Shown: piece by piece, positions 1-64,000 of the stretch
Numbering within the stretch: position 1 is the stretch's first letter
How the letters are laid out: every line of letters starts with the position of its first letter
Origin: Frigoriflavimonas asaccharolytica
GTDB lineage: Bacteria; Bacteroidota; Bacteroidia; Flavobacteriales; Weeksellaceae
Assembly: GCF_013294015.1 (NCBI RefSeq)
Contig: NZ_JABSNO010000020.1
Location: 1 to 64,000, forward strand
Direction of reading: 5' to 3'
DNA: 64,000 nt
Program-made: the position numbers and the translations under genes
The notes under the pieces: generated by a model
The model's database searches: none
Seen by the model: the letters and a program-made list of their open reading frames with translations, nothing else
What the model was told of the DNA's origin: nothing

Positions 1-93
1 AATCTTATTTACTTCTTCAAATTTTACAATATCAAAATGGTCTACTAAAAACTCTGGGAGTAATAATTTCAAGATTTCAGTTTCGTTTAGCAT
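1..93 (-). CDS. ISAon1-type transposase N-terminal protein, 5' end only (runs off window)
   Basis: An ATG at 91-93 on the minus strand opens a frame that stays open to the window edge (31 codons, starting MLNETEILKL and continuing LLPEFLVDHFD). This start resembles the small N-terminal-region protein that accompanies ISAon1-type transposases in Chryseobacterium and relatives; the match is from memory of the family. Only the beginning is visible, so function and intactness cannot be judged. The element's end should lie between here and the tRNA-Asn terminator; I see no clear terminal inverted repeat in 94-205, where I see nothing else either. Confidence 0.6.
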   Translation of the reverse strand, partial: MLNETEILKLLLPEFLVDHFDIVKFEEVNKI

Positions 94-205
94 CCTACAA
101 ATTTACTACTTCATTTTAATTTCTCCCCAAGTTTTGAGACTGATCCCGTATAACCTTGATTTTTCTAGTGTTCTGAAGATAGATTTGTACGTGTTTTCCA
201 AAAAA

Positions 206-233
206 AAACCACCTACATTACTGTAAGTGGTTT
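206..233 (-). terminator. Rho-independent terminator of tRNA-Asn
   Basis: An 11-bp stem with one mismatch (arms AAACCACCTAC and GTAAGTGGTTT) is followed on the minus strand by a long T run (the A run at 201-208). It lies just downstream of the tRNA on that strand. Confidence 0.75.
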
Positions 234-243
234 CAAAAAGTAG

Positions 244-317
244 CTCCTCCTCTTGGGCTCGAACCAAGGACCCTCTGATTAACAGTCAGATGCTCTAACC
301 AGCTGAGCTAAGGAGGA
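244..317 (-). tRNA. tRNA-Asn (anticodon GTT)
   Basis: The minus strand folds into a full cloverleaf of 74 nt: a 7-bp acceptor stem (TCCTCCT/AGGAGGA), D stem GCTC/GAGC, anticodon stem TCTGA/TCAGA with loop CTGTTAA giving anticodon GTT, T stem CTTGG/CCAAG with TTCGAGC loop, and discriminator G. CCA is not encoded and must be added after transcription. It has its own promoter upstream and terminator downstream, so it is a single-gene unit. Confidence 0.96.
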
Positions 318-343
318 ATTTTTGCCTTTTTTAATTGCGTGTG

Positions 344-374
344 CAAATATAGGAACTTTTATCTTTCCACCAAA
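344..374 (-). promoter_or_regulatory. Bacteroidota-type promoter of tRNA-Asn
   Basis: On the minus strand TTTG (371-374) is followed by exactly 19 nt and then TATATTTG (344-351). This matches the Bacteroidota sigma-A consensus TTTG-N19-TAnnTTTG. It lies 26 nt before the mature tRNA 5' end. Confidence 0.75.
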
Positions 375-391
375 ATAAATTGAAAGAAATT

Positions 392-1876
392 TTAAAATTT
401 ATTCATTATTAATTTATAAATGTCATTTCCGAAGATTAAAAGCATCAATCCCAATAGAAATACAACGCCAATCATCTGTGCGCTTTCCAAAACTTTTTGA
501 GGTACAGGTTTTCCTGTTATCATTTCCCAAAGCGTGAAAACTACGTGACCGCCATCTAAACCTGGTATCGGCAATAAATTTAAGAAAGCCAACCAGACAG
601 AAAACATTGCTGTAAAACTCCAAAATTTAGTCCAATCTATGCTAAAGTCGCCAGATTTGCTTTTATCAACAGGCATCATGTTTACGATAGCAATTGGTCC
701 ACCAACGCTTTCATATCCTTTAATTTTGGAATTAAAAATCAATCTGAATTGTTTTACCTGCTTGGTCAAAGATCCAATGGTTCTTTCAAAACCTCTTGGG
801 ATGGATTGTAGAAAAGTATAATTTTCTGTAGTTCCCATATTTCGGAAAAAACTGGTATCTGTAGTTAAGCCTATCTTTCCGTTTTTATTAATTGGAACAT
901 TTTCTATAACTTGTTGTTGCCCGTTTCTCTCTATGGTTAAATTTATATTTTGTCCTTTAAGTTTTTCTAGATATCCAGAAGCTTCGTCAAAAAATGAAAT
1001 TTTATTTTCACCAATGGCTACTATTTTGTCATTTTTCTGCAAACCAGCTGCCGTTGCACTTGTACCTACAGAATCCAAAACCATCGGGATTCTAGGCGTT
1101 AAAAATAGGCCTGCTTGTTTTTGTTTTATCACATCGCGTATACCATCTTCATTTACGGCGAAAGTTTTTTCTTGTCCGTTTCTTTCAACAGTTACATTAT
1201 TACTTAACAAGATATCAAACGAAGATTCTTCTAATCTGGTAACGGGTTTTCCGTCTACTTTTAATATTTTATCACCACTTTCAAAGCCCATCTTTTTGGA
1301 AGCTTCAGTTACGCTCAATCCGTGATCAAATTTTCTAAAATCTGTGTAAGATTCTCCATTAAAATAACTTAAACCAGAAAAAATAAGCCACCCTAAAAAG
1401 AAATTCACAATTACGCCACCAAGCATTATAATTAATCTTTGCCATGCTGGTTTACTTCTAAATTCCCAAGGTTCTGCGGGTTTTTTCAGCTGTTCTATAT
1501 CCATACTTTCATCTACCATACCAGCAATTTTTACATAGCCTCCCATTGGAAGCCAGCCAATTCCCCATTTGGTGCTCTCGGTATGTTTTCTCCAATCGCT
1601 ATCTGGAAGATTTTCTAAATTAATAGCAACTTCTTTTTCCTTTCCATCTACAATTATTTTTTCTGTATCTGGTTGGTTCATCGTAAAGAATTTTGTTTCC
1701 CATTTCCCGTTTATTTTTTTCATAGAGAAAAGGGAAAAGTAAGGATCAAAGAAAAGATAAAACTTTTCTATTTTGGTTTTAAACCATTTTGCGGGTAAGA
1801 AATGCCCCAATTCATGCAAGACAACTAATATTGATATGCTCAAAATGAATTGACCAATTTTTAATGCTAATTCCAT
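392..1876 (-). CDS. rseP: RseP-type site-2 metalloprotease (M50)
   Basis: This is an inner-membrane zinc protease of the site-2 family. In other bacteria such enzymes cut anti-sigma factors and leftover signal peptides within the membrane. The zinc motif HELGH is at residues 21-25 in the first membrane segment, the GGYVKI motif near 112-117, PDZ-like sequence in the middle, and the second catalytic motif LDG at about 440-442 near the C-terminus. At 494 residues it is longer than E. coli RseP (about 450); residues 50-105 form a hydrophilic insert before GGYVKI, which I believe is common in Bacteroidota homologues. It is monocistronic as far as can be seen. Confidence 0.93.
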   Translation of the reverse strand: MELALKIGQFILSISILVVLHELGHFLPAKWFKTKIEKFYLFFDPYFSLFSMKKINGKWETKFFTMNQPDTEKIIVDGKEKEVAINLENLPDSDWRKHTESTKWGIGWLPMGGYVKIAGMVDESMDIEQLKKPAEPWEFRSKPAWQRLIIMLGGVIVNFFLGWLIFSGLSYFNGESYTDFRKFDHGLSVTEASKKMGFESGDKILKVDGKPVTRLEESSFDILLSNNVTVERNGQEKTFAVNEDGIRDVIKQKQAGLFLTPRIPMVLDSVGTSATAAGLQKNDKIVAIGENKISFFDEASGYLEKLKGQNINLTIERNGQQQVIENVPINKNGKIGLTTDTSFFRNMGTTENYTFLQSIPRGFERTIGSLTKQVKQFRLIFNSKIKGYESVGGPIAIVNMMPVDKSKSGDFSIDWTKFWSFTAMFSVWLAFLNLLPIPGLDGGHVVFTLWEMITGKPVPQKVLESAQMIGVVFLLGLMLLIFGNDIYKLIMNKF

Positions 1877-1938
1877 TTATATTTTTAAAATTTAAGTATG
1901 CAAAGGTACGCATTCACGATTTCTATGCCAAATAAAAA

Positions 1939-1962
1939 AAATCCTCAAAAATTTGAGGATTT
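1939..1962 (-). terminator. Rho-independent terminator
   Basis: A near-perfect palindrome (arm AATCCTCAAA) is followed on the minus strand by a run of seven T. It lies 27 nt past the stop of the small outer-membrane protein gene. Confidence 0.75.
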
Positions 1963-1988
1963 TCTTAGTAAATTGAAGATGAAAAATT

Positions 1989-2429
1989 TTATAAATTAAA
2001 AGAAACACCGATGCTTCCATTATTTCCAGCCTCTAAATAGATTCCAACTTTTGGAGTGAAATAATATCTTACACCAATGTAGCCACCAAGTTCAGTGCTA
2101 TCTCCTAATACACCTAAATTTATTCCAGGATAGATATCCCATTTCTCTGGCAAACCAAGAGGATCTTGTAAATGAAATCCTAATCTACCAAAAAGATATA
2201 CATTATTATCTTTGTTATCATCTTTATATCCGTCAAAAATCAGATTTGCACCTGCTCCAATAGATATTATTTTTGATAAGCCGTAATCGTATGTTCCAGT
2301 AATCCCTGTTCCATAACCGTATCCATTTAATCCTATTTGAATTTTTTGGTCGCCTTTTCCGTTCCAAGCTTGTGCAGAAGCCGTAGAGCAAATGAACATC
2401 ATCATTAATACAATCGCTAATTTTTTCAT
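1989..2429 (-). CDS. Small outer-membrane beta-barrel protein (DUF6646-like)
   Basis: 146 residues with a clear signal peptide (hydrophobic 4-15, cleavage after about ASA at 16-19), followed by alternating glycine/aromatic strands such as LNGYGYGTGITGTYDYG. The last residues (GVSFNL) end in a hydrophobic strand typical of outer-membrane barrels. The size suggests a small barrel. Function is not known; the DUF6646 assignment is by resemblance. It stands alone with its own terminator. Confidence 0.7.
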   Translation of the reverse strand: MKKLAIVLMMMFICSTASAQAWNGKGDQKIQIGLNGYGYGTGITGTYDYGLSKIISIGAGANLIFDGYKDDNKDNNVYLFGRLGFHLQDPLGLPEKWDIYPGINLGVLGDSTELGGYIGVRYYFTPKVGIYLEAGNNGSIGVSFNL

Positions 2430-2507
2430 AATTTTACTTTTTTAATTAACCTGCAATGTAAACATTTTTTAATAATAATATTAAAATAATAAAAACTCAA
2501 CAATATT

Positions 2508-3257
2508 ATGATCGTAAAAGGTATCAATTTAGACATCAAATGGAAAAGTAAATCTGAAAATTTTAAAATTATTGAGGATGCATTTTCGAGTGAGGAATCA
2601 GATTTGTTTGTGCTTCCAGAGATGTTTTCTACTGGTTTTTGTATGGATGCAGAGGAAATTGCGGATAGAACTGAAGAATCTTTATCTTGGATGAAATCTT
2701 TTGCAAAGCAAAAAGGTGCCGCAGTTTGTGGTAGTGCTTCTGTGGAAGAAAAAGGAAGGTTTTATAATAGGATGTACTTTGTAGAACCTAGTGGTAATGT
2801 TGTTTTCTACAATAAAAAACATTTGTTTTCCTATTCTGGAGAGCATAAAATTTATACAGCAGGAAACGAACGGGTAATTGTAAACTACAAAGGTTTTAGA
2901 ATATTGCTTCAAGTTTGTTTTGATTTAAGGTTTCCTGTTTTTTCTAGAAATAATAATGATTATGATGCCGTTTTGTTTGTTGCAAATTGGACAGAAAGTA
3001 GAGTTGTAGCCTGGGAAAGCCTGCTAAAAGCTAGAGCAATAGAAAATCAGGCCTACGTTTTTGGCTTAAATAGAATTGGCAAAGACGGGAATAATCTTAA
3101 TTATATAGAGAGTTCGCACTGTTTTTTTGCAGACGGTGCAGAAATTTCTATCAAAAATAATAATTTGGTAGAAGCAGAATTCAATTTGGAAAAACTAGAA
3201 AATTATAGAAATCAATTTCCATTTTTAGATGATAGAGATGAATTCTATTTTAAATAA
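2508..3257 (+). CDS. Carbon-nitrogen hydrolase, omega-amidase type (nitrilase superfamily)
   Basis: A cytoplasmic nitrilase-fold amidase of 249 residues. The catalytic triad is visible: Glu38 in LPEMFSTGF, Lys103 in YNKKHLF and Cys137 in QVCFDLRFPVF. The motifs fit the YafV/NIT2 omega-amidase branch, which hydrolyses alpha-ketoglutaramate and related omega-amides arising from glutamine or methionine transamination. No adjacent gene on the same strand; the downstream neighbours converge on it. Confidence 0.85.
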   Translation: MIVKGINLDIKWKSKSENFKIIEDAFSSEESDLFVLPEMFSTGFCMDAEEIADRTEESLSWMKSFAKQKGAAVCGSASVEEKGRFYNRMYFVEPSGNVVFYNKKHLFSYSGEHKIYTAGNERVIVNYKGFRILLQVCFDLRFPVFSRNNNDYDAVLFVANWTESRVVAWESLLKARAIENQAYVFGLNRIGKDGNNLNYIESSHCFFADGAEISIKNNNLVEAEFNLEKLENYRNQFPFLDDRDEFYFK

Positions 3258-3283
3258 ATTTTAAATCGGTTACAAATAATCTA

Positions 3284-3697
3284 CTATTCCGTATGATCGG
3301 AAATAATCTTCCATCCGTTTTTAAATTTTTGGAAGATCAAAGTATAAATTCCACCCAAATCTCCTTCTGTTCTTTGTAGATGCCACTTGCCGAAAACTTG
3401 CGCATAATCTTTGCCTAACATTTTTATTTTTTGATCTGTGAAAGAAAGTGTTCCCATTTTTTCTTTCGTAGGATACGATTTTTTATAATTATCCAAAGTT
3501 TTTTGCCAACCATAGTTTGGTCCACTTTTCCCAATAAACATCATTTCCTCGCTGTTCCAATAGCCTTGCATAAATTGGTCTAAATTGCCTGCATTCCAAG
3601 CAATTTGTTGATTTGCCATTACTTTTAAAATATTTTCTTCTTGAGCCGAAAAAATTTGTAGTACGCTAAAAAATAGAAGCAGAAGAACTTTTTTCAT
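3284..3697 (-). CDS. Secreted NTF2-like / DUF4440 protein
   Basis: 137 residues with an N-terminal signal peptide ending near FSAQ (residue 18). The rest fits the SnoaL/DUF4440 cone fold: a helical start (NILKVMANQQIAWNAGNLDQFMQGYW) and a strand-rich end finishing WKIISDHTE. Such proteins bind small ligands; no catalytic function can be assigned. It begins 2 nt after the thioredoxin stop, so it is the last gene of the sulfur run. Confidence 0.75.
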   Translation of the reverse strand: MKKVLLLLFFSVLQIFSAQEENILKVMANQQIAWNAGNLDQFMQGYWNSEEMMFIGKSGPNYGWQKTLDNYKKSYPTKEKMGTLSFTDQKIKMLGKDYAQVFGKWHLQRTEGDLGGIYTLIFQKFKNGWKIISDHTE

Positions 3698-3699
3698 TT

Positions 3700-3999
3700 T
3701 TATACGTGTTGATTGATCAATTTCGTCAAGGTATCTACATCATGCACACCGCTTTCTTTCCAAAGTAATTCTCCTTTTTTGTAAATAGCTAATGTTGGAA
3801 CACCGCGAACATTGTTTTCTGACGCAATTGTTGGGTATTGATCGATATCAATTTTCACAATTCTAGCTTTATCTCCGATATTTTCTTTTACAGAATTCAA
3901 AACTGAAGATTGCACTTTGCACGGACCGCACCAAGTAGCAAAAAAATCTACCAAAACTGGACGTTCAGACTGTATTAATTCTTGAAATTTTTGTGACAT
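3700..3999 (-). CDS. trxA: Thioredoxin
   Basis: 99 residues, the normal single-domain thioredoxin length, with the classic redox site WCGPC (Cys24, Cys27), the cis-proline motif GVPT and no signal peptide. It acts as a cytoplasmic disulfide reductant. Its place at the end of the rhodanese/persulfide gene run suggests it reduces persulfidated rhodanese or releases sulfide from it, which is inferred from context. Confidence 0.92.
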   Translation of the reverse strand: MSQKFQELIQSERPVLVDFFATWCGPCKVQSSVLNSVKENIGDKARIVKIDIDQYPTIASENNVRGVPTLAIYKKGELLWKESGVHDVDTLTKLINQHV

Positions 4000-4044
4000 A
4001 ATTTTTAATTTTAATTAATTTTTAAATTAGAAAATTTAAGTTTT

Positions 4045-4248
4045 TTAATCTTCTATTTTATTTTTCTTAGGTTCTAACGTGCAATTTCCTGCAGCACAAC
4101 CGAAACCAAAAACCGCCATAGAAACTGCATAAATTCCTATAATGGTTACGATCCAAAACTGATCTATAATACTTGAAACAATAAAGAAAATACCCACCAA
4201 TAGATAAATAAATCTCTTTATATTCCAATTTGTTACAATATTTTTCAT
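4045..4248 (-). CDS. Small YgaP-type (DUF2892) membrane protein with GCxxGxC motif
   Basis: 67 residues with two membrane segments (about 12-28 and 31-49) and a cysteine pair right after the second one: Gly50-Cys51-Ala-Ala-Gly-Asn-Cys56. The fold resembles the membrane part of YgaP, a membrane rhodanese, but here the rhodanese is a separate gene just upstream whose stop overlaps this start by 4 nt (ATGA). The two together may rebuild a YgaP-like unit. The cysteine motif recurs in the DUF6132-like protein two genes upstream. Role: probably passage or relay of reduced sulfur at the membrane (inference). Confidence 0.75.
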   Translation of the reverse strand: MKNIVTNWNIKRFIYLLVGIFFIVSSIIDQFWIVTIIGIYAVSMAVFGFGCAAGNCTLEPKKNKIED

Positions 4249-4553
4249 CCTAATTTATTTTTTAATCCAGACCAACTACCGCCGTTATATGCTTCATAGC
4301 CTTCATTTTGTAATATACTTTTCGCTGATCCACTTCTTATTCCACTCGCACAAATTGTGATTACTGGTTTCGTTTTATCAATTTGTTGAAAGCTGTTTCT
4401 CAGATTTTGCAATGGTATGTTTTTCGAATTTCTAAGGTGTTCGTTTTCATATTCTGCTACAGTTCTCACATCTATAATTTGTGCTCCATTTTTCACCAGA
4501 TTTTTAAAATCTACCGTTTTTATACCAAAGAATTTTTTAATAGAATTAAGCAT
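4245..4553 (-). CDS. Single-domain rhodanese
   Basis: 102 residues forming one rhodanese domain. The active-site loop is CASGIRS with catalytic Cys68, and the DVR motif (IIDVRTVAEYENEHL) is conserved. Such proteins carry sulfane sulfur as a cysteine persulfide. The gene overlaps the upstream membrane-protein gene by 8 nt and the downstream one by 4 nt, so translation is likely coupled across the run. Confidence 0.9.
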   Translation of the reverse strand: MLNSIKKFFGIKTVDFKNLVKNGAQIIDVRTVAEYENEHLRNSKNIPLQNLRNSFQQIDKTKPVITICASGIRSGSAKSILQNEGYEAYNGGSWSGLKNKLG

Positions 4554-4758
4554 TTTCTTGTTGTATTTTAGATTTTTTAAAAATAGAAAAGGTTAAATAT
4601 CCCATTAACATTCCATAAGCGGTTGAATTGAAAGGCTTAGAAGTAATTGCGCAAGTGCCTGTAGAACATCCAATAAAATGATAATAGGCATAGCCTAAAA
4701 TTCCGCCGAAAAATATACCGACAATTCCTAATTTATATTTATTGATAAATGATTTCAT
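4546..4758 (-). CDS. DUF6132-like small membrane protein with GCxxGxC motif
   Basis: 70 residues with two membrane segments (about 9-27 and 46-61). Between them sits Gly30-Cys31-Ser-Thr-Gly-Thr-Cys36 followed by AITSKP. The TGTC(x)ITS(x)P block is what I recall from DUF6132 proteins of Bacteroidota, often encoded next to rhodaneses. Function is unknown. The cysteine spacing and flanking glycines match those of the DUF2892-type protein at 4045-4248, which suggests a shared role in handling sulfane sulfur. Confidence 0.7.
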   Translation of the reverse strand: MKSFINKYKLGIVGIFFGGILGYAYYHFIGCSTGTCAITSKPFNSTAYGMLMGYLTFSIFKKSKIQQENA

Positions 4759-5381
4759 GATTTTTCTATTTTTTTGAGATTAATAAAAACCTCGCTTCCT
4801 TTTCTTGCTTCTATGCTATTGTAGCATTCTTCCATGGTGAGAATTTCAAAATATTTTTTAAATATAAACTGATATTCTGCGATACTTCCACCAAATGGCG
4901 GACCTTTTTTTTCGAAGTTTCTATTGAACATTACTCCGATTATTCTACCATTTTCTTTTAATAAATAGTGCATCTTTTCTGCATACTTCGATCTTAATAA
5001 TGTTGGTAGTGCACAAAAAAAAGTCTGTTCTACCACCAAATCATAATTCCCAATATGATTGAAAAAATCTTCACAAATTATAGAAACACCTTCTAAATCT
5101 TTGTATTTTCTTTTTAAAATTTGCACTGCATTTGGTGCAATATCTACTACGGTAATGTTTCTAAAACCTTGGTCATAAAGGAATTGAACTTCATAAGCAT
5201 TGCCACAACCTGGAATTAATACACTTGCTTCTTTGTTGGTGTACTGCAAAAGATATGCCTCTATTGCTGGCGAAGAATAGCCAATATCCCAACCTGTTTC
5301 TTTGTTTTGCCATTGGTTTTCCCAGTAATTTTTATCCAGATTTGTTTGGCAAGATATTGTACCACAAGAAAGTTCTTCCAT
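4755..5381 (-). CDS. TPMT-like SAM-dependent methyltransferase
   Basis: 208 residues with a Rossmann methyltransferase fold. The N-terminus carries the thiopurine-methyltransferase signature (WENQWQNKETGWDIG), followed by the SAM-binding stretch VLIPGCGNAYE and VVEQTFFCAL. TPMT-family enzymes methylate thiols and related sulfur or selenium nucleophiles. In this sulfur run the substrate may be sulfide or a small thiol, which is inferred from neighbours only. It overlaps the next gene by 4 nt and starts 2 nt after the cupin gene. Confidence 0.82.
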   Translation of the reverse strand: MEELSCGTISCQTNLDKNYWENQWQNKETGWDIGYSSPAIEAYLLQYTNKEASVLIPGCGNAYEVQFLYDQGFRNITVVDIAPNAVQILKRKYKDLEGVSIICEDFFNHIGNYDLVVEQTFFCALPTLLRSKYAEKMHYLLKENGRIIGVMFNRNFEKKGPPFGGSIAEYQFIFKKYFEILTMEECYNSIEARKGSEVFINLKKIEKS

Positions 5382-5383
5382 TT

Positions 5384-5683
5384 TTATAGTTCTTGAGTAA
5401 GCGTAAAAAGGTTTTCATTAGAAACGCCAGTTACTTCATGTTCTACATTTACAGGTATTTCAAAAATATCAAACTGACGAAGTTGAGTTTTTTCTTCTCC
5501 AATCATGAAATTTATTTCACCTTTCAAAACCAATAATGTGGTTGGAACTGGCGCTGTATGTTTTTTCAAAACGGCATCTCTACCAAGTGCAATTGCGATA
5601 TATTTTATCTTATCAGATTTTTTAAGAAGAAAAACGCTGGGCTTTTCATTGTTAAAAGTGATATTTTCTATTATATTATTCAT
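5384..5683 (-). CDS. Small single-domain cupin
   Basis: 99 residues with a cupin core: KHTAPVPTTLLVLKGEINFMIG and a second strand block LRQFDIFEIPVNVEHEVTG. One likely metal-binding His is in KHTAP and another in EHEV, but the first cupin motif lacks the full HxH set, so a catalytic metal site is uncertain. It lies 6 nt after the persulfide dioxygenase gene and 2 nt before the methyltransferase gene. Role unknown; a sensor or accessory part of the sulfur pathway is possible. Confidence 0.7.
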   Translation of the reverse strand: MNNIIENITFNNEKPSVFLLKKSDKIKYIAIALGRDAVLKKHTAPVPTTLLVLKGEINFMIGEEKTQLRQFDIFEIPVNVEHEVTGVSNENLFTLTQEL

Positions 5684-5689
5684 CTTAAA

Positions 5690-7102
5690 TTATTTTAAAG
5701 TTTTGCTCTGGCAAACGAAATTAGAAACGGGCACTTTTCCAGTTTCTGCTATCGCTTTGAAACCACCTTCTATTTCAGAAAAATTTCTAATTCCACGAGC
5801 ATTTAATATACTTGCCGCAATCATACTTCTATATCCACCTGCACAATGAATGTAAAAATGTTTTGTATCATCTAAAGTTCCAGCCCAATCTGCTATAGCG
5901 TCCAATGGTTTGCTGTAGGCTTCATCTACGTGTTCCGCTTCATATTCAGCTGGTTTTCTTACGTCTATTACTATAGAATTTTCATTAAATTCTTCATTAA
6001 ATTCTTCTGCAGAGATTCTATTAATTTCATCTTCTTCTTTTCCAGAATTTTTCCAAGTTTCAAAACCTCCATCTAAATATCCAACCACACCATCAAAACC
6101 AACTCTGGATAATCTTGTAATAGCTTCTTCTTCCTCCCCAATTTCTGTAATTAATAAAATTGGTTGTTTCACATCTGCAATCATTGCTCCAACCCAAGGT
6201 GCAAAATCTCCTTTCAAACCGATGTTTATAGCATTTGGTATGTAAGATTTTTGAAATTCTGCAGCATTTCTGGTATCCAAAATTACGGCGCCAGTTTCTT
6301 CTGCAGCAGTTTCGAAATTATCTGCAGAAAGTGCGGTATTTCCTTTGTTCATCACGTTTTCAAAACTCTCGTAACCACCTTTGTTCATCGCTACATTCAT
6401 CCCGAAATATTTTGGAGGTGCAGAAAGTCCATCTAAAACGGCTTCTACAAAGGCTTCCTTATTTGGTTGATTTAAAGCGTAATTGGTTTTTTTCTGATTC
6501 CCTAGTGTGTCTACAGTTTCCTTCTGCATATTTTTTCCACAAGCAGAGCCAGCTCCATGTGCAGGATACACGATGATATCATCTGCTAAAGGCATTATTT
6601 TGGTTTGCAAACTATCATACAGAATTCCAGCCAGATCTTCCTGTGTTAAATGTCCTACTTTTTGAGCTAAATCTGGTCTGCCTACATCGCCAAGAAATAA
6701 AGTGTCTCCGGAAAAAATGGCGGTCTCTTTTCCATTTTCATCTATTAAAAGGTAAGTAGAACTTTCTAAAGTATGACCAGGTGTATGTAAAACTTTAATT
6801 TTAATTTTCCCTATTTCAAAAATTTGCTCGTCTGTTGCAATAATTGCTTCAAAGTCTGGTTTTGCGGAAGGTCCAAAAACAATAGGTGCTCCAGATTTTT
6901 TGCTCAAATCTAGGTGGCCAGAAACAAAATCTGCATGAAAATGTGTTTCGAAAATATATTTTAATTTCACGAAATCTCTATTTAATCTGTCTAAATAGGG
7001 CGAAATTTCTCTCAAAGGATCTATAATTGCAGCTTCTCCATCCGAAGTAATGTAATACGCACCTTGCGCAAGACAACCTGTATATATTTGTTCTATCTTC
7101 AT
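5690..7102 (-). CDS. CstB-like persulfide dioxygenase-rhodanese fusion
   Basis: 470 residues from the ATG at 7102; a TTG seven codons upstream is a poorer start. Residues 1-230 are a metallo-beta-lactamase-fold persulfide dioxygenase (ETHE1 type), with ligands His54, His56, Asp58 and His63 in THFHADFVSGH, then HTPGHT and SGDTLF. A rhodanese-like domain without cysteine follows (ILLITEIGEEE replaces the active loop), then a C-terminal active rhodanese with the loop CAGGYRS. This order (dioxygenase, pseudo-rhodanese, rhodanese) is that of Staphylococcus aureus CstB, which oxidises persulfides to thiosulfate. It is the likely central enzyme of the sulfur run. Iron as the metal is known for the family, not visible here. 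Confidence 0.88.
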   Translation of the reverse strand: MKIEQIYTGCLAQGAYYITSDGEAAIIDPLREISPYLDRLNRDFVKLKYIFETHFHADFVSGHLDLSKKSGAPIVFGPSAKPDFEAIIATDEQIFEIGKIKIKVLHTPGHTLESSTYLLIDENGKETAIFSGDTLFLGDVGRPDLAQKVGHLTQEDLAGILYDSLQTKIMPLADDIIVYPAHGAGSACGKNMQKETVDTLGNQKKTNYALNQPNKEAFVEAVLDGLSAPPKYFGMNVAMNKGGYESFENVMNKGNTALSADNFETAAEETGAVILDTRNAAEFQKSYIPNAINIGLKGDFAPWVGAMIADVKQPILLITEIGEEEEAITRLSRVGFDGVVGYLDGGFETWKNSGKEEDEINRISAEEFNEEFNENSIVIDVRKPAEYEAEHVDEAYSKPLDAIADWAGTLDDTKHFYIHCAGGYRSMIAASILNARGIRNFSEIEGGFKAIAETGKVPVSNFVCQSKTLK

Positions 7103-7206
7103 TTTTTCTTTATATGTGTGCAAATTTCGGGAATAATAATTTTTGAATCAGACATTTAACTGCTGATAAGAATCAATTTAAAATTCTAAAATTCGTTAAT
7201 TTTTAT

Positions 7207-8004
7207 TTAAGTTCCTTTTAAAATTATTTCATTAATAACAATCCAAAGTCCTAATATTAATACAATCCAACCAAATAATGGTTTTAGTTTTCTGCTTTCT
7301 ATTTTTTTTGCAAATTGAACTCCCACCAAAATTCCAACTACCGAAATGGATGTAAATATTAACAAAAATGGCCAGTCTACAACTATTTTATCAAGTGATG
7401 ATGCAAAACCTATCAAAGAGTTAAAAGAAATAATGAATAAAGATGTGGCTACAGCCTCTTTCATAGAAATTCCAAGTAGCATTACCAATGCTGGTACAAT
7501 TAAAAAACCACCTCCTGCTCCCACAAATCCTGTTACAATCCCGACCAAAATACCTTGGGAAATAAGCAAAGTATAATTCGGTTTTTCAGATTTTTTGATG
7601 CGTTCTCTATCAGATTTTTTAATCATTTTTATAGATGAAATCAGCATCAAAACGGCAAATAACAATAGAATAAACATGTCTTTTGTTAATTCTATTCCCC
7701 ATCTATTGATAATGAAATGCGGCAAATGTGGCAACACAACTCTTCTAGAAAATAAAATTCCTAAAACAGATGGCAAACCAAAAAGTAGCGATACTCGATA
7801 ATCTACAATTTTGCGTTTCATGAAATCTATAGAACCTACAGAACTCGTAACTCCGACTACAAATAGGGAAAATGCCGTGGCTGTAGTTGCGTCTATTTTA
7901 AATAAATAAACAAATACGGGAACACTCAAAATGCTTCCGCCACCACCAATTAATCCCATTACCAAGCCGATAATTATTGCAAAAAAATAGCCTACAATTT
8001 CCAT
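7207..8004 (-). CDS. TauE/SafE (TSUP) family sulfur-anion exporter
   Basis: 265 residues with about eight membrane segments and the family's paired glycine motifs, GLIGGGGSILSVP near the N-terminus and VGAGGGFLIVPALV after the centre. TSUP carriers move sulfite, thiosulfate or organosulfonates. Next to a CstB-like enzyme, export of sulfite or thiosulfate made from persulfides is the natural reading; the S. aureus cst locus also has a TauE. It starts 12 nt after the GreA-like gene, and a 104-bp gap separates it from the dioxygenase gene. Confidence 0.87.
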   Translation of the reverse strand: MEIVGYFFAIIIGLVMGLIGGGGSILSVPVFVYLFKIDATTATAFSLFVVGVTSSVGSIDFMKRKIVDYRVSLLFGLPSVLGILFSRRVVLPHLPHFIINRWGIELTKDMFILLLFAVLMLISSIKMIKKSDRERIKKSEKPNYTLLISQGILVGIVTGFVGAGGGFLIVPALVMLLGISMKEAVATSLFIISFNSLIGFASSLDKIVVDWPFLLIFTSISVVGILVGVQFAKKIESRKLKPLFGWIVLILGLWIVINEIILKGT

Positions 8005-8016
8005 TTTTTAAAATAA

Positions 8017-8460
8017 CTAATTGATGGATTTAATTTCTAATTTCTGATCGCCCATCATTATTGTATCTCCGATTTTTTTATCTTCCACTATTTTGAAAAT
8101 TGGCGCATCATCAGAAAATGAAACTACTTTTTTACCCTCAAATTCAAAAACTGGAACGGAAATGCCAACGAATAAATAATTTTTTTCTGTGGAAATGAGT
8201 GCGCCATTTTCTATTTCAGTGTGGTTTTCTTCCATTTCAGTTTCCACAAATGCTAAATTTTGCTCTTCTATTCTCAACATATTTTCATAGCGAAGTTGCA
8301 TATCTTTTGCTTCCGCTTGATGAGATAATTCTTCTGGATCTGAAGCACTGTTTTCTTCCAAATTAGAAGCGATTTTATATCGTGCTACAGAATTTTCTAG
8401 ATTTTCTATAATGTTGTTTTGCTCTTCTATTATTCTTTTTAATATCTTTTTTCTTTCCAT
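8017..8460 (-). CDS. GreA/GreB-like coiled-coil protein
   Basis: 147 residues. The first half is a helical hairpin rich in Glu/Lys with an acidic, serine-rich turn (EENSASDPEELSHQ at about 35-48). The second half is a compact strand domain (TEKNYLFVGIS, GKKVVSFSDDAP). This layout is that of Gre transcript-cleavage factors, whose acidic tip enters the RNA polymerase channel, but the sequence is diverged and I cannot tell whether it binds polymerase. It leads the sulfur run, 12 nt before the exporter gene. The CAAAT-N11-ATTTG inverted repeat at 8483-8503 and a TAAATTTG box (8483-8490, minus strand) lie just upstream and may be its control region. Confidence 0.6.
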   Translation of the reverse strand: MERKKILKRIIEEQNNIIENLENSVARYKIASNLEENSASDPEELSHQAEAKDMQLRYENMLRIEEQNLAFVETEMEENHTEIENGALISTEKNYLFVGISVPVFEFEGKKVVSFSDDAPIFKIVEDKKIGDTIMMGDQKLEIKSIN

Positions 8461-8549
8461 AATATACTATTTTGTTGTCTTTCAAATTTACTCAATATAT
8501 TTGGAATTTTCTATTTCTTACGGTCTAATATTTACAAATCCTTTTAATT

Positions 8550-10541
8550 TTACCAATTGAAATTGAAGTTGACAAAGAAATTTCTTCCTGTTCGTGGAAT
8601 TTTGTTCCAATCTGAATACGTGGTAAAATTGCGATCGAAAATATTTTCAACCCCAATTTTTGTGAAAATTTTCGTTTGACTAAGAGGAAATAAATAGCCA
8701 AAATTAGCATTGAAAATCGTGTAATCTGGTGTTTCAGATTCGCCATATTGCGGTGCAAAATCCCGATGTTCTGTGTTTCCTAAAGCGGAAATTTCTGTAG
8801 AAAATTTATTTTTATCGTATCTTAATGAGGTTTGATAACTAAACGGGCTCATAAATGGTAAATTGCCATTGTTATTGTCTTTTCCACGAGTGTATACCAA
8901 TTGTGTAGTCCATTTCAAAGGTTCTATCACTTGCAATTCTGTGGATAAACTTATATTAAATAAATTGGCATATTCTAATGCTGTATAGCTTTTTACTCCA
9001 CTTCCACCAATCGTCATCGGAACGAGATTATTGATGATTTTCCCCACGATATAATCTGAAATATGAAAATAAGAAGTAGAAATTTTGGCGTTAAATTTCT
9101 CTTTTTTCATACTAATGAAAGCATTGGCTTCCATAGAAGATTCATTTTTAAGATTCGGATTTCCGATGTAATCATACTTCTCGAAACTATTGAATAAATA
9201 AAACCCATACCCTTCGGAAACGGAAGGAGCGCGATCTCCATATCCTAAACCAAATCCTGCTTGAAATGCATTTTTATCCAACTGATAATTAGCCGCAAAA
9301 CTCTTCAAAATTCTGGATTTTTCAGCAGGCATTTCTGGGTAAAAAATCTGCAAACTATTCAAGCCAAATTCGCTTTCTATCTTATTTTGATGCATCGTTG
9401 CAGAAGCAGATATTTTTAAACTAGAATTTTGGTTAAATTTTATTTGATCTTCCAAATAAAGCGATTGAGCAAGCGTTCTTACATCTGGCCAAGTCAACAT
9501 AAACATGAGTTTTTCGGATTTATTTACAGGATACATCGTCATTTCTGCACGGGATTTATTTAAAAATCCGTTGATATTTAATAGAAAATTGTGCTTATTT
9601 AAAACCGATTTCAAGTGAGAATAATAACCGTAAGTTTTGCTCCAACCAAGCATATCCATGTGTATTGCTACGTTTGGTCTTGTGGTATCGTCCATTCTAT
9701 GCATGATGGTATTGAAGTAAATTTTGGTTTCCCAACTTTTCAGGAAATCACTTTCAGGAAGCATTTGAAATTTCAAAGACGTTATTAATGCTTCTGCAAG
9801 AGAAACATCCATTGGTAATGCGGGATAACCTACATCATTGGCTTTGTCGTAAATAACGGAAGCTTCTACTAATTTATTTTTTCCCAATTTAACCCCAGGA
9901 ATCCCCGAAATATTAAATTTAGAAAATTGAGAATAAGGAATTTCTACATTTCCGCCGGCTTTATAATTTTCTGCATCTCGCATCATAAAATTCACATCGG
10001 TATAGAATTTTTCTGTTTTAAAATTGGTTCCGATTCCAAAAATCTTTTGCTGATTTGTAGTTTCATACCCTGTATTTACGTTGAAATTCCATTTTTCCTG
10101 ACCAAACATCATTTTGTTTCTTTTCAAATCGATAGAACCGCCAATCGTATTACCATGCAAAGAACCTTCTTGTCCAGAACTGATTTTAGCTTCCGACAAA
10201 TTAGAAATTTCGAGATAAGAAGTAATCGGATCCATTTTATCGGTACATGCTCCAAAAATCCGCATTCCATCCATAGTTACTAAAGTTCTTTCCGTTGGCA
10301 AACCATTGATTAAAGGTTCCCAAGCATAAGCTCCCCGTTTTACCATATCTACTTTCGCAGATTTTTGCAAATATTCGTCTATAGAACCTAAAGGTTTATT
10401 TTCCGTGGTAGAAATTTTGGAAGTTCCAAATACAATTACTTCTTGAATATGTTGTGTTTTTGTAGAATCTGAAGGATTTTCCTGTGCAAAACTATTGGAA
10501 AATAGCAATACAAGGAAATTCGCAATTAAGAATCGTTTCAT
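8550..10541 (-). CDS. OprC/NosA-like TonB-dependent copper receptor
   Basis: 663 residues: signal peptide (cleavage near SFAQ, residue 20), plug domain with a TonB-box-like start, then a barrel ending in FNFNW. Two features match the copper site of Pseudomonas aeruginosa OprC: CxxxM in the plug (Cys99-Met103, GACTDKMDP) and HxM in an extracellular region (His281-Met283, MHRMDD). In OprC those residues bind ionic copper. The receptor would take up copper across the outer membrane using TonB energy. It is the last of three same-strand genes, all with metal-type Cys, Met or His motifs. The copper assignment rests on these motifs and the neighbours. Confidence 0.88.
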   Translation of the reverse strand: MKRFLIANFLVLLFSNSFAQENPSDSTKTQHIQEVIVFGTSKISTTENKPLGSIDEYLQKSAKVDMVKRGAYAWEPLINGLPTERTLVTMDGMRIFGACTDKMDPITSYLEISNLSEAKISSGQEGSLHGNTIGGSIDLKRNKMMFGQEKWNFNVNTGYETTNQQKIFGIGTNFKTEKFYTDVNFMMRDAENYKAGGNVEIPYSQFSKFNISGIPGVKLGKNKLVEASVIYDKANDVGYPALPMDVSLAEALITSLKFQMLPESDFLKSWETKIYFNTIMHRMDDTTRPNVAIHMDMLGWSKTYGYYSHLKSVLNKHNFLLNINGFLNKSRAEMTMYPVNKSEKLMFMLTWPDVRTLAQSLYLEDQIKFNQNSSLKISASATMHQNKIESEFGLNSLQIFYPEMPAEKSRILKSFAANYQLDKNAFQAGFGLGYGDRAPSVSEGYGFYLFNSFEKYDYIGNPNLKNESSMEANAFISMKKEKFNAKISTSYFHISDYIVGKIINNLVPMTIGGSGVKSYTALEYANLFNISLSTELQVIEPLKWTTQLVYTRGKDNNNGNLPFMSPFSYQTSLRYDKNKFSTEISALGNTEHRDFAPQYGESETPDYTIFNANFGYLFPLSQTKIFTKIGVENIFDRNFTTYSDWNKIPRTGRNFFVNFNFNW

Positions 10542-10664
10542 AATTTTGCGTATTAATTAGAAAGATGCATTACATTTTAATTAAAAAAATAAATGCATCT
10601 GAAAATTGGAGGAAAATCAAAACTATCTGGCAATCAATTAGTTTTGATTTATGTGTATTGAATT

Positions 10665-11522
10665 TTAGAACTCAATCTCGAAATACATACTGCTTTCAGT
10701 AACGGTACCTGCGATTTCTTCACCTTTCAAAATGGTACCATCAGCTTTTGCTAATTGAAGATTAAGCTTCCAGTAACCCGTCATCGTTAAAGATAGTTTT
10801 CCGTTGTACAAATTTCCTGCAGAAGTTTGCGTTAGGTTTACATTATTCGGAGAACTGTGATTTCCCATTCCTGGCATTCTTGGGTCTAATTTTACGATAT
10901 AACCATCTACCATTGGAAAAGTCATCAAATCTTGCGTTTTCCAAACGCCAACTACCATATCATTGATGGCAACTTTCGGCGTTTTTGGATCTACATAAGC
11001 AACTACATATTGCACATTATCTGTTCCCTTAAATGATGTCACAACTTGTTTAGTTGCAGCAGGTACGCTTACTCCAGTAGTTGCTGTGTAAGTAGTAGTT
11101 CCAATGGTGTAATCAATTTTTAAATCCCAATATTCAGAAGTGTTTTCTGGCATTTGGAAAACGATATATCCAGAATAAAGAGAACCATCTGCTGTAACTT
11201 TTTGAATTGTTGAACGTGGGCAAGAATGCATCATAGAAGTCATGTGCATTAATGGCGTCCAAGTGATGCTTGCATTTTTCTCATATTCACTGCTTGCAAG
11301 GTTTTTTATACGAATTTTAATATCGTTATAGCCTTGTTTGGTTGTTCCAGTTTGTGAATACAATTCAATTTTATGGGTGCTATTGGTAACTTCTTTTATC
11401 AGAACTAAACCTTCTGTTTCAGAAGTTGGGACAATTATTTCTTCGGAATCCGATGTTCTACAAGAGATTACAAGGAATGCCATTGCCAAAACGGCAAATA
11501 TCGATTTTAAGGAAAATTTCAT
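10665..11522 (-). CDS. Copper-module lipoprotein with two YtkA-like domains
   Basis: 285 residues from the ATG at 11522, which gives a good lipoprotein signal (LVISC, lipid-bearing Cys21); upstream in-frame starts would bury the signal peptide. Two immunoglobulin-like strand domains follow, each with a Met/His cluster: MHMTSMMHSCP in the first and DPRMPGMGNHSSP in the second. The second is the usual metal-binding signature of YtkA/FixH-like periplasmic domains. The likely role is copper binding at the outer membrane, handing ions to or from the receptor encoded downstream. The exact family is uncertain; metal type is inferred from the Met/His content and neighbour. Confidence 0.75.
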   Translation of the reverse strand: MKFSLKSIFAVLAMAFLVISCRTSDSEEIIVPTSETEGLVLIKEVTNSTHKIELYSQTGTTKQGYNDIKIRIKNLASSEYEKNASITWTPLMHMTSMMHSCPRSTIQKVTADGSLYSGYIVFQMPENTSEYWDLKIDYTIGTTTYTATTGVSVPAATKQVVTSFKGTDNVQYVVAYVDPKTPKVAINDMVVGVWKTQDLMTFPMVDGYIVKLDPRMPGMGNHSSPNNVNLTQTSAGNLYNGKLSLTMTGYWKLNLQLAKADGTILKGEEIAGTVTESSMYFEIEF

Positions 11523-11633
11523 TTTGTTTGATTTTAAATATAATTTGTTTCGAAAATTTTTCTCCATTTTTAGAGAAGGTGAGACCACTTCAATTCTATT
11601 AAGAAATGAAGAAGTTTTAAAAAAAAGTTCAAA

Positions 11634-11996
11634 TTATATTTGCGGAGGAATCGCCGGTATTTTCAGGAATATTGTAGGAACAAACAATTCCTGATATTTA
11701 AATTTAGAAGTTTCTGCTTTCAACAAGGGTTGATTTTCTACTAAAAACTTAAAAGGTGCAGAAGGTAAAATTTTGAATTCAAAAGAATATTTTACTTGGC
11801 TAAATGGGTTGGACGTTTTTTCAGTTTCCTTCTTCGCCTGACATTTTCCGTGACAATCGAGCTCAGGTTTTGCCTTATTAATACAATGAATTTCATAAAA
11901 ATCTTGATTAATTTTATAGTCTATCATAAAAAGAGAGTTCTGAAAACTTGCTCCAAATACAATTAATGAAAATAAAAAATTGATTACGATTTTCAT
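11634..11996 (-). CDS. Small secreted Cys-motif protein of the copper module
   Basis: 120 residues from the ATG at 11996; the frame could open at a TTG three codons earlier. A hydrophobic N-terminal segment is followed by HCINKAKPELDCHGKC, a C-x9-C-x3-C cluster with a histidine next to the first cysteine. Similar short proteins with a CxGKC motif sit near copper or heme genes in Bacteroidota, as far as I recall. The C-terminal half has no recognisable domain and ends in a proline/isoleucine-rich tail. It is the first gene of the copper run, 111 nt before the lipoprotein start. It is probably a periplasmic metal-binding factor. Confidence 0.65.
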   Translation of the reverse strand: MKIVINFLFSLIVFGASFQNSLFMIDYKINQDFYEIHCINKAKPELDCHGKCQAKKETEKTSNPFSQVKYSFEFKILPSAPFKFLVENQPLLKAETSKFKYQELFVPTIFLKIPAIPPQI

Positions 11997-12125
11997 AATC
12001 TGCAAAATTAGAACTTTTTTAGAATAAATAAATCATTATATGGGAGTATTTGACGCAAAAATTTAGCTCAAATAAAATATTACTCTTTTATATTTTTTAT
12101 CTTTATACCTTGAAAATAAAATCAC

Positions 12126-13643
12126 ATGGCAGATAAAGCAAAATTCATCCAAGAACTATCCACCAGATACACTCCAAAAGGCGAATTTATTACCTTAGGA
12201 AAGGGAATGTTCAATGGTGAAATAGTAACCGAAGTTGATGTAACTATTCCATTAAAAACAATCAACCGACACGGATTAATTGCTGGTGCAACAGGAACAG
12301 GTAAAACCAAAACTTTGCAGGTTTTTGCAGAGCAACTTTCTCATCACGGAATTCCAAGTTTGGTTTTAGACGTGAAAGGAGATTTTTCTGGTATTGCAGA
12401 AGCTGGGTCAGAAAATGCAATTATCGAAGAAAGGTATGGAAAAACGGGTTTCTCCTATGAACCACAACCATTTCCAGTCGAACTAATGACTATTTCTGGT
12501 GAAAAAGGCGTACAACTTCGTGCAACAGTTACCGAATTTGGACCTTTGCTTTTAAGTAAAATTTTAGATCTGAATGATACGCAAAGTAGCATTATGTCTA
12601 TTGTTTTCAAATATTCTGATGATAAAGGATTGCCATTAATTGATCTAGAAGATTTAAAAAAATTATTACAATACGTAACAGATAATGACCAAGGAAAAGC
12701 AGATTTAAAAAGTAATTATGGCTCAATTTCTTCCGCTTCTTTAGGAGCAATTTTGCGTTCAATAGTTGCTTTGGAACAACAAGGAGCAACAGGATTTTTT
12801 GGTGAGCCGAGTTTTGATGTGCACGATTTGCTTCAAACCCGAGATGGAAAAGGCGTCGTGAATATTCTACGAGTTCAAAATATCCAAAGTCAGCCACAGC
12901 TTTTTTCCACATTTATGCTATCGCTCTTTGCGGAAATTTACATGACATTTCCCGAAGAAGGAGATTCTGGAAAACCAAAATTTGTATTGTTTATAGATGA
13001 AGCGCATCTTATTTTTAATGAAGCTTCAAAAACTTTATTAGCGCAAATAGAAACTATGGTAAAACTCATCCGTTCAAAAGGAGTGGGAATTTATTTTATC
13101 ACGCAAGTTCCAGGAGATGTGCCAGAAAATGTATTGAGCCAATTGGGAATGAAAATTCAACATGCTTTGCGTGGTTTTACTGCAAATGATAGAAAGGAAA
13201 TTAATAAGGCAGTTCAAAATTATCCAATTACTGAATATTATGATTCTGGCCAGCTTATTCAAAATTTAGGAATTGGAGAAGCATTTATCACAGCTTTGGA
13301 CGAAAAAGGAATCCCAACTCCGCTTGTGCACACCTATTTACTTTCACCAGAATCTAGAATGAATATCTTATCAGATTTAGAGGTTGCAGAGCTTACAAGC
13401 AAATCTGCTCTTGTTGCCAAATATGAACAAGCAATAAACAAAGATTCTGCTTACGAAATGCTTACCAGCAGAATGGAACAAGCCGTAAAAGAATCTGCGC
13501 CCGTTGTGAAAAGTAAAGCTACGAAAGCAGAGCCAAATGTTTTTCAAGAAGTGATAGGAAGTAGAGCGGGCAAAAGTTTTATGACCACTTTGGCAAGAGA
13601 AGGAGCAAAATTTGTTTTGGGAATGTTGACTGGAAAAAGGTGA
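12126..13643 (+). CDS. HerA-like ATPase (DUF853)
   Basis: 505 residues of the HerA/FtsK-type P-loop ATPase group, DUF853 branch. Walker A is GATGTGKT at 54-61 and Walker B is FVLFIDEAH near 281-289. The C-terminal tail carries RAGKSFM and GMLTGKR. Members are predicted DNA translocases or helicases; no bacterial DUF853 member has a settled role that I know of. No nuclease partner of the NurA type is adjacent, though an exonuclease-fold gene follows 47 nt later. Confidence 0.88.
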   Translation: MADKAKFIQELSTRYTPKGEFITLGKGMFNGEIVTEVDVTIPLKTINRHGLIAGATGTGKTKTLQVFAEQLSHHGIPSLVLDVKGDFSGIAEAGSENAIIEERYGKTGFSYEPQPFPVELMTISGEKGVQLRATVTEFGPLLLSKILDLNDTQSSIMSIVFKYSDDKGLPLIDLEDLKKLLQYVTDNDQGKADLKSNYGSISSASLGAILRSIVALEQQGATGFFGEPSFDVHDLLQTRDGKGVVNILRVQNIQSQPQLFSTFMLSLFAEIYMTFPEEGDSGKPKFVLFIDEAHLIFNEASKTLLAQIETMVKLIRSKGVGIYFITQVPGDVPENVLSQLGMKIQHALRGFTANDRKEINKAVQNYPITEYYDSGQLIQNLGIGEAFITALDEKGIPTPLVHTYLLSPESRMNILSDLEVAELTSKSALVAKYEQAINKDSAYEMLTSRMEQAVKESAPVVKSKATKAEPNVFQEVIGSRAGKSFMTTLAREGAKFVLGMLTGKR

Positions 13644-13690
13644 TAATTTTTGAAAAAAAATTAAAAAAAATTTAATTAAAGAAATAATAA

Positions 13691-14908
13691 TTGTACACAA
13701 TCATAGACATAGAAGGAAACGGTGCTCCTTTTAGAAAAGAAAAAATAATAGAAATTGCTATATATCGATATGATGGCCACAAAATTACAGATCAGTTTTT
13801 ATCTTTGGTAAACCCGGAAAGTAAGATAACTCCTTATGTTCAAAAATTGACGTCCATTTCCGAAAAAATGGTAATTACCGCCCCAAAATTTCACGAATTG
13901 GCAAAAAGAGTCGTGGAGATTACAGAAGGAACAACGTTGGTAGGCCACAATATAGATTTTGATTACAGAATGCTGCGCCAAGAATTCAAAACATTGGGTT
14001 ATGATTTTGAAATCGATACCATTGATACCATTCCGCTTGCTAAAAAATTGCTTCCAGACGAAGAAAGTTATTCGTTAAGTAAACTCGTGAAATCTCTTGG
14101 AATACCATTAACGAATGCGCATAGAGCAAGTGGAGATGCAAGAGCAACTTTGGATTTATTTAAATTATTATTGATAAAAGATCAAAATTCAGAGATATTG
14201 CAAATGCACAAAGAAGATGTGCATTCCAAAATTTATTTAAATAAAATAAGAGAACTTACCCATGATTTGCCCAATGATAAAGGCATTGTTTATTTTCAAA
14301 ATAGAGAAGGTAAAATTCTGCACATGGATTTTACAGACAGTATTAATAAATTTGCAAAGAAAATCTTGAGTGCAAAATCTTCCGATTGGGAAAATGTACA
14401 AGAGGAAATAGGCCAAGTTAATTTTGAATTCACCGGAAGCACAGTAATCTCTAAACTAATTCTTGCCACGAAAGGGCTGCAAAAAGAAGAAATATGGAAA
14501 TTTGGATTGCACTATAGAAACGGAAGATTTAGAGTAGAAAAATTAAAAAATAACGAAGAGCCATTGTTGAAATTTAATTCCTACACACAAGGTTTGAAGG
14601 CCGTGAAGTATATTAATTCTCTAGAAAAATTTCAAAACTTAGAAGAATTTCAATTATTTTTAAAGCTTGAAAATAGAAACGAACTTTGGCTTTCTAGCGG
14701 AAGAACTTTGGGAGAAAAGTGTTTTCTAATTTTAAAAAATGGAAAGGTAACTTCTTATGGTTTTTATGAACTATACACACAAATAAAAAATGAAAAAGCT
14801 ATTTCCAAATTAAAAATTGAGGTGGAAATTAAAAATTTAGAAAACGATCTGAAACTAGCTTTATTGAAAAATGAGTTTCAAATTTTACCTTTACCTGAGA
14901 AAATTTGA
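13691..14908 (+). CDS. DEDDh exonuclease fused to a degenerate GIY-YIG-like domain
   Basis: 405 residues. The start is a TTG, since no in-frame ATG lies near the conserved first strand YTIIDIE. Residues 1-165 are a DnaQ-like 3'-5' exonuclease with Asp6/Glu8, Asp91 (HNIDFDYRM), His144 and Asp149 (AHRASGDAR), so the DEDDh set is complete. From about 193 the protein resembles the UvrC/Cho GIY-YIG nuclease: LPNDKGIVYFQNREGKILHM, then SINKFAKKI. The diagnostic tyrosines and arginine are replaced (GIV for GIY, HMD for YIG, Lys for Arg), so that part is probably not a nuclease. DnaQ-UvrC-N fusions are known in several phyla; the role here is likely DNA repair. Confidence 0.8.
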   Translation: MYTIIDIEGNGAPFRKEKIIEIAIYRYDGHKITDQFLSLVNPESKITPYVQKLTSISEKMVITAPKFHELAKRVVEITEGTTLVGHNIDFDYRMLRQEFKTLGYDFEIDTIDTIPLAKKLLPDEESYSLSKLVKSLGIPLTNAHRASGDARATLDLFKLLLIKDQNSEILQMHKEDVHSKIYLNKIRELTHDLPNDKGIVYFQNREGKILHMDFTDSINKFAKKILSAKSSDWENVQEEIGQVNFEFTGSTVISKLILATKGLQKEEIWKFGLHYRNGRFRVEKLKNNEEPLLKFNSYTQGLKAVKYINSLEKFQNLEEFQLFLKLENRNELWLSSGRTLGEKCFLILKNGKVTSYGFYELYTQIKNEKAISKLKIEVEIKNLENDLKLALLKNEFQILPLPEKI

Positions 14909-14932
14909 TTATAAAAAATATATTATTAAAAA

Positions 14933-16132
14933 ATGACAAATAAAGATTTACTAAAAATTGCCTCAGAATTTGGCACTCCAACCTATGTTTACAACGCGGA
15001 ATCTATTAAAATTCAATATAAAAAACTAACAGACTCTTTCACCCAAAACACGAGATTTTTTTATGCTTGCAAAGCACTTTCTAACATCAATATTTTAAAA
15101 TATATCGAGAAATTGGGTGCATCTTTGGATTGCGTATCCATAAGTGAAGTAAGATTAGGAATAAAAGCAGGTTTTACTTCAGATAGAATTTTATTTACAC
15201 CAAACTGTGTAGATTTTGCAGAAATTGAAGAAGCTGTAGCTTTAAATGTACACGTAAATATTGATAATATTTCTATTTTGGAACAATTTGGAAACAAATT
15301 TGGAGATTCTTATCCTATTTTCGTTCGCATCAATCCGCATATTTTTGCCGGCGGAAACTACAAAATTTCTACCGGACATATAGATTCTAAATTTGGAATT
15401 TCTATTCATCAATTAAGGCATATAGAAAGATTGGTGAAATCTACAAATCTACGTGTAGAAGGACTTCACATGCATACGGGAAGCGAAATAAAAGACACCG
15501 ATGTATTTGTGCAAGGTTTAGAAATTTTGTTTGAAATCTCCGAGCATTTCCCAGATTTAAAATATCTAGATATGGGAAGTGGTTTCAAAGTGCCTTACCA
15601 AGATGGAGATTTGGAAACAGATGTAAAATCATTAGGCAAAAAAGTAGAAAAAGTACTTTCAGATTTTAATAAAGAACAAGGCAAGAATTTGGAACTTTGG
15701 TTTGAGCCAGGAAAATTTTTAGTAAGTGAAAGCGGACATTTTGTGGTAAATTCCAATGTGATAAAACCAACTACAGCAACTACTTTTGTGGGGATTAATT
15801 CTGGATTTAACCATCTAATTCGCCCAATGTTTTATGATGCTTACCACAAAATAGAAAATTTATCCAATCCAAAAGGTGCAGAAAGAATTTACACCGTTGT
15901 AGGTAATATTTGCGAAACAGATACTTTTGCGTGGGATAGAAAATTGAATGAAGTTCGCGAAGGCGATGTTTTGGTGTTCCGCAATGCTGGAGCGTATGGT
16001 TTTGAAATGAGTTCTAATTTTAATTCAAGACTGAAGCCAGCCGAAGTTTTATTTCTAGATGGTAAAGCACATCTGATCAGAAAAAGAGATGAATTTGAAG
16101 ATTTATTGAAAAATCAAATTGAAGTTTTATAA
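14933..16132 (+). CDS. lysA: Diaminopimelate decarboxylase
   Basis: 399 residues of the fold-III PLP decarboxylase family, which makes L-lysine from meso-diaminopimelate. PLP lysine is Lys47 in FYACKALSN; other landmarks are HMHTGSEI, the phosphate-binding DMGSGF and the NICETDTFAWDR segment with the catalytic cysteine of the partner subunit. It follows the exonuclease gene by 24 nt. Confidence 0.93.
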   Translation: MTNKDLLKIASEFGTPTYVYNAESIKIQYKKLTDSFTQNTRFFYACKALSNINILKYIEKLGASLDCVSISEVRLGIKAGFTSDRILFTPNCVDFAEIEEAVALNVHVNIDNISILEQFGNKFGDSYPIFVRINPHIFAGGNYKISTGHIDSKFGISIHQLRHIERLVKSTNLRVEGLHMHTGSEIKDTDVFVQGLEILFEISEHFPDLKYLDMGSGFKVPYQDGDLETDVKSLGKKVEKVLSDFNKEQGKNLELWFEPGKFLVSESGHFVVNSNVIKPTTATTFVGINSGFNHLIRPMFYDAYHKIENLSNPKGAERIYTVVGNICETDTFAWDRKLNEVREGDVLVFRNAGAYGFEMSSNFNSRLKPAEVLFLDGKAHLIRKRDEFEDLLKNQIEVL

Positions 16133-16173
16133 ATTATAAAATTAAAAAATTATTTTAATTTTCAAATAATTAT

Positions 16174-16902
16174 ATGAATTCCACAATATCAAAATATTTT
16201 GCAACCGCTTTACTTCTTGCTTCAACATTATTTGCGGCGCAAGATGTTTTATTCCACTATCCCGATGGTCAAGAAAGCTATGTAGGCGGGAAAAGACAAT
16301 TTTATAAAGATTTTAATAAAATATTAAACGATCAAAAAATTCAACCATGTGAAAGCAAGGAGGAATATTATGAATTAAACGTACTTATAAAAGCAGATGG
16401 AAAAATTAGCTTTGTTGCAGACAATGAAAACTATGACGAAACTACAAGCAAATGTGCAAAAGATTTGAGCAGAGAAGTTGCAAAATATTTGGATGGTTGG
16501 AATGCTGCAACTGTAGATAACGAAAAGGTCTCTGCCATTGCAAGTTTCATGGTTATTCCTAATCAATTGTATGGCACTTTGAAAGATGGATATATAGCAG
16601 AACCGACCCAAACGTTAGCAGAATTTCCTGGTGGCATGAAAGAGTTTAGACATCTTGTAGCAATGAGAGCAGATACAAGAAAATTCACATATGATAGAAC
16701 ATTTAGATTAGAAATTACCTTTGTTATAGATAGAGATGGAAGCATCGTGGATGCACAACTTGCGCAATCATCCGGATCAGATGATTTTGATTACGTGATT
16801 TTATCTGCTGTTTCTAAAATAAGAAAAAAATGGAAGCCTGCAACTATAAACGGTATTCCTGTAAGATACCGGTTTAGAATTCCATTGACTTTTCAGCTAT
16901 AA
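16174..16902 (+). CDS. Periplasmic protein with TonB C-terminal-like domain
   Basis: 242 residues with a signal peptide (cleavage near LFAA, residues 19-22) and no inner-membrane anchor or proline-rich linker. The C-terminal 90 residues (from EFPGGMKEF) match the TonB-C fold, including ITFVIDRDGSIVDAQ and the end KWKPATINGIPVRYRFRIPLTF. The N-terminal half has a similar strand order (LIKADGKISFVADN) and may be a second, diverged copy. Without an anchor it cannot act as a normal TonB; such soluble TonB-C proteins are common in Bacteroidota and of unknown role. Confidence 0.75.
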   Translation: MNSTISKYFATALLLASTLFAAQDVLFHYPDGQESYVGGKRQFYKDFNKILNDQKIQPCESKEEYYELNVLIKADGKISFVADNENYDETTSKCAKDLSREVAKYLDGWNAATVDNEKVSAIASFMVIPNQLYGTLKDGYIAEPTQTLAEFPGGMKEFRHLVAMRADTRKFTYDRTFRLEITFVIDRDGSIVDAQLAQSSGSDDFDYVILSAVSKIRKKWKPATINGIPVRYRFRIPLTFQL

Positions 16903-16940
16903 TTTAAATATAATTACGAACAGGAAGAAATAAAGTTTAA

Positions 16941-16972
16941 TCTGCCATTCTGTCCCATTTTTTATATCTTTG
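16941..16972 (+). promoter_or_regulatory. Probable promoter of miaB
   Basis: TATCTTTG (16965-16972) fits the Bacteroidota -7 box TAnnTTTG, and TCTG (16941-16944) 20 nt upstream is a weak -33 element. The leader to the miaB ATG (about 38 nt) can fold into a short hairpin. Confidence 0.55.
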
Positions 16973-17016
16973 CATTTGCATTAAGCCTAAAGCTTTTTGC
17001 TTAAAGCAAGAAATCA

Positions 17017-18447
17017 ATGGAAAAATATATAGACGAAACAAAACAAGGCGAAGCAATTGCACTTGCAGAAAGACCAGAAAATGGCAAAAAACTTTTTCTG
17101 GAAAGTTATGGCTGTCAAATGAATTTCTCAGATTCAGAAATTGTAGCTTCTATCTTAAATGATCAAGGTTACAACACTACAAAAGTTCTAGAAGAAGCAG
17201 ATTTAATTTTATTAAATACCTGTGCAATTCGGGATAAAGCTGAGCAAACCGTGAGAATGCGTTTGTCTCAATTTAAAACATTAAAAAAAGAAAAACCAAG
17301 CCTTACTGTAGGAGTTTTGGGTTGCATGGCAGAACGCTTGAAAACCAAATTTCTAGAAGAAGAACAATTGGTAGATCTTGTAGTTGGTCCAGATGCATAC
17401 AGAGATTTGCCCAATTTATTAAAAGAAACCGATGATGGAAGAGATGCCATCAACGTGATTTTATCCAAAGAAGAAACGTATGCAGACATCAATCCGGTTC
17501 GTTTAGGTGGAAATGGCGTAACCTCTTTCGTTACGATTACAAGAGGTTGCGATAATATGTGTACTTTTTGCGTAGTTCCCTTTACCAGAGGAAGAGAAAG
17601 AAGCCGAGATCCACATTCCATCATCGAAGAATGTAAAAATTTAGCAGAAAACGGCTACAAAGAAATTATGCTTCTTGGGCAAAATGTAGATTCTTACTTA
17701 TGGTTTGGTGGAGGTCCAAAAAAAGATTTCAAAAAAGCTTCAGAAATGCAACAATCTACCGCAATTTCTTTTTCACAATTATTAGAAATGGTTGCCATTG
17801 CAGTTCCTAATTTGAGAATCCGTTTTTCTACATCCAATCCGCATGATATGACGGAAGACGTCTTCCACATGATGGCGAAATACAAGAATATTTGCAACTA
17901 TTGCCACCTTCCAGTTCAAAGTGGAAGCGATGTAATTTTAGAAAAAATGAACCGTCAACATACACGAGCAGAATATTTGCATTTAATCAATAGGGCCAAA
18001 GAAATCGTACCTGGAATTTCATTTTCCCAAGATCTAATCATCGGATTTTGCGGCGAAACCGAAGAAGATCATCAATTAACTTTAAGTTTAATGCGCGAAG
18101 TTGGTTTCGATTATGGCTATATGTTTTCTTATTCTGAAAGACCAGGAACACCCGCTCACAAAAAATTTGAAGACGATATTTCCGCCGAAGAAAAGCAAAG
18201 AAGATTAGCAGAAGTCATCGCTTTACAAGGCGAATTGTCCCGAAAAAGAATGGAAGGCTACGTTGGAAGAAACCACGAAGTTTTGATAGAAGGAATTTCT
18301 AAAAAGAACAAAAACCAATGGAAAGGCAGAATTTCCGAAAACGCAATGTGTGTTTTTGATATGCAACCCGGGCAAAAATTAGGAGATTTCGTGCAAGTTT
18401 ATGTACACGGAAACACGCAGGGAACTTTGTTGGGAGAAACCGTATAA
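17017..18447 (+). CDS. miaB: tRNA-2-methylthio-N6-dimethylallyladenosine synthase
   Basis: 476 residues of the radical-SAM methylthiotransferase family; it adds the 2-methylthio group to i6A37 of tRNAs. The N-terminal cluster cysteines are Cys33 (YGCQMNFSD), Cys69 (LLNTCAIRD) and Cys103 (GCMAER). The radical-SAM motif CDNMCTFC supplies Cys178, Cys182 and Cys185, and a TRAM domain closes the protein. All six cluster cysteines are present. Confidence 0.96.
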   Translation: MEKYIDETKQGEAIALAERPENGKKLFLESYGCQMNFSDSEIVASILNDQGYNTTKVLEEADLILLNTCAIRDKAEQTVRMRLSQFKTLKKEKPSLTVGVLGCMAERLKTKFLEEEQLVDLVVGPDAYRDLPNLLKETDDGRDAINVILSKEETYADINPVRLGGNGVTSFVTITRGCDNMCTFCVVPFTRGRERSRDPHSIIEECKNLAENGYKEIMLLGQNVDSYLWFGGGPKKDFKKASEMQQSTAISFSQLLEMVAIAVPNLRIRFSTSNPHDMTEDVFHMMAKYKNICNYCHLPVQSGSDVILEKMNRQHTRAEYLHLINRAKEIVPGISFSQDLIIGFCGETEEDHQLTLSLMREVGFDYGYMFSYSERPGTPAHKKFEDDISAEEKQRRLAEVIALQGELSRKRMEGYVGRNHEVLIEGISKKNKNQWKGRISENAMCVFDMQPGQKLGDFVQVYVHGNTQGTLLGETV

Positions 18448-18458
18448 TGTAATTGCGA

Positions 18459-18476
18459 TCCCGATAAATATCGGGA
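18459..18476. repeat. Perfect 18-bp palindrome TCCCGATA/TATCGGGA
   Basis: An 8-bp inverted repeat with a 2-nt centre lies 11 nt after miaB. There is no T run on either side, so it is not a standard terminator. It sits just before the larger palindromic element at 18537-18618 and may belong to the same intergenic repeat array. Confidence 0.6.
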
Positions 18477-18536
18477 AAAGCAATCTATTTGGGTAGCAAT
18501 TTGACTACGTCGAAAGCTTATTTAATATTTTTTTAT

Positions 18537-18618
18537 GGCAGCAATTTCCGCCTTCCGTTCCCAATCTTTTTTTTTCAAATGCAAAAAAAAAGGATTTCCA
18601 CTCAAGTTGGGCTGCAAA
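18537..18618. repeat. Palindromic intergenic repeat, copy 1
   Basis: The element starts GGCAGCAATTTCCGCCTTCC and ends CTCAAGTTGGGCTGC. Its centre is an imperfect T9/A9 stem. Its ends (GGCAGC and GCTGC) are inverted. The same block order recurs at 30801-30927, where the central loop carries extra sequence. Similar dispersed palindromes occur in flavobacterial genomes, but I cannot name the family. Confidence 0.65.
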
Positions 18619-18666
18619 GTATCGCAAGTTGCAAGAGTTTAGATAAAATGTAAGATTAAATTTTAA

Positions 18667-19755
18667 ATGAAAGATTTACAAAACCCACAATTGCTACAAA
18701 ATATTTCCGCATTATTAGAAAATGCAAGGAAGAAAGTTGTTATTGCTGTAAATCAAACCATCGTTCTTACCTACTTTGAAATAGGCAGAATGATCATAGA
18801 AGATGAGCAAAACGGAGAGAAACGCGCAAAATATGGAGAGAATGTATTGAAAGATTTAGCGAGTCATTTAACGCATACATTTGGAAAAGGTTTTTCTGAA
18901 ACGAACTTGCGTCAAATGAGAAATTTTCATCTTGCATATTCAGATGCGAATCAGCCGACGCTGTCTGCTGAATTGCAAAACCGAATGTCACAGACACTGT
19001 CTGCTGAATTGCAAATGGACGAAAATCAAAATTTTAGAGCAAAAGTTGCGAAAAAAACGTTCACTTTAAGTTGGTCTCATTATTTAAAATTAATGCGGAT
19101 AAAAGACATTAACGAAAGAAATTTCTACGAGATTGAAAGTTTTAAAAACAATTGGAGTTTGCGAGAATTGCAAAGGCAATATGATTCTGCATTGTATACA
19201 AGACTTTCTTTAAGTAAAAACAAGGAAGAAATTATTCAACTTTCAGAAAAAGGTCAAATAATTGAAACTGCAAAAGATGCCATAAAAGATCCTTATGTTT
19301 TAGAATTTCTGGGAATACAAGAAAATTCTAACTATTCTGAAAGCGAATTAGAACAGGTTTTAATAGATAAATTAGAACATTTCTTGTTAGAATTGGGAAC
19401 AGGTTTTACCTTTGTTTCTCGCCAAGAGAGAATCACTTTTAATGAAAAGCACTTCCGAGTAGATTTGGTGTTTTACAATAGGCTATTGAAAAGTTTTGTT
19501 CTGATTGATCTAAAAATTGGTGAATTAAAACACCAAGACATAGGACAAATGCAGATGTATGTTAATTATTACGATAGAGAAGTAAAGCTTCCTGCAGAAA
19601 ATAAAACCGTCGGTATTATACTATGTCAAGATAAAAACGAATCTTTAGTAAAATATACTTTGCCTGAAGAAAATGAACACATCTTTGCAAGTAGGTATAT
19701 GACAGTTCTTCCCTCAAAAGAAGATTTCAAAAAATTATTGGAAGAGAATATTTAA
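18667..19755 (+). CDS. YhcG/DUF1016 family PDDEXK nuclease-like protein
   Basis: 362 residues. The N-terminal DUF1016 helical domain (residues 1-160) has YFEIGRMIIE and FGKGFSETNLRQMRNF. The C-terminal PDDEXK domain has RVDLVFYNRLLKSFVLIDLKIGELK. These proteins often lie in mobile or restriction-type contexts and are thought to be DNA nucleases. Between the domains a 36-bp segment is duplicated in tandem (18961-18996 and 18997-19032), giving LSAELQ twice. It stands alone between an intergenic repeat and the sigma-54 activator, which fits horizontal insertion. Confidence 0.85.
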   Translation: MKDLQNPQLLQNISALLENARKKVVIAVNQTIVLTYFEIGRMIIEDEQNGEKRAKYGENVLKDLASHLTHTFGKGFSETNLRQMRNFHLAYSDANQPTLSAELQNRMSQTLSAELQMDENQNFRAKVAKKTFTLSWSHYLKLMRIKDINERNFYEIESFKNNWSLRELQRQYDSALYTRLSLSKNKEEIIQLSEKGQIIETAKDAIKDPYVLEFLGIQENSNYSESELEQVLIDKLEHFLLELGTGFTFVSRQERITFNEKHFRVDLVFYNRLLKSFVLIDLKIGELKHQDIGQMQMYVNYYDREVKLPAENKTVGIILCQDKNESLVKYTLPEENEHIFASRYMTVLPSKEDFKKLLEENI

Positions 19756-19790
19756 ATAATTATCGCCCACCATTCAATATTTACAAAAAA

Positions 19791-21077
19791 ATGACAGAAC
19801 TACAATCCATAAAAACGCGCTTCGGCATCATCGGAAATTATCCTGTTTTGAACCGAGCTTTAGAAAAAGCCGTGCAAGTTGCACCAACCGATATTTCTGT
19901 TCTAGTAATGGGAGAATCTGGTGTTGGGAAAGAATATATTCCCAAAATAATCCACGGAGAATCTCGCAGAAAACACCAACCTTATATTGTAGTAAACTGT
20001 GGTGCAATACCAGAAGGTACAATAGATTCAGAACTTTTTGGACATGAAAAGGGTGCTTTTACCGGTGCAACTGCAACAAGAAAAGGATATTTTGAAGTGG
20101 CAGATGGTGGAACTATTTTTTTAGATGAGGTAGGAGAATTGCCTTTGCAGACGCAAGTTCGTTTGTTGAGAGTTTTAGAAAGTGGCGAATTTATGAAGGT
20201 CGGATCTTCTCAAGTACAAAAAACGAATGTGAGAATTGTTGCAGCTACCAATGTGAATATGATGAGCGCCATCAACGATAATAGATTTCGGGAAGATTTG
20301 TACTATCGATTGAATACTGTACAAATAGATATGCCTGCTTTGCGAGAAAGGAAAGGCGATATACACTTGCTCTTCCGCAAATTTGCCATAGATTTTGCGG
20401 AAAAATACAGAATGCCAGAACTAATTTTAAGCGGGGATGCAATACAATATTTAGAGAGTTTTCCCTTTCCAGGAAACATCCGTCAACTGAAAAATTTAGT
20501 TGAACAAATGACCGTGGTAGAAAAGGAAAGAACCATCAATGCCGTAAAACTTTCGGAGTACATTCCGTTGCAAAATCAACTTCCTGCCGTTATCAACAAA
20601 AATGGAGAAGCCAGCAATTCTAGCTCAGAATTTAGCAATGAAAGAGAAATTATGTACAAAATCCTCTTTGATATGCGCAATGATATAAATGATTTAAAAT
20701 CCTTAACTTCGGAGCTTATAAAAAATAAAGATAATTCGGATTTTAGCAATCAAGAAAAGAGCTTAATAAGTAGAATTTATACTCCAGAATCTGGACAAAA
20801 TACCCAAAATTCTTTGCTCTATTTTGAAGGTGGAAACAAGCAAAACTATGCAAATTCTACCGCGGAATCTGATGATAAAGATCATTTTGAAGATGTAGAA
20901 GATGTGGAAGATGTAGAAACAAAACCAGAATCTCTTTCTCTTCAAAATAATGAAAAAGAATTGATAGAAAAAGCCCTGGAAAAACACAACGGACGTAGAA
21001 ATAAAGCTGCTGCAGAACTTGGAATTTCGCAAAGAACGTTATACAGAAAAATAAAACAATATAACCTAGAAGAATAA
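19791..21077 (+). CDS. Sigma-54-dependent transcription activator without receiver domain
   Basis: 428 residues. The AAA+ domain starts almost at the N-terminus: Walker A GESGVGKE at 41-48, the sigma-54 contact loop GAFTGA at 88-93, and an arginine-finger region RFREDLYYRL. After an Asn/Ser-rich linker with a DVEDVEDVE repeat comes a Fis-type helix-turn-helix (RRNKAAAELGISQRTLYRKI). No phosphorylation or ligand domain precedes the ATPase, so control must come from elsewhere. In Flavobacteriia this gene commonly sits before lptE; here one membrane-protein gene lies between them. Confidence 0.9.
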   Translation: MTELQSIKTRFGIIGNYPVLNRALEKAVQVAPTDISVLVMGESGVGKEYIPKIIHGESRRKHQPYIVVNCGAIPEGTIDSELFGHEKGAFTGATATRKGYFEVADGGTIFLDEVGELPLQTQVRLLRVLESGEFMKVGSSQVQKTNVRIVAATNVNMMSAINDNRFREDLYYRLNTVQIDMPALRERKGDIHLLFRKFAIDFAEKYRMPELILSGDAIQYLESFPFPGNIRQLKNLVEQMTVVEKERTINAVKLSEYIPLQNQLPAVINKNGEASNSSSEFSNEREIMYKILFDMRNDINDLKSLTSELIKNKDNSDFSNQEKSLISRIYTPESGQNTQNSLLYFEGGNKQNYANSTAESDDKDHFEDVEDVEDVETKPESLSLQNNEKELIEKALEKHNGRRNKAAAELGISQRTLYRKIKQYNLEE

Positions 21078-21082
21078 AAACT

Positions 21083-21802
21083 ATGAACACTATGAATAAC
21101 TTCAACCCAAAACAAATTGAATTCAAATTTGGAGACTACATCAGCCAAGGCTTTGAACTTTTTAAAAAAGACATCTGGAACTTTGTAGTTGCATATATCT
21201 TTGTAATGATCATGTCTATGATTCCATTTTGCAATATAATGGCAGTTGGGAATTTTTACAAATATTGCAGAAAAAAAAATAGAGGAGAAGAAGCAACTCC
21301 ATCAGAAATTTTTAATTTTGATCAATTTGGAACCTATTTTATATTAAATTTAATCATTATAGGATTGTCGCTTTTTATAGCAGTTCCTTATTTTATGTTT
21401 ATTGGTAGTATGGCAACTTTGGGAGAAACTGGCGAAGTTTCTGCAGTTTCTTCAGGATTATCTATGATTTCTGGCTTGTCAATTTTTGTGGGGGTAATTG
21501 TAATTTATTATTTAATGTTGAAAGCATTTTACATCACAGGTTTAATTTCATTAGAAGGCGAAAATGATTGGAAAAAGGCCTGGGAAAAATCTAAAATAAT
21601 GACGAAAAATAATTTATTGATGATTTTATTATTCGTTTTTGTGATCAGTTCTATTGCTCAATTGGGTATTATGGCATGTTGCATTGGTATATTTCTTACA
21701 ATGCCATTATCCCAAATTTGTAGTTATGTTGCTACAGAAGACGGCCTAAATCAAATAAAAAATGATGAAATTAACGAAATTGGAATTACAAAAAGTTATT
21801 AA
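21083..21802 (+). CDS. Integral membrane protein of unknown function
   Basis: 239 residues with about five to six membrane segments (first near 31-55, then about 92-115, 129-158, 177-215). A soluble start (IEFKFGDYISQGFELFKKDIWNF) is typical of a family of flavobacterial membrane proteins sometimes mislabelled as beta-carotene monooxygenase. The start could be Met4 instead of Met1. It begins 5 nt after the sigma-54 activator stop and 25 nt before lptE, so it is probably cotranscribed. Confidence 0.7.
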   Translation: MNTMNNFNPKQIEFKFGDYISQGFELFKKDIWNFVVAYIFVMIMSMIPFCNIMAVGNFYKYCRKKNRGEEATPSEIFNFDQFGTYFILNLIIIGLSLFIAVPYFMFIGSMATLGETGEVSAVSSGLSMISGLSIFVGVIVIYYLMLKAFYITGLISLEGENDWKKAWEKSKIMTKNNLLMILLFVFVISSIAQLGIMACCIGIFLTMPLSQICSYVATEDGLNQIKNDEINEIGITKSY

Positions 21803-21827
21803 TTAATTTCTCTTCAAAAAAGAATTT

Positions 21828-22355
21828 ATGTTCAAAATAGTAAGAATTTTTTCACTTTTCACTTTCTCTTTTATTCTTTTTGGCTGCTATAGTTTCACAG
21901 GATCTTCTTTGAGCCCAGAAACTAAAACAGTGCAAATAAATGAGTTTAGAAATAATGCTGCACAAGTAAACCCAACTCTTGCGCAGCAATTCTCTATTGA
22001 TATACAAAATAGATTTCTACAAAGAACCACTTTGAAAGGAACGAAAGAAAATCCAGATATTTTGATAGAAGGCGAAATTACAGATTATAGTATCACGCCA
22101 ACCACCATTTCTACTTCTGTAAATGCTCCTGGCGGAAATATACAAGCAGCACAAAATAAACTTACCATAACCGTAAAAGTACATTATGAAAACAATGTAC
22201 CTAATGAAAAAGATAAAAGCTTTGATAGAAGCTATACAGATGAGGTGGTTTTCAGCAGTGCATTAGACATTACAGCGATAGAGGCTTCGCAAGTGAGGTT
22301 GGTGAACGAAAGAATCATTAATAAAATATTCAACGATATTGTAGCAAATTGGTAG
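21828..22355 (+). CDS. lptE: LptE-like lipopolysaccharide assembly lipoprotein
   Basis: 175 residues with a lipoprotein signal (LFGC, Cys20) and the LptE-type domain: LSPETKTVQINEFRNNA, LQRTTLKGTKENPDILIEGEITDY and SVNAPGGNIQAAQNKLTI. Bacteroidota LptE-like proteins are thought to plug LptD in the outer membrane and help insert lipopolysaccharide. The order after the sigma-54 activator is the usual flavobacterial one. The next gene starts 1 nt after the stop. Confidence 0.82.
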   Translation: MFKIVRIFSLFTFSFILFGCYSFTGSSLSPETKTVQINEFRNNAAQVNPTLAQQFSIDIQNRFLQRTTLKGTKENPDILIEGEITDYSITPTTISTSVNAPGGNIQAAQNKLTITVKVHYENNVPNEKDKSFDRSYTDEVVFSSALDITAIEASQVRLVNERIINKIFNDIVANW

Positions 22356-22356
22356 T

Positions 22357-23976
22357 ATGAAGGCAAGAATTTTAGAATTAATAATCAATCCAGAAAGTAT
22401 TGAGAACGAAGATCTTCCATTATTACAGGAAGAAATCTCCGTTCAACCCTATGCTCAAAGTTTGCGAGCGTTATATCTTTTGGGGATAAAAAAATATAAT
22501 TCTACAGAATTTCAAAAAGAACTTTCTACCACTGCAGCTTTCACTACAGACAAAAAAGTGCTTTATCAATTCATAAACGGAGAAAAATATGAGGCGAAAA
22601 GTCTGCAAGATGAACAAGAATCTGTAGCAGAAAATATTGAAGAGTCGCCAAAAGCAATTGAGGAAATTTCTATAGAAAATACCAAGGAAAACACCAAGGA
22701 AAATACCGAAGAAGGAAATTGGCTTGCAGAAATTCCAAGAAAGGAAATTCCTAAAGAAGTTGAAATAGATGGCGCCGTAAACAGGATTTTATTTGAAGGT
22801 GAAGAAAATTTTTTAAACGAAGAAAACGATTTAAAGATAGATCTAGAAGCAACAGCAGAATCTGGCGTTTTGGTCGCAGAAAAACAAGGAGACGAAAAAA
22901 TTGAAACCTCTAAACCAATAATCGATAAAGAGAAATCTCCCGAAAAATTTAAAAATGATTTGCTTTCTATAAAATCTGAAATTTTAGCTACCGAAGCAGA
23001 AAATAGCACAGAATTAAATGTAGATTCAAAAAATGAAATTATTGAAGAGGAAGTAGTGGAAAATATAAATATGCCAGAAGAAAGCTCAATAATTAAAGAA
23101 AAACTGCCAGAAAATAAATATGAAATAGAACGTAAGAAAATGGCGGAAGAGATTGAAAGAAAAATGTCTCAACTAAAAAAAACTACGCAAAAATTAGATG
23201 TTATTGTGGAGAGTGAAGAGCAAAATGCCACTGTAAATTTCTTTCATTCGCAAGAATTTTTAATCAAAAATGAAACAACTCAAAACTTAGAAAATGAATT
23301 GGTTGTAGATAATAATTTAAACGAAAAATCAAAGGATGCTATTGAAGAATCAACAGGTTTAAATTTTGAAAATACTTCGTGGGAACCAATGCACGAAAAA
23401 GAAAAGACAGCTTCAAGATTTAAAAAAGACACGCTTTCGGAGAATGTAATTGATGAAACTGCACCAGAAATCATTCCGGAATCTGTTGTAGCAAATACAG
23501 AAATTCCAGCCTTAAACATTTCATTTTTCACCCCAGAAATTTCTTCTATTGAAAAGGAAGAAACCATAGAAGAGCCAATTGTAGAGCTTGTTGAAGAACC
23601 AAAAGAAATTGTGAAAAGTAATATCCCTATTTTTATTAATACTTGGCAAAATTGGTTGAAAATAAAACGACCAGAAGAGGTAATAGAGGAAAATTTGCCA
23701 ATTGCTAAGGAAACTAATAAACTAGATGCTATTGAAAAATTTATAGATAATGCCCCAAAAATTTCTAAATTTAAAGAAGATAACGACTATAAAATTCTAG
23801 AAAAAAAGGATGATATTACACATTTGATGACGGAAACTTTAGCCAATCTTTTTTGGACACAAAAACTATATTCTAAAGCAACCAACGCCTATAAAATTTT
23901 AGGAGAAAAACACCCTGAAAAATTAGAATATTACCAAAGTAAAATCGAAGAAATACAAGCTTCTAGACAAAAATAA
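22357..23976 (+). CDS. Large acidic protein of unknown function, TPR-like C-terminus
   Basis: 539 residues. The N-terminal 75 residues are helical and compact (MKARILELIINPESIENEDLP). The middle, about 90-450, is low-complexity and very rich in Glu, Lys, Asn and Ser, with short repeats such as NTKENTKENTEE, and is likely disordered. The last 55 residues look like one TPR hairpin (TETLANLFWTQKLYSKATNAYKILGEKHPEKLEYY, split here by segments). No signal peptide. It directly abuts lptE (1 nt), so it is part of that operon; a link to outer-membrane assembly is only positional. Confidence 0.7.
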   Translation: MKARILELIINPESIENEDLPLLQEEISVQPYAQSLRALYLLGIKKYNSTEFQKELSTTAAFTTDKKVLYQFINGEKYEAKSLQDEQESVAENIEESPKAIEEISIENTKENTKENTEEGNWLAEIPRKEIPKEVEIDGAVNRILFEGEENFLNEENDLKIDLEATAESGVLVAEKQGDEKIETSKPIIDKEKSPEKFKNDLLSIKSEILATEAENSTELNVDSKNEIIEEEVVENINMPEESSIIKEKLPENKYEIERKKMAEEIERKMSQLKKTTQKLDVIVESEEQNATVNFFHSQEFLIKNETTQNLENELVVDNNLNEKSKDAIEESTGLNFENTSWEPMHEKEKTASRFKKDTLSENVIDETAPEIIPESVVANTEIPALNISFFTPEISSIEKEETIEEPIVELVEEPKEIVKSNIPIFINTWQNWLKIKRPEEVIEENLPIAKETNKLDAIEKFIDNAPKISKFKEDNDYKILEKKDDITHLMTETLANLFWTQKLYSKATNAYKILGEKHPEKLEYYQSKIEEIQASRQK

Positions 23977-23978
23977 AA

Positions 23979-24590
23979 TTAAATTTTTAGCTGAGGATCC
24001 TTATTTTTATTTCTAAATTTTCTATATATTTTTTTACTGTAAAAGAAAACTAATATCACCAAAATAATGGCGATAAAACCTGCGATAATAGGTGCGAAAA
24101 TTGTGAGAATGCTAAGAATTCCAGCTCCTGCAGTTTCGCCTGTCGCAACTACAGAATTCCCGATTCCGCCAGTTGTAGCACTAGATACAGCTCTTGTCCC
24201 AGCAAAGCCAGAACTTATTGTGGCTGCAGTTCCACCACCTGCAATCAATGCTAAAGACCATTGTGGAAAAGTGCCCAAATCTGCAAATTGACTCGCAAAC
24301 AAAACCGAACCAGCGATGGTAGCCAACGGAATGGAAATGGTATCTAAAAGTGAATCTACAAAAGGAATGTAATATGCCAAAATTTCTACAATCATGGCAA
24401 TTCCGGTCGTAATTAAAGTGGGCAATCCAGAGAGCCACTCAAAACTATCCGTCATCGGAATCCAACCTAAATAAGAGGCAAGACTTACGGCAAACATGGG
24501 CAAGAATACCCGAAATCCAGAAGCAGCAGCCAAACCAATACCGATGAAAGCCGGCAAAATTGCACTCAAAAAAGGAATATTATCTAGCAT
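23979..24590 (-). CDS. DUF4126 membrane protein
   Basis: 203 residues from the ATG at 24590; a start 14 codons upstream would add a Cys-rich non-family stretch. There are about five membrane segments with Gly/Ala-rich stretches (GIGLAAASGFRVFLPMF, GGGTAATISSGFAGTRA) that mark DUF4126. Function unknown. It converges with the acidic-protein gene (2 nt between stops), so no terminator is visible between them. Confidence 0.8.
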   Translation of the reverse strand: MLDNIPFLSAILPAFIGIGLAAASGFRVFLPMFAVSLASYLGWIPMTDSFEWLSGLPTLITTGIAMIVEILAYYIPFVDSLLDTISIPLATIAGSVLFASQFADLGTFPQWSLALIAGGGTAATISSGFAGTRAVSSATTGGIGNSVVATGETAGAGILSILTIFAPIIAGFIAIILVILVFFYSKKIYRKFRNKNKDPQLKI

Positions 24591-24631
24591 TGTTAGTATT
24601 TTATCCAAACAAATGTAGCAAAAGAAATTCA

Positions 24632-24994
24632 CTATTTTTTGCGAGCCTCACAAAATTCTAGAAATGCCTTTTCGATTTCAGCATAATGCAAAGGTTTTTC
24701 AGGCGAAATATAGAATAGCATCGCAATTTTATTATTTCCAAAGGCATCTTTGTACAGGTCTTTATTTAAGCGATATACCTCTCGCAACAATCTTTTTATT
24801 CGGTTTCTATCCACCGCTTTTTTATAGAGTTTCTTTGCTACAGAAACTCCAAATTTTGGCGAACTTTCTGCTCCATGTTTCACAAAAACAATACGCAAAG
24901 TGCCATGAGAAAACCACTTTCCTTTTTTGAAAAGCAATGCTGTATCGTCTTTACCTTTTAGTTTTTCGTGTTTTGGATATCCTTGCGTTTTCAA
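24632..24994 (-). CDS. rnpA: Ribonuclease P protein component
   Basis: 120 residues, the usual length. The RNA-binding signature NRIKRLLREVYRL is present, along with FGVSVAKKLYKKAVDRN. It binds the RNase P RNA and aids 5' maturation of tRNA precursors. It is not next to rpmH here; it overlaps the upstream tcdA gene by 4 nt and is likely translated with it. Confidence 0.93.
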   Translation of the reverse strand: MKTQGYPKHEKLKGKDDTALLFKKGKWFSHGTLRIVFVKHGAESSPKFGVSVAKKLYKKAVDRNRIKRLLREVYRLNKDLYKDAFGNNKIAMLFYISPEKPLHYAEIEKAFLEFCEARKK

Positions 24995-25725
24995 ATTTCT
25001 GTGTGTTTTTTTAAGATAAAATTGATGGTTTCTGCGGCGGCATACAAACCAAAAATTGCAGGCATATAGCTTATAGTTCCGTAAAAAGATCTTTTGTAAT
25101 TTGCGCCATCCGTTAATTGAAGGCTTTTATCGTCTTGTATTTCTGTAGAAAATACGCAGCGAATTCCTTTGTTTATTTTTGCTTTTTTCAATCTTTTCCT
25201 CACGGTTTTTGCCAAAAAACAACTGGTAGTTTTGCTAATGTCTAAAACCTTTACTTTAGAAGGATCCATTTTTCCGCCAGCTCCAAAACAACTCACCATT
25301 TTTACGCGATTTCTTTTCGCCATTTTGATGAGTTCTACCTTCGGGGAAACGCTATCGATACAATCTACAATATAAGAAAATTGGGAATTTTTGAATAAAT
25401 TTTCCATCATTTCTGGTCCCAAAAATTCTGGAATTTCTATCAGATTTAATGTAGGATTGATGTCTTTCAGCCTTTCTGCTACGATTTCTATTTTTTTCTT
25501 TCCAATTGTGGAATGTAATGCGGGCAATTGTCTATTGATGTTGGTAATATCTACCTCGTCTCCATCCACTATCGTTAATTTCCCTACTCCTGCTCGTGCC
25601 AAAAATTCTGCGGCAAAAGAGCCAACACCTCCTAAACCAACCACCAGAATGTGAGCATTTTCCAAAGCTTCAATTCCGTTTTTTTTTATTAAAAGTTCTG
25701 TGCGTTCTAGCCAACTTTTATCCAT
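24991..25725 (-). CDS. tcdA: tRNA threonylcarbamoyladenosine dehydratase
   Basis: 244 residues of the ThiF/MoeB E1-like family, TcdA (YgdL) branch, which cyclises t6A37 in tRNA using ATP. The nucleotide motif GLGGVG is at 30-35, the acidic metal loop is DGDEVDITNINRQ and the late conserved stretch is FYGTISYMPAIFGLYAA. The start overlaps the TatD-like gene by 8 nt. Confidence 0.88.
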   Translation of the reverse strand: MDKSWLERTELLIKKNGIEALENAHILVVGLGGVGSFAAEFLARAGVGKLTIVDGDEVDITNINRQLPALHSTIGKKKIEIVAERLKDINPTLNLIEIPEFLGPEMMENLFKNSQFSYIVDCIDSVSPKVELIKMAKRNRVKMVSCFGAGGKMDPSKVKVLDISKTTSCFLAKTVRKRLKKAKINKGIRCVFSTEIQDDKSLQLTDGANYKRSFYGTISYMPAIFGLYAAAETINFILKKHTEI

Positions 25726-26344
25726 TAATAATAAATTCTAAATTCTTATTGATTTGATTTTTAATAGTTTTCAAACTTTCACTCCTTATTTCTGCTATCT
25801 TTTCATACAAATTTTCAATGTCGAAATCTGCATCATCGGTTTCAAGAAAATATTTTTCTTTGGGAATGTTCTTCACTATTTCTTGCAAAGATACATTGTG
25901 AAGTACAGCTTTTCCAAAACTTAAAAGAAAATCTTCTTTTAATAATGCATCTGCAACTGCCGTATTTTTATTAAATCCATGCATTATCAAAGGTGTTTTT
26001 GCTATTTTTCTGAAAGGAATTAAATCATAATGCTTCCTCACACAATGGATGATTATAGGTTTTTTTAAAGAGTTTGCGATTACAATATGTTTTTGAAAAA
26101 TTTTTTTCTGTATTTCCAAATCTATTTCTACAAGACCATCTAGTCCACATTCTCCAATTGCAAAGCAGTTTATGTTTTTAGTAATTTCTTCTAACCAGAG
26201 AAATGCTTCATCATTATTTGATGAAATATCTTTTGGATGAAGACCTGCCGAAAATGGAAAATCTACCGCATTGCCAAATAATGGTATATTATAAATTCCG
26301 TTTTTGGTATTTATGTGATGATGATGAAAATCAAAATAGGTCAT
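25718..26344 (-). CDS. TatD-like metal-dependent hydrolase
   Basis: 208 residues, shorter than E. coli TatD (about 260). The metal-binding pieces are present: HHHH at the start (DFHHHHINT), GECGLDG with the bridging Glu, IIHCVRKH, and LETDDADF near the end. It is likely a deoxyribonuclease-type TIM-barrel hydrolase; the compact form is, I believe, common in Flavobacteriia. First gene of the TatD-tcdA-rnpA overlap group. Confidence 0.82.
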   Translation of the reverse strand: MTYFDFHHHHINTKNGIYNIPLFGNAVDFPFSAGLHPKDISSNNDEAFLWLEEITKNINCFAIGECGLDGLVEIDLEIQKKIFQKHIVIANSLKKPIIIHCVRKHYDLIPFRKIAKTPLIMHGFNKNTAVADALLKEDFLLSFGKAVLHNVSLQEIVKNIPKEKYFLETDDADFDIENLYEKIAEIRSESLKTIKNQINKNLEFIING

Positions 26345-26425
26345 AATTTATTATTAATGGTCAAATTTTTAAACATTTGTTTCAACTACTATTAAAATTA
26401 CTTAAATTTACTCAAACATTCAATA

Positions 26426-27055
26426 ATGAAAACAACTTTTACAGAGAAACAAATGCATATTTTGACCGTTGCAGAAGAATTAATAGCTAAAAAAGGTTTT
26501 GAAGGTACTTCTGTGAGAGATATTTCTTCAAAAGCTAAGATCAATGTTGCGATGATTTCCTATTATTTTGGCTCCAAAGAAAAAATGATGGCAAATCTTT
26601 ATCATTTCAGAGTTCAAAAAACGAGAGAGCATTTCGCGGAATTTGCAGAAACCATAAAAGATGGAAGACCAGAAATGCAGATGCGAGAAATCATCAAGTA
26701 TTTGACAACGCAACTCTTTAAATATAATTATTTCCACGGCTTCGTTACCCAAGAATTACGACATACAGAGCATTTAAAACAAGATTTGCTAGATTTCTAC
26801 AAACTTTGCGTAGAAAAAATAGATGAGATTATTAAAAAAGGAGTAGTGACTGGTACATTCAGTTTTGCACCAAAACCAGAGGATGTTCTTGTTAATATTC
26901 TAGGTTCTACACTCTTTACGATCAGAAATAAAAATTTTATAGAACTTTCTGTACCCTTTAAAAATGAAGAGCAATATATGAAAGAGGCAGAAAAAAAACT
27001 AAGAAATAGCCTTACTTTTACCACTTTTGCTATTTTGGGGTATGTAATTGATTAA
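26426..27055 (+). CDS. TetR/AcrR family transcription regulator
   Basis: 209 residues. The N-terminal DNA-binding domain has ILTVAEELIAKKGFEGTSVRDISSKA split over helices 1-2 and INVAMISYYFGSKEKMMANLY for helices 3-4. The C-terminal ligand/dimer domain is not specific enough to name an effector. It is divergent from the TatD-like gene (81 bp between starts) and followed by bamD; the target is unknown. Confidence 0.9.
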   Translation: MKTTFTEKQMHILTVAEELIAKKGFEGTSVRDISSKAKINVAMISYYFGSKEKMMANLYHFRVQKTREHFAEFAETIKDGRPEMQMREIIKYLTTQLFKYNYFHGFVTQELRHTEHLKQDLLDFYKLCVEKIDEIIKKGVVTGTFSFAPKPEDVLVNILGSTLFTIRNKNFIELSVPFKNEEQYMKEAEKKLRNSLTFTTFAILGYVID

Positions 27056-27102
27056 AATAAAGTTAAAGTCTCACAAATAAAATTTAATTGATAAAATTAT
27101 TT

Positions 27103-27110
27103 TATTTTTG
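27103..27110 (+). promoter_or_regulatory. Possible -7 box of bamD
   Basis: TATTTTTG fits TAnnTTTG and lies 50 nt before the bamD ATG. No convincing -33 TTTG is found at the right distance. Confidence 0.4.
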
Positions 27111-27160
27111 CAAATTGGTAAACTACTTTTTACGTAAAGTAAAACCTTACAAATTTATTT

Positions 27161-28156
27161 ATGAAAAAATACATTCTTATTCTTCTTGCATTTTTTACTG
27201 TTGCTGCTTGTAATTCTCAATACGATAAAGCGATGAAAAGCGCAGATAAAGATCTGATAATAAAAGCTGCAAACGATTATTACGCCAAGAAAAAATGGAC
27301 AAAAGCATTAGGTCTTTATGAAAGAGTAACCAATCTTGTTTCTGGTACAGATGAAATGGCAAACGTGGTTTATAATACAGCATATGCAAATTATTACGAC
27401 AAAAACTACAAATTAGCAGGTTATCAATTTAAAAACTTCTCTGTGAGTTTTCCGCAAGAGGATAGAACAGAAGATGCAGCTTACATGTCTGCACTATGCT
27501 ACTACAAAGGTTCTATGCAATATAATCTAGATCAATCTAGTACAGACTCTGCCATCAACGAGCTTCAGAACTTCATCAATAATTATCCTGAATCGGAGAA
27601 ATCCAAAAATATTAATGATTTAATAGATGAACTTTCTTACAAATTAGAATTTAAAGCGTACGAAAATGCAAAGCAGTATTACAAAATGGGTGAATACAAA
27701 GCTGCAAACGTCGCCTTCGAAAACGTACTGAACGATTTTCCAAGCACAAAATTGAGGGTTGATATTGTAGATTACCTAATGAAAGATCGATTTGAATTGG
27801 GTATGAAATCTAGTTATGATTTGAAGGAAGAACGTTTAGAAAGTGCAATAGCATATTCTAAACAGCTAGAAAGAGAGTTTCCTAATACAGATACGAGCAA
27901 AGATGCCGTAGCAATGAGAAAGAAACTAGAAGCTGAAAAAGTTTCATTTGGAAAATTAAAACTAGAAAGAAATTTTAAAATTGCAGAGCTTACAGCTAGA
28001 CAAAAACGTGAAGAAAACCGATTGGCAGATAAAAACAATAAGGAAGAAAACATGAAAAATCAGGAAAAAAGCGAAATCAATACAAGACAATCTTTACGTG
28101 ATAGTGCAAAAATTGCAACACCTCCACCAGCAGCAACTTTCAAAATTAAAAGATAA
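27161..28156 (+). CDS. bamD: Outer-membrane assembly lipoprotein BamD
   Basis: 331 residues with a lipoprotein signal (Cys17, TVAAC) and TPR-type helices: FVNLVSGTDEMANVVYNTA-like pairs, YQFKNFSVSFPQEDRTEDAAYMSA and YESSINELQNFINNYPES-type repeats in the YfiO/BamD pattern. It is the lipoprotein partner of BamA in barrel-protein insertion. The extra C-terminal charged coiled coil (AELTARQKREENRLADKNN) goes beyond the E. coli length (245). It leads the bamD-rpoZ-coaBC-DUF4835-recN block. Confidence 0.9.
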   Translation: MKKYILILLAFFTVAACNSQYDKAMKSADKDLIIKAANDYYAKKKWTKALGLYERVTNLVSGTDEMANVVYNTAYANYYDKNYKLAGYQFKNFSVSFPQEDRTEDAAYMSALCYYKGSMQYNLDQSSTDSAINELQNFINNYPESEKSKNINDLIDELSYKLEFKAYENAKQYYKMGEYKAANVAFENVLNDFPSTKLRVDIVDYLMKDRFELGMKSSYDLKEERLESAIAYSKQLEREFPNTDTSKDAVAMRKKLEAEKVSFGKLKLERNFKIAELTARQKREENRLADKNNKEENMKNQEKSEINTRQSLRDSAKIATPPPAATFKIKR

Positions 28157-28198
28157 GTTGTAGATTTGCAAAATCATTAGATAAATAATATACTGAAA

Positions 28199-28516
28199 AT
28201 GAGCGTAGAAAAATCCACAGCAGAATTAAGTACCATAACATATGATAGAAATAAAATAGAAGCGAACGTAGGTTCCATCTATGAAGCTATCGTTATTATG
28301 GGAAGAAGATCCGAGCAGATAAATGCAGAAATTCGTACAGAATTGCACAATAAATTAGATGAGTTTGCAGTACATAATGCAACTTTGGAAGAAGTTTTTG
28401 AAAATAGAGAGCAAATAGAAATCTCTAAACATTACGAAAAAATGCCAAAACCTACATCAATTGCTATTGCAGAATGGTTGAATGATGATATCTATTACAG
28501 AAAAACGGATAAATAA
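28199..28516 (+). CDS. rpoZ: RNA polymerase omega-like subunit (Bacteroidota RpoZ)
   Basis: 105 residues with the Rpb6/omega core (IYEAIVIMGRRSEQINAEIR) that clamps the beta-prime subunit. The order bamD-rpoZ-coaBC is the usual Bacteroidota one, and length and motifs agree. The terminator at 28540-28576 follows. Confidence 0.87.
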   Translation: MSVEKSTAELSTITYDRNKIEANVGSIYEAIVIMGRRSEQINAEIRTELHNKLDEFAVHNATLEEVFENREQIEISKHYEKMPKPTSIAIAEWLNDDIYYRKTDK

Positions 28517-28539
28517 AATCCATTTTTCTTACAATACCA

Positions 28540-28576
28540 AAAGCCGCAAAAATTATATTTTGTGGCTTTATTTTTT
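28540..28576 (+). terminator. Rho-independent terminator after rpoZ
   Basis: A 12-bp stem with one G-U pair (AAAGCCGCAAAA / TTTTGTGGCTTT) is followed by ATTTTTTATTT. It separates bamD-rpoZ from coaBC, so coaBC likely has its own promoter. Confidence 0.8.
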
Positions 28577-28631
28577 ATTTAAATCAGAGTTTCTCAAAAT
28601 TTCTGTAAATTAGTACCATCAATTAGACAAC

Positions 28632-29834
28632 ATGATTTTTCAAGGAAAGAAAATTTTAATCGCGATTTGTGGTGGTATTGCTGCCTATAAAATAAATCTA
28701 CTCATACGTGATTTTGTAAAAGCAGGAGCAGAAGTCCAGATCATTATGACCGAAGATGCAGAGAAATTTGTTTCAAAAGTTACACTTTCTACACTATCTA
28801 AAAATCCTGTATATTCTACATTTTATGATCAAAATGGAACTTGGCACAACCATGTAGAGCTTGCCTTGAACGCAGACGTCTTCCTAGTCGCTCCTTGTAC
28901 AGCAAACACTTTGGGCAAAATGGTACACGGAATTTCCGATAATCTTGTTTTGGCAACGTACCTTTCCGCGAAATGTCCAGTATTCATCGCACCAGCAATG
29001 GATTTGGATATGTATGCACATCCTTCTACCCAACAAAATTTAGCAATGGCAGAAGATTTTGGAAATATCATTATTCCTGCAGAATCTGGGGAATTGGCAA
29101 GTGGTTTGAATGGACTTGGAAGAATGGCAGAACCAGAAACGATTGTAGCATTAATAGCAGAATATTTTAGCGCATTTAATATAGAACAAACATTCTTAAA
29201 TAAAACTACCCTCATAACGGCAGGACCAACATACGAAGCTCTAGATCCTGTAAGATTTATAGGAAATCATTCCTCTGGAAAAATGGGATTTGCAATGGCA
29301 GAGGAAGCTGCGAATCGTGGTGCAAATGTTATTCTAATTTCTGGCCCTACAAATTGCAAAGCTAAAAACGAAAATATAAAAACCATCAATGTGGTTTCTG
29401 CAAAAGATATGTTTGCAGAAGTTTTCAATTATTATCAAGAGGTTGATATCGCTATTGCTTCTGCCGCAGTTGCAGATTATGCGCCAAAGATAATAGCAGA
29501 TGAAAAAATTAAAAAAAATGATCTTAATTTTACGCTAGAACTGATCAAGAACCCAGATATTTTGTTGGAAATGGGTAATCAAAAAAAGGATCAGTTTTTG
29601 GTAGGTTTTGCACTAGAAACTGAAAATGAAGAAGCAAATGCCAAAGGCAAATTGAAAAAGAAAAACCTAGATATGATTGTTCTAAATTCCCTCAGAGATA
29701 ATGGAGCAGGTTTTAAAGGGGATACCAACAAAATAAAAATAATTACAGAAAACGACATCCAAGAATTTGGTTTGAAATCTAAAAAAGAAGTTGCAAAAGA
29801 CATTCTGGATAGCATACAAAACATTTTAAAATAA
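28632..29834 (+). CDS. coaBC: Bifunctional phosphopantothenoylcysteine decarboxylase/synthetase
   Basis: 400 residues that make 4'-phosphopantetheine for coenzyme A. The CoaC flavin half has GGIAAYK, the catalytic His in WHNHVEL, and PCTANT. The substrate clamp PAMDLDMY has Asp where the E. coli form has Asn. The CoaB half starts with TAGPTYEALDPVRFIGNHSSGKMG. Both halves are complete. Confidence 0.95.
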   Translation: MIFQGKKILIAICGGIAAYKINLLIRDFVKAGAEVQIIMTEDAEKFVSKVTLSTLSKNPVYSTFYDQNGTWHNHVELALNADVFLVAPCTANTLGKMVHGISDNLVLATYLSAKCPVFIAPAMDLDMYAHPSTQQNLAMAEDFGNIIIPAESGELASGLNGLGRMAEPETIVALIAEYFSAFNIEQTFLNKTTLITAGPTYEALDPVRFIGNHSSGKMGFAMAEEAANRGANVILISGPTNCKAKNENIKTINVVSAKDMFAEVFNYYQEVDIAIASAAVADYAPKIIADEKIKKNDLNFTLELIKNPDILLEMGNQKKDQFLVGFALETENEEANAKGKLKKKNLDMIVLNSLRDNGAGFKGDTNKIKIITENDIQEFGLKSKKEVAKDILDSIQNILK

Positions 29835-29871
29835 AAATTTTAAGGTATCGTTATAGTAAAGCTAGAAAACA

Positions 29872-30774
29872 ATGAAAAAAATATTATACATACTCACATT
29901 TCTACTTTTTGCGCAATTTGCAACTGCACAAGAACTTTTGGCAAACGTGAATATCAATACGCAGCAATTGCCAGGAAGCAATGTGCAAACCTATAAAGTG
30001 CTAGAAAGAGATGTTCGGGATTTTATAAATAAAACAAGCTGGACGGGCAAAACCCTAGAGAATTTTGAAAAAGTAAAGTGCAATTTCTCCATGATTATTA
30101 CTGGTAGAGATGGAAATAGATTTAGCGGAAGCATCGTAGTTCAATCCGTTCGTCCTGTTTTCAATTCCACTTATGAGTCTCCCATTTTAAATATAAACGA
30201 CACAAAAATGTCTTTCGAATACGTTGAAAATGAAAATTTAATTTTCAACGAAAGACAATTTTCTGGCAAAAATCTTACGGATATCATAAGTTTTTATGTT
30301 TATTTAATTCTTGGCTACGATGCAGATACTTTTCAACAAAATGGTGGTCAACAGCATTTTGCAAAAGCACTGCTGGTCTCGCAAAACGCGCAAAATAGAG
30401 GTTATGATGGTTGGAGCCAAATAGACGGTCCAAAATCTAGAGGTTCTTTGATAGACGATATCGTTAATCCAAACTTTGCGACTTTACACAATATCAATTA
30501 TGCCTACCACCGTTCTGGTTTAGATAATATGTATCTTCAAGATCAATCTCAACCTAAAAAAATTATTGCAGACGCACTATTAAAATTGAAAACCTACGAA
30601 AGTACATTTCAACAAAATTATGCAATCAATCTTTTTCTAGATGTGAAAAGCCCAGAAATCTTTAATATTTTTGATTCCAACAATAACGGCGCTGTGAATA
30701 TGCAAGAAATAAAACAATTAATGACGACTTTTTCCCCAAAAAATATAGATACAAAATGGAGCAAATGGAAGTAA
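29872..30774 (+). CDS. Secreted DUF4835 protein
   Basis: 300 residues with a signal peptide (cleavage near FATAQ, residue 19). The block ELLANVNINTQQLPGSN and the ISFYVYLILGYDADTF stretch are typical of DUF4835, which sits between coaBC and recN in most Flavobacteriia. It has no recognised enzymatic motif. It may be periplasmic or exported; function unknown. Confidence 0.88.
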   Translation: MKKILYILTFLLFAQFATAQELLANVNINTQQLPGSNVQTYKVLERDVRDFINKTSWTGKTLENFEKVKCNFSMIITGRDGNRFSGSIVVQSVRPVFNSTYESPILNINDTKMSFEYVENENLIFNERQFSGKNLTDIISFYVYLILGYDADTFQQNGGQQHFAKALLVSQNAQNRGYDGWSQIDGPKSRGSLIDDIVNPNFATLHNINYAYHRSGLDNMYLQDQSQPKKIIADALLKLKTYESTFQQNYAINLFLDVKSPEIFNIFDSNNNGAVNMQEIKQLMTTFSPKNIDTKWSKWK

Positions 30775-30800
30775 AATTCTAAAGTTTTTTCCTATTTTTG

Positions 30801-30927
30801 GGCAGCTTAATCCACCTTCCAATCTCAAAACGAGGAACGAGTTTCGATGATTCAAATAAAAATTATGAATCAATCTTTTTGTTCCGCGTTGCTAGACAAA
30901 ACGGATTTCATTCAAGTCGGGCTGCAC
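30801..30927. repeat. Palindromic intergenic repeat, copy 2
   Basis: The ends match copy 1: GGCAGCTTAATCCACCTTCC at the left and GGATTTCATTCAAGTCGGGCTGC at the right (quoted in two parts of the element, 30801-30820 and 30903-30925). The central loop is longer than in copy 1 and carries ATCTTTTTGTTCCGCG. A TTG at 30798 makes this repeat look like a 62-residue extension of recN; it is not. Confidence 0.65.
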
Positions 30928-30983
30928 AACGCTACTTTATCTCATCTTATCAATCATTATTTATCATTCATCAATCTTTCCAA

Positions 30984-32633
30984 ATGCTTACAAGAATTTT
31001 TATCCAAAATTTTGCCTTAATAGAAACACTAGAAATTAATCTGCAAGATGGTTTGCAGGTAATCACTGGAGAAACTGGTGCAGGAAAATCAATAATATTG
31101 GGAGCATTGCGTCTAATTTTAGGAGAAAGAGCAGATTTGAAATCTATTGCAGATGCTGCAAAAAAAAGTGTAGTAGAAGCAGAATTTTCTATTCAAGACA
31201 ATTTAAAATCTTTTTTCGAAAAAAACGATCTAGATTTTGAATCACAAACCATCATCCGCAGAGAAATTTTGCCCTCTGGGAAATCTCGAGCTTTCATCAA
31301 TGATGTTCCCGTGACATTAGAAAACTTAAAAAAACTTTCCGAAAATTTAATAGATATTCATTCCCAATTTGAAAGTTCAAATATTTTTCAAGAAGAATTT
31401 CAATTCAAAATAATTGATGGTCTTTCCAAAAATAAAAGCTTTTTACCAGAGTATCAGGAAGTTTATGTGAAATACCAAGACTCTAAAAAAAGATTAATTC
31501 AATTAAAAAAAGATTTTGCAGAAGGAAATAAAGAAGCAGATTACAAAAATTTTCTTTTGAATGAATTGTTAGAAGCCAACCTGGAAGAAATGGATTTAGA
31601 AGATCTAGAAGATCAACTCAATACGCAAGAAAACGCAGGTGTAATTTCAGAAAATTTGAGCGAAATATTTGCCCGTTTAGATCAAGATGAAGTGGGAATG
31701 CTAGAATCTTATGCAGATATTCGCCAAAAATTATCTAAAGTTGCAGCACTTTCTCATCAATTTACAGAGTTGAATGATCGATTAGAAAGTAATTTCTTAG
31801 AATTCCGAGACGTAGTTTTTACGCTTCAAAACCTTTCTGAAGATATGGATTCTAATCCTGTTTTGTTGCAAAATTTAAGGAATGACATCAATAAAATCCA
31901 AACTTTATTTTCTAAACATCAAGTAGAATCTGTAGCAGATTTAATAAGAATAAAAAATGATTTAGACGGAAATCAACAAAATTTTCTAGATTTAGAAAAT
32001 CAAATTGAAAAAGAAACGCAAGACTTAATTAAAATAGAAAAAATACTTTCCGAAAAAGCAAAAATACTTTCTGAAAATAGAAAAAAAAGCATTCCTATCT
32101 TTATTAAAAAAATGGAAGCTTTGCTTTTTCAATTAGGTTTAGAAAAAGCTAATTTTCAAGTAGAATTGCCAGAAATTGAAGGTTTTTCTAAATTTGGAAA
32201 TGAATCTATAGAATATTTTTTCCGTGCAAATACCGGGTTTCCATTAAAGCCGATACAATCTGCAATCTCTGGTGGCGAACGATCTCGAGTGATGCTTGCT
32301 GTGAAGAAATTAATGGCAGAAAACTCTGAACTTCCAACGCTGATTTTAGACGAAATAGACACGGGTGTTTCTGGTAAAATTGCCAACGAAATGGGAAATG
32401 TGATGCAGGAAATGGCAAAAGATATGCAATTAATCGTCATCACTCATCTTGCACAAGTTGCTGCAAAAGGAAACCAAAATTATAAAGTTGTGAAAGAAGA
32501 AATTGAGGGCAAAACAAGATCCAACATTATATCTTTAAACCAAAAAGAAAAATTGCAAGAAATAGCGCAATTGCTTTCTGGCAGCAAAGTTACAGATGCA
32601 GCTTTGCAACAAGCAGAGGAACTGATGAAATAA
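30984..32633 (+). CDS. recN: DNA repair protein RecN
   Basis: 549 residues from the ATG at 30984 (MLTRIFIQNFALIE), which is the normal SMC-like start; the longer open frame upstream reads through an intergenic repeat. Walker A GETGAGKS is at residues 29-36, a coiled-coil hinge region fills the middle, and the ABC signature ISGGERSRVMLA and Walker B TLILDEIDTGVSG lie near the C-terminus. RecN acts at double-strand breaks. Confidence 0.94.
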   Translation: MLTRIFIQNFALIETLEINLQDGLQVITGETGAGKSIILGALRLILGERADLKSIADAAKKSVVEAEFSIQDNLKSFFEKNDLDFESQTIIRREILPSGKSRAFINDVPVTLENLKKLSENLIDIHSQFESSNIFQEEFQFKIIDGLSKNKSFLPEYQEVYVKYQDSKKRLIQLKKDFAEGNKEADYKNFLLNELLEANLEEMDLEDLEDQLNTQENAGVISENLSEIFARLDQDEVGMLESYADIRQKLSKVAALSHQFTELNDRLESNFLEFRDVVFTLQNLSEDMDSNPVLLQNLRNDINKIQTLFSKHQVESVADLIRIKNDLDGNQQNFLDLENQIEKETQDLIKIEKILSEKAKILSENRKKSIPIFIKKMEALLFQLGLEKANFQVELPEIEGFSKFGNESIEYFFRANTGFPLKPIQSAISGGERSRVMLAVKKLMAENSELPTLILDEIDTGVSGKIANEMGNVMQEMAKDMQLIVITHLAQVAAKGNQNYKVVKEEIEGKTRSNIISLNQKEKLQEIAQLLSGSKVTDAALQQAEELMK

Positions 32634-32643
32634 AATACAAAAC

Positions 32644-33936
32644 ATGAAAAATTTTTTGACGGTATTTACCATTCTTATTTGCAATCTTATTTTTGCACAA
32701 AATGGCTACAAAATCACTGTGAAAACAAACGGAACTACAGATGATTTGCTGTATCTTAAACTATACAATGGTACCTACAGCAGCAATAATATTATAGATT
32801 CTGCTAGAATAGACTCCAACAATAAAACCGTTACTTTTAATCAAACTAAAAAAATTATTGGTTCCATTTATCGGCTTGAATTAAAATCTAATCCTAAAAT
32901 AAAAGCGGATATTATAATAGAAAACAATAGTAAACCTATTTTTACTTTAGAAGGAAATAGTTTGTTTGCATTATCCACAGAAAATCAACTTAATAAAGAT
33001 TTTTTAGCATACCAAAAAATGTCAGGAAGTAACGATCCAAAATTAGCTGCATTACAATCTCTTCAAAAAAAATCGCCCAATTCTGCGCTCAATCTATTTA
33101 CAATTTTGGAGCAAAAAAGGTTGATGAAAATACCCGAAGATCTTTCTGCTAAAGTTTTGGTGAGAAATGAATTTTTCAATGGGATAGATTTGAATGATAA
33201 ACAAATAAAATTGATGCCCAATTTTTTTCAAGTTTTGTATAGGTATATCACAATTTTGCCAGTTGATAATGATAATTATAAAGAAAATGTTGATATTTTG
33301 CTAAAAGGCCAAAATTGCGAGAGCAAGAATTTTATTTTTTATCTGGGTTGGATTTTCAAAAATTTAGAATATTTCAGTCAAAATAATATGAACGAAAGTT
33401 TTAATTATGTTTTTAATAAATATTTGAACGATGAAAAATGTATTAAAACGAATAAGATATTTTATGATCAAAATTTGCTAAGATTAAATTCTTTGGAAGC
33501 AGTTCAGATTGGATCGATAATTCCGCAAATAGAAATGCAAGCTTTTGAGGACAAAAACTATTTGCTTTCTAATATTTATTCGAAATCTAAATATACCTTT
33601 ATGATGTTTTTTGATCCAGATTGTAGCCATTGTAATGAACAAGCTCCCAAAGTTGTAAAATATTTTGATGAATTGAAGTTGAAGGGAATTGATGTACAAA
33701 CGATCTCTTTTCTAAACACGCCAAATGAAATAGATTGGCAAAAATTCACCAACGAATATATGAGAAGCGGTTGGATAAATGTAAAAAATAAAAATAGCAA
33801 AACAGATTATCAAGCAAAATTGCAAACGTACAGTAATCCAAATTTTTTCCTCCTTGATCAAAATGGAAAAATATTACTAAAAATTTTTAGCGAGCAACAT
33901 ATAAATAATATTATTTCAGATAAAGCTAAGGAATAA
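32644..33936 (+). CDS. Secreted thioredoxin-like (TlpA-type) protein
   Basis: 430 residues with a signal peptide (cleavage near IFAQ, residue 19). The N-terminal 100 residues form a DUF4369-like strand domain. The C-terminal 130 residues are a thioredoxin fold with the redox site CSHC (Cys327, Cys330) in FFDPDCSHCNEQAPK. Probably a periplasmic or outer-membrane-associated disulfide handling protein, with partners unknown. It starts 10 nt after recN. Confidence 0.82.
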   Translation: MKNFLTVFTILICNLIFAQNGYKITVKTNGTTDDLLYLKLYNGTYSSNNIIDSARIDSNNKTVTFNQTKKIIGSIYRLELKSNPKIKADIIIENNSKPIFTLEGNSLFALSTENQLNKDFLAYQKMSGSNDPKLAALQSLQKKSPNSALNLFTILEQKRLMKIPEDLSAKVLVRNEFFNGIDLNDKQIKLMPNFFQVLYRYITILPVDNDNYKENVDILLKGQNCESKNFIFYLGWIFKNLEYFSQNNMNESFNYVFNKYLNDEKCIKTNKIFYDQNLLRLNSLEAVQIGSIIPQIEMQAFEDKNYLLSNIYSKSKYTFMMFFDPDCSHCNEQAPKVVKYFDELKLKGIDVQTISFLNTPNEIDWQKFTNEYMRSGWINVKNKNSKTDYQAKLQTYSNPNFFLLDQNGKILLKIFSEQHINNIISDKAKE

Positions 33937-34012
33937 AGAGAATTTGCGTTGGAATATTGATGACTATTGTAACTTTTTTCTAAATTCTATACTAATAACT
34001 TAAAGTAAGAAA

Positions 34013-35482
34013 ATGTACAGAAAACTATTGCGTTTAGAATTCAAAAATTTTTTTAGAAATCCACAATTGAGTGCCAATATTGCCATGAAAATTTTCATGG
34101 GATTTGGAATTATCTATTTTAGTTTGGCATTTATTGGTGCTGCTTTTGGTTTATTTTTCTTTGTAAGGAAAGAATTAAATGCAGATCCAGTGCAGATTTT
34201 TTGTCGTTATTTTATCTATTATTGGGCTGCAGATTTGCTGATCAGATACATGCTGCAGCAAATGCCAACGCAAAATATCAAACCCTTTCTCACTCAAAAT
34301 ATCACAAAGAAAAAACTCGTTTTGTATACCATCATCAAGACGATAAGTCATTTTTTCAACTGGGCAATTCTTCTATTTTTAATTCCATTTTGCGCATTGA
34401 TGCTGTACTATGATTATTCTATCATTGGTACCATCGGTTTTTTTCTGGGGATTTTTTCTATAATACTATTTAATAATTTTTTAAATATATTATTAAACGG
34501 AAAGACGCTTGTTCTCGTCATTACATCCATTTTAATTTTCGGTTTAGCAGCTTTAGAATATTTTGGAATCTTTGCAATTTCCAACTATTCAGAATTGTTT
34601 TTTTATAGTTTGTACAATACAATAGGTGCTTTCGTCATTCCTTTAGCCCTACTATTTGCTGCTATGTATTTAGCTTTTAAAAGTATTTACGATGATTTTT
34701 ATTTAGATCAAGGTTTAGAATTAAAGAAAGCTGAAGGCAAAACAGAAAATATAGAATTTCTAAATAAATTTGGAGTTATCGGTACATTTTTAAATAATGA
34801 CATCCGGCTTTTGAAAAGGAGTAAAGCGGCAAAGCAAGCCGTTTTTGGCAGTTTAATGTTTCTGTGTTATGGTTTGTTAATTTACACACCTGGTTCTTTT
34901 TATCAGTCAGATTTTATGAAATTCTTCTGTGGCTTATTTGTTACGGGTGGTTTTGTGTTTATGTTTGCCCAAAAAGTTCCAGCATGGGATAGTTCTTATT
35001 ATCCATTGATGATGACGCAAAATGTGCCCTACAAACAATACCTTAAAGCAAAATGGTCTTTAGTAGTAGTAGCTGTTTTGCTTTGTATGGTCGTTTCTAC
35101 TGCTTATATTATATTAAGCTGGGAGTTTTATTTAATCATTTTTGCGGGCGGATTGTACAATATCGGGGTCAATTCTTATCTCACGTTAATTTCTGGTGCT
35201 TACAACAAGCAACCCATAGATCTAAATTCTAAAGCAAAATCTATGGGCGGCAAAAATAATTTTAATATTAAATTGATTTTAATGATGCTTCCACAAATGC
35301 TTTTGCCAATGGCAGTTTTTTCAGGGATGAAATATTTTTTTGGAATGACAGCAGCAATCGCTGCGATAGGTTTTTTAGGATTGATAGGTTTTCTGCTGAG
35401 AGATAAAATCTTTGATTACATCGTAAAAATTTATAAAACAGAAAAATATACTACTATAGAAGCCTTCAAAAAGACAGAATAG
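34013..35482 (+). CDS. ABC transporter permease, DUF5687 type
   Basis: 489 residues with about 10-12 membrane segments and the DUF5687 start (LLRLEFKNFFRNPQLSANI). The ATPase gene follows 82 nt downstream, so the two form an exporter pair. The substrate is not evident. The final segments and the motif PAWDSSYYPLMMTQNVPYKQYL are as in flavobacterial relatives. Confidence 0.83.
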   Translation: MYRKLLRLEFKNFFRNPQLSANIAMKIFMGFGIIYFSLAFIGAAFGLFFFVRKELNADPVQIFCRYFIYYWAADLLIRYMLQQMPTQNIKPFLTQNITKKKLVLYTIIKTISHFFNWAILLFLIPFCALMLYYDYSIIGTIGFFLGIFSIILFNNFLNILLNGKTLVLVITSILIFGLAALEYFGIFAISNYSELFFYSLYNTIGAFVIPLALLFAAMYLAFKSIYDDFYLDQGLELKKAEGKTENIEFLNKFGVIGTFLNNDIRLLKRSKAAKQAVFGSLMFLCYGLLIYTPGSFYQSDFMKFFCGLFVTGGFVFMFAQKVPAWDSSYYPLMMTQNVPYKQYLKAKWSLVVVAVLLCMVVSTAYIILSWEFYLIIFAGGLYNIGVNSYLTLISGAYNKQPIDLNSKAKSMGGKNNFNIKLILMMLPQMLLPMAVFSGMKYFFGMTAAIAAIGFLGLIGFLLRDKIFDYIVKIYKTEKYTTIEAFKKTE

Positions 35483-35564
35483 TTAATTTCAAAAGTTGAT
35501 TTATCAATTGAGAAAAATTCAATGATAAGTTATTCAGTTATCATCAACCATTAATTATAAAATT

Positions 35565-36284
35565 ATGATTTCAGTTCAAAATATTTCAAAAACCTACGGT
35601 GCAGTTTGCGTACTTAATATTGCATCTTTAGAAATTCCAAAAGGAGAAACTTTTGGTTTGGTAGGGAATAATGGTGCCGGCAAAACTACCTTTTTTAGTC
35701 TGCTTTTAGATCTGATAAAACCATCTTCTGGTAGCATTTCTATTGCAGATGAAAAAGTGAACGAAGGTGAAAAATGGAAAAATAAAGTAACCGCTTTTAT
35801 AGACGAATCCTTCTTAATTGGCTATTTAACGCCAGAAGAATATTTTTATTTCTTAGGAGAATTGCGATCCCAGACAAAAGCTCAAGTAGATGAGTTTTTA
35901 AAACAATTTTCAGAATTCTTTAATGGAGAAATTTTGCAAGGAAAAAAATATATCCGAGATCTATCTAAAGGAAATCAGAAAAAAGTGGGAATTGTGGGAG
36001 CGTTAATTGGCAATCCAGAAATTATTGTTTTAGATGAGCCTTTTGCAAATTTAGATCCATCTACACAATTCAAACTAAAAAAACTAATTAAAGATTGGTC
36101 TGCAAACGAGCAAGTTACCTTCTTGATTTCCAGCCACGATTTGGCTCATACCACGGAAGTTTGCAACAGAATTGTCCTGTTAAATAAAGGCGAATTGGCG
36201 AAAGATATTAAAACTACACCAGAAACTTTACAAGAATTAGAAAATTTCTTTTCGGCATCTGTAAATGATAATGGTTTAGTTTAA
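35565..36284 (+). CDS. ABC transporter ATP-binding protein
   Basis: 239 residues. Walker A is GNNGAGKTT at 34-42, the signature loop reads LSKGNQKKVG, Walker B is IIVLDEPFANLD and the H-loop is SSHDLAH. It is the energising subunit for the DUF5687 permease upstream. An export function is likely for this group. Confidence 0.92.
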   Translation: MISVQNISKTYGAVCVLNIASLEIPKGETFGLVGNNGAGKTTFFSLLLDLIKPSSGSISIADEKVNEGEKWKNKVTAFIDESFLIGYLTPEEYFYFLGELRSQTKAQVDEFLKQFSEFFNGEILQGKKYIRDLSKGNQKKVGIVGALIGNPEIIVLDEPFANLDPSTQFKLKKLIKDWSANEQVTFLISSHDLAHTTEVCNRIVLLNKGELAKDIKTTPETLQELENFFSASVNDNGLV

Positions 36285-36318
36285 TTTTTTTGATTAATCT
36301 ACATCTTTTTAAAGATAT

Positions 36319-36354
36319 AAAAAGCCTCTCAATGCATACATGAAAGGCTTTTTT
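36319..36354 (+). terminator. Rho-independent terminator after ABC operon
   Basis: Arms AAAAAGCCT and AGGCTTTTTT bracket a 17-nt loop. The T run serves the plus strand and the A run on the other side the converging minus-strand gene. Confidence 0.7.
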
Positions 36355-36370
36355 GAATCTAATATATTTT

Positions 36371-37582
36371 TTAAAAAATATTGTACCCTAAAGCAAATGA
36401 TAAATTTTGATAACCTGTATCTGCATTATTAGGAATAATAATTCTTTTAGGTGAATTATATCTTATTTCTGCACTTATCTTTTTATTGTAATTGTACCCT
36501 ACCCCAATTCCTAAAGTTAATTGTGACAACCCTTCCGAATTTTCAATAATTGTACCATCTTCAGTTTTAAGAGTAAAACTTGATTGCTTATTAAAATTGG
36601 TTACAAAAAAAGTATTTACAAAAAATTTTGATTTATTATCAATGAAAATATAATACCGAAATCCAAATTCTAAATCTAAAGACTTGTAATCAATATTCGC
36701 AATGAGGTTGCCACCATAACTTTTAGGAATTATAAATGTGTTTTCGGCTTTGTAAGTTTGGAAACTTGGCTCAAAAATTAAAGCCAGTTTTTGGTTTGTG
36801 AAACCAGGTAAATATTCTAGCTCTAGACCAAATCCAAAAGAAGATTTGCTATCCATTTCAAAAATTTGACCAGGTACATTTGTGTTAAATTGTAAATTAT
36901 TTAAATTTAATCTTGGACGAATATAAACATTAAATTTCCCGCTAGATTTTTTCACCTCAAGTTTTGTGTAATCAGAATCTACGCAAAGGTTGATGGCGTT
37001 AAAATATTTTCGTAAATCCACTTCGTAATAATCCGGTGTTCTTAGTTTGTCTGAAACGTTATCACAAGTGACTTCTTTTTCTATTTCGTCTATATATTGT
37101 TTGTTGTACGCAATAGAGCCAGTTTTAATTTCATAAGGTTTATAGATCAAAGGTCTTATTTTGCCGTCTCCTTTTCGATAGTAAAAAGTTGTTTGTTTCC
37201 CCACCAAATATTTAAATAAATCGTACTCTCCGTCTACAACAATTCTTAAAAATAAATTTTTAGATTCGAAGTTTGGGTTTTTGTTCGTGTCTAAATTTCT
37301 AATATCACTATCATATTTTTCAAAATCTACTTCTGCACCTACATATTTAGCGACATCGTAAATTTCGAAATAGGAGACAGATTTTGGAGATTTTTTAAGT
37401 AAAACATCACTGTTTTCAAGTTTATATTCAAACTCTTGCGGAGTTTCACTTCTGTCAAAATTTTTAATTACACAATCAATTCTTGTTCCCTCGTTATCAA
37501 TAAAGTAGCCTTTATCAAACGTGAATTGTGCATTGAAAAAAAATGGAAGAATCAGCGTAAAAAATAGTAATTGTTTTTTCAT
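36371..37582 (-). CDS. Secreted two-domain outer-membrane beta-barrel protein, function unknown
   Basis: 403 residues with a signal peptide (cleavage near FFNAQ, residue 19). Residues 20-190 form a soluble domain with repeated charged strands (DKGYFIDNEGTRIDCVIKNF). The rest is a porin-like barrel of amphipathic strands ending LSFALGYNIF. Similar proteins are frequent in Chryseobacterium and sometimes mislabelled. No partner genes are visible; it stands alone. Confidence 0.7.
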   Translation of the reverse strand: MKKQLLFFTLILPFFFNAQFTFDKGYFIDNEGTRIDCVIKNFDRSETPQEFEYKLENSDVLLKKSPKSVSYFEIYDVAKYVGAEVDFEKYDSDIRNLDTNKNPNFESKNLFLRIVVDGEYDLFKYLVGKQTTFYYRKGDGKIRPLIYKPYEIKTGSIAYNKQYIDEIEKEVTCDNVSDKLRTPDYYEVDLRKYFNAINLCVDSDYTKLEVKKSSGKFNVYIRPRLNLNNLQFNTNVPGQIFEMDSKSSFGFGLELEYLPGFTNQKLALIFEPSFQTYKAENTFIIPKSYGGNLIANIDYKSLDLEFGFRYYIFIDNKSKFFVNTFFVTNFNKQSSFTLKTEDGTIIENSEGLSQLTLGIGVGYNYNKKISAEIRYNSPKRIIIPNNADTGYQNLSFALGYNIF

Positions 37583-37680
37583 AGAATATTTGTTTTGGTT
37601 GCTAAGATAATTTAATTTTCTAAATTATATGATAACATTTATTTTCGCTCTGAAAAAAAATCTAGGTCTATTAAAAATCG

Positions 37681-37688
37681 TACTTTTG
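37681..37688 (+). promoter_or_regulatory. Possible -7 box of mnmA
   Basis: TACTTTTG fits TAnnTTTG and lies 41 nt before the mnmA ATG; no clear -33 element is seen. Confidence 0.4.
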
Positions 37689-37729
37689 CACTTGTAAAAC
37701 TTTCCCTTAACGAAAGCGTAACTTAAAAT

Positions 37730-38917
37730 ATGAAAATAGTAGTAGGACTTTCTGGAGGCGTAGATTCCAGTGTTGCAGCGTATCTGTTGCAACAACAAGG
37801 GCATGAAGTGATTGCCCTTTTTATGCGAAATTGGAACGATGCTTCCGTAACTTTGGAAGATGAATGTCCGTGGATAGAAGATAGCAATGATGCGCTTTTG
37901 GTGGCGCAAAAATTGGGAATTCCCTTCCAAGTGATAGATATGAGCGAACTCTACAAAGAAAAAATTGTAGATTATATGTTCGAAGAATATCAGAAAGGAA
38001 GAACTCCAAACCCGGATGTACTTTGCAACCGAGAAGTGAAGTTTGATGTTTTTATGAAAACAGCCTTATCTCTTGGTGCAGAGAAAGTTGCAACGGGACA
38101 TTACGCACAAGTGAATTCTACTTTTGATGAAAATGGTAAAGAGATTTTCCATCTTTTGGCAGGTGCAGATTCTAATAAAGATCAATCTTATTTTTTGTGT
38201 CAGTTGAGCCAAGATCAACTCTCAAAATCTTTGTTTCCAATTGGTCATTTAGACAAACCACAAGTTCGTGAGATTGCACGAGAAATGAAATTGGCAACAG
38301 CAGACAAAAAAGATTCTCAAGGTCTATGTTTCATCGGTAAGGTGAAATTACCCACGTTTTTACAACAACAATTGGAACCGAAAGAAGGCGAAATTGTAGA
38401 GATTTTTAAAGATTTTCCAGAATTTCATCAAGAAGTACCTCAATTTTCTTCAAAATTAGAAGAATTGCAATTCTTATCTAAAAAAATAGTTTACAAAAAA
38501 TCTGACGGAAAAATGATTGGTAAACATCAAGGTGCGCATTATTTCACGATCGGACAAAGCAAAGGTTTGGGAATTGGCGGCCACAAAGAATCTTGTTTCC
38601 TCATTTCTCGCGACATGGAAACCAACACCATTTACGTAGGCGAAGGAAAAAATTTCCCTGGACTTTTCCGTTCTGCTTTAAAAATTGAAAACGAAGAAGT
38701 TCATTGGGTTCGCGAAGATTTACAACTAAAAAATGGGGAATCTATGCAAGTTCTTGCCAGAATAAGATACCGACAAACTTTAGAAAAGGCTAGCATTTTT
38801 CAGTTTGAAGATGGCTTTTATATAGAATTTGAAAATCCACAATCTGCGATTGCAGAAGGACAATTTGCTGCTTGGTATTTGGGTGATGAGTTGATTGGGA
38901 GTGGGGTGATTTCGTAG
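37730..38917 (+). CDS. mnmA: tRNA 2-thiouridylase MnmA
   Basis: 395 residues. The PP-loop GLSGGVDSS is at 6-14, the catalytic cysteines are Cys99 (VLCNREVKF) and Cys200 (SQGLCFIGK), and the C-terminal region has LARIRYRQ. It makes s2U34 in tRNA for Lys, Glu and Gln. The stretch 200-260 has a small insert relative to E. coli (368 residues). It uses sulfur from cysteine desulfurase or rhodanese carriers. Confidence 0.94.
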
Positions 38918-39117
38918 AAACTTTCATAAAAAATGAAAACAATGTATTGTCTACTTGGAATATATATGATTCAGTAGCGATTTACAAAACGAAAATTATT
39001 AAACTTAACAAAGACACGCTGATTTCACAGAATTTCTGTGATTCAATAATCTTATATTATTCTAGGAAAGAAAAAGGTTTTTCTAAATAAATTTTGTTTT
39101 ATAAGTAAGTTTACTTC

Positions 39118-39345
39118 ATGAAAAAGTTCCTGCATTTTCCTATTCCAAAACCAAATCCTATTGAAGCCATCAAATTCCGAATGGAGCAGAGAAATATGTC
39201 TGAAAGTAAATTAAGTAAGATTTTGGGAACGCGTTCTCGCAAATCTGAAATCCTATCTGGTAAAAGGAAATTGAGCCTTACAATGATCCGAAATTTGAGA
39301 GAAAAACTGAATATCCCTGCAGAAGTTCTTATTCAATTATATTGA
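39118..39345 (+). pseudogene. HigA-like antitoxin remnant (C-terminal half)
   Basis: 75 residues. From residue 8 the sequence matches the C-terminal part of HigA-type antitoxins: PIPKPNPIEAIKFRMEQ, then SKILGTRSRKSEILSGKR and LNIPAEVLIQLY. Full HigA proteins of this type have some 50-60 further residues at the front; here a stop codon lies four codons before the ATG. No HigB toxin gene is adjacent. The HTH itself is intact, so it may still bind DNA; a small stand-alone regulator is the alternative. Confidence 0.6.
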
Positions 39346-39405
39346 AAATTTAAATTTATTATTTTAAATTTTTCTCATTAAAGATATTTGTATAATAAGG
39401 ATTTC

Positions 39406-40161
39406 CTACACCAACCAATCCTTAAATTCCTTCACGCGATCTCTGCTTACAGAAATTTCTTCCTCTGGTTGAAATTCTAATTCTACCTTGTAAGTTGGCG
39501 ATGTGTGGATGTTTTTAATATAATTTAAACAGATAATAAACTGGCGGTTTACACGGAAAAATTGCTTCTCATCCAAAACCTCTTGCAATTCGTCTAAAGT
39601 GAAATCCGTCGGATAATTTCTTTCTTTGGTTTGTAGATATACAATCTTATTTTCGCTGTAGAAACAAGAAACTTCTTCGGTTTGGATGATTTTTAAATTA
39701 TATCCAATCTTTACTAAAATTCTGGAAAGATTTTGCTTTTCCTCTTTAATTAAAGATTTAATTTCCAGGGTTTTATAAGATGAATCTGAAGGCAAGAAAC
39801 TTTTGTATTTATCAATGGCTTTTTCTAGATCTTCTTCCATTATGGGTTTCAAAAGGTAATCTATAGAATTGAGTTTGAAGGCTTTCAAAGTATATTGATC
39901 AAAAGCTGTGGTGTAAATCATAAAACTTTTGGTGGGTACTTTTTCAAAAATATCAAAGGACAAACCATCGCCCAAAACGATGTCGGAAAATATCAAATCT
40001 GGATGCGCATTTTCTGCAAACCAATCTACACCTTCTTCCACGGAATGTAGTGTTGCAACCAACTGCAAATCAGGAAATAAACTCAATAGTCTTTCTAGCT
40101 TTCTAGCTGCTGGTTTTTCATCCTCAATGATGACGGTTTTTATCTTATTTTCTGTTTGCAA
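39406..40161 (-). CDS. LytTR-family response regulator
   Basis: 251 residues. The receiver domain (1-120) has the acidic pair (IIEDEKPAAR), the phosphoacceptor Asp in DLIFSDIVLGDG and the Lys in LLKPI. The C-terminal LytTR DNA-binding domain has FYSENKIVYLQTKERNYPTDFTLDELQ (split across strands) and RVNRQFIICLNYIKNI. It is the partner of the kinase at 40777-42096, with two 2TM genes between. The likely target is the direct repeat at 43021-43049. Confidence 0.9.
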   Translation of the reverse strand: MQTENKIKTVIIEDEKPAARKLERLLSLFPDLQLVATLHSVEEGVDWFAENAHPDLIFSDIVLGDGLSFDIFEKVPTKSFMIYTTAFDQYTLKAFKLNSIDYLLKPIMEEDLEKAIDKYKSFLPSDSSYKTLEIKSLIKEEKQNLSRILVKIGYNLKIIQTEEVSCFYSENKIVYLQTKERNYPTDFTLDELQEVLDEKQFFRVNRQFIICLNYIKNIHTSPTYKVELEFQPEEEISVSRDRVKEFKDWLV

Positions 40162-40173
40162 TAGATTTAATTT

Positions 40174-40485
40174 TTACAATTTGTAGTTCCTGTTTTTTTC
40201 CATTATTTCTTGTATTTTTCTTTCTTCCCAATTATTTCCTAGAATAAAATTAGGCAGAAAAACACTCAATCCATGAGCTGAAAGTCCGATTCCCCAGAAG
40301 AATAAAGTTACAAAATTTTGCCATTGAAAATAGGTTTCTCCAGGTTTTAAGTCTTGAAAATTAAGATAAACAATCAATAAATTTACACAAACATAAATTA
40401 AAAAATGAATGTAAAATCCTTTGATGCGTTTAACCCTCTTTTTCGCTTCCAAATACTTGATATTGTCTTCATTAAAATTTTCCAT
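40174..40485 (-). CDS. 2TM-domain protein (free)
   Basis: 103 residues with two membrane segments (about 25-46 and 58-78) and the 2TM-domain tail motif WGIGLSAHGLSVF, then NNWEERKIQEIME. The 2TM domain (PF13239 type) is often linked to LytTR or LytS genes in Bacteroidota. Its role there is not established; sensing or kinase coupling are guesses. It overlaps the neighbouring 2TM gene by 14 nt and ends 12 nt before the regulator gene. Confidence 0.8.
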   Translation of the reverse strand: MENFNEDNIKYLEAKKRVKRIKGFYIHFLIYVCVNLLIVYLNFQDLKPGETYFQWQNFVTLFFWGIGLSAHGLSVFLPNFILGNNWEERKIQEIMEKNRNYKL

Positions 40486-40771
40486 AATTAGTTTGTTTTA
40501 GTTCTTTATCCATCATTTTACGTTCCCAATTTCCATTAAAAAAGAATAGTTTTGCACTTTTTATGGCTAAAATGATGCCCCAAATCCAAAATATAACAGA
40601 GATGTTTCTCTTATCCATAAATATGATATCGCCAGATAAATAATACCTTCTCATACTATATGCTGCAAATATGATGATGAATATTGCAAGACTGGTATAG
40701 AATTTTTTCAATTTTTGAACTCTTTCTTTCGCAAAAGAATAATCGATTTCTTGTTTGGTTAGATTTTCCAT
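40472..40771 (-). CDS. 2TM-domain protein (free, diverged)
   Basis: 99 residues with two membrane segments (about 24-43 and 55-77) and a diverged 2TM tail: IWGIILAIKSAKLFF then NGNWERKMMDKEL. The conserved His of the tail is replaced by Lys. It overlaps the second 2TM gene by 14 nt and begins 5 nt after the kinase stop. Confidence 0.78.
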   Translation of the reverse strand: MENLTKQEIDYSFAKERVQKLKKFYTSLAIFIIIFAAYSMRRYYLSGDIIFMDKRNISVIFWIWGIILAIKSAKLFFFNGNWERKMMDKELKQTNYGKF

Positions 40772-40776
40772 ATTTG

Positions 40777-42096
40777 TTATTGTTTTTTATTTAAAATTTT
40801 CTGAATTTGCTTCTCTTCCCAATCTTTTCCTACACCAAATGTTTTCAATGCGTGCATTCCGAGACCAATTCCCCAACCAAACATCGGCCACCAAAACCAT
40901 AGGTAATTAGAAGATGTGAAGAGGTTTATAAAAATTAAAGTCGGTATTACCAGACAATAAGAGGTTAAATTCGAGTAGAAGCCTTTCAATTCTTGTACTC
41001 TTTCTGCTGCGTTTTGGTAAGCGATGGCATCGCTGTTTTTTTGTATTTTCATGTTAGAAATTTTATTTGTTAAGATTGGAATTTTTACTCGGAAAAATTC
41101 GTTAGATTTTTCTATCGAAACATTTAGTTTAGATAATAAGGAATAGCGTTGCACGATGTTTGAAAGCCCAATTCCAGCGCTTTCTTTCATCTGCTCTCTT
41201 TGTTGTAGGTTATTTTCTATCAATAAATATCCGTTTTCTGAATAGATTTTTATGAATAGTGGTTTGCCAGAAGTTGCAAAATTGTGTTTGATGCAATTTT
41301 CTAATAAAAGCTGCAAGGAAAGCGGAACTACAAATTTTTTCAGCATATTTTCCTCTACTTGAAATTCAAAATTTACGCTGTCTTCAAATCTTGTTTTTAA
41401 TAGTTCACAATATGTTTTTGCAAATTCTATTTCTTCTTCTACGGTTATCAATTCTTTGTCTTTTTGTTCCAAAACGTAGCGGTATATTTTGGACATTGAT
41501 GCGGTAAATCTTTGCGCTTGGCTGGGATTTTCATCTATTAAAGAACTTAAAACATTTAAAGAATTAAATAAAAAATGTGGATCTAATTGATTTTTAAGAC
41601 TTTCAAATTGTGCATTAGCAGATTTTGCAATAAATTTTTGCTCTACAATTTCTTTTTTTGAGGCTTTTTTCCATTCATCCATGAAACTTTTTGCATGCAG
41701 AATGGCAGAAATTAAAAGCGCGATGTTAATGATCAACCAATTTATAGTTCCCATCGAACCGGAAAGAAATTGGGCAGGATTTGCTTTTTGCAACCAAATG
41801 AAATTTACGTAGTTGCATCCTAAAACTAAAACGACATTTACTAAAATTGTTGCAATAATTCCCGTGGTAATCCTTGTTTTCGTATCTTCTATCCAAGAAT
41901 ATTTGGTGTTTAGAAAATCATTGAGCAAACCGTTTCCAAAAGTGAAAACTGATGTGTATAAAAATGCTACAAATAAACTTAAAAGCAAATTCTCTATGCT
42001 GCGATCACTTGTAAAAAAGGTGAAAAAGAAAGTTCCGGTTGCAAATGAAATCAAAAGCATTGTAGAGATTCTTATTTTCATTTTTGTTGTTTGCAT
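40777..42096 (-). CDS. LytS-type histidine kinase with C-terminal 2TM domain
   Basis: 439 residues. Four N-terminal membrane segments (about 12-28, 38-58, 78-100, 118-134) precede a LytS/YehU-type kinase with His174 in QLDPHFLFNSL. The ATP-binding part is short (LLLENCIKHNF, then GIGLSNIVQRYSLL). Residues of about 350-439 are a third 2TM domain (FGWGIGLGMHALKTFGVGKD, then WEEKQIQKILNKK). The fusion ties the 2TM family to this signalling system. The start could be Met6; that does not change the reading. Confidence 0.87.
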   Translation of the reverse strand: MQTTKMKIRISTMLLISFATGTFFFTFFTSDRSIENLLLSLFVAFLYTSVFTFGNGLLNDFLNTKYSWIEDTKTRITTGIIATILVNVVLVLGCNYVNFIWLQKANPAQFLSGSMGTINWLIINIALLISAILHAKSFMDEWKKASKKEIVEQKFIAKSANAQFESLKNQLDPHFLFNSLNVLSSLIDENPSQAQRFTASMSKIYRYVLEQKDKELITVEEEIEFAKTYCELLKTRFEDSVNFEFQVEENMLKKFVVPLSLQLLLENCIKHNFATSGKPLFIKIYSENGYLLIENNLQQREQMKESAGIGLSNIVQRYSLLSKLNVSIEKSNEFFRVKIPILTNKISNMKIQKNSDAIAYQNAAERVQELKGFYSNLTSYCLVIPTLIFINLFTSSNYLWFWWPMFGWGIGLGMHALKTFGVGKDWEEKQIQKILNKKQ

Positions 42097-42159
42097 TCTT
42101 TTTTATTTTTAATGATTTGAATATTTATCGCAGCAATAGATTGTATGCAGCAATAACTT

Positions 42160-42948
42160 TTATTTTTTTATCAATTCTGCTATCGCTTTCAGCACTGCGT
42201 CTTTATCTTTTGTAAATGCTTCTAGATGATCTCCATCGTATTTCAAAAATGTTTTTGGATTTTGTGCATTGTCAAAAACTACTTTTCCTTGCGATATCGG
42301 TATCGTTTTATCTCCATCACTATGGATGAATAGTTTTGGAATCGTCACAGTTTTAATATCTTCTTTTGCAGCATAGGGAAATGCAATCGCGTTGATGTAG
42401 CTTTCATACTGCGGAGCAAAAATAATAGCAACATCATTGAAAGACGAGATGCAACCATCTAAAACTAATGCTGTAATTTTCATCGAGTTGTTTTTTGCTA
42501 AATGCGTTGCAACTTCGCTTCCCATTGATGCGCCATATAAAATTACTGGCTTATTTTTAACTTCTTCTAGGTTTAGAGAATAATCTAAAAATTTCTGACC
42601 ATCTTTTGCAATATTTTGATGTGTAGGAATTCCTGTAGATTTTCCATATCCGCGAAAATCAACCATTAATACTTGATATCCTGCTTCAACCAAAGGTTTC
42701 GTCATAAACATGTAGCTAGAAACATTTCCGCCAGAACCGTGGAAAAATAGGATTGTCGCTTTTGCTGTAGTTTTTGGTTTGATGAAAATTCCCGTGATGG
42801 TTTCTGTATCTACAGGAATTTTGAAATCTGTATAATTCAAGCCTTCAATGATTTTCAATTCTGTGCTTGGTTGATAAAATTTATCGTCCATTTGTGCAAA
42901 ACAAATTTGAGATAAAAAAAGTAGGATAATTGCGATAGTAGTTTTCAT
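42160..42948 (-). CDS. Secreted alpha/beta hydrolase
   Basis: 262 residues from the ATG at 42948, which places a signal peptide at the N-terminus (cleavage near CFAQ, residue 18); the frame is open 16 codons further up but that part has no family match. The nucleophile is in GASMGS, the oxyanion stretch is FFHGSGGNVSSY, and the late Asp and His are in FIHSDGDKTIP and DGDHLEAF. It resembles BEM46-type serine hydrolases; the substrate is unknown. It leads the hydrolase-kinase-2TM-2TM-regulator run with a 63-nt gap to the kinase. Confidence 0.85.
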   Translation of the reverse strand: MKTTIAIILLFLSQICFAQMDDKFYQPSTELKIIEGLNYTDFKIPVDTETITGIFIKPKTTAKATILFFHGSGGNVSSYMFMTKPLVEAGYQVLMVDFRGYGKSTGIPTHQNIAKDGQKFLDYSLNLEEVKNKPVILYGASMGSEVATHLAKNNSMKITALVLDGCISSFNDVAIIFAPQYESYINAIAFPYAAKEDIKTVTIPKLFIHSDGDKTIPISQGKVVFDNAQNPKTFLKYDGDHLEAFTKDKDAVLKAIAELIKK

Positions 42949-42978
42949 GATATTTAATTTTTGGTTTTTATTATGCTG

Positions 42979-42986
42979 TAAAGATA
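42979..42986 (-). promoter_or_regulatory. Possible -7 box of the hydrolase/LytTR run
   Basis: TATCTTTA on the minus strand deviates from TAnnTTTG at the last base and has no good -33 partner. That fits an activator-dependent promoter, as the operator ends 34 nt upstream. Confidence 0.4.
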
Positions 42987-43020
42987 TATGCACCAATCAT
43001 CAATTAAAAATTTATCAAAC

Positions 43021-43049
43021 TGAACGGTCAATTTTCAATACTGAATCGT
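43021..43049 (-). promoter_or_regulatory. LytTR-type direct-repeat operator
   Basis: On the minus strand ACGATTCA (43042-43049) and ACCGTTCA (43021-43028) are separated by exactly 13 nt, a 21-bp period on one DNA face. The LytTR regulator BtsR (YehT) of E. coli binds ACCRCTYA-N13-ACCRCTYA, so spacing and sequence agree closely. It lies just upstream of the hydrolase gene that heads the LytS/LytTR run, at an activator-like distance. Confidence 0.7.
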
Positions 43050-43168
43050 CAAAAAATGTAAAATCAAAAAATTATACGTTTTAAAACTATAAAATTACAC
43101 GGAAAATAATGAAAACTAATTTACTGCATTACAAAATAAGCATGTGCAATATCAAATATTCCAGCTAG

Positions 43169-44188
43169 TTAAAACTTATGAAAATGCCCTGGAAATGCAT
43201 CTTCAGGTTTTTTTCTCAATACATTCAGCACGAACCAAGATTTTAGAAATCCATATCCATAGGCAAATAATTGAATGAAAGAAGCGATGATTGCCATAGA
43301 AGCAATACTCAGATTTTTTGTTTTAAATAATGCGTGGAAAAAAATTAAGAATGTGTATAAGCCATACATTATCAACAACATACTTTGTTTGAACCAAAAA
43401 TATTCTACAATTCCCATGATGTATCCTAGAAGGAATATAGAAGGAAATGCGAAAGAAATTTTCACGTAATTGGGATGTCTTTGGTTCAGAATTGGTCTTG
43501 CAACTCCAAATTCGTAAACTTGTTTGGAAAATTTACCAAAATCTGTTCTTCGTTTGTGATAGACACCAATATCATCAAAAAATGCGGTAGAAAATCCGGC
43601 TTCCCAAAGCGACATAGAGAGATCTGGATCTTCGCCAATGCGCATTTCTGAAAAACCACCTACTTGATCAAAGGCAGACTTTTTCACTCCCATATTGAAA
43701 CTTCTTGGCTGAAATTTGGACATAGATTTTTTGTTTCCACGAATTCCACCCGTCGTTAAAAGGGACGTCATTGCATAAGAAATTGCTTTTTGCATGAGAT
43801 TGAAACCTTTGCTGGCTTTATCTGCGCCACCAAAAGCATCGCAATTATTTTTGTTTAAATTATTTTTGATGCTGGAGATATAATCTTTCTCCACAATCAC
43901 GTCTGAATCTACAAAAACGAGCCAGTTTTCTTTATCGGTATTTGTTGAAACTTTGCCCGCTCCAAAATTTCTAGAAAGTCCAGGACCAGAATTTGTTTTG
44001 CGAAAGAATTTTATATTGAGTTGATCTTCAAAAAGTTCAATCGTTGGAAGCAGAGCGATTTTCGATCCGTCGTCTACAACGATAACTTCAAAATCTTTAT
44101 CCGTTTGAAAAGCTAGTGAACTCAACAACTCAAAAAGTTCGTCTTTTCGGTTGTATATGGCGATTATTATTGAGATTTGGTTTTTCAA
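43169..44188 (-). CDS. Family 2 glycosyltransferase, membrane-anchored
   Basis: 339 residues. The GT-A domain has the start ISIIIAIYNRKDELF, VVDDGS, LVFVDSDVIVEKDY (DxD), and the acceptor motif GEDPDLSMSLWEAG. Three C-terminal membrane segments follow (about 235-255, 265-285, 292-315). It likely transfers sugars for cell-surface polysaccharide. A decayed copy of its 5' end lies 1 kb away at 45186-45268. Confidence 0.88.
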   Translation of the reverse strand: MKNQISIIIAIYNRKDELFELLSSLAFQTDKDFEVIVVDDGSKIALLPTIELFEDQLNIKFFRKTNSGPGLSRNFGAGKVSTNTDKENWLVFVDSDVIVEKDYISSIKNNLNKNNCDAFGGADKASKGFNLMQKAISYAMTSLLTTGGIRGNKKSMSKFQPRSFNMGVKKSAFDQVGGFSEMRIGEDPDLSMSLWEAGFSTAFFDDIGVYHKRRTDFGKFSKQVYEFGVARPILNQRHPNYVKISFAFPSIFLLGYIMGIVEYFWFKQSMLLIMYGLYTFLIFFHALFKTKNLSIASMAIIASFIQLFAYGYGFLKSWFVLNVLRKKPEDAFPGHFHKF

Positions 44189-44224
44189 TTCTGAAAATTT
44201 TAATAAATTATTTTGGAAGAGATT

Positions 44225-45145
44225 TTAAAAAATAGATTCGCCTGTTTGTGTGGTAAATTCTTCTAAAAACTTCATCCCTCGAAAAGAATTTCCTTTTAGA
44301 TTTAATTTTGGACTCCAAACAGTGATGCAGTAATGATAAGGAAATAAGGCAACAATTCCACCACCGACACCACTTTTTCCTGGTAGGCCAACACGAAAAG
44401 AGAACTCACCAGATTCATCATAAAAGCCACAGGTGAGCATGATGGCATTAATTCTTTTTGTTTTGCTAGAAGATAGAATCGTTTCGTTATTTTTCGGGTT
44501 TTTTCCACCATTCGCAAGGAATAGACAAGATTTAGACAAATTTTCGCAAGTCATTTCTATAGAACAAATATGGTAGTATAAGTCCAAAACATCTTCGGGT
44601 TTATTTTTAATATTACCAAAAGATTTCATGTAATTACACATTGCAGCGTTTCGAAATCCGTTTTTTTCCTCGCTACTAGCAACTTTTGTATTAAAATTGA
44701 TGTTTTCGTGTTGCGAAATTTCTCTAATAAAATTCAGCATTTCATTTTTCGGATTCTCAAAAATTTCTAGCATAATGTCACATATTACTAGCGCTCCAGC
44801 ATTGATAAAGGGATTTCTTGGAATTCCATTATCTGCCTCTAGTTGTACCAAAGAATTAAATGCATTTCCAGAAGGTTCTACATCAACTCTCTTCCACAAT
44901 TTCTCGCCAAGATTTTTGTACACCAATATTAAAGAAAAAACTTTTGAAATACTTTGGATAGAAAATTTCTCTTGAAAATCACCTTTGCCAAAACTATTGT
45001 TATTTAAATCCAAAAAAGCTACGCCAAATTTATGATCAGAAATATTTGCTAATTCAGAAATATAATTGGGGATTTCGCCAAGATTTTCACCACTTACAAT
45101 TTCGCTGTATATACTTGATATGATTTGCTGATAGTTGTTTTTCAT
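44225..45145 (-). CDS. glsA: Glutaminase
   Basis: 306 residues from the ATG at 45145; a TTG five codons earlier is a weaker start. This is the serine-dependent beta-lactamase-fold glutaminase: SIQSISK carries the Ser-x-x-Lys pair, then EPSGNAFNS, GIPRNPFINAGALV, and GLPGKSGVGGGIVA. It turns glutamine into glutamate and ammonia. It is bracketed by the intact glycosyltransferase and its remnant. Confidence 0.93.
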   Translation of the reverse strand: MKNNYQQIISSIYSEIVSGENLGEIPNYISELANISDHKFGVAFLDLNNNSFGKGDFQEKFSIQSISKVFSLILVYKNLGEKLWKRVDVEPSGNAFNSLVQLEADNGIPRNPFINAGALVICDIMLEIFENPKNEMLNFIREISQHENINFNTKVASSEEKNGFRNAAMCNYMKSFGNIKNKPEDVLDLYYHICSIEMTCENLSKSCLFLANGGKNPKNNETILSSSKTKRINAIMLTCGFYDESGEFSFRVGLPGKSGVGGGIVALFPYHYCITVWSPKLNLKGNSFRGMKFLEEFTTQTGESIF

Positions 45146-45185
45146 AAAAAATTTACCCAATAATTAATTCAAAATATTTGTCGAT

Positions 45186-45268
45186 TTATAGTGTAAGCCC
45201 ACTCAGCAAATCAAATAGTTCGTCTTTTCGGTTGGAGATGGCTAAGATTATGGAGATGGAATTTTGCA
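45186..45268 (-). pseudogene. Remnant of a second glycosyltransferase 5' end
   Basis: The minus strand encodes LQNSISIILAISNRKDELF followed by DLLSGL and a stop, matching the first 25 residues of the intact glycosyltransferase at 43169-44188 at about 17 positions. The DNA block AGTTCGTCTTTTCGGTTG is identical in both. The first codon is TTG (or lost) and nothing of the rest remains, so it is a deletion scar of a duplicated gene. Confidence 0.75.
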
Positions 45269-45323
45269 AGGATAATTTTATTTTAAATATTAAATCAATG
45301 TAAAAAATTATTGGTGAAATTTA

Positions 45324-45351
45324 ACACAAGGATACAAAGATTTCACAAAGG
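45324..45351 (+). repeat. Inverted repeat, left copy, flanking GxxExxY gene
   Basis: ACACAAGGATACAAAGATTT then CACAAAGG. It matches the reverse complement of 45838-45866 at 23 of 28 positions with a one-base gap. Confidence 0.55.
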
Positions 45352-45405
45352 TTTGTATTTAAATACTTTTTATGACACAATGCTTAAAAGTAAATAACCT
45401 ATTCA

Positions 45406-45786
45406 TTATAACTTTCCATTAATTACTCTTTTCACGCCGTCCTTAAATAAAAATGTATTGAAGTTAATGAGCAAACCTAATTTACAATTGCTTAATTTTA
45501 AATAGGTTAGCAATTGTGCAAGATGTATATTTTCTAAAGATACTATAGATTTTACTTCAATTATAAATTTGTTTTCAATCATTAAATCTACTCTGTAACC
45601 TGCGTCCAATTTTATGCCTTCGTAAACAACGGGCAAAATTTTTTGTTTTTCAACGAGTAAATTTGTTTTTGAAAGCTCATGAAATAAACATTGTTCGTAA
45701 GCACTTTCTAGCAAGCCTGGACCTAAAGTTTTATGAACTTTTAAACCAAGTTCAAAAACAATTTTGGAAATTTCATTTTCTGTCAT
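45406..45786 (-). CDS. GxxExxY protein (PDDEXK-like nuclease fold)
   Basis: 126 residues with the defining motif GLLESAY and a PDDEXK-like core: LDAGYRVDLMIENKFIIEVKS. Such genes are short, scattered and often strain-specific in Bacteroidota; biochemical function is not known to me. It is bounded by imperfect inverted repeats (45324-45351 and 45838-45866), which suggests insertion as a unit. Confidence 0.85.
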   Translation of the reverse strand: MTENEISKIVFELGLKVHKTLGPGLLESAYEQCLFHELSKTNLLVEKQKILPVVYEGIKLDAGYRVDLMIENKFIIEVKSIVSLENIHLAQLLTYLKLSNCKLGLLINFNTFLFKDGVKRVINGKL

Positions 45787-45837
45787 AAGAATCAGTTTTG
45801 CTAGTCAATTCTCTTTGTGCCATATAACCCAATAAAA

Positions 45838-45866
45838 TTTTTGTGAAATGCTTTGAGTCTTCGTGT
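45838..45866 (-). repeat. Inverted repeat, right copy, flanking GxxExxY gene
   Basis: On the minus strand it reads ACACGAAGACTCAAAGCATT then TCACAAAAA. See the left copy at 45324-45351. Confidence 0.55.
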
Positions 45867-45873
45867 TTAAAAC

Positions 45874-47085
45874 CTAAATCTCTTCATCTTCAAAATACTG
45901 AAACAGAAAATCATTATATGGAAATCTAGAAATGTGTATCCTTTGTATTTCGTCGTACATCATTTTTTTCATCTCGGGGAAATTTTCTTTTGTGAGTGCA
46001 GAAATGAAAACCGTTGGATGTTTAGAGTTTGCCATCCAAGTTTTTTTCCAGTCTTCTAAAGAAATATTTTTTCTAGTTTCTGGGGATAGATCGTCTTCAT
46101 CTTTTTTCTCGTAAGAAAAATCATCAATTTTGTTGAAAATCATGATCATCGGTTTTTGGCTTGCATCAATTTCTTCCAAGGTTTGATTCACAGAATTCAA
46201 TTGATCTTCAAAACCTTCATGAGAAATATCAATCACGTGTATCAATAAATCTGCTTCCCGAACTTCATCCAAAGTAGATTTAAAACTTTCTACCAATTGT
46301 GTTGGCAATTTTCGGATAAAACCAACGGTATCCGTTAATAGAAATGGCAAATTCCCGATGACAACTTTCCGAACGGTGGTGTCTAATGTTGCAAATAATT
46401 TGTTTTCAGCAAATACATCAGATTTGGAAATAGCATTCATCAAAGTAGATTTTCCTACGTTGGTGTATCCAACCAAAGCAACGCGCACCATTTTTCCACG
46501 GTTGTTGCGTTGTGTAGCCATTTGCCTATCAATAACTTTCAATTTATCTTTTAGTAAAGTAATCCTATCTCGGATAATTCTTCTATCCGTTTCTATTTCC
46601 GTTTCACCTGGTCCACGCATTCCAATTCCACCTTTTTGCTTATCGAGGTGAGACCACATTTTGGAAAGTCTTGGCAAAAGATATTGATATTGAGCCAATT
46701 CCACTTGCGTTCTAGCATAAGAAGTTTGCGCTCTTTGTGCAAAAATGTCTAGGATAAGATTTGTTCTGTCTAGAATTTTTACTTCAATTTCTTTTTCTAA
46801 ATTTTTCAACTGAGACGGCGAAAGTTCATCATCAAAAATAATGGTATTGATGCCATTATCCTGCACATATTGTTTTATTTCTTGTGCCTTTCCACTTCCT
46901 ACAAAAGTTTTTGGATCTGGAGTTGTCAGTTTTTGTACAAATCTATTTTCCACAGTTGCACCTGCTGTATAAGCTAGAAATTCTAGCTCATCCATATATT
47001 CTATTAGTTTTTCTTCATCTTGCTTTTGTGTAACCAAGCCTACAAGTACAGCTTTTTCATATTGATGATCAGATTTTTCTATCAT
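45874..47085 (-). CDS. hflX: Ribosome-associated GTPase HflX
   Basis: 403 residues. The HflX N-terminal domain contains FVGSGKAQEIK and TIIFDDELSPSQLKNLE. A coiled coil with GPGETEIETDRR is followed by the GTPase core: G1 GYTNVGKS, G3 DTVGFI, G4 NKID. HflX splits stalled ribosomes under stress. A TATATTTG box lies 49 nt upstream of the start. Confidence 0.94.
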   Translation of the reverse strand: MIEKSDHQYEKAVLVGLVTQKQDEEKLIEYMDELEFLAYTAGATVENRFVQKLTTPDPKTFVGSGKAQEIKQYVQDNGINTIIFDDELSPSQLKNLEKEIEVKILDRTNLILDIFAQRAQTSYARTQVELAQYQYLLPRLSKMWSHLDKQKGGIGMRGPGETEIETDRRIIRDRITLLKDKLKVIDRQMATQRNNRGKMVRVALVGYTNVGKSTLMNAISKSDVFAENKLFATLDTTVRKVVIGNLPFLLTDTVGFIRKLPTQLVESFKSTLDEVREADLLIHVIDISHEGFEDQLNSVNQTLEEIDASQKPMIMIFNKIDDFSYEKKDEDDLSPETRKNISLEDWKKTWMANSKHPTVFISALTKENFPEMKKMMYDEIQRIHISRFPYNDFLFQYFEDEEI

Positions 47086-47133
47086 ATTTTCTATTCTTCT
47101 AGCCTATTTAATTATAAACTAAGCCTCTTTACA

Positions 47134-47141
47134 CAAATATA
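47134..47141 (-). promoter_or_regulatory. Possible -7 box of hflX
   Basis: TATATTTG on the minus strand, 49 nt before the ATG; no clear -33 element. Confidence 0.4.
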
Positions 47142-47236
47142 GGGTTTTTGTGAATTAAATATTGCTTTAAGTGATAATTTTAAGGCCGTTTTACAAATTT
47201 ATTTTAGTAAATTAGCCTCATTAAACAATATTTAAA

Positions 47237-49444
47237 ATGAAAAAGATATTACTATTATGTACGTTTCTATTGAGTTTCGTGCCAATGAAAGCAGATGAAG
47301 GGATGTGGTTGCTCATGTTCATCAAAAGATTGAATGGGGTAGACATGCAAAAAGAAGGGCTTCATCTTTCGCCAGAAGAAATTTATTCCGTAAACAATGC
47401 CGCTTTAAAAGATGCAATCGTGAGTTTTGGTGGATTTTGTACAGGTGAAATCGTATCTGATCAAGGTTTAGTTTTCACAAATCATCACTGTGGTTATGAT
47501 GCTATTGCATCTGCTTCTACGCCAGAAAAAAATTATTTAAAGGATGGTTTTTGGGCGATGAAACAATCTCAAGAATTTAATGCTGAAGGTCTTTACGTAA
47601 GATTTTTGGTAAGAATGGATGATGCTTCACAGCGCATCAATTCTAAATTGAACAATAAAATGTCTGCCGAAGAAAGAGCAAAAGTAATTGCTGCTGAAAC
47701 AAAAGCAATACAAGCAGAAAATTCCGAAAATGGAAAATATACAGTTGTTGTAAGAGATTTCTTCAATGGAAACGAATTTTATTTCTTTGTTTATCAAGAC
47801 TATAAAGATATTCGTTTGGTTGGTGCACCACCATCTTCTTTAGGTAAATATGGTGGAGATACAGACAACTGGGAATGGCCAAGACATACAGCAGATTTCT
47901 CTATCTTTCGTGTGTATGCAGATGAAAACGGAAATCCTGCAGAGTTTTCTCCAAAAAATATCCCATTAAAACCTAAACATTTTTTACCAGTTTCTCTAAA
48001 AGGATATAAGCCAGGAGATTTTGCAATGATATTAGGTTATCCAGGTAGAACAAATAGATACCTAACATCTTTTGGTATTAATCAAATGGTGAATAAAGAT
48101 TATCCAGCTTGGGTAAAAGCATCCAAACTTTCTATGGATGTGATGAAAAAATATATGGACAGAGGAGAAGCTACAAGATTAAATTATGCTTCTCAATATG
48201 CAAATGTTGCCAATTACTGGAAAAATAGACAAGGAACTATTGATGCCGTAATACAAAACGGAACTATTGCAAATAAACAAAATCAAGAGTTTGAATACAA
48301 AAAATGGGCGTTGCAATCTGGAAACGAAGAGTATGCTTATATTTTAGATGATATAGATGCTTATTACAAGCAAACCTCTGATAGAAATGTGGAAAGAATG
48401 TATTCTTCCAACGTGCAGAGAAATGCAAAATATATCATGACTGCATATCAATTGGGATCATTATTAAAAACTTATGCTGCACAAGACATGCAAGCAAGAT
48501 TGGCGATGAAACCTAGAGTAGAAGAAGCATTGAAAGGTGTTTATGAAAATTTTGACTCAGAATTAGAGGGCGAAATGTTAAATTCTCTAGTTAATTTATA
48601 CCAAAAAAATGTAACAAAAGATGTTGGTTCTCCAACTTTGATGAATGTGAATGCTGGTAGTTTATCTATCCTTGCGCAGTCTTCTATTTTTGCTAATAAA
48701 GCTTCTGTTACTAATTTTATCTTAAATCCAGATCGTTTGAAGTTGGATGCAGATCCACTATACAAAATGGCCAATTCATACGTAGAAGATGCAAGACTTT
48801 CGGGCGAAAGATTCGCTATAATTGATGCAAATTTTGCCAAAAACAATAGAATATTTTTAGCAGGTTTGATGAAATCTCAACCAGATAAAAAATTCTATCC
48901 AGATGCTAATTCTACAATGAGATTAACGTATGGAACAGTAGATACTTTGCCAAAAAGAGATGATAGAAATTATGATGGAATTTCTGAAAACTACTATACT
49001 ACAATGGATGGTATGGTTGCTAAATATAAAAAAGGAGACGAAGAATTTGATCTTCCTACCAAAGTAATAGACCTTAATTCTGCAAAAGATTACGGAATGT
49101 ATGGAGATGCTGCGGGATATATGCCAGTAAATTTTCTTACCAACAACGATATTACCGGAGGAAATTCTGGATCTCCTGTAATAGATGGAGATGGAAACCT
49201 GATCGGGATTGCATTTGATGGTAATAGCGAAGCTTTAAGTGGTGATATTGTATTTGAAGAAGCAGTACAAAAAACCATCAATGTAGATGTGAGATATGTA
49301 CTTTGGGTAATAGATAAATACGCTGGAAATAAGAGATTGATAAAAGAATTAAAATTGATTACCGACGAAAATACACCGAAAGAACCAAAGAAGAAAAGAG
49401 TAAATACTACCGACGAAAAAAAGTCGAAAAGAAATAGAAAGTAA
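47237..49444 (+). CDS. S46 family dipeptidyl-peptidase, DPP7 type
   Basis: 735 residues with a signal peptide (about residues 1-19), placing it in the periplasm. The chymotrypsin-like triad parts are His84 (TNHHCGYD), an Asp in the 210-220 region (DTDNWEWPRHTADFS) and Ser645 (GGNSGSPV). S46 enzymes release N-terminal dipeptides. DPP7 has glycine and DPP11 arginine at the residue controlling acidic-side-chain preference; here the equivalent stretch is AFDGN (Gly662), which favours DPP7. The Lys/Arg-rich tail after 715 is unusual. Confidence 0.9.
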   Translation: MKKILLLCTFLLSFVPMKADEGMWLLMFIKRLNGVDMQKEGLHLSPEEIYSVNNAALKDAIVSFGGFCTGEIVSDQGLVFTNHHCGYDAIASASTPEKNYLKDGFWAMKQSQEFNAEGLYVRFLVRMDDASQRINSKLNNKMSAEERAKVIAAETKAIQAENSENGKYTVVVRDFFNGNEFYFFVYQDYKDIRLVGAPPSSLGKYGGDTDNWEWPRHTADFSIFRVYADENGNPAEFSPKNIPLKPKHFLPVSLKGYKPGDFAMILGYPGRTNRYLTSFGINQMVNKDYPAWVKASKLSMDVMKKYMDRGEATRLNYASQYANVANYWKNRQGTIDAVIQNGTIANKQNQEFEYKKWALQSGNEEYAYILDDIDAYYKQTSDRNVERMYSSNVQRNAKYIMTAYQLGSLLKTYAAQDMQARLAMKPRVEEALKGVYENFDSELEGEMLNSLVNLYQKNVTKDVGSPTLMNVNAGSLSILAQSSIFANKASVTNFILNPDRLKLDADPLYKMANSYVEDARLSGERFAIIDANFAKNNRIFLAGLMKSQPDKKFYPDANSTMRLTYGTVDTLPKRDDRNYDGISENYYTTMDGMVAKYKKGDEEFDLPTKVIDLNSAKDYGMYGDAAGYMPVNFLTNNDITGGNSGSPVIDGDGNLIGIAFDGNSEALSGDIVFEEAVQKTINVDVRYVLWVIDKYAGNKRLIKELKLITDENTPKEPKKKRVNTTDEKKSKRNRK

Positions 49445-49464
49445 ATTTTAATATTTCTACATAA

Positions 49465-49503
49465 TAAAAATCCGAAAGATGAATTTCTTTCGGATTTTTT
49501 TGT
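49465..49503 (+). terminator. Rho-independent terminator after S46 peptidase
   Basis: Stem AAAAATCCGAAAG with CTTTCGGATTTTTTT, T run on the plus strand. The region 49504-49688 to the next gene holds one 42-codon open frame without family match; I do not call it. Confidence 0.82.
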
Positions 49504-49688
49504 GACGTTGAAGGGAAGTTAAGTTTTGAAAATCTGATTCTAGATCCTAAAATACCTAATAATGACCCGCTAATATGGATGTATAGAAAATTTATTCATT
49601 TAGAGATTTCTCGTAAAAAAGATTTTGCTTGAGAAGATAATTACAGCTGATCAAAACTGTCAAATGAAGATTTTTGTTCCATGAATTA

Positions 49689-51224
49689 TTAGTTTTTCCA
49701 GCTATCTCTATCCAAACTTCTATATTGTATCGCTTCAGAAATATGGTCGTTTTCTATCGTTTCGCTCAACTCTAAATCTGCTATTGTTCTGGCAACTTTC
49801 AATATTCTATCATACGCTCTTGCAGAAAGCCCGAGTTTTTCCATCGCTACTTTTATTAATGTTTGAGAAACGTCCGTCAATCCGCAATATTTTTCAATTT
49901 GTTTCGGTCCCATTTGAGCGTTGTAGTTGATTTCCAAATCTTTGTAACGTTCACTTTGCATGTCGCGCGCCTTCATCACACGATCTCTGATGCTTACACT
50001 CGTTTCGCCTTTTCGTTTGTCTGTCAGTTGATCAAATTCTACTTTTTGCACTTCAATATGAATATCGATCCTGTCTAGAAGTGGACCAGAAAGTTTGTTC
50101 ATGTAGCGTTGCATTTCAAAAATAGACGAAGTATTATTAGGATCATCTGGGAAAAATCCACTGGGACTTGGGTTCATGCTTGCAACCAACATAAAACTTG
50201 CAGGATAATCTACAGTAAATTTTGCCCGCGAAATTGTTACAATTCTATCTTCCAAAGGTTGGCGCATTACTTCTAATACGGTCCTTTTAAATTCTGGCAA
50301 TTCATCTAAAAACAAAACGCCATTTTGCGCCAAAGAAATTTCTCCAGGTTGCGGATAACTTCCTCCTCCCACCAAAGCAACATCCGAAATCGTGTGATGA
50401 GGCGAGCGAAATGGGCGAACCGTCATCAAAGAAGTATCTGTTCCCATTTTTCCGGCAACAGAATGTATTTTTGTGGTTTCCAAGGCTTCTTTTAAAGATA
50501 ATGGGGGCAAAATACTGGGAACTCTTTTCGCCAACATTGTTTTTCCACTTCCTGGTGGACCAATGAGAATAATGTTGTGACCGCCAGCTGCAGCAACTTC
50601 CATAGCACGTTTTGCAGTTTCTTGCCCTTTCACTTCCGAGAAATCAAATGGAAAATCGTTTACTTTTTCTTGAAATTCTTTTCTGGTATCAATCGTCGTT
50701 CTTTCAAGAGGTTTTCCTTCATTAAAAAAATCGATCACTTCTTTGATGTTTTCTACTCCATATACTTCTAAATCGCTAACTATTGCGGCTTCTCTGGTAT
50801 TTTGTTTGGGTAGAATAAAACCTTTAAAGCCTTCTTCTCTGGCTTTTATGGCAATTGGAAGTACTCCTTTTATCGGTTGCAAATTTCCATCTAAAGATAA
50901 TTCTCCCATGATGATGTAATCTCCCACATTGTCTGCAACTATTTGATCAGACGCTGCCAAAATTCCAATTGCAATACTCATGTCATAAGAAGATCCTTCT
51001 TTTCGCAAATCGGCGGGAGCCATATTGATGGTGATTTTCTTACCTGGAATTTTAAAACCACAATTTTTTAGCGCCGCAGAAATTCTATAGCTGCTTTCTT
51101 TTATAGCATTGTCTGGCAAACCAACGAGGTGATAGCCAACTCCACCTGTATCTACATTTACTTCTATCGTTATAGTTTGTGCAGAAACGCCGAAAAGTGC
51201 GCTTCCAAAAATTTTTACCAGCAT
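49689..51224 (-). CDS. YifB/ComM-type AAA ATPase (Mg-chelatase-like)
   Basis: 511 residues. The N-terminal domain (VDTGGVGYHLVGLPDNAIKES, split) precedes the AAA core: Walker A IGPPGSGKT, Walker B GVLFLDELPEF, and sensor AKFTVDYPASFMLVASMNP. In naturally competent bacteria the orthologue ComM drives branch migration during transformation. In others the role is open. Length and motifs are normal. Confidence 0.92.
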   Translation of the reverse strand: MLVKIFGSALFGVSAQTITIEVNVDTGGVGYHLVGLPDNAIKESSYRISAALKNCGFKIPGKKITINMAPADLRKEGSSYDMSIAIGILAASDQIVADNVGDYIIMGELSLDGNLQPIKGVLPIAIKAREEGFKGFILPKQNTREAAIVSDLEVYGVENIKEVIDFFNEGKPLERTTIDTRKEFQEKVNDFPFDFSEVKGQETAKRAMEVAAAGGHNIILIGPPGSGKTMLAKRVPSILPPLSLKEALETTKIHSVAGKMGTDTSLMTVRPFRSPHHTISDVALVGGGSYPQPGEISLAQNGVLFLDELPEFKRTVLEVMRQPLEDRIVTISRAKFTVDYPASFMLVASMNPSPSGFFPDDPNNTSSIFEMQRYMNKLSGPLLDRIDIHIEVQKVEFDQLTDKRKGETSVSIRDRVMKARDMQSERYKDLEINYNAQMGPKQIEKYCGLTDVSQTLIKVAMEKLGLSARAYDRILKVARTIADLELSETIENDHISEAIQYRSLDRDSWKN

Positions 51225-51369
51225 TGTTTTTTATTTCTAAATAAATATAGGAAGATTTTCAACGATTCTGTAGCAATAATTAAATAAATTTCTACATTTA
51301 ATCAAAATAATTGAATATAGCCAAATTCTCATTTAGCTTTAATTATCTTTATAGATTAAAATATCTATC

Positions 51370-51759
51370 TTGAATTTAAAATCTCTTAGCAATATTCTGC
51401 AATACGTCATCGCTGCAGTTTGGCTAGCAAATGGCCTTTTCTGTAAAGTGTTGAATCTCATTCCACGGCATCAAGAAATTGTAGCCAGAATTTTGGGAGA
51501 AGAATATGCTTCAATTTTTACTATATTAATTGGATTTTCAGAAATTGCGATGGCAATTTGGATTCTATCAAAGTATTTCTGGAAGTTAAACGCCATTTTG
51601 CAAATAGGAATTATTATTTTGATGAATATTTTAGAATTTATTTTAGCACCAGATTTATTGCTTTGGGGAAGATTTAATATATTATTTGCGCTACTTTTCG
51701 CATTGCTTATTTATTATCAAAATTTTGTTTTAAAACCGAAAATTTCATTTTTAAAATGA
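51370..51759 (+). CDS. DoxX-like membrane protein
   Basis: 129 residues with four membrane segments and the DoxX-like pattern (YVIAAVWLANGLFCKVLNLIPRH, then LLWGRFNILFALLFALLIYY). The start is a TTG (NLKSLSN follows), as no ATG is near. Function unknown; DoxX-like proteins are small membrane proteins sometimes tied to redox homeostasis. It converges on a broken gene whose stop overlaps its own. Confidence 0.75.
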   Translation: MNLKSLSNILQYVIAAVWLANGLFCKVLNLIPRHQEIVARILGEEYASIFTILIGFSEIAMAIWILSKYFWKLNAILQIGIIILMNILEFILAPDLLLWGRFNILFALLFALLIYYQNFVLKPKISFLK

Positions 51760-51993
51760 TTTTTGAAATGAATTTTTGCAATGCGAATCGACTTTGCAGT
51801 AGTTCAAACGCATTAAAAAAGTAGCATATAGATTTTCTGCAAATTCTGTATGTTTTTCTGGCTGAAATTCTGTTTTTAGTTGATTATCAGAACTGTTGAA
51901 GTGCAAAAAGTACATTTATCAGTAGTAATCTGTGGCTAAATAGCCTTTAATAATTTTACTGCTTTTGCCCTGGTTTTGCAGAATTAAAAAGAT
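51751..51993 (-). pseudogene. Broken small gene with two tandem in-frame stops
   Basis: Minus-strand frame from about 51993 reads LQNQGKSSKIIKGYLATDYY, then TGA TAA (51916-51921), then in the same frame MYFLHFNSSDNQLKTEFQPE and KHTEFAENLYATFLMRLNYC to a stop at 51751. Both halves look like coding sequence with matching composition. The second half alone starts with ATG and would give 54 residues. I cannot name the family. Decay of an ordinary gene is more likely than recoding. Confidence 0.5.
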
Positions 51994-52034
51994 TTATATT
52001 AAAAAAATATTCCTGAACTCCGCAATCAAAAAAT

Positions 52035-53702
52035 TTATTTCAAAAATTCAAAATAATCTACAAGAACTTTCGCATTTTCAATTCCTTGTGTATTTACCTC
52101 TAAAATTTGAGGTTTAGGACTTGGCTTGAAAAAATTTTCTAAAACCCTGCCCATCGTCAAATCGTCTTCCACTTTTGTATAGATAAACCCGAAATGTTTT
52201 GCCAATAGTTCTGCGTTTTTGGAATGCGTAGTTGCGATAAATTCATCCAACGCATTTTGAGCTTTTGCTGGTCCAGGTATTATTTTAAAAATATCTCCAC
52301 CACCATTATTAACGATTATTATTCTAGTATATGGTGGGATATAAGGATTCCAAAGACCGTTAATATCATAGAAAAAACTTAAATCTCCCGAAACAAAAAG
52401 TGTTGGATTTTTGTCTGCCATGGCAAATCCCATTGCTGTAGATGTGCAGCCATCAATTCCGCTCGTTCCTCGGTTGCAGTAGACTTTGTTTTTATTAAAA
52501 TGAAAAAGTTGCGCATATCTAATTGGTGAACTATTCGCAAAATGCAGATTGTAATTTTCTGGTAAAATATCAGACAGCATTCTATATAATTGGAAATCGC
52601 AAAAATTTACAGATTGTAGAAACCGCTTGTGTTTCGCATCTTTTTTATCTCGCAAACTGTCCCAAAGGTTGTAGAAGGCTTTCGGTTCTAGCTGAATTCC
52701 TTTCAGCAGCTTTGTAAAGAAAACTTCTGGTTTGGTTTCAAATTTATTTGTTAAAGAAAAATAAGTGTCTGGTTGCCAATTAGCATCTAAATGCCAATGA
52801 TTTTTTGGCTTGGCTTTTCTTAAAAATTGTTTTACTTTTTTGGAAACTACATTTTGCCCAACGGTTATCAATAAATCTGGTGCAAAGAGGTGCATTTCTT
52901 CTTCCGTGAAATTAAAAACGTAACGATCTATATGCTCAAAAAATTTATCATTATTAAGATTAGAGGTTACTTCGGTGAGTATTACCGCAGAGTGATTTTT
53001 TGCTAATTGAGAAAGCTGCATTTGCAACTCTTCAGAGTAATTTTGTGTACCTACTAAAATTAATATTCTTTTTGAAAGGTTCCATTCTGCTATGAATGTA
53101 GAATCTAAGGTAAAATTCTTTTTAGCAATTGTATTTTCAAATTTTGGCAAAGTAGGAAGTTCGGAAACTAAATTGTACAAAGGTTCTTTCAGAGGAATAT
53201 TGATGTGTACAGGTCCGTTTTTTTCTATGCAAATTTGCATTGCTTTTTTAGAAATTTCTAAATTTTGAAATTCAGAATCTTCTTCATCATCTTCCAGTAA
53301 TTGAAAATCTCCGTAAGAATGTTGCTGAAAAAGCTGATTTTGACGGATAGTTTGTCCATCAAAAAGATCTACAAAATCTACAGGTCTATCTGCGGAAAGT
53401 ATCAACAGAGGAACATTTTGATAAAATGCTTCTGTGACTGCCGGATAATAATTTGCAGCTGCAGAACCACTGGTACAAATGACTGCTACTGGTTTTTGCA
53501 AACTTTTCGCCATTCCCATCGCTACGAAAGCAGCACTTCTTTCGTCTACGATGCTGTAACAATTGAATTCATCTGTTTCTGAAAAATGAATCGCCAAAGG
53601 CGCGTTTCTAGAACCAGGGGAAATTACAAAATGAAAAACACCCATTTCTTTGCAAACGTGCGCCAAGACTTGTACAGAACGAATAGAGGAAAATTGCTTC
53701 AT
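52035..53702 (-). CDS. menD: Menaquinone synthase MenD
   Basis: 555 residues of the thiamin-diphosphate enzyme that joins isochorismate and 2-oxoglutarate (SEPHCHC synthase). The start has VISPGSRNAPLAIHF; the cofactor region has GDLSFFYDINGLWN and VNNGGGDIF. The active-site Glu of the ThDP half is in VDERSAAFVAMG. Menaquinone is the usual respiratory quinone of this phylum. Confidence 0.94.
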   Translation of the reverse strand: MKQFSSIRSVQVLAHVCKEMGVFHFVISPGSRNAPLAIHFSETDEFNCYSIVDERSAAFVAMGMAKSLQKPVAVICTSGSAAANYYPAVTEAFYQNVPLLILSADRPVDFVDLFDGQTIRQNQLFQQHSYGDFQLLEDDEEDSEFQNLEISKKAMQICIEKNGPVHINIPLKEPLYNLVSELPTLPKFENTIAKKNFTLDSTFIAEWNLSKRILILVGTQNYSEELQMQLSQLAKNHSAVILTEVTSNLNNDKFFEHIDRYVFNFTEEEMHLFAPDLLITVGQNVVSKKVKQFLRKAKPKNHWHLDANWQPDTYFSLTNKFETKPEVFFTKLLKGIQLEPKAFYNLWDSLRDKKDAKHKRFLQSVNFCDFQLYRMLSDILPENYNLHFANSSPIRYAQLFHFNKNKVYCNRGTSGIDGCTSTAMGFAMADKNPTLFVSGDLSFFYDINGLWNPYIPPYTRIIIVNNGGGDIFKIIPGPAKAQNALDEFIATTHSKNAELLAKHFGFIYTKVEDDLTMGRVLENFFKPSPKPQILEVNTQGIENAKVLVDYFEFLK

Positions 53703-53824
53703 AAAATATTGATGGAATGCAAATTTACAGTAATAATATGAGTTGAATTAATTTCTGTTCGCAATTACAGTCCATTTTTTACAAATTTTCTCTACCTGCA
53801 GATATTTCTCTTTAAGTTTATTTT

Positions 53825-53962
53825 CTACCCAAAATTGCGATGAAAATCTCCATATTCTTTCTCATAATCTTTATCTCGGAAATAATTTCTTACTGCCATT
53901 AATCCTAAAACAACCGCCAATCCAAATGAACTGGCAAATATAACTTGTGTATTCTTATTCAT
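53825..53962 (-). CDS. 45-residue membrane protein
   Basis: An ATG at 53962 opens a frame of 45 codons: MNKNTQVIFASSFGLAVVLG, then a basic and acidic tail with RNYFRDKDYEKEYGDF. One membrane segment (about 7-25) with a charged cytoplasmic or periplasmic tail. Codon use matches the neighbours. It is the only gene-like feature in the 365-bp gap between menD and the prolyl oligopeptidase gene, 122 nt upstream of menD on its strand. No known family. Confidence 0.55.
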   Translation of the reverse strand: MNKNTQVIFASSFGLAVVLGLMAVRNYFRDKDYEKEYGDFHRNFG

Positions 53963-54067
53963 TTTTTAAATTTTTAACAGTACCAAATTACAAAATAATT
54001 CAGTTTTAAAATGTTAACGAATTGATAATTAACAAATTTTTGGCTAATTTTATAAAAATTTAAAATT

Positions 54068-56179
54068 ATGTCTTTAAAAATATGCTGTCTTGCAGCACTT
54101 GCTTTATTTTCTACAAAAATTATGGCTCAAAAATCTAACCTAAACTACCCAAAAACTGAAAAAGGAAATCATATAGATAAATATTTTGGAGCAGATGTTG
54201 CCGATCCTTATCGTTGGTTAGAAGATGATAGAGCCGAAAATACCAAAGCTTGGGTGAAAACACAGGTTGCCTTCACTCAAAATTATTTAGATAAAATTCC
54301 TTACAGAAATGATATTGGTAAGCAACTAAAAGAAATTTGGAATTACGAAAAAATAAGCGCACCTTTTGAAGAAGGAAACTACACTTATTTCTACAAAAAC
54401 GATGGTTTGCAAGCGCAATCTGTTTTATACAGAACCAATACATCTGGAAAAACAGAAGTCTTTCTAGATCCAAATAAGTTTTCTGATAAAGGAACAACTT
54501 CACTTTCTGGCGTTTCATTTAATAAGAAAGGAAATTTGGTGGCTTATTCTATTTCCGAAGGTGGAAGCGATTGGAATAAAATCATCATCATGGATGTAGA
54601 AACAAAAAAAATTCTAGACGAACCCGTAACTGCAAAATTCAGCGGTGCATCTTGGTATAAAGATGAAGGGTTTTATTATTCTAAATATGATCAGCCAAAA
54701 GAAGGCAGTCAACTCTCTGGAATGACGGATATGCACAAAGTGTATTTTCACAAACTAGGAACTTCTGTTTCCGATGATACATTGATAAAAGGTGGCGCAG
54801 ATTTTAAACGAAGATACATGAGTATTGGCGTTTCTGATGACGAAAGGTATTTAATTCTTTCTGCCTCCGATGCAACCAATGGAAATGAACTTTACATAAA
54901 AGATTTAGAGAAAAAAAATAGTGAATTTGTAGCTATTCAAACAGGCTATGATTTCAATACAGATATCGTAGAAACCGTGGGAAATACTATTTATGTTTCC
55001 ACCGATAAAAATGCACCAAACAAAAAATTGCAAAAATTTGATATTAATAATCCGAAAGTTTGGACCGATGTAATCCCAGAAACTGAAAACGTTCTAAGCA
55101 TTTCTACAGGTGGAGGTTTTCTTTTTGCAACATACATGAAAGATGCAGTTTCAATAGTAAAGCAATACGATTTTAACGGGAAGTTGATGAGAGAAATTGC
55201 ACTTCCAGGAAAAGGAACTGCAGGTGGTTTTGGCGGGAAAAAATCTCAGAAGAATTTGTACTATTCTTTTTCAAATTTTATTACACCAAGCACAACTTTT
55301 AAAATAAATGCAGCTACTGGAGTTTCTGAGGTTTACCAAAAACCAAACGTAAAATTTAGTCCAGAAAATTATATTTCTGAGCAAGTTTTTTACACCTCCA
55401 AAGACGGAACCAAAATCCCAATGATGATTTCCTACAAAAAAGGATTGAAAATGGATGGCAAAAATCCTACAATTCTCTATGGTTATGGTGGTTTCAACAT
55501 CAGCATCACGCCTTCTTTTTCTGTGGTGAATGCTATTTGGATGGAAAACGGTGGAATCTATGCCGTTGCAAACATTCGTGGTGGTGGAGAATATGGGAAG
55601 AAATGGCATGACGCGGGTACAAAAATGCAAAAGAAAAATGTGTTTGAAGATTTTATAGCTGCAGGAGAATATTTACAAAAGAATAAATATACTTCACCCA
55701 ATTTCATGGCGCTTTCTGGCAGATCTAATGGTGGGCTTTTGGTTGGCGCAACCATGACGATGCGACCAGACCTTGCGAAAGTTGCCTTTCCTGGTGTTGG
55801 TGTTTTAGATATGTTGAGATACAATAAATTTACAGCCGGAGCAGGTTGGAGCTATGATTATGGAACTGCAGAAGATAGCAAAGAAATGTTTGAATATTTG
55901 AAATCTTATTCTCCAGTTCATAATGTGAAATCTGGCAAATGCTATCCATCCACAATGGTGATTACGGGAGATCATGATGATCGTGTAGTTCCAGCACATT
56001 CCTTCAAATTTGGAGCGGAACTTCAAGCAAAACAAGATTGCAAAAATCCTGTTTTAATTAGAATAGAAACCGATGCAGGACATGGAGCAGGAAGATCTAC
56101 AGACCAAGTGATTGCAGAAAATGCAGATATCATCAGTTTTGCTTTGTTTGAAATGGGTATCGAAAAATTAAATAAATAA
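54068..56179 (+). CDS. Prolyl oligopeptidase, S9A family, secreted
   Basis: 703 residues. A signal peptide ends near MAQK (residue 22). The N-terminal part wraps a seven-bladed propeller; the C-terminal catalytic domain has the nucleophile Ser in GRSNGGLLVG, the Asp in VITGDHDDRVVPAHS and the His in DAGHGAGRST. It cleaves after proline in short peptides. Secretion fits a role in peptide nutrition, like the S46 enzyme near by. Confidence 0.92.
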   Translation: MSLKICCLAALALFSTKIMAQKSNLNYPKTEKGNHIDKYFGADVADPYRWLEDDRAENTKAWVKTQVAFTQNYLDKIPYRNDIGKQLKEIWNYEKISAPFEEGNYTYFYKNDGLQAQSVLYRTNTSGKTEVFLDPNKFSDKGTTSLSGVSFNKKGNLVAYSISEGGSDWNKIIIMDVETKKILDEPVTAKFSGASWYKDEGFYYSKYDQPKEGSQLSGMTDMHKVYFHKLGTSVSDDTLIKGGADFKRRYMSIGVSDDERYLILSASDATNGNELYIKDLEKKNSEFVAIQTGYDFNTDIVETVGNTIYVSTDKNAPNKKLQKFDINNPKVWTDVIPETENVLSISTGGGFLFATYMKDAVSIVKQYDFNGKLMREIALPGKGTAGGFGGKKSQKNLYYSFSNFITPSTTFKINAATGVSEVYQKPNVKFSPENYISEQVFYTSKDGTKIPMMISYKKGLKMDGKNPTILYGYGGFNISITPSFSVVNAIWMENGGIYAVANIRGGGEYGKKWHDAGTKMQKKNVFEDFIAAGEYLQKNKYTSPNFMALSGRSNGGLLVGATMTMRPDLAKVAFPGVGVLDMLRYNKFTAGAGWSYDYGTAEDSKEMFEYLKSYSPVHNVKSGKCYPSTMVITGDHDDRVVPAHSFKFGAELQAKQDCKNPVLIRIETDAGHGAGRSTDQVIAENADIISFALFEMGIEKLNK

Positions 56180-56237
56180 TAGAAATTTTATAATTTTAAC
56201 TATTCTGAAAATAGTAAATTTAAAAAAATTAAAAAAT

Positions 56238-56585
56238 ATGGAAAATACGAGCGAAAATATGAAGACTCTAAGTCAAGTTATGACGATCTTGGCAAAAAGA
56301 GGCGTGACAAAAGAATTTCGGATGAATGAAAATAACGAAATGAAATTAGAAAATGGAGAGAAAAACTATAATTCTGATGAACTCATAATCGCAAAAACAT
56401 ACCGATTTGAAGGCGATAGCAATCCAGATGACAACGCTGTACTTTTACTCGTGAAATCTACCGATGGAAACATAGGTTTTATTTTAGATTCTTATGGCGC
56501 AGAAAGCAATTACAGCGGCGAGGAATTTGACGATTTTTTAAGAAGAATTCCAGAATCTGAGGATCCAGAATATAATTTAGATTAA
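56238..56585 (+). CDS. Conserved small protein, function unknown
   Basis: 115 residues, no signal peptide or membrane segment. Polar start (MENTSENMKTLSQVMTILAKRG), then strands with acidic turns (FRMNENNEMKLE, YRFEGDSNPDDNAVLL, GFILDSYGAESN). Probably a compact cytoplasmic fold. I do not recognise a family; it has a good terminator. Confidence 0.6.
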   Translation: MENTSENMKTLSQVMTILAKRGVTKEFRMNENNEMKLENGEKNYNSDELIIAKTYRFEGDSNPDDNAVLLLVKSTDGNIGFILDSYGAESNYSGEEFDDFLRRIPESEDPEYNLD

Positions 56586-56589
56586 TTTT

Positions 56590-56622
56590 TAAAAGGCAGA
56601 AATTCAATTTTTCTGCCTTTTA
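56590..56622. terminator. Bidirectional terminator between converging genes
   Basis: Stem AAAAGGCAGAAA / TTTCTGCCTTTT with a 7-nt loop, T run on the plus strand and A run before it. It ends the 56238 gene and probably the AsmA-like gene from the other side. Confidence 0.8.
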
Positions 56623-59600
56623 TTTTTTCTTAAATATTCTTTTAAATATAGTTTTTCTTTTTGGAGTCTCTTTTGCGGCTTGCTCTACTTTTTGCAAAGC
56701 CTTTATTTCTTCCTCATTATCTGGAAATTCTTCCGTGGTGTCTACCTTTTGTGCCTTAGAACCTAAACCGACTAATGATTTTTTCAAACCTGCTTCTATA
56801 CCTTTATACAAGAAATTGAAGAAAGATTTCGTATTATCTCGTTCCACATTTTCTATCAAAATAGCAGCTGGATTTGGACCAGAATCATTTTTCACAAATA
56901 AATTTGCGATAGCAGAAAGTACTACTTTTTTGTCCCCATCATCTTGTAGCATTTGTACTTTTAAATCTTTATTTATCATTTTGAAAGTACCACTTATCGT
57001 TTTTACATTACCAGTATAAGCAAACGCTAATTTTTGAATTTCACCTGTAGCACGCACTTTCAAATAAGGTTCTGTAAATAAATTTAAATCTGGAGCAGGC
57101 ATCAATCCTGTGAAACCTGTTACCGTAAAATAATCGTCTTTCCTGGCAGTATCAAATTCCCAATTCACCGTCAATGGTGCAGAATCCATCAACATGGTGT
57201 TGATGACAATAGGAACGTTGGTTGGTTTCCCTGCAAATTTTCCAGAATTTATATTTTTCGCGTTCAAATTGAATTTTCCAAATACCAATTTCCCTGGTCC
57301 ATCACTTTTTTTCGTGTCTTCCTCGTAGACTAATCTAGAGTTTTTGATATTCAAATCTTCCACAAACAAAGGAAATTTCAAACTTGAAAGCATCGAGCCA
57401 TAAAGAGGTTTTATCTTTGGATCGTCTGTAGGAATCTTGCTGCGAAATATATTCGCATCCATGTTATCAATATTTAAATTATTCACATAGATACTCAACT
57501 GATTGCTAAAAAAATCCCATTTTCCGTTTGCACTTAGTTGTTTGATATTCAAGTTGTATAAATCTTTTTCTACAGGTTGCCGTCTCACAAATTCCGCTCT
57601 AGAGACAGTGGGTTTTAATAGCAGATTAGTTAAATTTATTTTACTGTCGTTAATGTTTATAGTAGCAATTTTCGCATTGTAAAATTCGCTCAATGTATAA
57701 TTAAAATTTGTTGCTGCAAGACTATAACTCCCCATTTTAAAAGGTGTTTTATTCTTTGCTGTTTGTTCATTCATCGTGAAATTTCGCACTTCAACGTTTA
57801 GATTTTTGAAACTTAAAGGTTTGTTGTCGGAATCTAATTTAAAGGCAGAGTTTTTCAATGAAATTTTCCGAAGCAAAATATTTGGAGGGTTTCCATTGTT
57901 ACTTTTCGCTGTTTTGGTTTTATTCTTTGCTAAATTTAACTTCCCGTTCAAACCGTTAATTAGTACGTTTTCTACATCTAATTTTAAAATATCATTGTCA
58001 AAATTCCATTCTTTTATTTTCACATCAATATTTTTGATAGATCCAACCATGGCAGTTGTACTACTGTAATTTCCATTATTTTTAAGATTAATGTTGGTTA
58101 ATTTAATAGAATTTGGAAGGATAAATGCAGATTGCGCCTCTATATTTTGATCTTTTGTATTAAAAATAAGGCTATTTCCTGTAATTTTAAAATCTTTATA
58201 TTCAATAGGAATTTTGCTTTTACTAGATTTTTCGGTTAATGAGATATTGTTTACCAAAACTTCTAAATTTTTGCCAGAAAATACATTTATATTATTACTG
58301 TTTATAGATAGATTGGAATTTTTTAGTTCCATTTTTTCTAACAAAAGCGGAAATTCAATTCCAGAAATCGGATTGTTCTTTTTAATGTTTTTTACAATAT
58401 TTAAATTCCCGTTTGCGCCATCTATTAGAATGTTTTTAATATTTAAATCTAAATTGTCATCATCAAATTTCCAATCATTAATATTGATTGCAACTTTTTT
58501 GATGCTGCCATTCATATTTGTTTCAATTTTTCCATTTCCAAGAGTTTGCAAAATAATTTGATCCAATAAAATAGATTTTGGATTAATATTTACTTGTGAA
58601 AAAATGGCTTTCTGTTGTCCAGAAATTGTTTCTATTTCATTTCCACTAAACGCAAAATTTTCATATTTCACAGGAATTTGAATTTTCAAAGTTTCATCAT
58701 TCAATTCAAATTCAGAAATTTTTAAGTTCATATTCCTGCCAGAAAATACTCGGTTTGTAGCGCTATTGAAAACTTGAATTTTTGAATTTTTTAAATCTAG
58801 ATTTTCTATATTAAATCCAAAATTCAAAGGTTTTTTTTCTTTAGTACTATTTCTTTTAATTGTAAATAATTGAATGTCTGCATTCGCAATTTGAAAAGTT
58901 TTTAGCTCGATGGATTCTTTTTTCAAGATAAAATCTTCCAATTTAATTTGTCCAATTTTACCTTTCGCAAAACTTCCTTTTTTGGGTTGAAATTTCGCAA
59001 ATTGATCATAAGAAAGCAGAGGGATTATTTCTAAATTATTAATGTTTAGAAGTTTGTTCTCTGTTTTTATTTTTTCAGCTTTAATTATTTGTAAATTCCC
59101 TTGTCGAAAGAAAAGATTTTTAGCGTTGATATTTTGCTTATCAAATGTTATCGGCAACAATTGATTGCTATTTTTATCGGCAAGTTCAATATTTTTTATG
59201 TTGACGCTCAGATTATTAGCGGAAAATATTCTATTATTGTTGTGTTTGAAAACAGCCAAATTTCCATCCGTAATTTCTACATCATCAAACGGAATTGACG
59301 CTTCTTTCTTTTTCTTTCTAAATTTTGAAGGGTTTGGCAGAATAATATTTAAATTTGGTTTTATCAAAATTAATCTAGAAGCACTTATTTCATTATTAAA
59401 TACCGCATCAAAAATCCCAAACCTGCTAATTTCGAATGATCCAACAGTTCCTTTTAAACGAAGAATAGAGTCGTTTTTTTCATTTTTGTTGTGAATAGCA
59501 ATTCCAGTGGTTGCAATATTTCCCGTAAAGAGATCAACATCAATATCTCGATAAGTGATGTTGTAATCCGTATTTTTTTTAATGTAATCTGGCAGATTAT

Positions 59601-59697
59601 TTTGCAGCCAAAAATTCAAGCCGATATTTGCAAAAACGAGCAAAACGATTATGCTTCCTAAAGTATAGACGGTATATTTTACCCATTTATTTTTCAT
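56620..59697 (-). CDS. AsmA/DUF748-like protein with repeated ~156-residue modules
   Basis: 1025 residues with one N-terminal membrane segment (about 9-28). The rest is strand-rich and low in charge clusters. Related blocks begin at about residues 140, 297, 453 and 609, each about 156 apart, and a diverged one near 779: the opening reads like LDLKNSKIQVF, MELKNSNLSIN or ISLKNSAFKLD, followed by FSGxNxxxxV. A Lys-rich tail closes it (KRKTIFKRIFKKK). AsmA/TamB-like proteins form long grooves that carry lipids between membranes; the repeats fit such a groove. Function not shown here. Confidence 0.72.
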   Translation of the reverse strand: MKNKWVKYTVYTLGSIIVLLVFANIGLNFWLQNNLPDYIKKNTDYNITYRDIDVDLFTGNIATTGIAIHNKNEKNDSILRLKGTVGSFEISRFGIFDAVFNNEISASRLILIKPNLNIILPNPSKFRKKKKEASIPFDDVEITDGNLAVFKHNNNRIFSANNLSVNIKNIELADKNSNQLLPITFDKQNINAKNLFFRQGNLQIIKAEKIKTENKLLNINNLEIIPLLSYDQFAKFQPKKGSFAKGKIGQIKLEDFILKKESIELKTFQIANADIQLFTIKRNSTKEKKPLNFGFNIENLDLKNSKIQVFNSATNRVFSGRNMNLKISEFELNDETLKIQIPVKYENFAFSGNEIETISGQQKAIFSQVNINPKSILLDQIILQTLGNGKIETNMNGSIKKVAININDWKFDDDNLDLNIKNILIDGANGNLNIVKNIKKNNPISGIEFPLLLEKMELKNSNLSINSNNINVFSGKNLEVLVNNISLTEKSSKSKIPIEYKDFKITGNSLIFNTKDQNIEAQSAFILPNSIKLTNINLKNNGNYSSTTAMVGSIKNIDVKIKEWNFDNDILKLDVENVLINGLNGKLNLAKNKTKTAKSNNGNPPNILLRKISLKNSAFKLDSDNKPLSFKNLNVEVRNFTMNEQTAKNKTPFKMGSYSLAATNFNYTLSEFYNAKIATININDSKINLTNLLLKPTVSRAEFVRRQPVEKDLYNLNIKQLSANGKWDFFSNQLSIYVNNLNIDNMDANIFRSKIPTDDPKIKPLYGSMLSSLKFPLFVEDLNIKNSRLVYEEDTKKSDGPGKLVFGKFNLNAKNINSGKFAGKPTNVPIVINTMLMDSAPLTVNWEFDTARKDDYFTVTGFTGLMPAPDLNLFTEPYLKVRATGEIQKLAFAYTGNVKTISGTFKMINKDLKVQMLQDDGDKKVVLSAIANLFVKNDSGPNPAAILIENVERDNTKSFFNFLYKGIEAGLKKSLVGLGSKAQKVDTTEEFPDNEEEIKALQKVEQAAKETPKRKTIFKRIFKKK

Positions 59698-59732
59698 AGA
59701 ATTATCCTCATAAATAGGATTTTGTTTTTTTT

Positions 59733-60524
59733 CTATATTTCAACTTCTACCACAAAACCTTCGTGGCTTCTAACATTCATCACAGATCCATCTTCAAAAC
59801 TTAAATATTGCCCTTTAATTCCCTTTAAAACTCCTTCAAATTCTGGTGTTTTTTCTAAATTTACGGAAGATATTTTTTCGTTTGCTTCGTAAGGAAAGTC
59901 CATTTTCCAAACTTTTTCTTCCCCAGAATAAAACTTTTCGAATTCTTCTGGAAAATTTTCTTTCACTTTATTTCTAAAATCTTCCAAATCCAAATCGCCT
60001 TCCATTTCATCTTTCAGCATTTTGCGCCAATTTGTTTTGTCTGCCACATGCTCTTTCAAGGCTACTTCTATCATTCCGGCTTCGTATCTATTTTCCGTTC
60101 TTGCAATTTCTAGAGCAAAAGTTGCCCCTTGATCAATCCATCTTGTTGGGATTTGTTTTTCTCTCGTTACACCAACTTTTATTTCTCCCGTATAAGCCAA
60201 ATAAACGATGTGTGGCACCAATTGGATTTGCTCTTCCACAGCAATATCTCTTTCTTCAGTTCCAAGATGCGCCGTAGAAAGTTCTGGGCGAATGATGCTT
60301 TCGCTTGCGTATGGACTTTCAAAAAAGCATTTTTTACAAAATCCCATCCGGTATAATTTCTCGTTCCTACCACAATTTACGCATTGATAACCGGTATGTT
60401 TTATGGATATTTTTTTATTAAACAACTGATTCATATTTAATAAATCATCAGAAAGATTGAGATAATATTGAATAGGAGAAGCATATTGAGTGCTCATTTT
60501 TAGCAATTGACCTTTGAAAAGCAT
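59733..60524 (-). CDS. DUF2797 protein with zinc-type cysteine pairs
   Basis: 263 residues. The start MLFKGQLLKM fits the family. A zinc ribbon is visible: Cys48, Cys51 (QCVNCGR) and Cys63, Cys66 (GFCKKCFFE). The central strands carry VYLAYTGEIKVGVTREKQI, which recalls a GIY-YIG-like core but is not proven. Function unknown. Confidence 0.75.
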   Translation of the reverse strand: MLFKGQLLKMSTQYASPIQYYLNLSDDLLNMNQLFNKKISIKHTGYQCVNCGRNEKLYRMGFCKKCFFESPYASESIIRPELSTAHLGTEERDIAVEEQIQLVPHIVYLAYTGEIKVGVTREKQIPTRWIDQGATFALEIARTENRYEAGMIEVALKEHVADKTNWRKMLKDEMEGDLDLEDFRNKVKENFPEEFEKFYSGEEKVWKMDFPYEANEKISSVNLEKTPEFEGVLKGIKGQYLSFEDGSVMNVRSHEGFVVEVEI

Positions 60525-60668
60525 TTCTTAAATTTTAGAGAGTAAAAATACAGAATAATTGATAAGTGATGTTATATTATTTTGTTCAAGATTAATTGGT
60601 AAATTTTAAAATTATAACCATCATTATTATTTTGAAGAAAAAACAAAAGCTTAAATTTGTAATCTTAA

Positions 60669-61700
60669 ATGCTATTAATGAATTATCTTGTAACAGGCGG
60701 AAGTGGTTTTATAGGTTCCCATCTGGTGGAAAAATTGTTAGAAAGTGGACATTCTGTCATCAATATAGATAGCTTTGACGATTTTTATGACTATAAAATT
60801 AAAATTCAAAATACATTAGATTCATTAAAAATAACAGAAGCTTTTATTTTTAAAAATAAGCTTCTGGATATTCAGAAATTAATATCTGAAACTTTCTCCT
60901 CGAACTATCAATTGTTTTATCAAGATATTAGGGATTTAAGTGGTTTAGAAAATATATTTCGCAACAATAAGATAGATGTAGTTATTCATCTTGCTGCTTT
61001 GGCTGGAGTTCGCCCTTCAATAGAAAACCCTTTAGAATATCAATCTGTAAACATTACCGGAAGCATGAATATGTGGGAGGTTTGCAAGAAATTTGAGGTT
61101 ATCAAATTTGTTTGTGCTTCAAGTTCAAGTGTTTATGGCAACAATACAAAAGTTCCCTTTTCGGAAACGGATATTGTAGATCAACCCATTTCGCCTTACG
61201 CTGCAACAAAAAAATCGGTAGAAATTATAGGACACGTTTATCATAGTTTATATAAAATAGATATGATTCAATTGCGGTTTTTCACTGTTTATGGTCCTCG
61301 ACAAAGACCAGATCTTGCCATCCATAAATTTGTAAGATTATTGTCTGAAAATCAAGAAATTCCCTATTATGGAGATGGCACAACTGCAAGAGATTACACA
61401 TTTATTGATGATATAATCCAAGGTATCATCAATTCTATCCAATATTTAGAAGAGAACAAGAAGGTGTACGAAATTATTAATCTGGGTGAAAGCGAGGTAA
61501 TTACCTTGGATAAAATGCTGGCGACCATAGAAGAAAATTTTGGCAAAAAAGCCATCCGAAAATTACTGCCAATGCAAGCAGGAGATGTGCAAAAAACCAA
61601 TGCAGATATAGAAAAAGCGAGGCGCCTAATTAATTATAATCCGCAAACAAATTTTGAAAATGGCATAAAAATTTTTGTGGAATGGTTTTTGAGAAAATGA
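60669..61700 (+). CDS. NAD-dependent epimerase, UDP-glucuronate 4-epimerase-like
   Basis: 343 residues of the extended SDR family. The NAD motif is GGSGFIGSH, the catalytic pair YxxxK is SPYAATKKS, and FTVYGPRQRPD and YGDGTTARDYTFIDD match UDP-sugar 4-epimerases acting on UDP-glucuronate. The start could be Met1 or Met4. It probably serves surface polysaccharide synthesis; no other sugar genes are adjacent. Confidence 0.86.
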   Translation: MLLMNYLVTGGSGFIGSHLVEKLLESGHSVINIDSFDDFYDYKIKIQNTLDSLKITEAFIFKNKLLDIQKLISETFSSNYQLFYQDIRDLSGLENIFRNNKIDVVIHLAALAGVRPSIENPLEYQSVNITGSMNMWEVCKKFEVIKFVCASSSSVYGNNTKVPFSETDIVDQPISPYAATKKSVEIIGHVYHSLYKIDMIQLRFFTVYGPRQRPDLAIHKFVRLLSENQEIPYYGDGTTARDYTFIDDIIQGIINSIQYLEENKKVYEIINLGESEVITLDKMLATIEENFGKKAIRKLLPMQAGDVQKTNADIEKARRLINYNPQTNFENGIKIFVEWFLRK

Positions 61701-61803
61701 CAATCGTCTGATAAGTTTTAATACTATTTTTCAGATTTAAAATAACAATACGAAAAATGTTGAAAATCAGCGTAAAAAAACTTTTTTATATGCGCTAATT
61801 TTT

Positions 61804-61811
61804 TACTTTTG
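61804..61811 (+). promoter_or_regulatory. Possible -7 box of DUF2795 gene
   Basis: TACTTTTG matches TAnnTTTG and lies 17 nt before the ATG, so the leader would be very short; a -33 element is weak. Confidence 0.45.
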
Positions 61812-61827
61812 CAAAAATAATAATATT

Positions 61828-62049
61828 ATGTACTGGACATTAGAATTAGCATCTTTTTTAAGCGACGCACCTTGGCCGATGACAAAGGCAGAATTAATTG
61901 ATTATGCCATCAGAACTGGAGCACCAATGGAGGTTGTAGAAAATTTACAAGCTATAGAAGATGAGGGAGAAATCTACGAATCTATAGAAGAAGTATGGGC
62001 AGACTATCCAACAGACGAAGATTTCCTCTGGAACGAAGACGAATACTAA
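61828..62049 (+). CDS. DUF2795 protein
   Basis: 73 residues: YWTLELASFLSDAPWPMTKAELIDYAIRTGAP (in two parts) and a very acidic tail (EEVWADYPTDEDFLWNEDEY). DUF2795 is a small helical fold of unknown role that is widespread in Bacteroidota. It is a separate unit with its own terminator and precedes secA by 111 nt. Confidence 0.85.
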   Translation: MYWTLELASFLSDAPWPMTKAELIDYAIRTGAPMEVVENLQAIEDEGEIYESIEEVWADYPTDEDFLWNEDEY

Positions 62050-62053
62050 AAAT

Positions 62054-62085
62054 AAAGCTTTAGGCATAATGCTTAAAGTTTTTTT
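62054..62085 (+). terminator. Rho-independent terminator after DUF2795 gene
   Basis: CTTTAGGCA/TGCTTAAAG stem (one G-U pair) with extension by A-T pairs and a T7 run. Confidence 0.8.
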
Positions 62086-62160
62086 ACATTAAAATAAGCA
62101 TCCTTTTTTGATGCAGAATAATTGCTGGAGTTTAGGTACATCAGCGCAAAGTGATAATTT

Positions 62161-64000
62161 ATGGGTTTACTAGATCAGGTTTTAAAAGGTTTTTTGGGCG
62201 ATAAGAATGCTAAAGATCTTAAAGAAGTAAAAAAAGTAGTTGCAAAAATCAAAGCTGCAGAACCGAACGTAGAAAATCTTTCGGACGATGGTTTGAGAGA
62301 CAAAACTGCTGAGTTTAAAACTAAGATCAGGGCATCGTCTGCTAAAATAACTTCTGAGATTGAAAACATAAAAGAAAAAATTTCTACCACATCTAATATT
62401 GATGAGAAAGAAGGCATGTTTCAACGAATAGAACTTTTGAAAAAAGAAGTTTATGAAGTGGAAGAAAAAGTGCTTGCAGAAATTTTGCCAGAAGCTTTTA
62501 CCTTAGTGAAAGAAACCGCGAAAAGACTAGCAAAAAACGGAGAACTGCGTGTAACAGCTACAGAGATGGATAGAAATCTTGCCGCAAGAAAAGATTTTGT
62601 AGTGATAGAAGGAGATCAAGCTGTTTGGAAAAACGCTTGGAATGCCGCTGGAACTTCTGTAGTTTGGGATATGGTGCACTACGATGTGCAATATATTGGT
62701 GGTGTAGTTTTACACTCTGGAAAAATTGCCGAAATGGCAACTGGGGAAGGTAAAACGTTGGTAGGAACGCTTCCAATTTACCTAAATGCACTTCCAGGAA
62801 AAGGGGTGCATGTAGTTACGGTAAATGATTATCTAGCGAAAAGAGATAGCGCTTGGATGGGACCATTGTACCAATTTCATGGTTTAAGTATTGATTGTAT
62901 AGACAATCATCAACCAAACTCACCAAGTAGAATTGCTGCATATAATTGTGATATCACTTATGGAACCAACAATGAATTTGGCTTCGATTATTTGAGAGAT
63001 AACATGGTAACTTCGCCAACAGAATTGGTGCAAAGAGATTTGAACTATGCCATCATTGATGAGGTAGATTCTGTTTTAGTAGATGATGCAAGAACACCTT
63101 TGATTATTTCTGGACCAGTGCCGCAAGGAGATCGTCAGGAATTTGATCTGCTAAAACCTTCTGTAGATAGAATTGTAGAAGTACAGAAAAAAACTATTTC
63201 CGCAATTTTTGCTGAAGCGAAAAAATTAATTGCTGCAGGAAATAACAAAGAAGGCGGTTTCAAATTATTACAAGCATATAGAGGTTTGCCAAAAAGCAGA
63301 CCCATGATTAAATTTTTATCTGAAAGTGGAAACCGTGTTTTGCTACAAAAAACGGAAGCATCTTACATGCAAGATAATAATAGAGAAATGCCAAAAGCAG
63401 ATAAAGATCTCTATTTTGTGATAGATGAAAAAAACAATCAAATAGATCTTACCGATAAAGGTATAGAATATATGTCTGCCGGAAATCAAGACAAAGATTT
63501 CTTTGTTTTAGAAGATTTAGGAACAGAACTAGCCGATATAGAAAATAAAGGTCTTTCTAAAGACGACGAATTTGAAGCCAAAGAAGAATTATATAGAAAT
63601 TTCTCTATTAAATCTGAAAGAGTTCACACTTTAAATCAATTGTTAAAAGCCTACACATTATTTGTAAAAGATGATGAATACGTAGTTATTGATGGCGAAG
63701 TGAAGATTGTAGATGAATCTACAGGTAGAATCATGGAAGGAAGAAGATATTCCGACGGACTTCACCAAGCAATTGAGGCTAAAGAAAACGTGAAAATTGA
63801 AGCGGCAACGCAAACTTTTGCAACCATTACGCTTCAAAATTATTTCAGAATGTACAACAAGCTTTCTGGAATGACGGGTACTGCAGAAACAGAAGCTGGC
63901 GAACTTTGGGAAATTTATAAATTGGATGTGGTGGTAATTCCTACCAATAGACCAATCGTTAGAGATGATAGACAAGATTTGGTGTACAAAACCAATCGCG
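62161..64000 (+). CDS. secA: SecA preprotein translocase ATPase, 5' part (runs off window)
   Basis: The frame opens with ATG at 62161 and stays open for 613 codons to the window end. [16 protein letters not shown] starts the protein; Walker A is MATGEGKT at about 192-199, followed by [47 protein letters not shown] and [17 protein letters not shown]. Residues of about 55-165 include lineage-specific inserts typical of Bacteroidota SecA. The C-terminal half lies outside the window. Confidence 0.95.

Follow-up and report, generated by a model that had tools for sequence, protein, structure and literature searches.

Results

A direct repeat upstream of a hydrolase-kinase-regulator run

The window, by which we mean the whole 64,000-nt stretch of Frigoriflavimonas asaccharolytica DNA analysed here, carries a run of genes on its minus strand. 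The first gene (42160-42948, ATG at 42948) encodes a 262-aa secreted alpha/beta hydrolase with an apparent signal peptide (Pfam Hydrolase_4/Abhydrolase_1). It is followed by a LytS-class histidine kinase with a C-terminal 2TM domain (40777-42096; His_kinase PF06580 and 2TM PF13239), two 2TM proteins (40472-40771 and 40174-40485; both PF13239), and a LytTR response regulator (39406-40161; Response_reg and LytTR), the proposed operator-binding protein. The gaps within the run are 63, 5, -14, and 12 nt. A perfect 9-bp direct repeat, TATTGCTGC-N8-TATTGCTGC, lies in the hydrolase-kinase gap (42130-42155, minus strand), and it is absent from the same gap of the two other hydrolase-led operons.

Upstream of the run, the initial annotation had placed an 8-bp direct repeat with 13-nt spacing on the minus strand, and its sequence and coordinates are exact: the distal core ACGATTCA at 43049-43042, the 13-nt spacer GTATTGAAAATTG, and the proximal core ACCGTTCA at 43028-43021. 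The half-sites are better described as 9-mers ending in TTCAG, the distal one ACGATTCAG (43041-43049) and the proximal one ACCGTTCAG (43020-43028). With the consensus taken from 126 sites, the unit becomes RCNNTTCRG-N12-RCNNTTCRG and covers 43049-43020, the proximal half-site lying 21 nt, or two helical turns, from the distal half-site. LytTR sites consist of a pair of repeats, direct or inverse, each about 9-11 nt long and spaced by 11-13 nt, and they share this overall geometry without a common sequence (PMC4847170). The geometry of the repeat thus fits the LytTR-type operator that had been claimed for it.

The repeat in its window and genome

Judged from the window alone, the repeat is weak evidence, since the window holds 1,089 pairs of 8-mers with a 21-nt period and an identity of 6/8 or more, and since 1.4 matches per window to the consensus with two mismatches are expected by chance. 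Imperfect repeats of this kind are common, and a chance resemblance without function would be one way to read them. Scored with the position matrix trained on sites upstream of the kinase (see below), the window site reaches 27.8 bits, against 9.4 bits for the next best site in the window. This matrix was trained on part of the loci that were scanned, so a leave-out model gives the cleaner test of the window site. For this purpose we used a sequence-only covariance model of the operator and promoter, built from 43 sites of relatives with the window's site excluded. Run over the organism's own 3.4-Mb genome, it ranks the window site first, with a score of 42.8 bits and E = 1.6e-10; the match in second place reaches 17 bits.

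The genome-wide search for further repeats that the initial annotation had proposed therefore returns one strong site, before the hydrolase-kinase run. The genome has seven LytTR genes, and the motif was not found within about 1.5 kb of the other six, so the regulon predicted here is this one run. Further targets in the same genome were considered and rejected, because there is one strong site and the TonB-dependent receptor that follows the operator in relatives has no close ortholog here (best identity 28%). The small secreted protein found beside the operator in relatives has only more distant relatives here (38% and 28%). A strict BtsR-like pattern has no match in this genome, and a degenerate one with mismatches has 99 matches versus 70 for the reversed control, so that chance hits dominate.

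Conservation at orthologous operons

The motif was followed through 61 Weeksellaceae loci of the LytS-kinase/2TM/LytTR operon with a position matrix trained on sites upstream of the kinase. Sixty further genomes contributed loci 11-19 kb long, and 1.07 Mb was scanned in all. At 20 bits or more, 126 sites were found, compared with a mean of 0.05 for column-permuted matrices. At least one site stands at or near the orthologous operon in 61/61 Weeksellaceae loci. Nearly all loci have RCNNTTCRG twice, 12 nt apart, usually some 100 nt ahead of the kinase start or of the run's first gene; in a few, the position directly before the kinase holds only a degraded site or none. The spacing is invariant: at a threshold of at least 22 bits, 117 sites have 12 nt between the 9-mers, and any other spacing gives 0-3. 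In addition, when ORFs of 100 aa or longer are considered, 112 of the 126 sites lie outside them, although the non-ORF share of these loci is only 17%. Three sites of 24-26 bits (L146 +6613, L165 +6019, and L170 +6016 from the kinase start) have no -7 box at the usual place; a protein with a glycine-rich tail is encoded about 200 nt downstream of them, and they are possibly inside coding sequence.

Co-occurrence with the kinase

A strict operator pattern occurs in 88 of 148 family genomes, and the reversed control gives far fewer matches. Among the 85 genomes that have a close ortholog of the kinase (E of 1e-150 or below), 76 contain it, versus 12 of the 63 that lack such an ortholog (Fisher p about 9e-19, a value that ignores shared ancestry). 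Where the kinase relatives are more diverged, the strict pattern is mostly absent. One genome (G075) has five strict-pattern matches, though its kinase relative is only distant.

These distributions bear on which regulator would bind the site. Any of the seven LytTR proteins of this genome could in principle do so, the overall geometry being common to LytTR sites (PMC4847170), and the run would then be under cross-regulation by another LytTR regulator instead of feedback. This seems improbable, as only the window's operon has a site among the LytTR loci of the genome, the sites of relatives cluster round this operon with 108 of 126 on its strand, and site occurrence follows this kinase. The LytTR regulator is in the same run as the site in the window and belongs to the orthologous loci where the site recurs, and we take it to be the protein that probably binds the site.

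Coupling to the promoter

Downstream of the operator, a -33-like TTT (43007-43009, minus strand; ATT[T/G] in relatives) begins 10 nt past the repeat, and the -7 box TATCTTTA (42979-42986, minus strand; consensus TAnnTTTG) begins 33 nt past the 9-mer operator. The latter is the weak -7 box that had been noted about 34 nt downstream; it reads from 42986 to 42979, exactly 34 nt past the second 8-mer. The coupling is general. TAnnTTT starts exactly 33 or 34 nt past the operator in 119 of the 126 sites, and offsets 10 and 11, the position of the -33 element, are 94% T among the 126. The flavobacterial sigma-A -7 box is TAnnTTTG at -12 to -5 (PMC9723704). On the scale of that study, the half-site centres fall near -50 and -71, and the start site of the window's promoter is expected near 42974. 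A generic sigma-70 scan added nothing for this phylum.

An activator usually sits just upstream of the -33 element, clear of the -7 box and the start. Since the operator stops about 10 nt short of the -33 element and keeps a constant distance from it, the arrangement suits an activator that touches the polymerase. Position alone is no proof of sign, and the regulator might instead repress from the site, giving negative autoregulation. We consider this unlikely, because the site occupies the usual place of an activator and because the -33 and -7 boxes of the window depart from the consensus. Activation from the operator is accordingly the sign that we prefer.

Tracking with the hydrolase gene

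A repeat missing upstream of orthologous hydrolase genes had been named at the outset as grounds for abandoning the operator. We examined 33 close relatives of the hydrolase in 32 family genomes, the window's included. Four of these genes adjoin the kinase operon, and 29 lie on a different contig or at a distance of more than 100 kb. The motif precedes 33/33 of them, so the proposed operator withstands this check. In each case no other site in the examined stretch scores higher; the motif reaches 13-31 bits and lies 59-148 nt before the gene. TAnnTTT follows exactly 33 nt past the motif in nearly all; the box at this position reads TAnnTTC in three genomes (G142, G133, and G125), and a weaker box, CATATTTG, is found in G065. 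A site that stays with the hydrolase even where the gene is unlinked from the regulator is difficult to account for other than as a regulatory site that acts in trans. That the site is kept before unlinked hydrolase orthologs, at a constant distance from the promoter, refutes a chance resemblance, against which all comparative tests speak and whose probability we regard as practically negligible.

We also considered that the site might be specific to the hydrolase gene. This was rejected, since most relatives keep the site without a hydrolase beside the kinase. In one genome (G136; loci L137 and L251), the hydrolase and the kinase of a single run each come with a separate operator copy, and so does an additional hydrolase gene that is unlinked. 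The pattern suggests that the hydrolase gene moved together with its promoter.

Genes downstream of the proposed operator in relatives

The genes directly downstream of the 126 sites belong to a small number of families: kinase or 2TM operons follow 68 sites, a 740-aa TonB-dependent receptor 34, and the linked hydrolase 3; a 213-aa secreted protein follows 16, one of which is a second site close by. The family of the 213-aa protein has no Pfam match. In many relatives (L120-L179, for example L142, L143, and L172), the operator stands before the receptor and the 213-aa protein near the kinase operon. It is also found upstream of the orthologous operon in Lutibacter, where kinase identity is about 43%. 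In Lutibacter and its kin, the site is followed by a DUF2141-like or small secreted protein and then by the kinase run. The label DUF2141 is our own naming and is presumed rather than taken from Pfam. In five loci of another family of the order, probably Flavobacterium (L216, L219, and L225-L227), the operator lies between a TonB-dependent receptor and a DUF2141-secreted-protein-kinase run.

Discussion

We propose that the repeat is very probably the operator of the LytTR regulator at 39406-40161, an activator site for positive autoregulation of the hydrolase-kinase-2TM-2TM-regulator run. As judged by its family, the kinase (40777-42096) would sense a signal and phosphorylate the regulator. 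Two regulator subunits would then bind the half-sites, whose 21-nt separation would put both on the same helical face. Bound directly upstream of the -33 element, the regulator may recruit RNA polymerase to the weak -33/-7 promoter, as the fixed geometry implies. The whole run would be transcribed together, so that the system activates its own synthesis plus that of the hydrolase. In relatives, the same operator would drive the operon as well as the TonB-dependent receptor, the small secreted protein, and the unlinked hydrolase genes.

The LytTR-type operator of the initial annotation is strengthened by the fixed promoter spacing that is conserved before the orthologous operon. The feedback loop predicted there also fared well: the operon of the regulator is headed by its own site. 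We regard the predicted loop as well supported, because the site is conserved, none was found near the other six LytTR genes, and it tracks the unlinked hydrolase.

We lean slightly towards a broader interpretation, in which the operator marks a Flavobacteriales-wide LytTR regulon that has not been described before. The 2TM-tailed kinase system would coordinate a TonB-dependent receptor of the outer membrane, small secreted proteins of the 213-aa and DUF2141-like kinds, the secreted hydrolase, and 2TM membrane proteins as an uptake or envelope-response module, which in the window's species may have shrunk to one self-activated operon with the hydrolase.

To our knowledge, only a small number of Bacteroidetes regulators have a defined operator. 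In the literature searched, most of it readable without a subscription, no description of a Bacteroidetes LytTR operator or of this regulon was found. A paper on a Riemerella two-component system was set aside as a precedent, since it concerns a system of the OmpR/PhoP type. In the present case, sequence from two families is enough to read off the operator, its targets, and its exact distance from the -33 and -7 elements. This offers a ready reporter promoter, a testable regulon, and a route to the signal of a widespread, uncharacterised two-component system.

The half-site of E. coli BtsR is ACC[G/A]CT[C/T]A, with 13-nt spacing. Against this consensus, the half-sites of the window match at 7/8 and 6/8 positions. 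BtsS/BtsR (YehU/YehT) is also a LytS/LytTR-type pair, as here. The likeness to BtsR that had been claimed is at most one of geometry and half-site; the sensor domain of the kinase and the targets differ. A 5TMR-LYT membrane sensor domain is characteristic of the BtsS/BtsR-type kinase (PMC10653868). Pfam finds no 5TMR-LYT in the window kinase, only His_kinase and 2TM; unlike BtsS, it has a C-terminal 2TM domain. The target of BtsR is the pyruvate transporter gene (btsT), whereas the site described here heads the regulator's own run. Assignment to the BtsS/BtsR system was rejected because the kinase lacks 5TMR-LYT and the only strong site of the genome is not before a pyruvate transporter.

YpdA/YpdB of E. 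coli is likewise a LytS/LytTR pair, and its direct repeat GGCATTTCAT also has a TTCA core. YpdB, however, has the single target yhjX in E. coli, in contrast to the several predicted targets in the relatives studied here, which include the regulator's own operon. In general, the operators of AgrA, YpdB, BtsR, and other LytTR proteins resemble the present one in having direct repeats upstream of the target promoter together with a LytTR regulator. The predicted operator is thus a further case of a known kind, one that differs from LytTR operators generally by its own consensus, RCNNTTCRG, by its coupling to the Bacteroidetes -33/-7 promoter, and by the other genes of its regulon.
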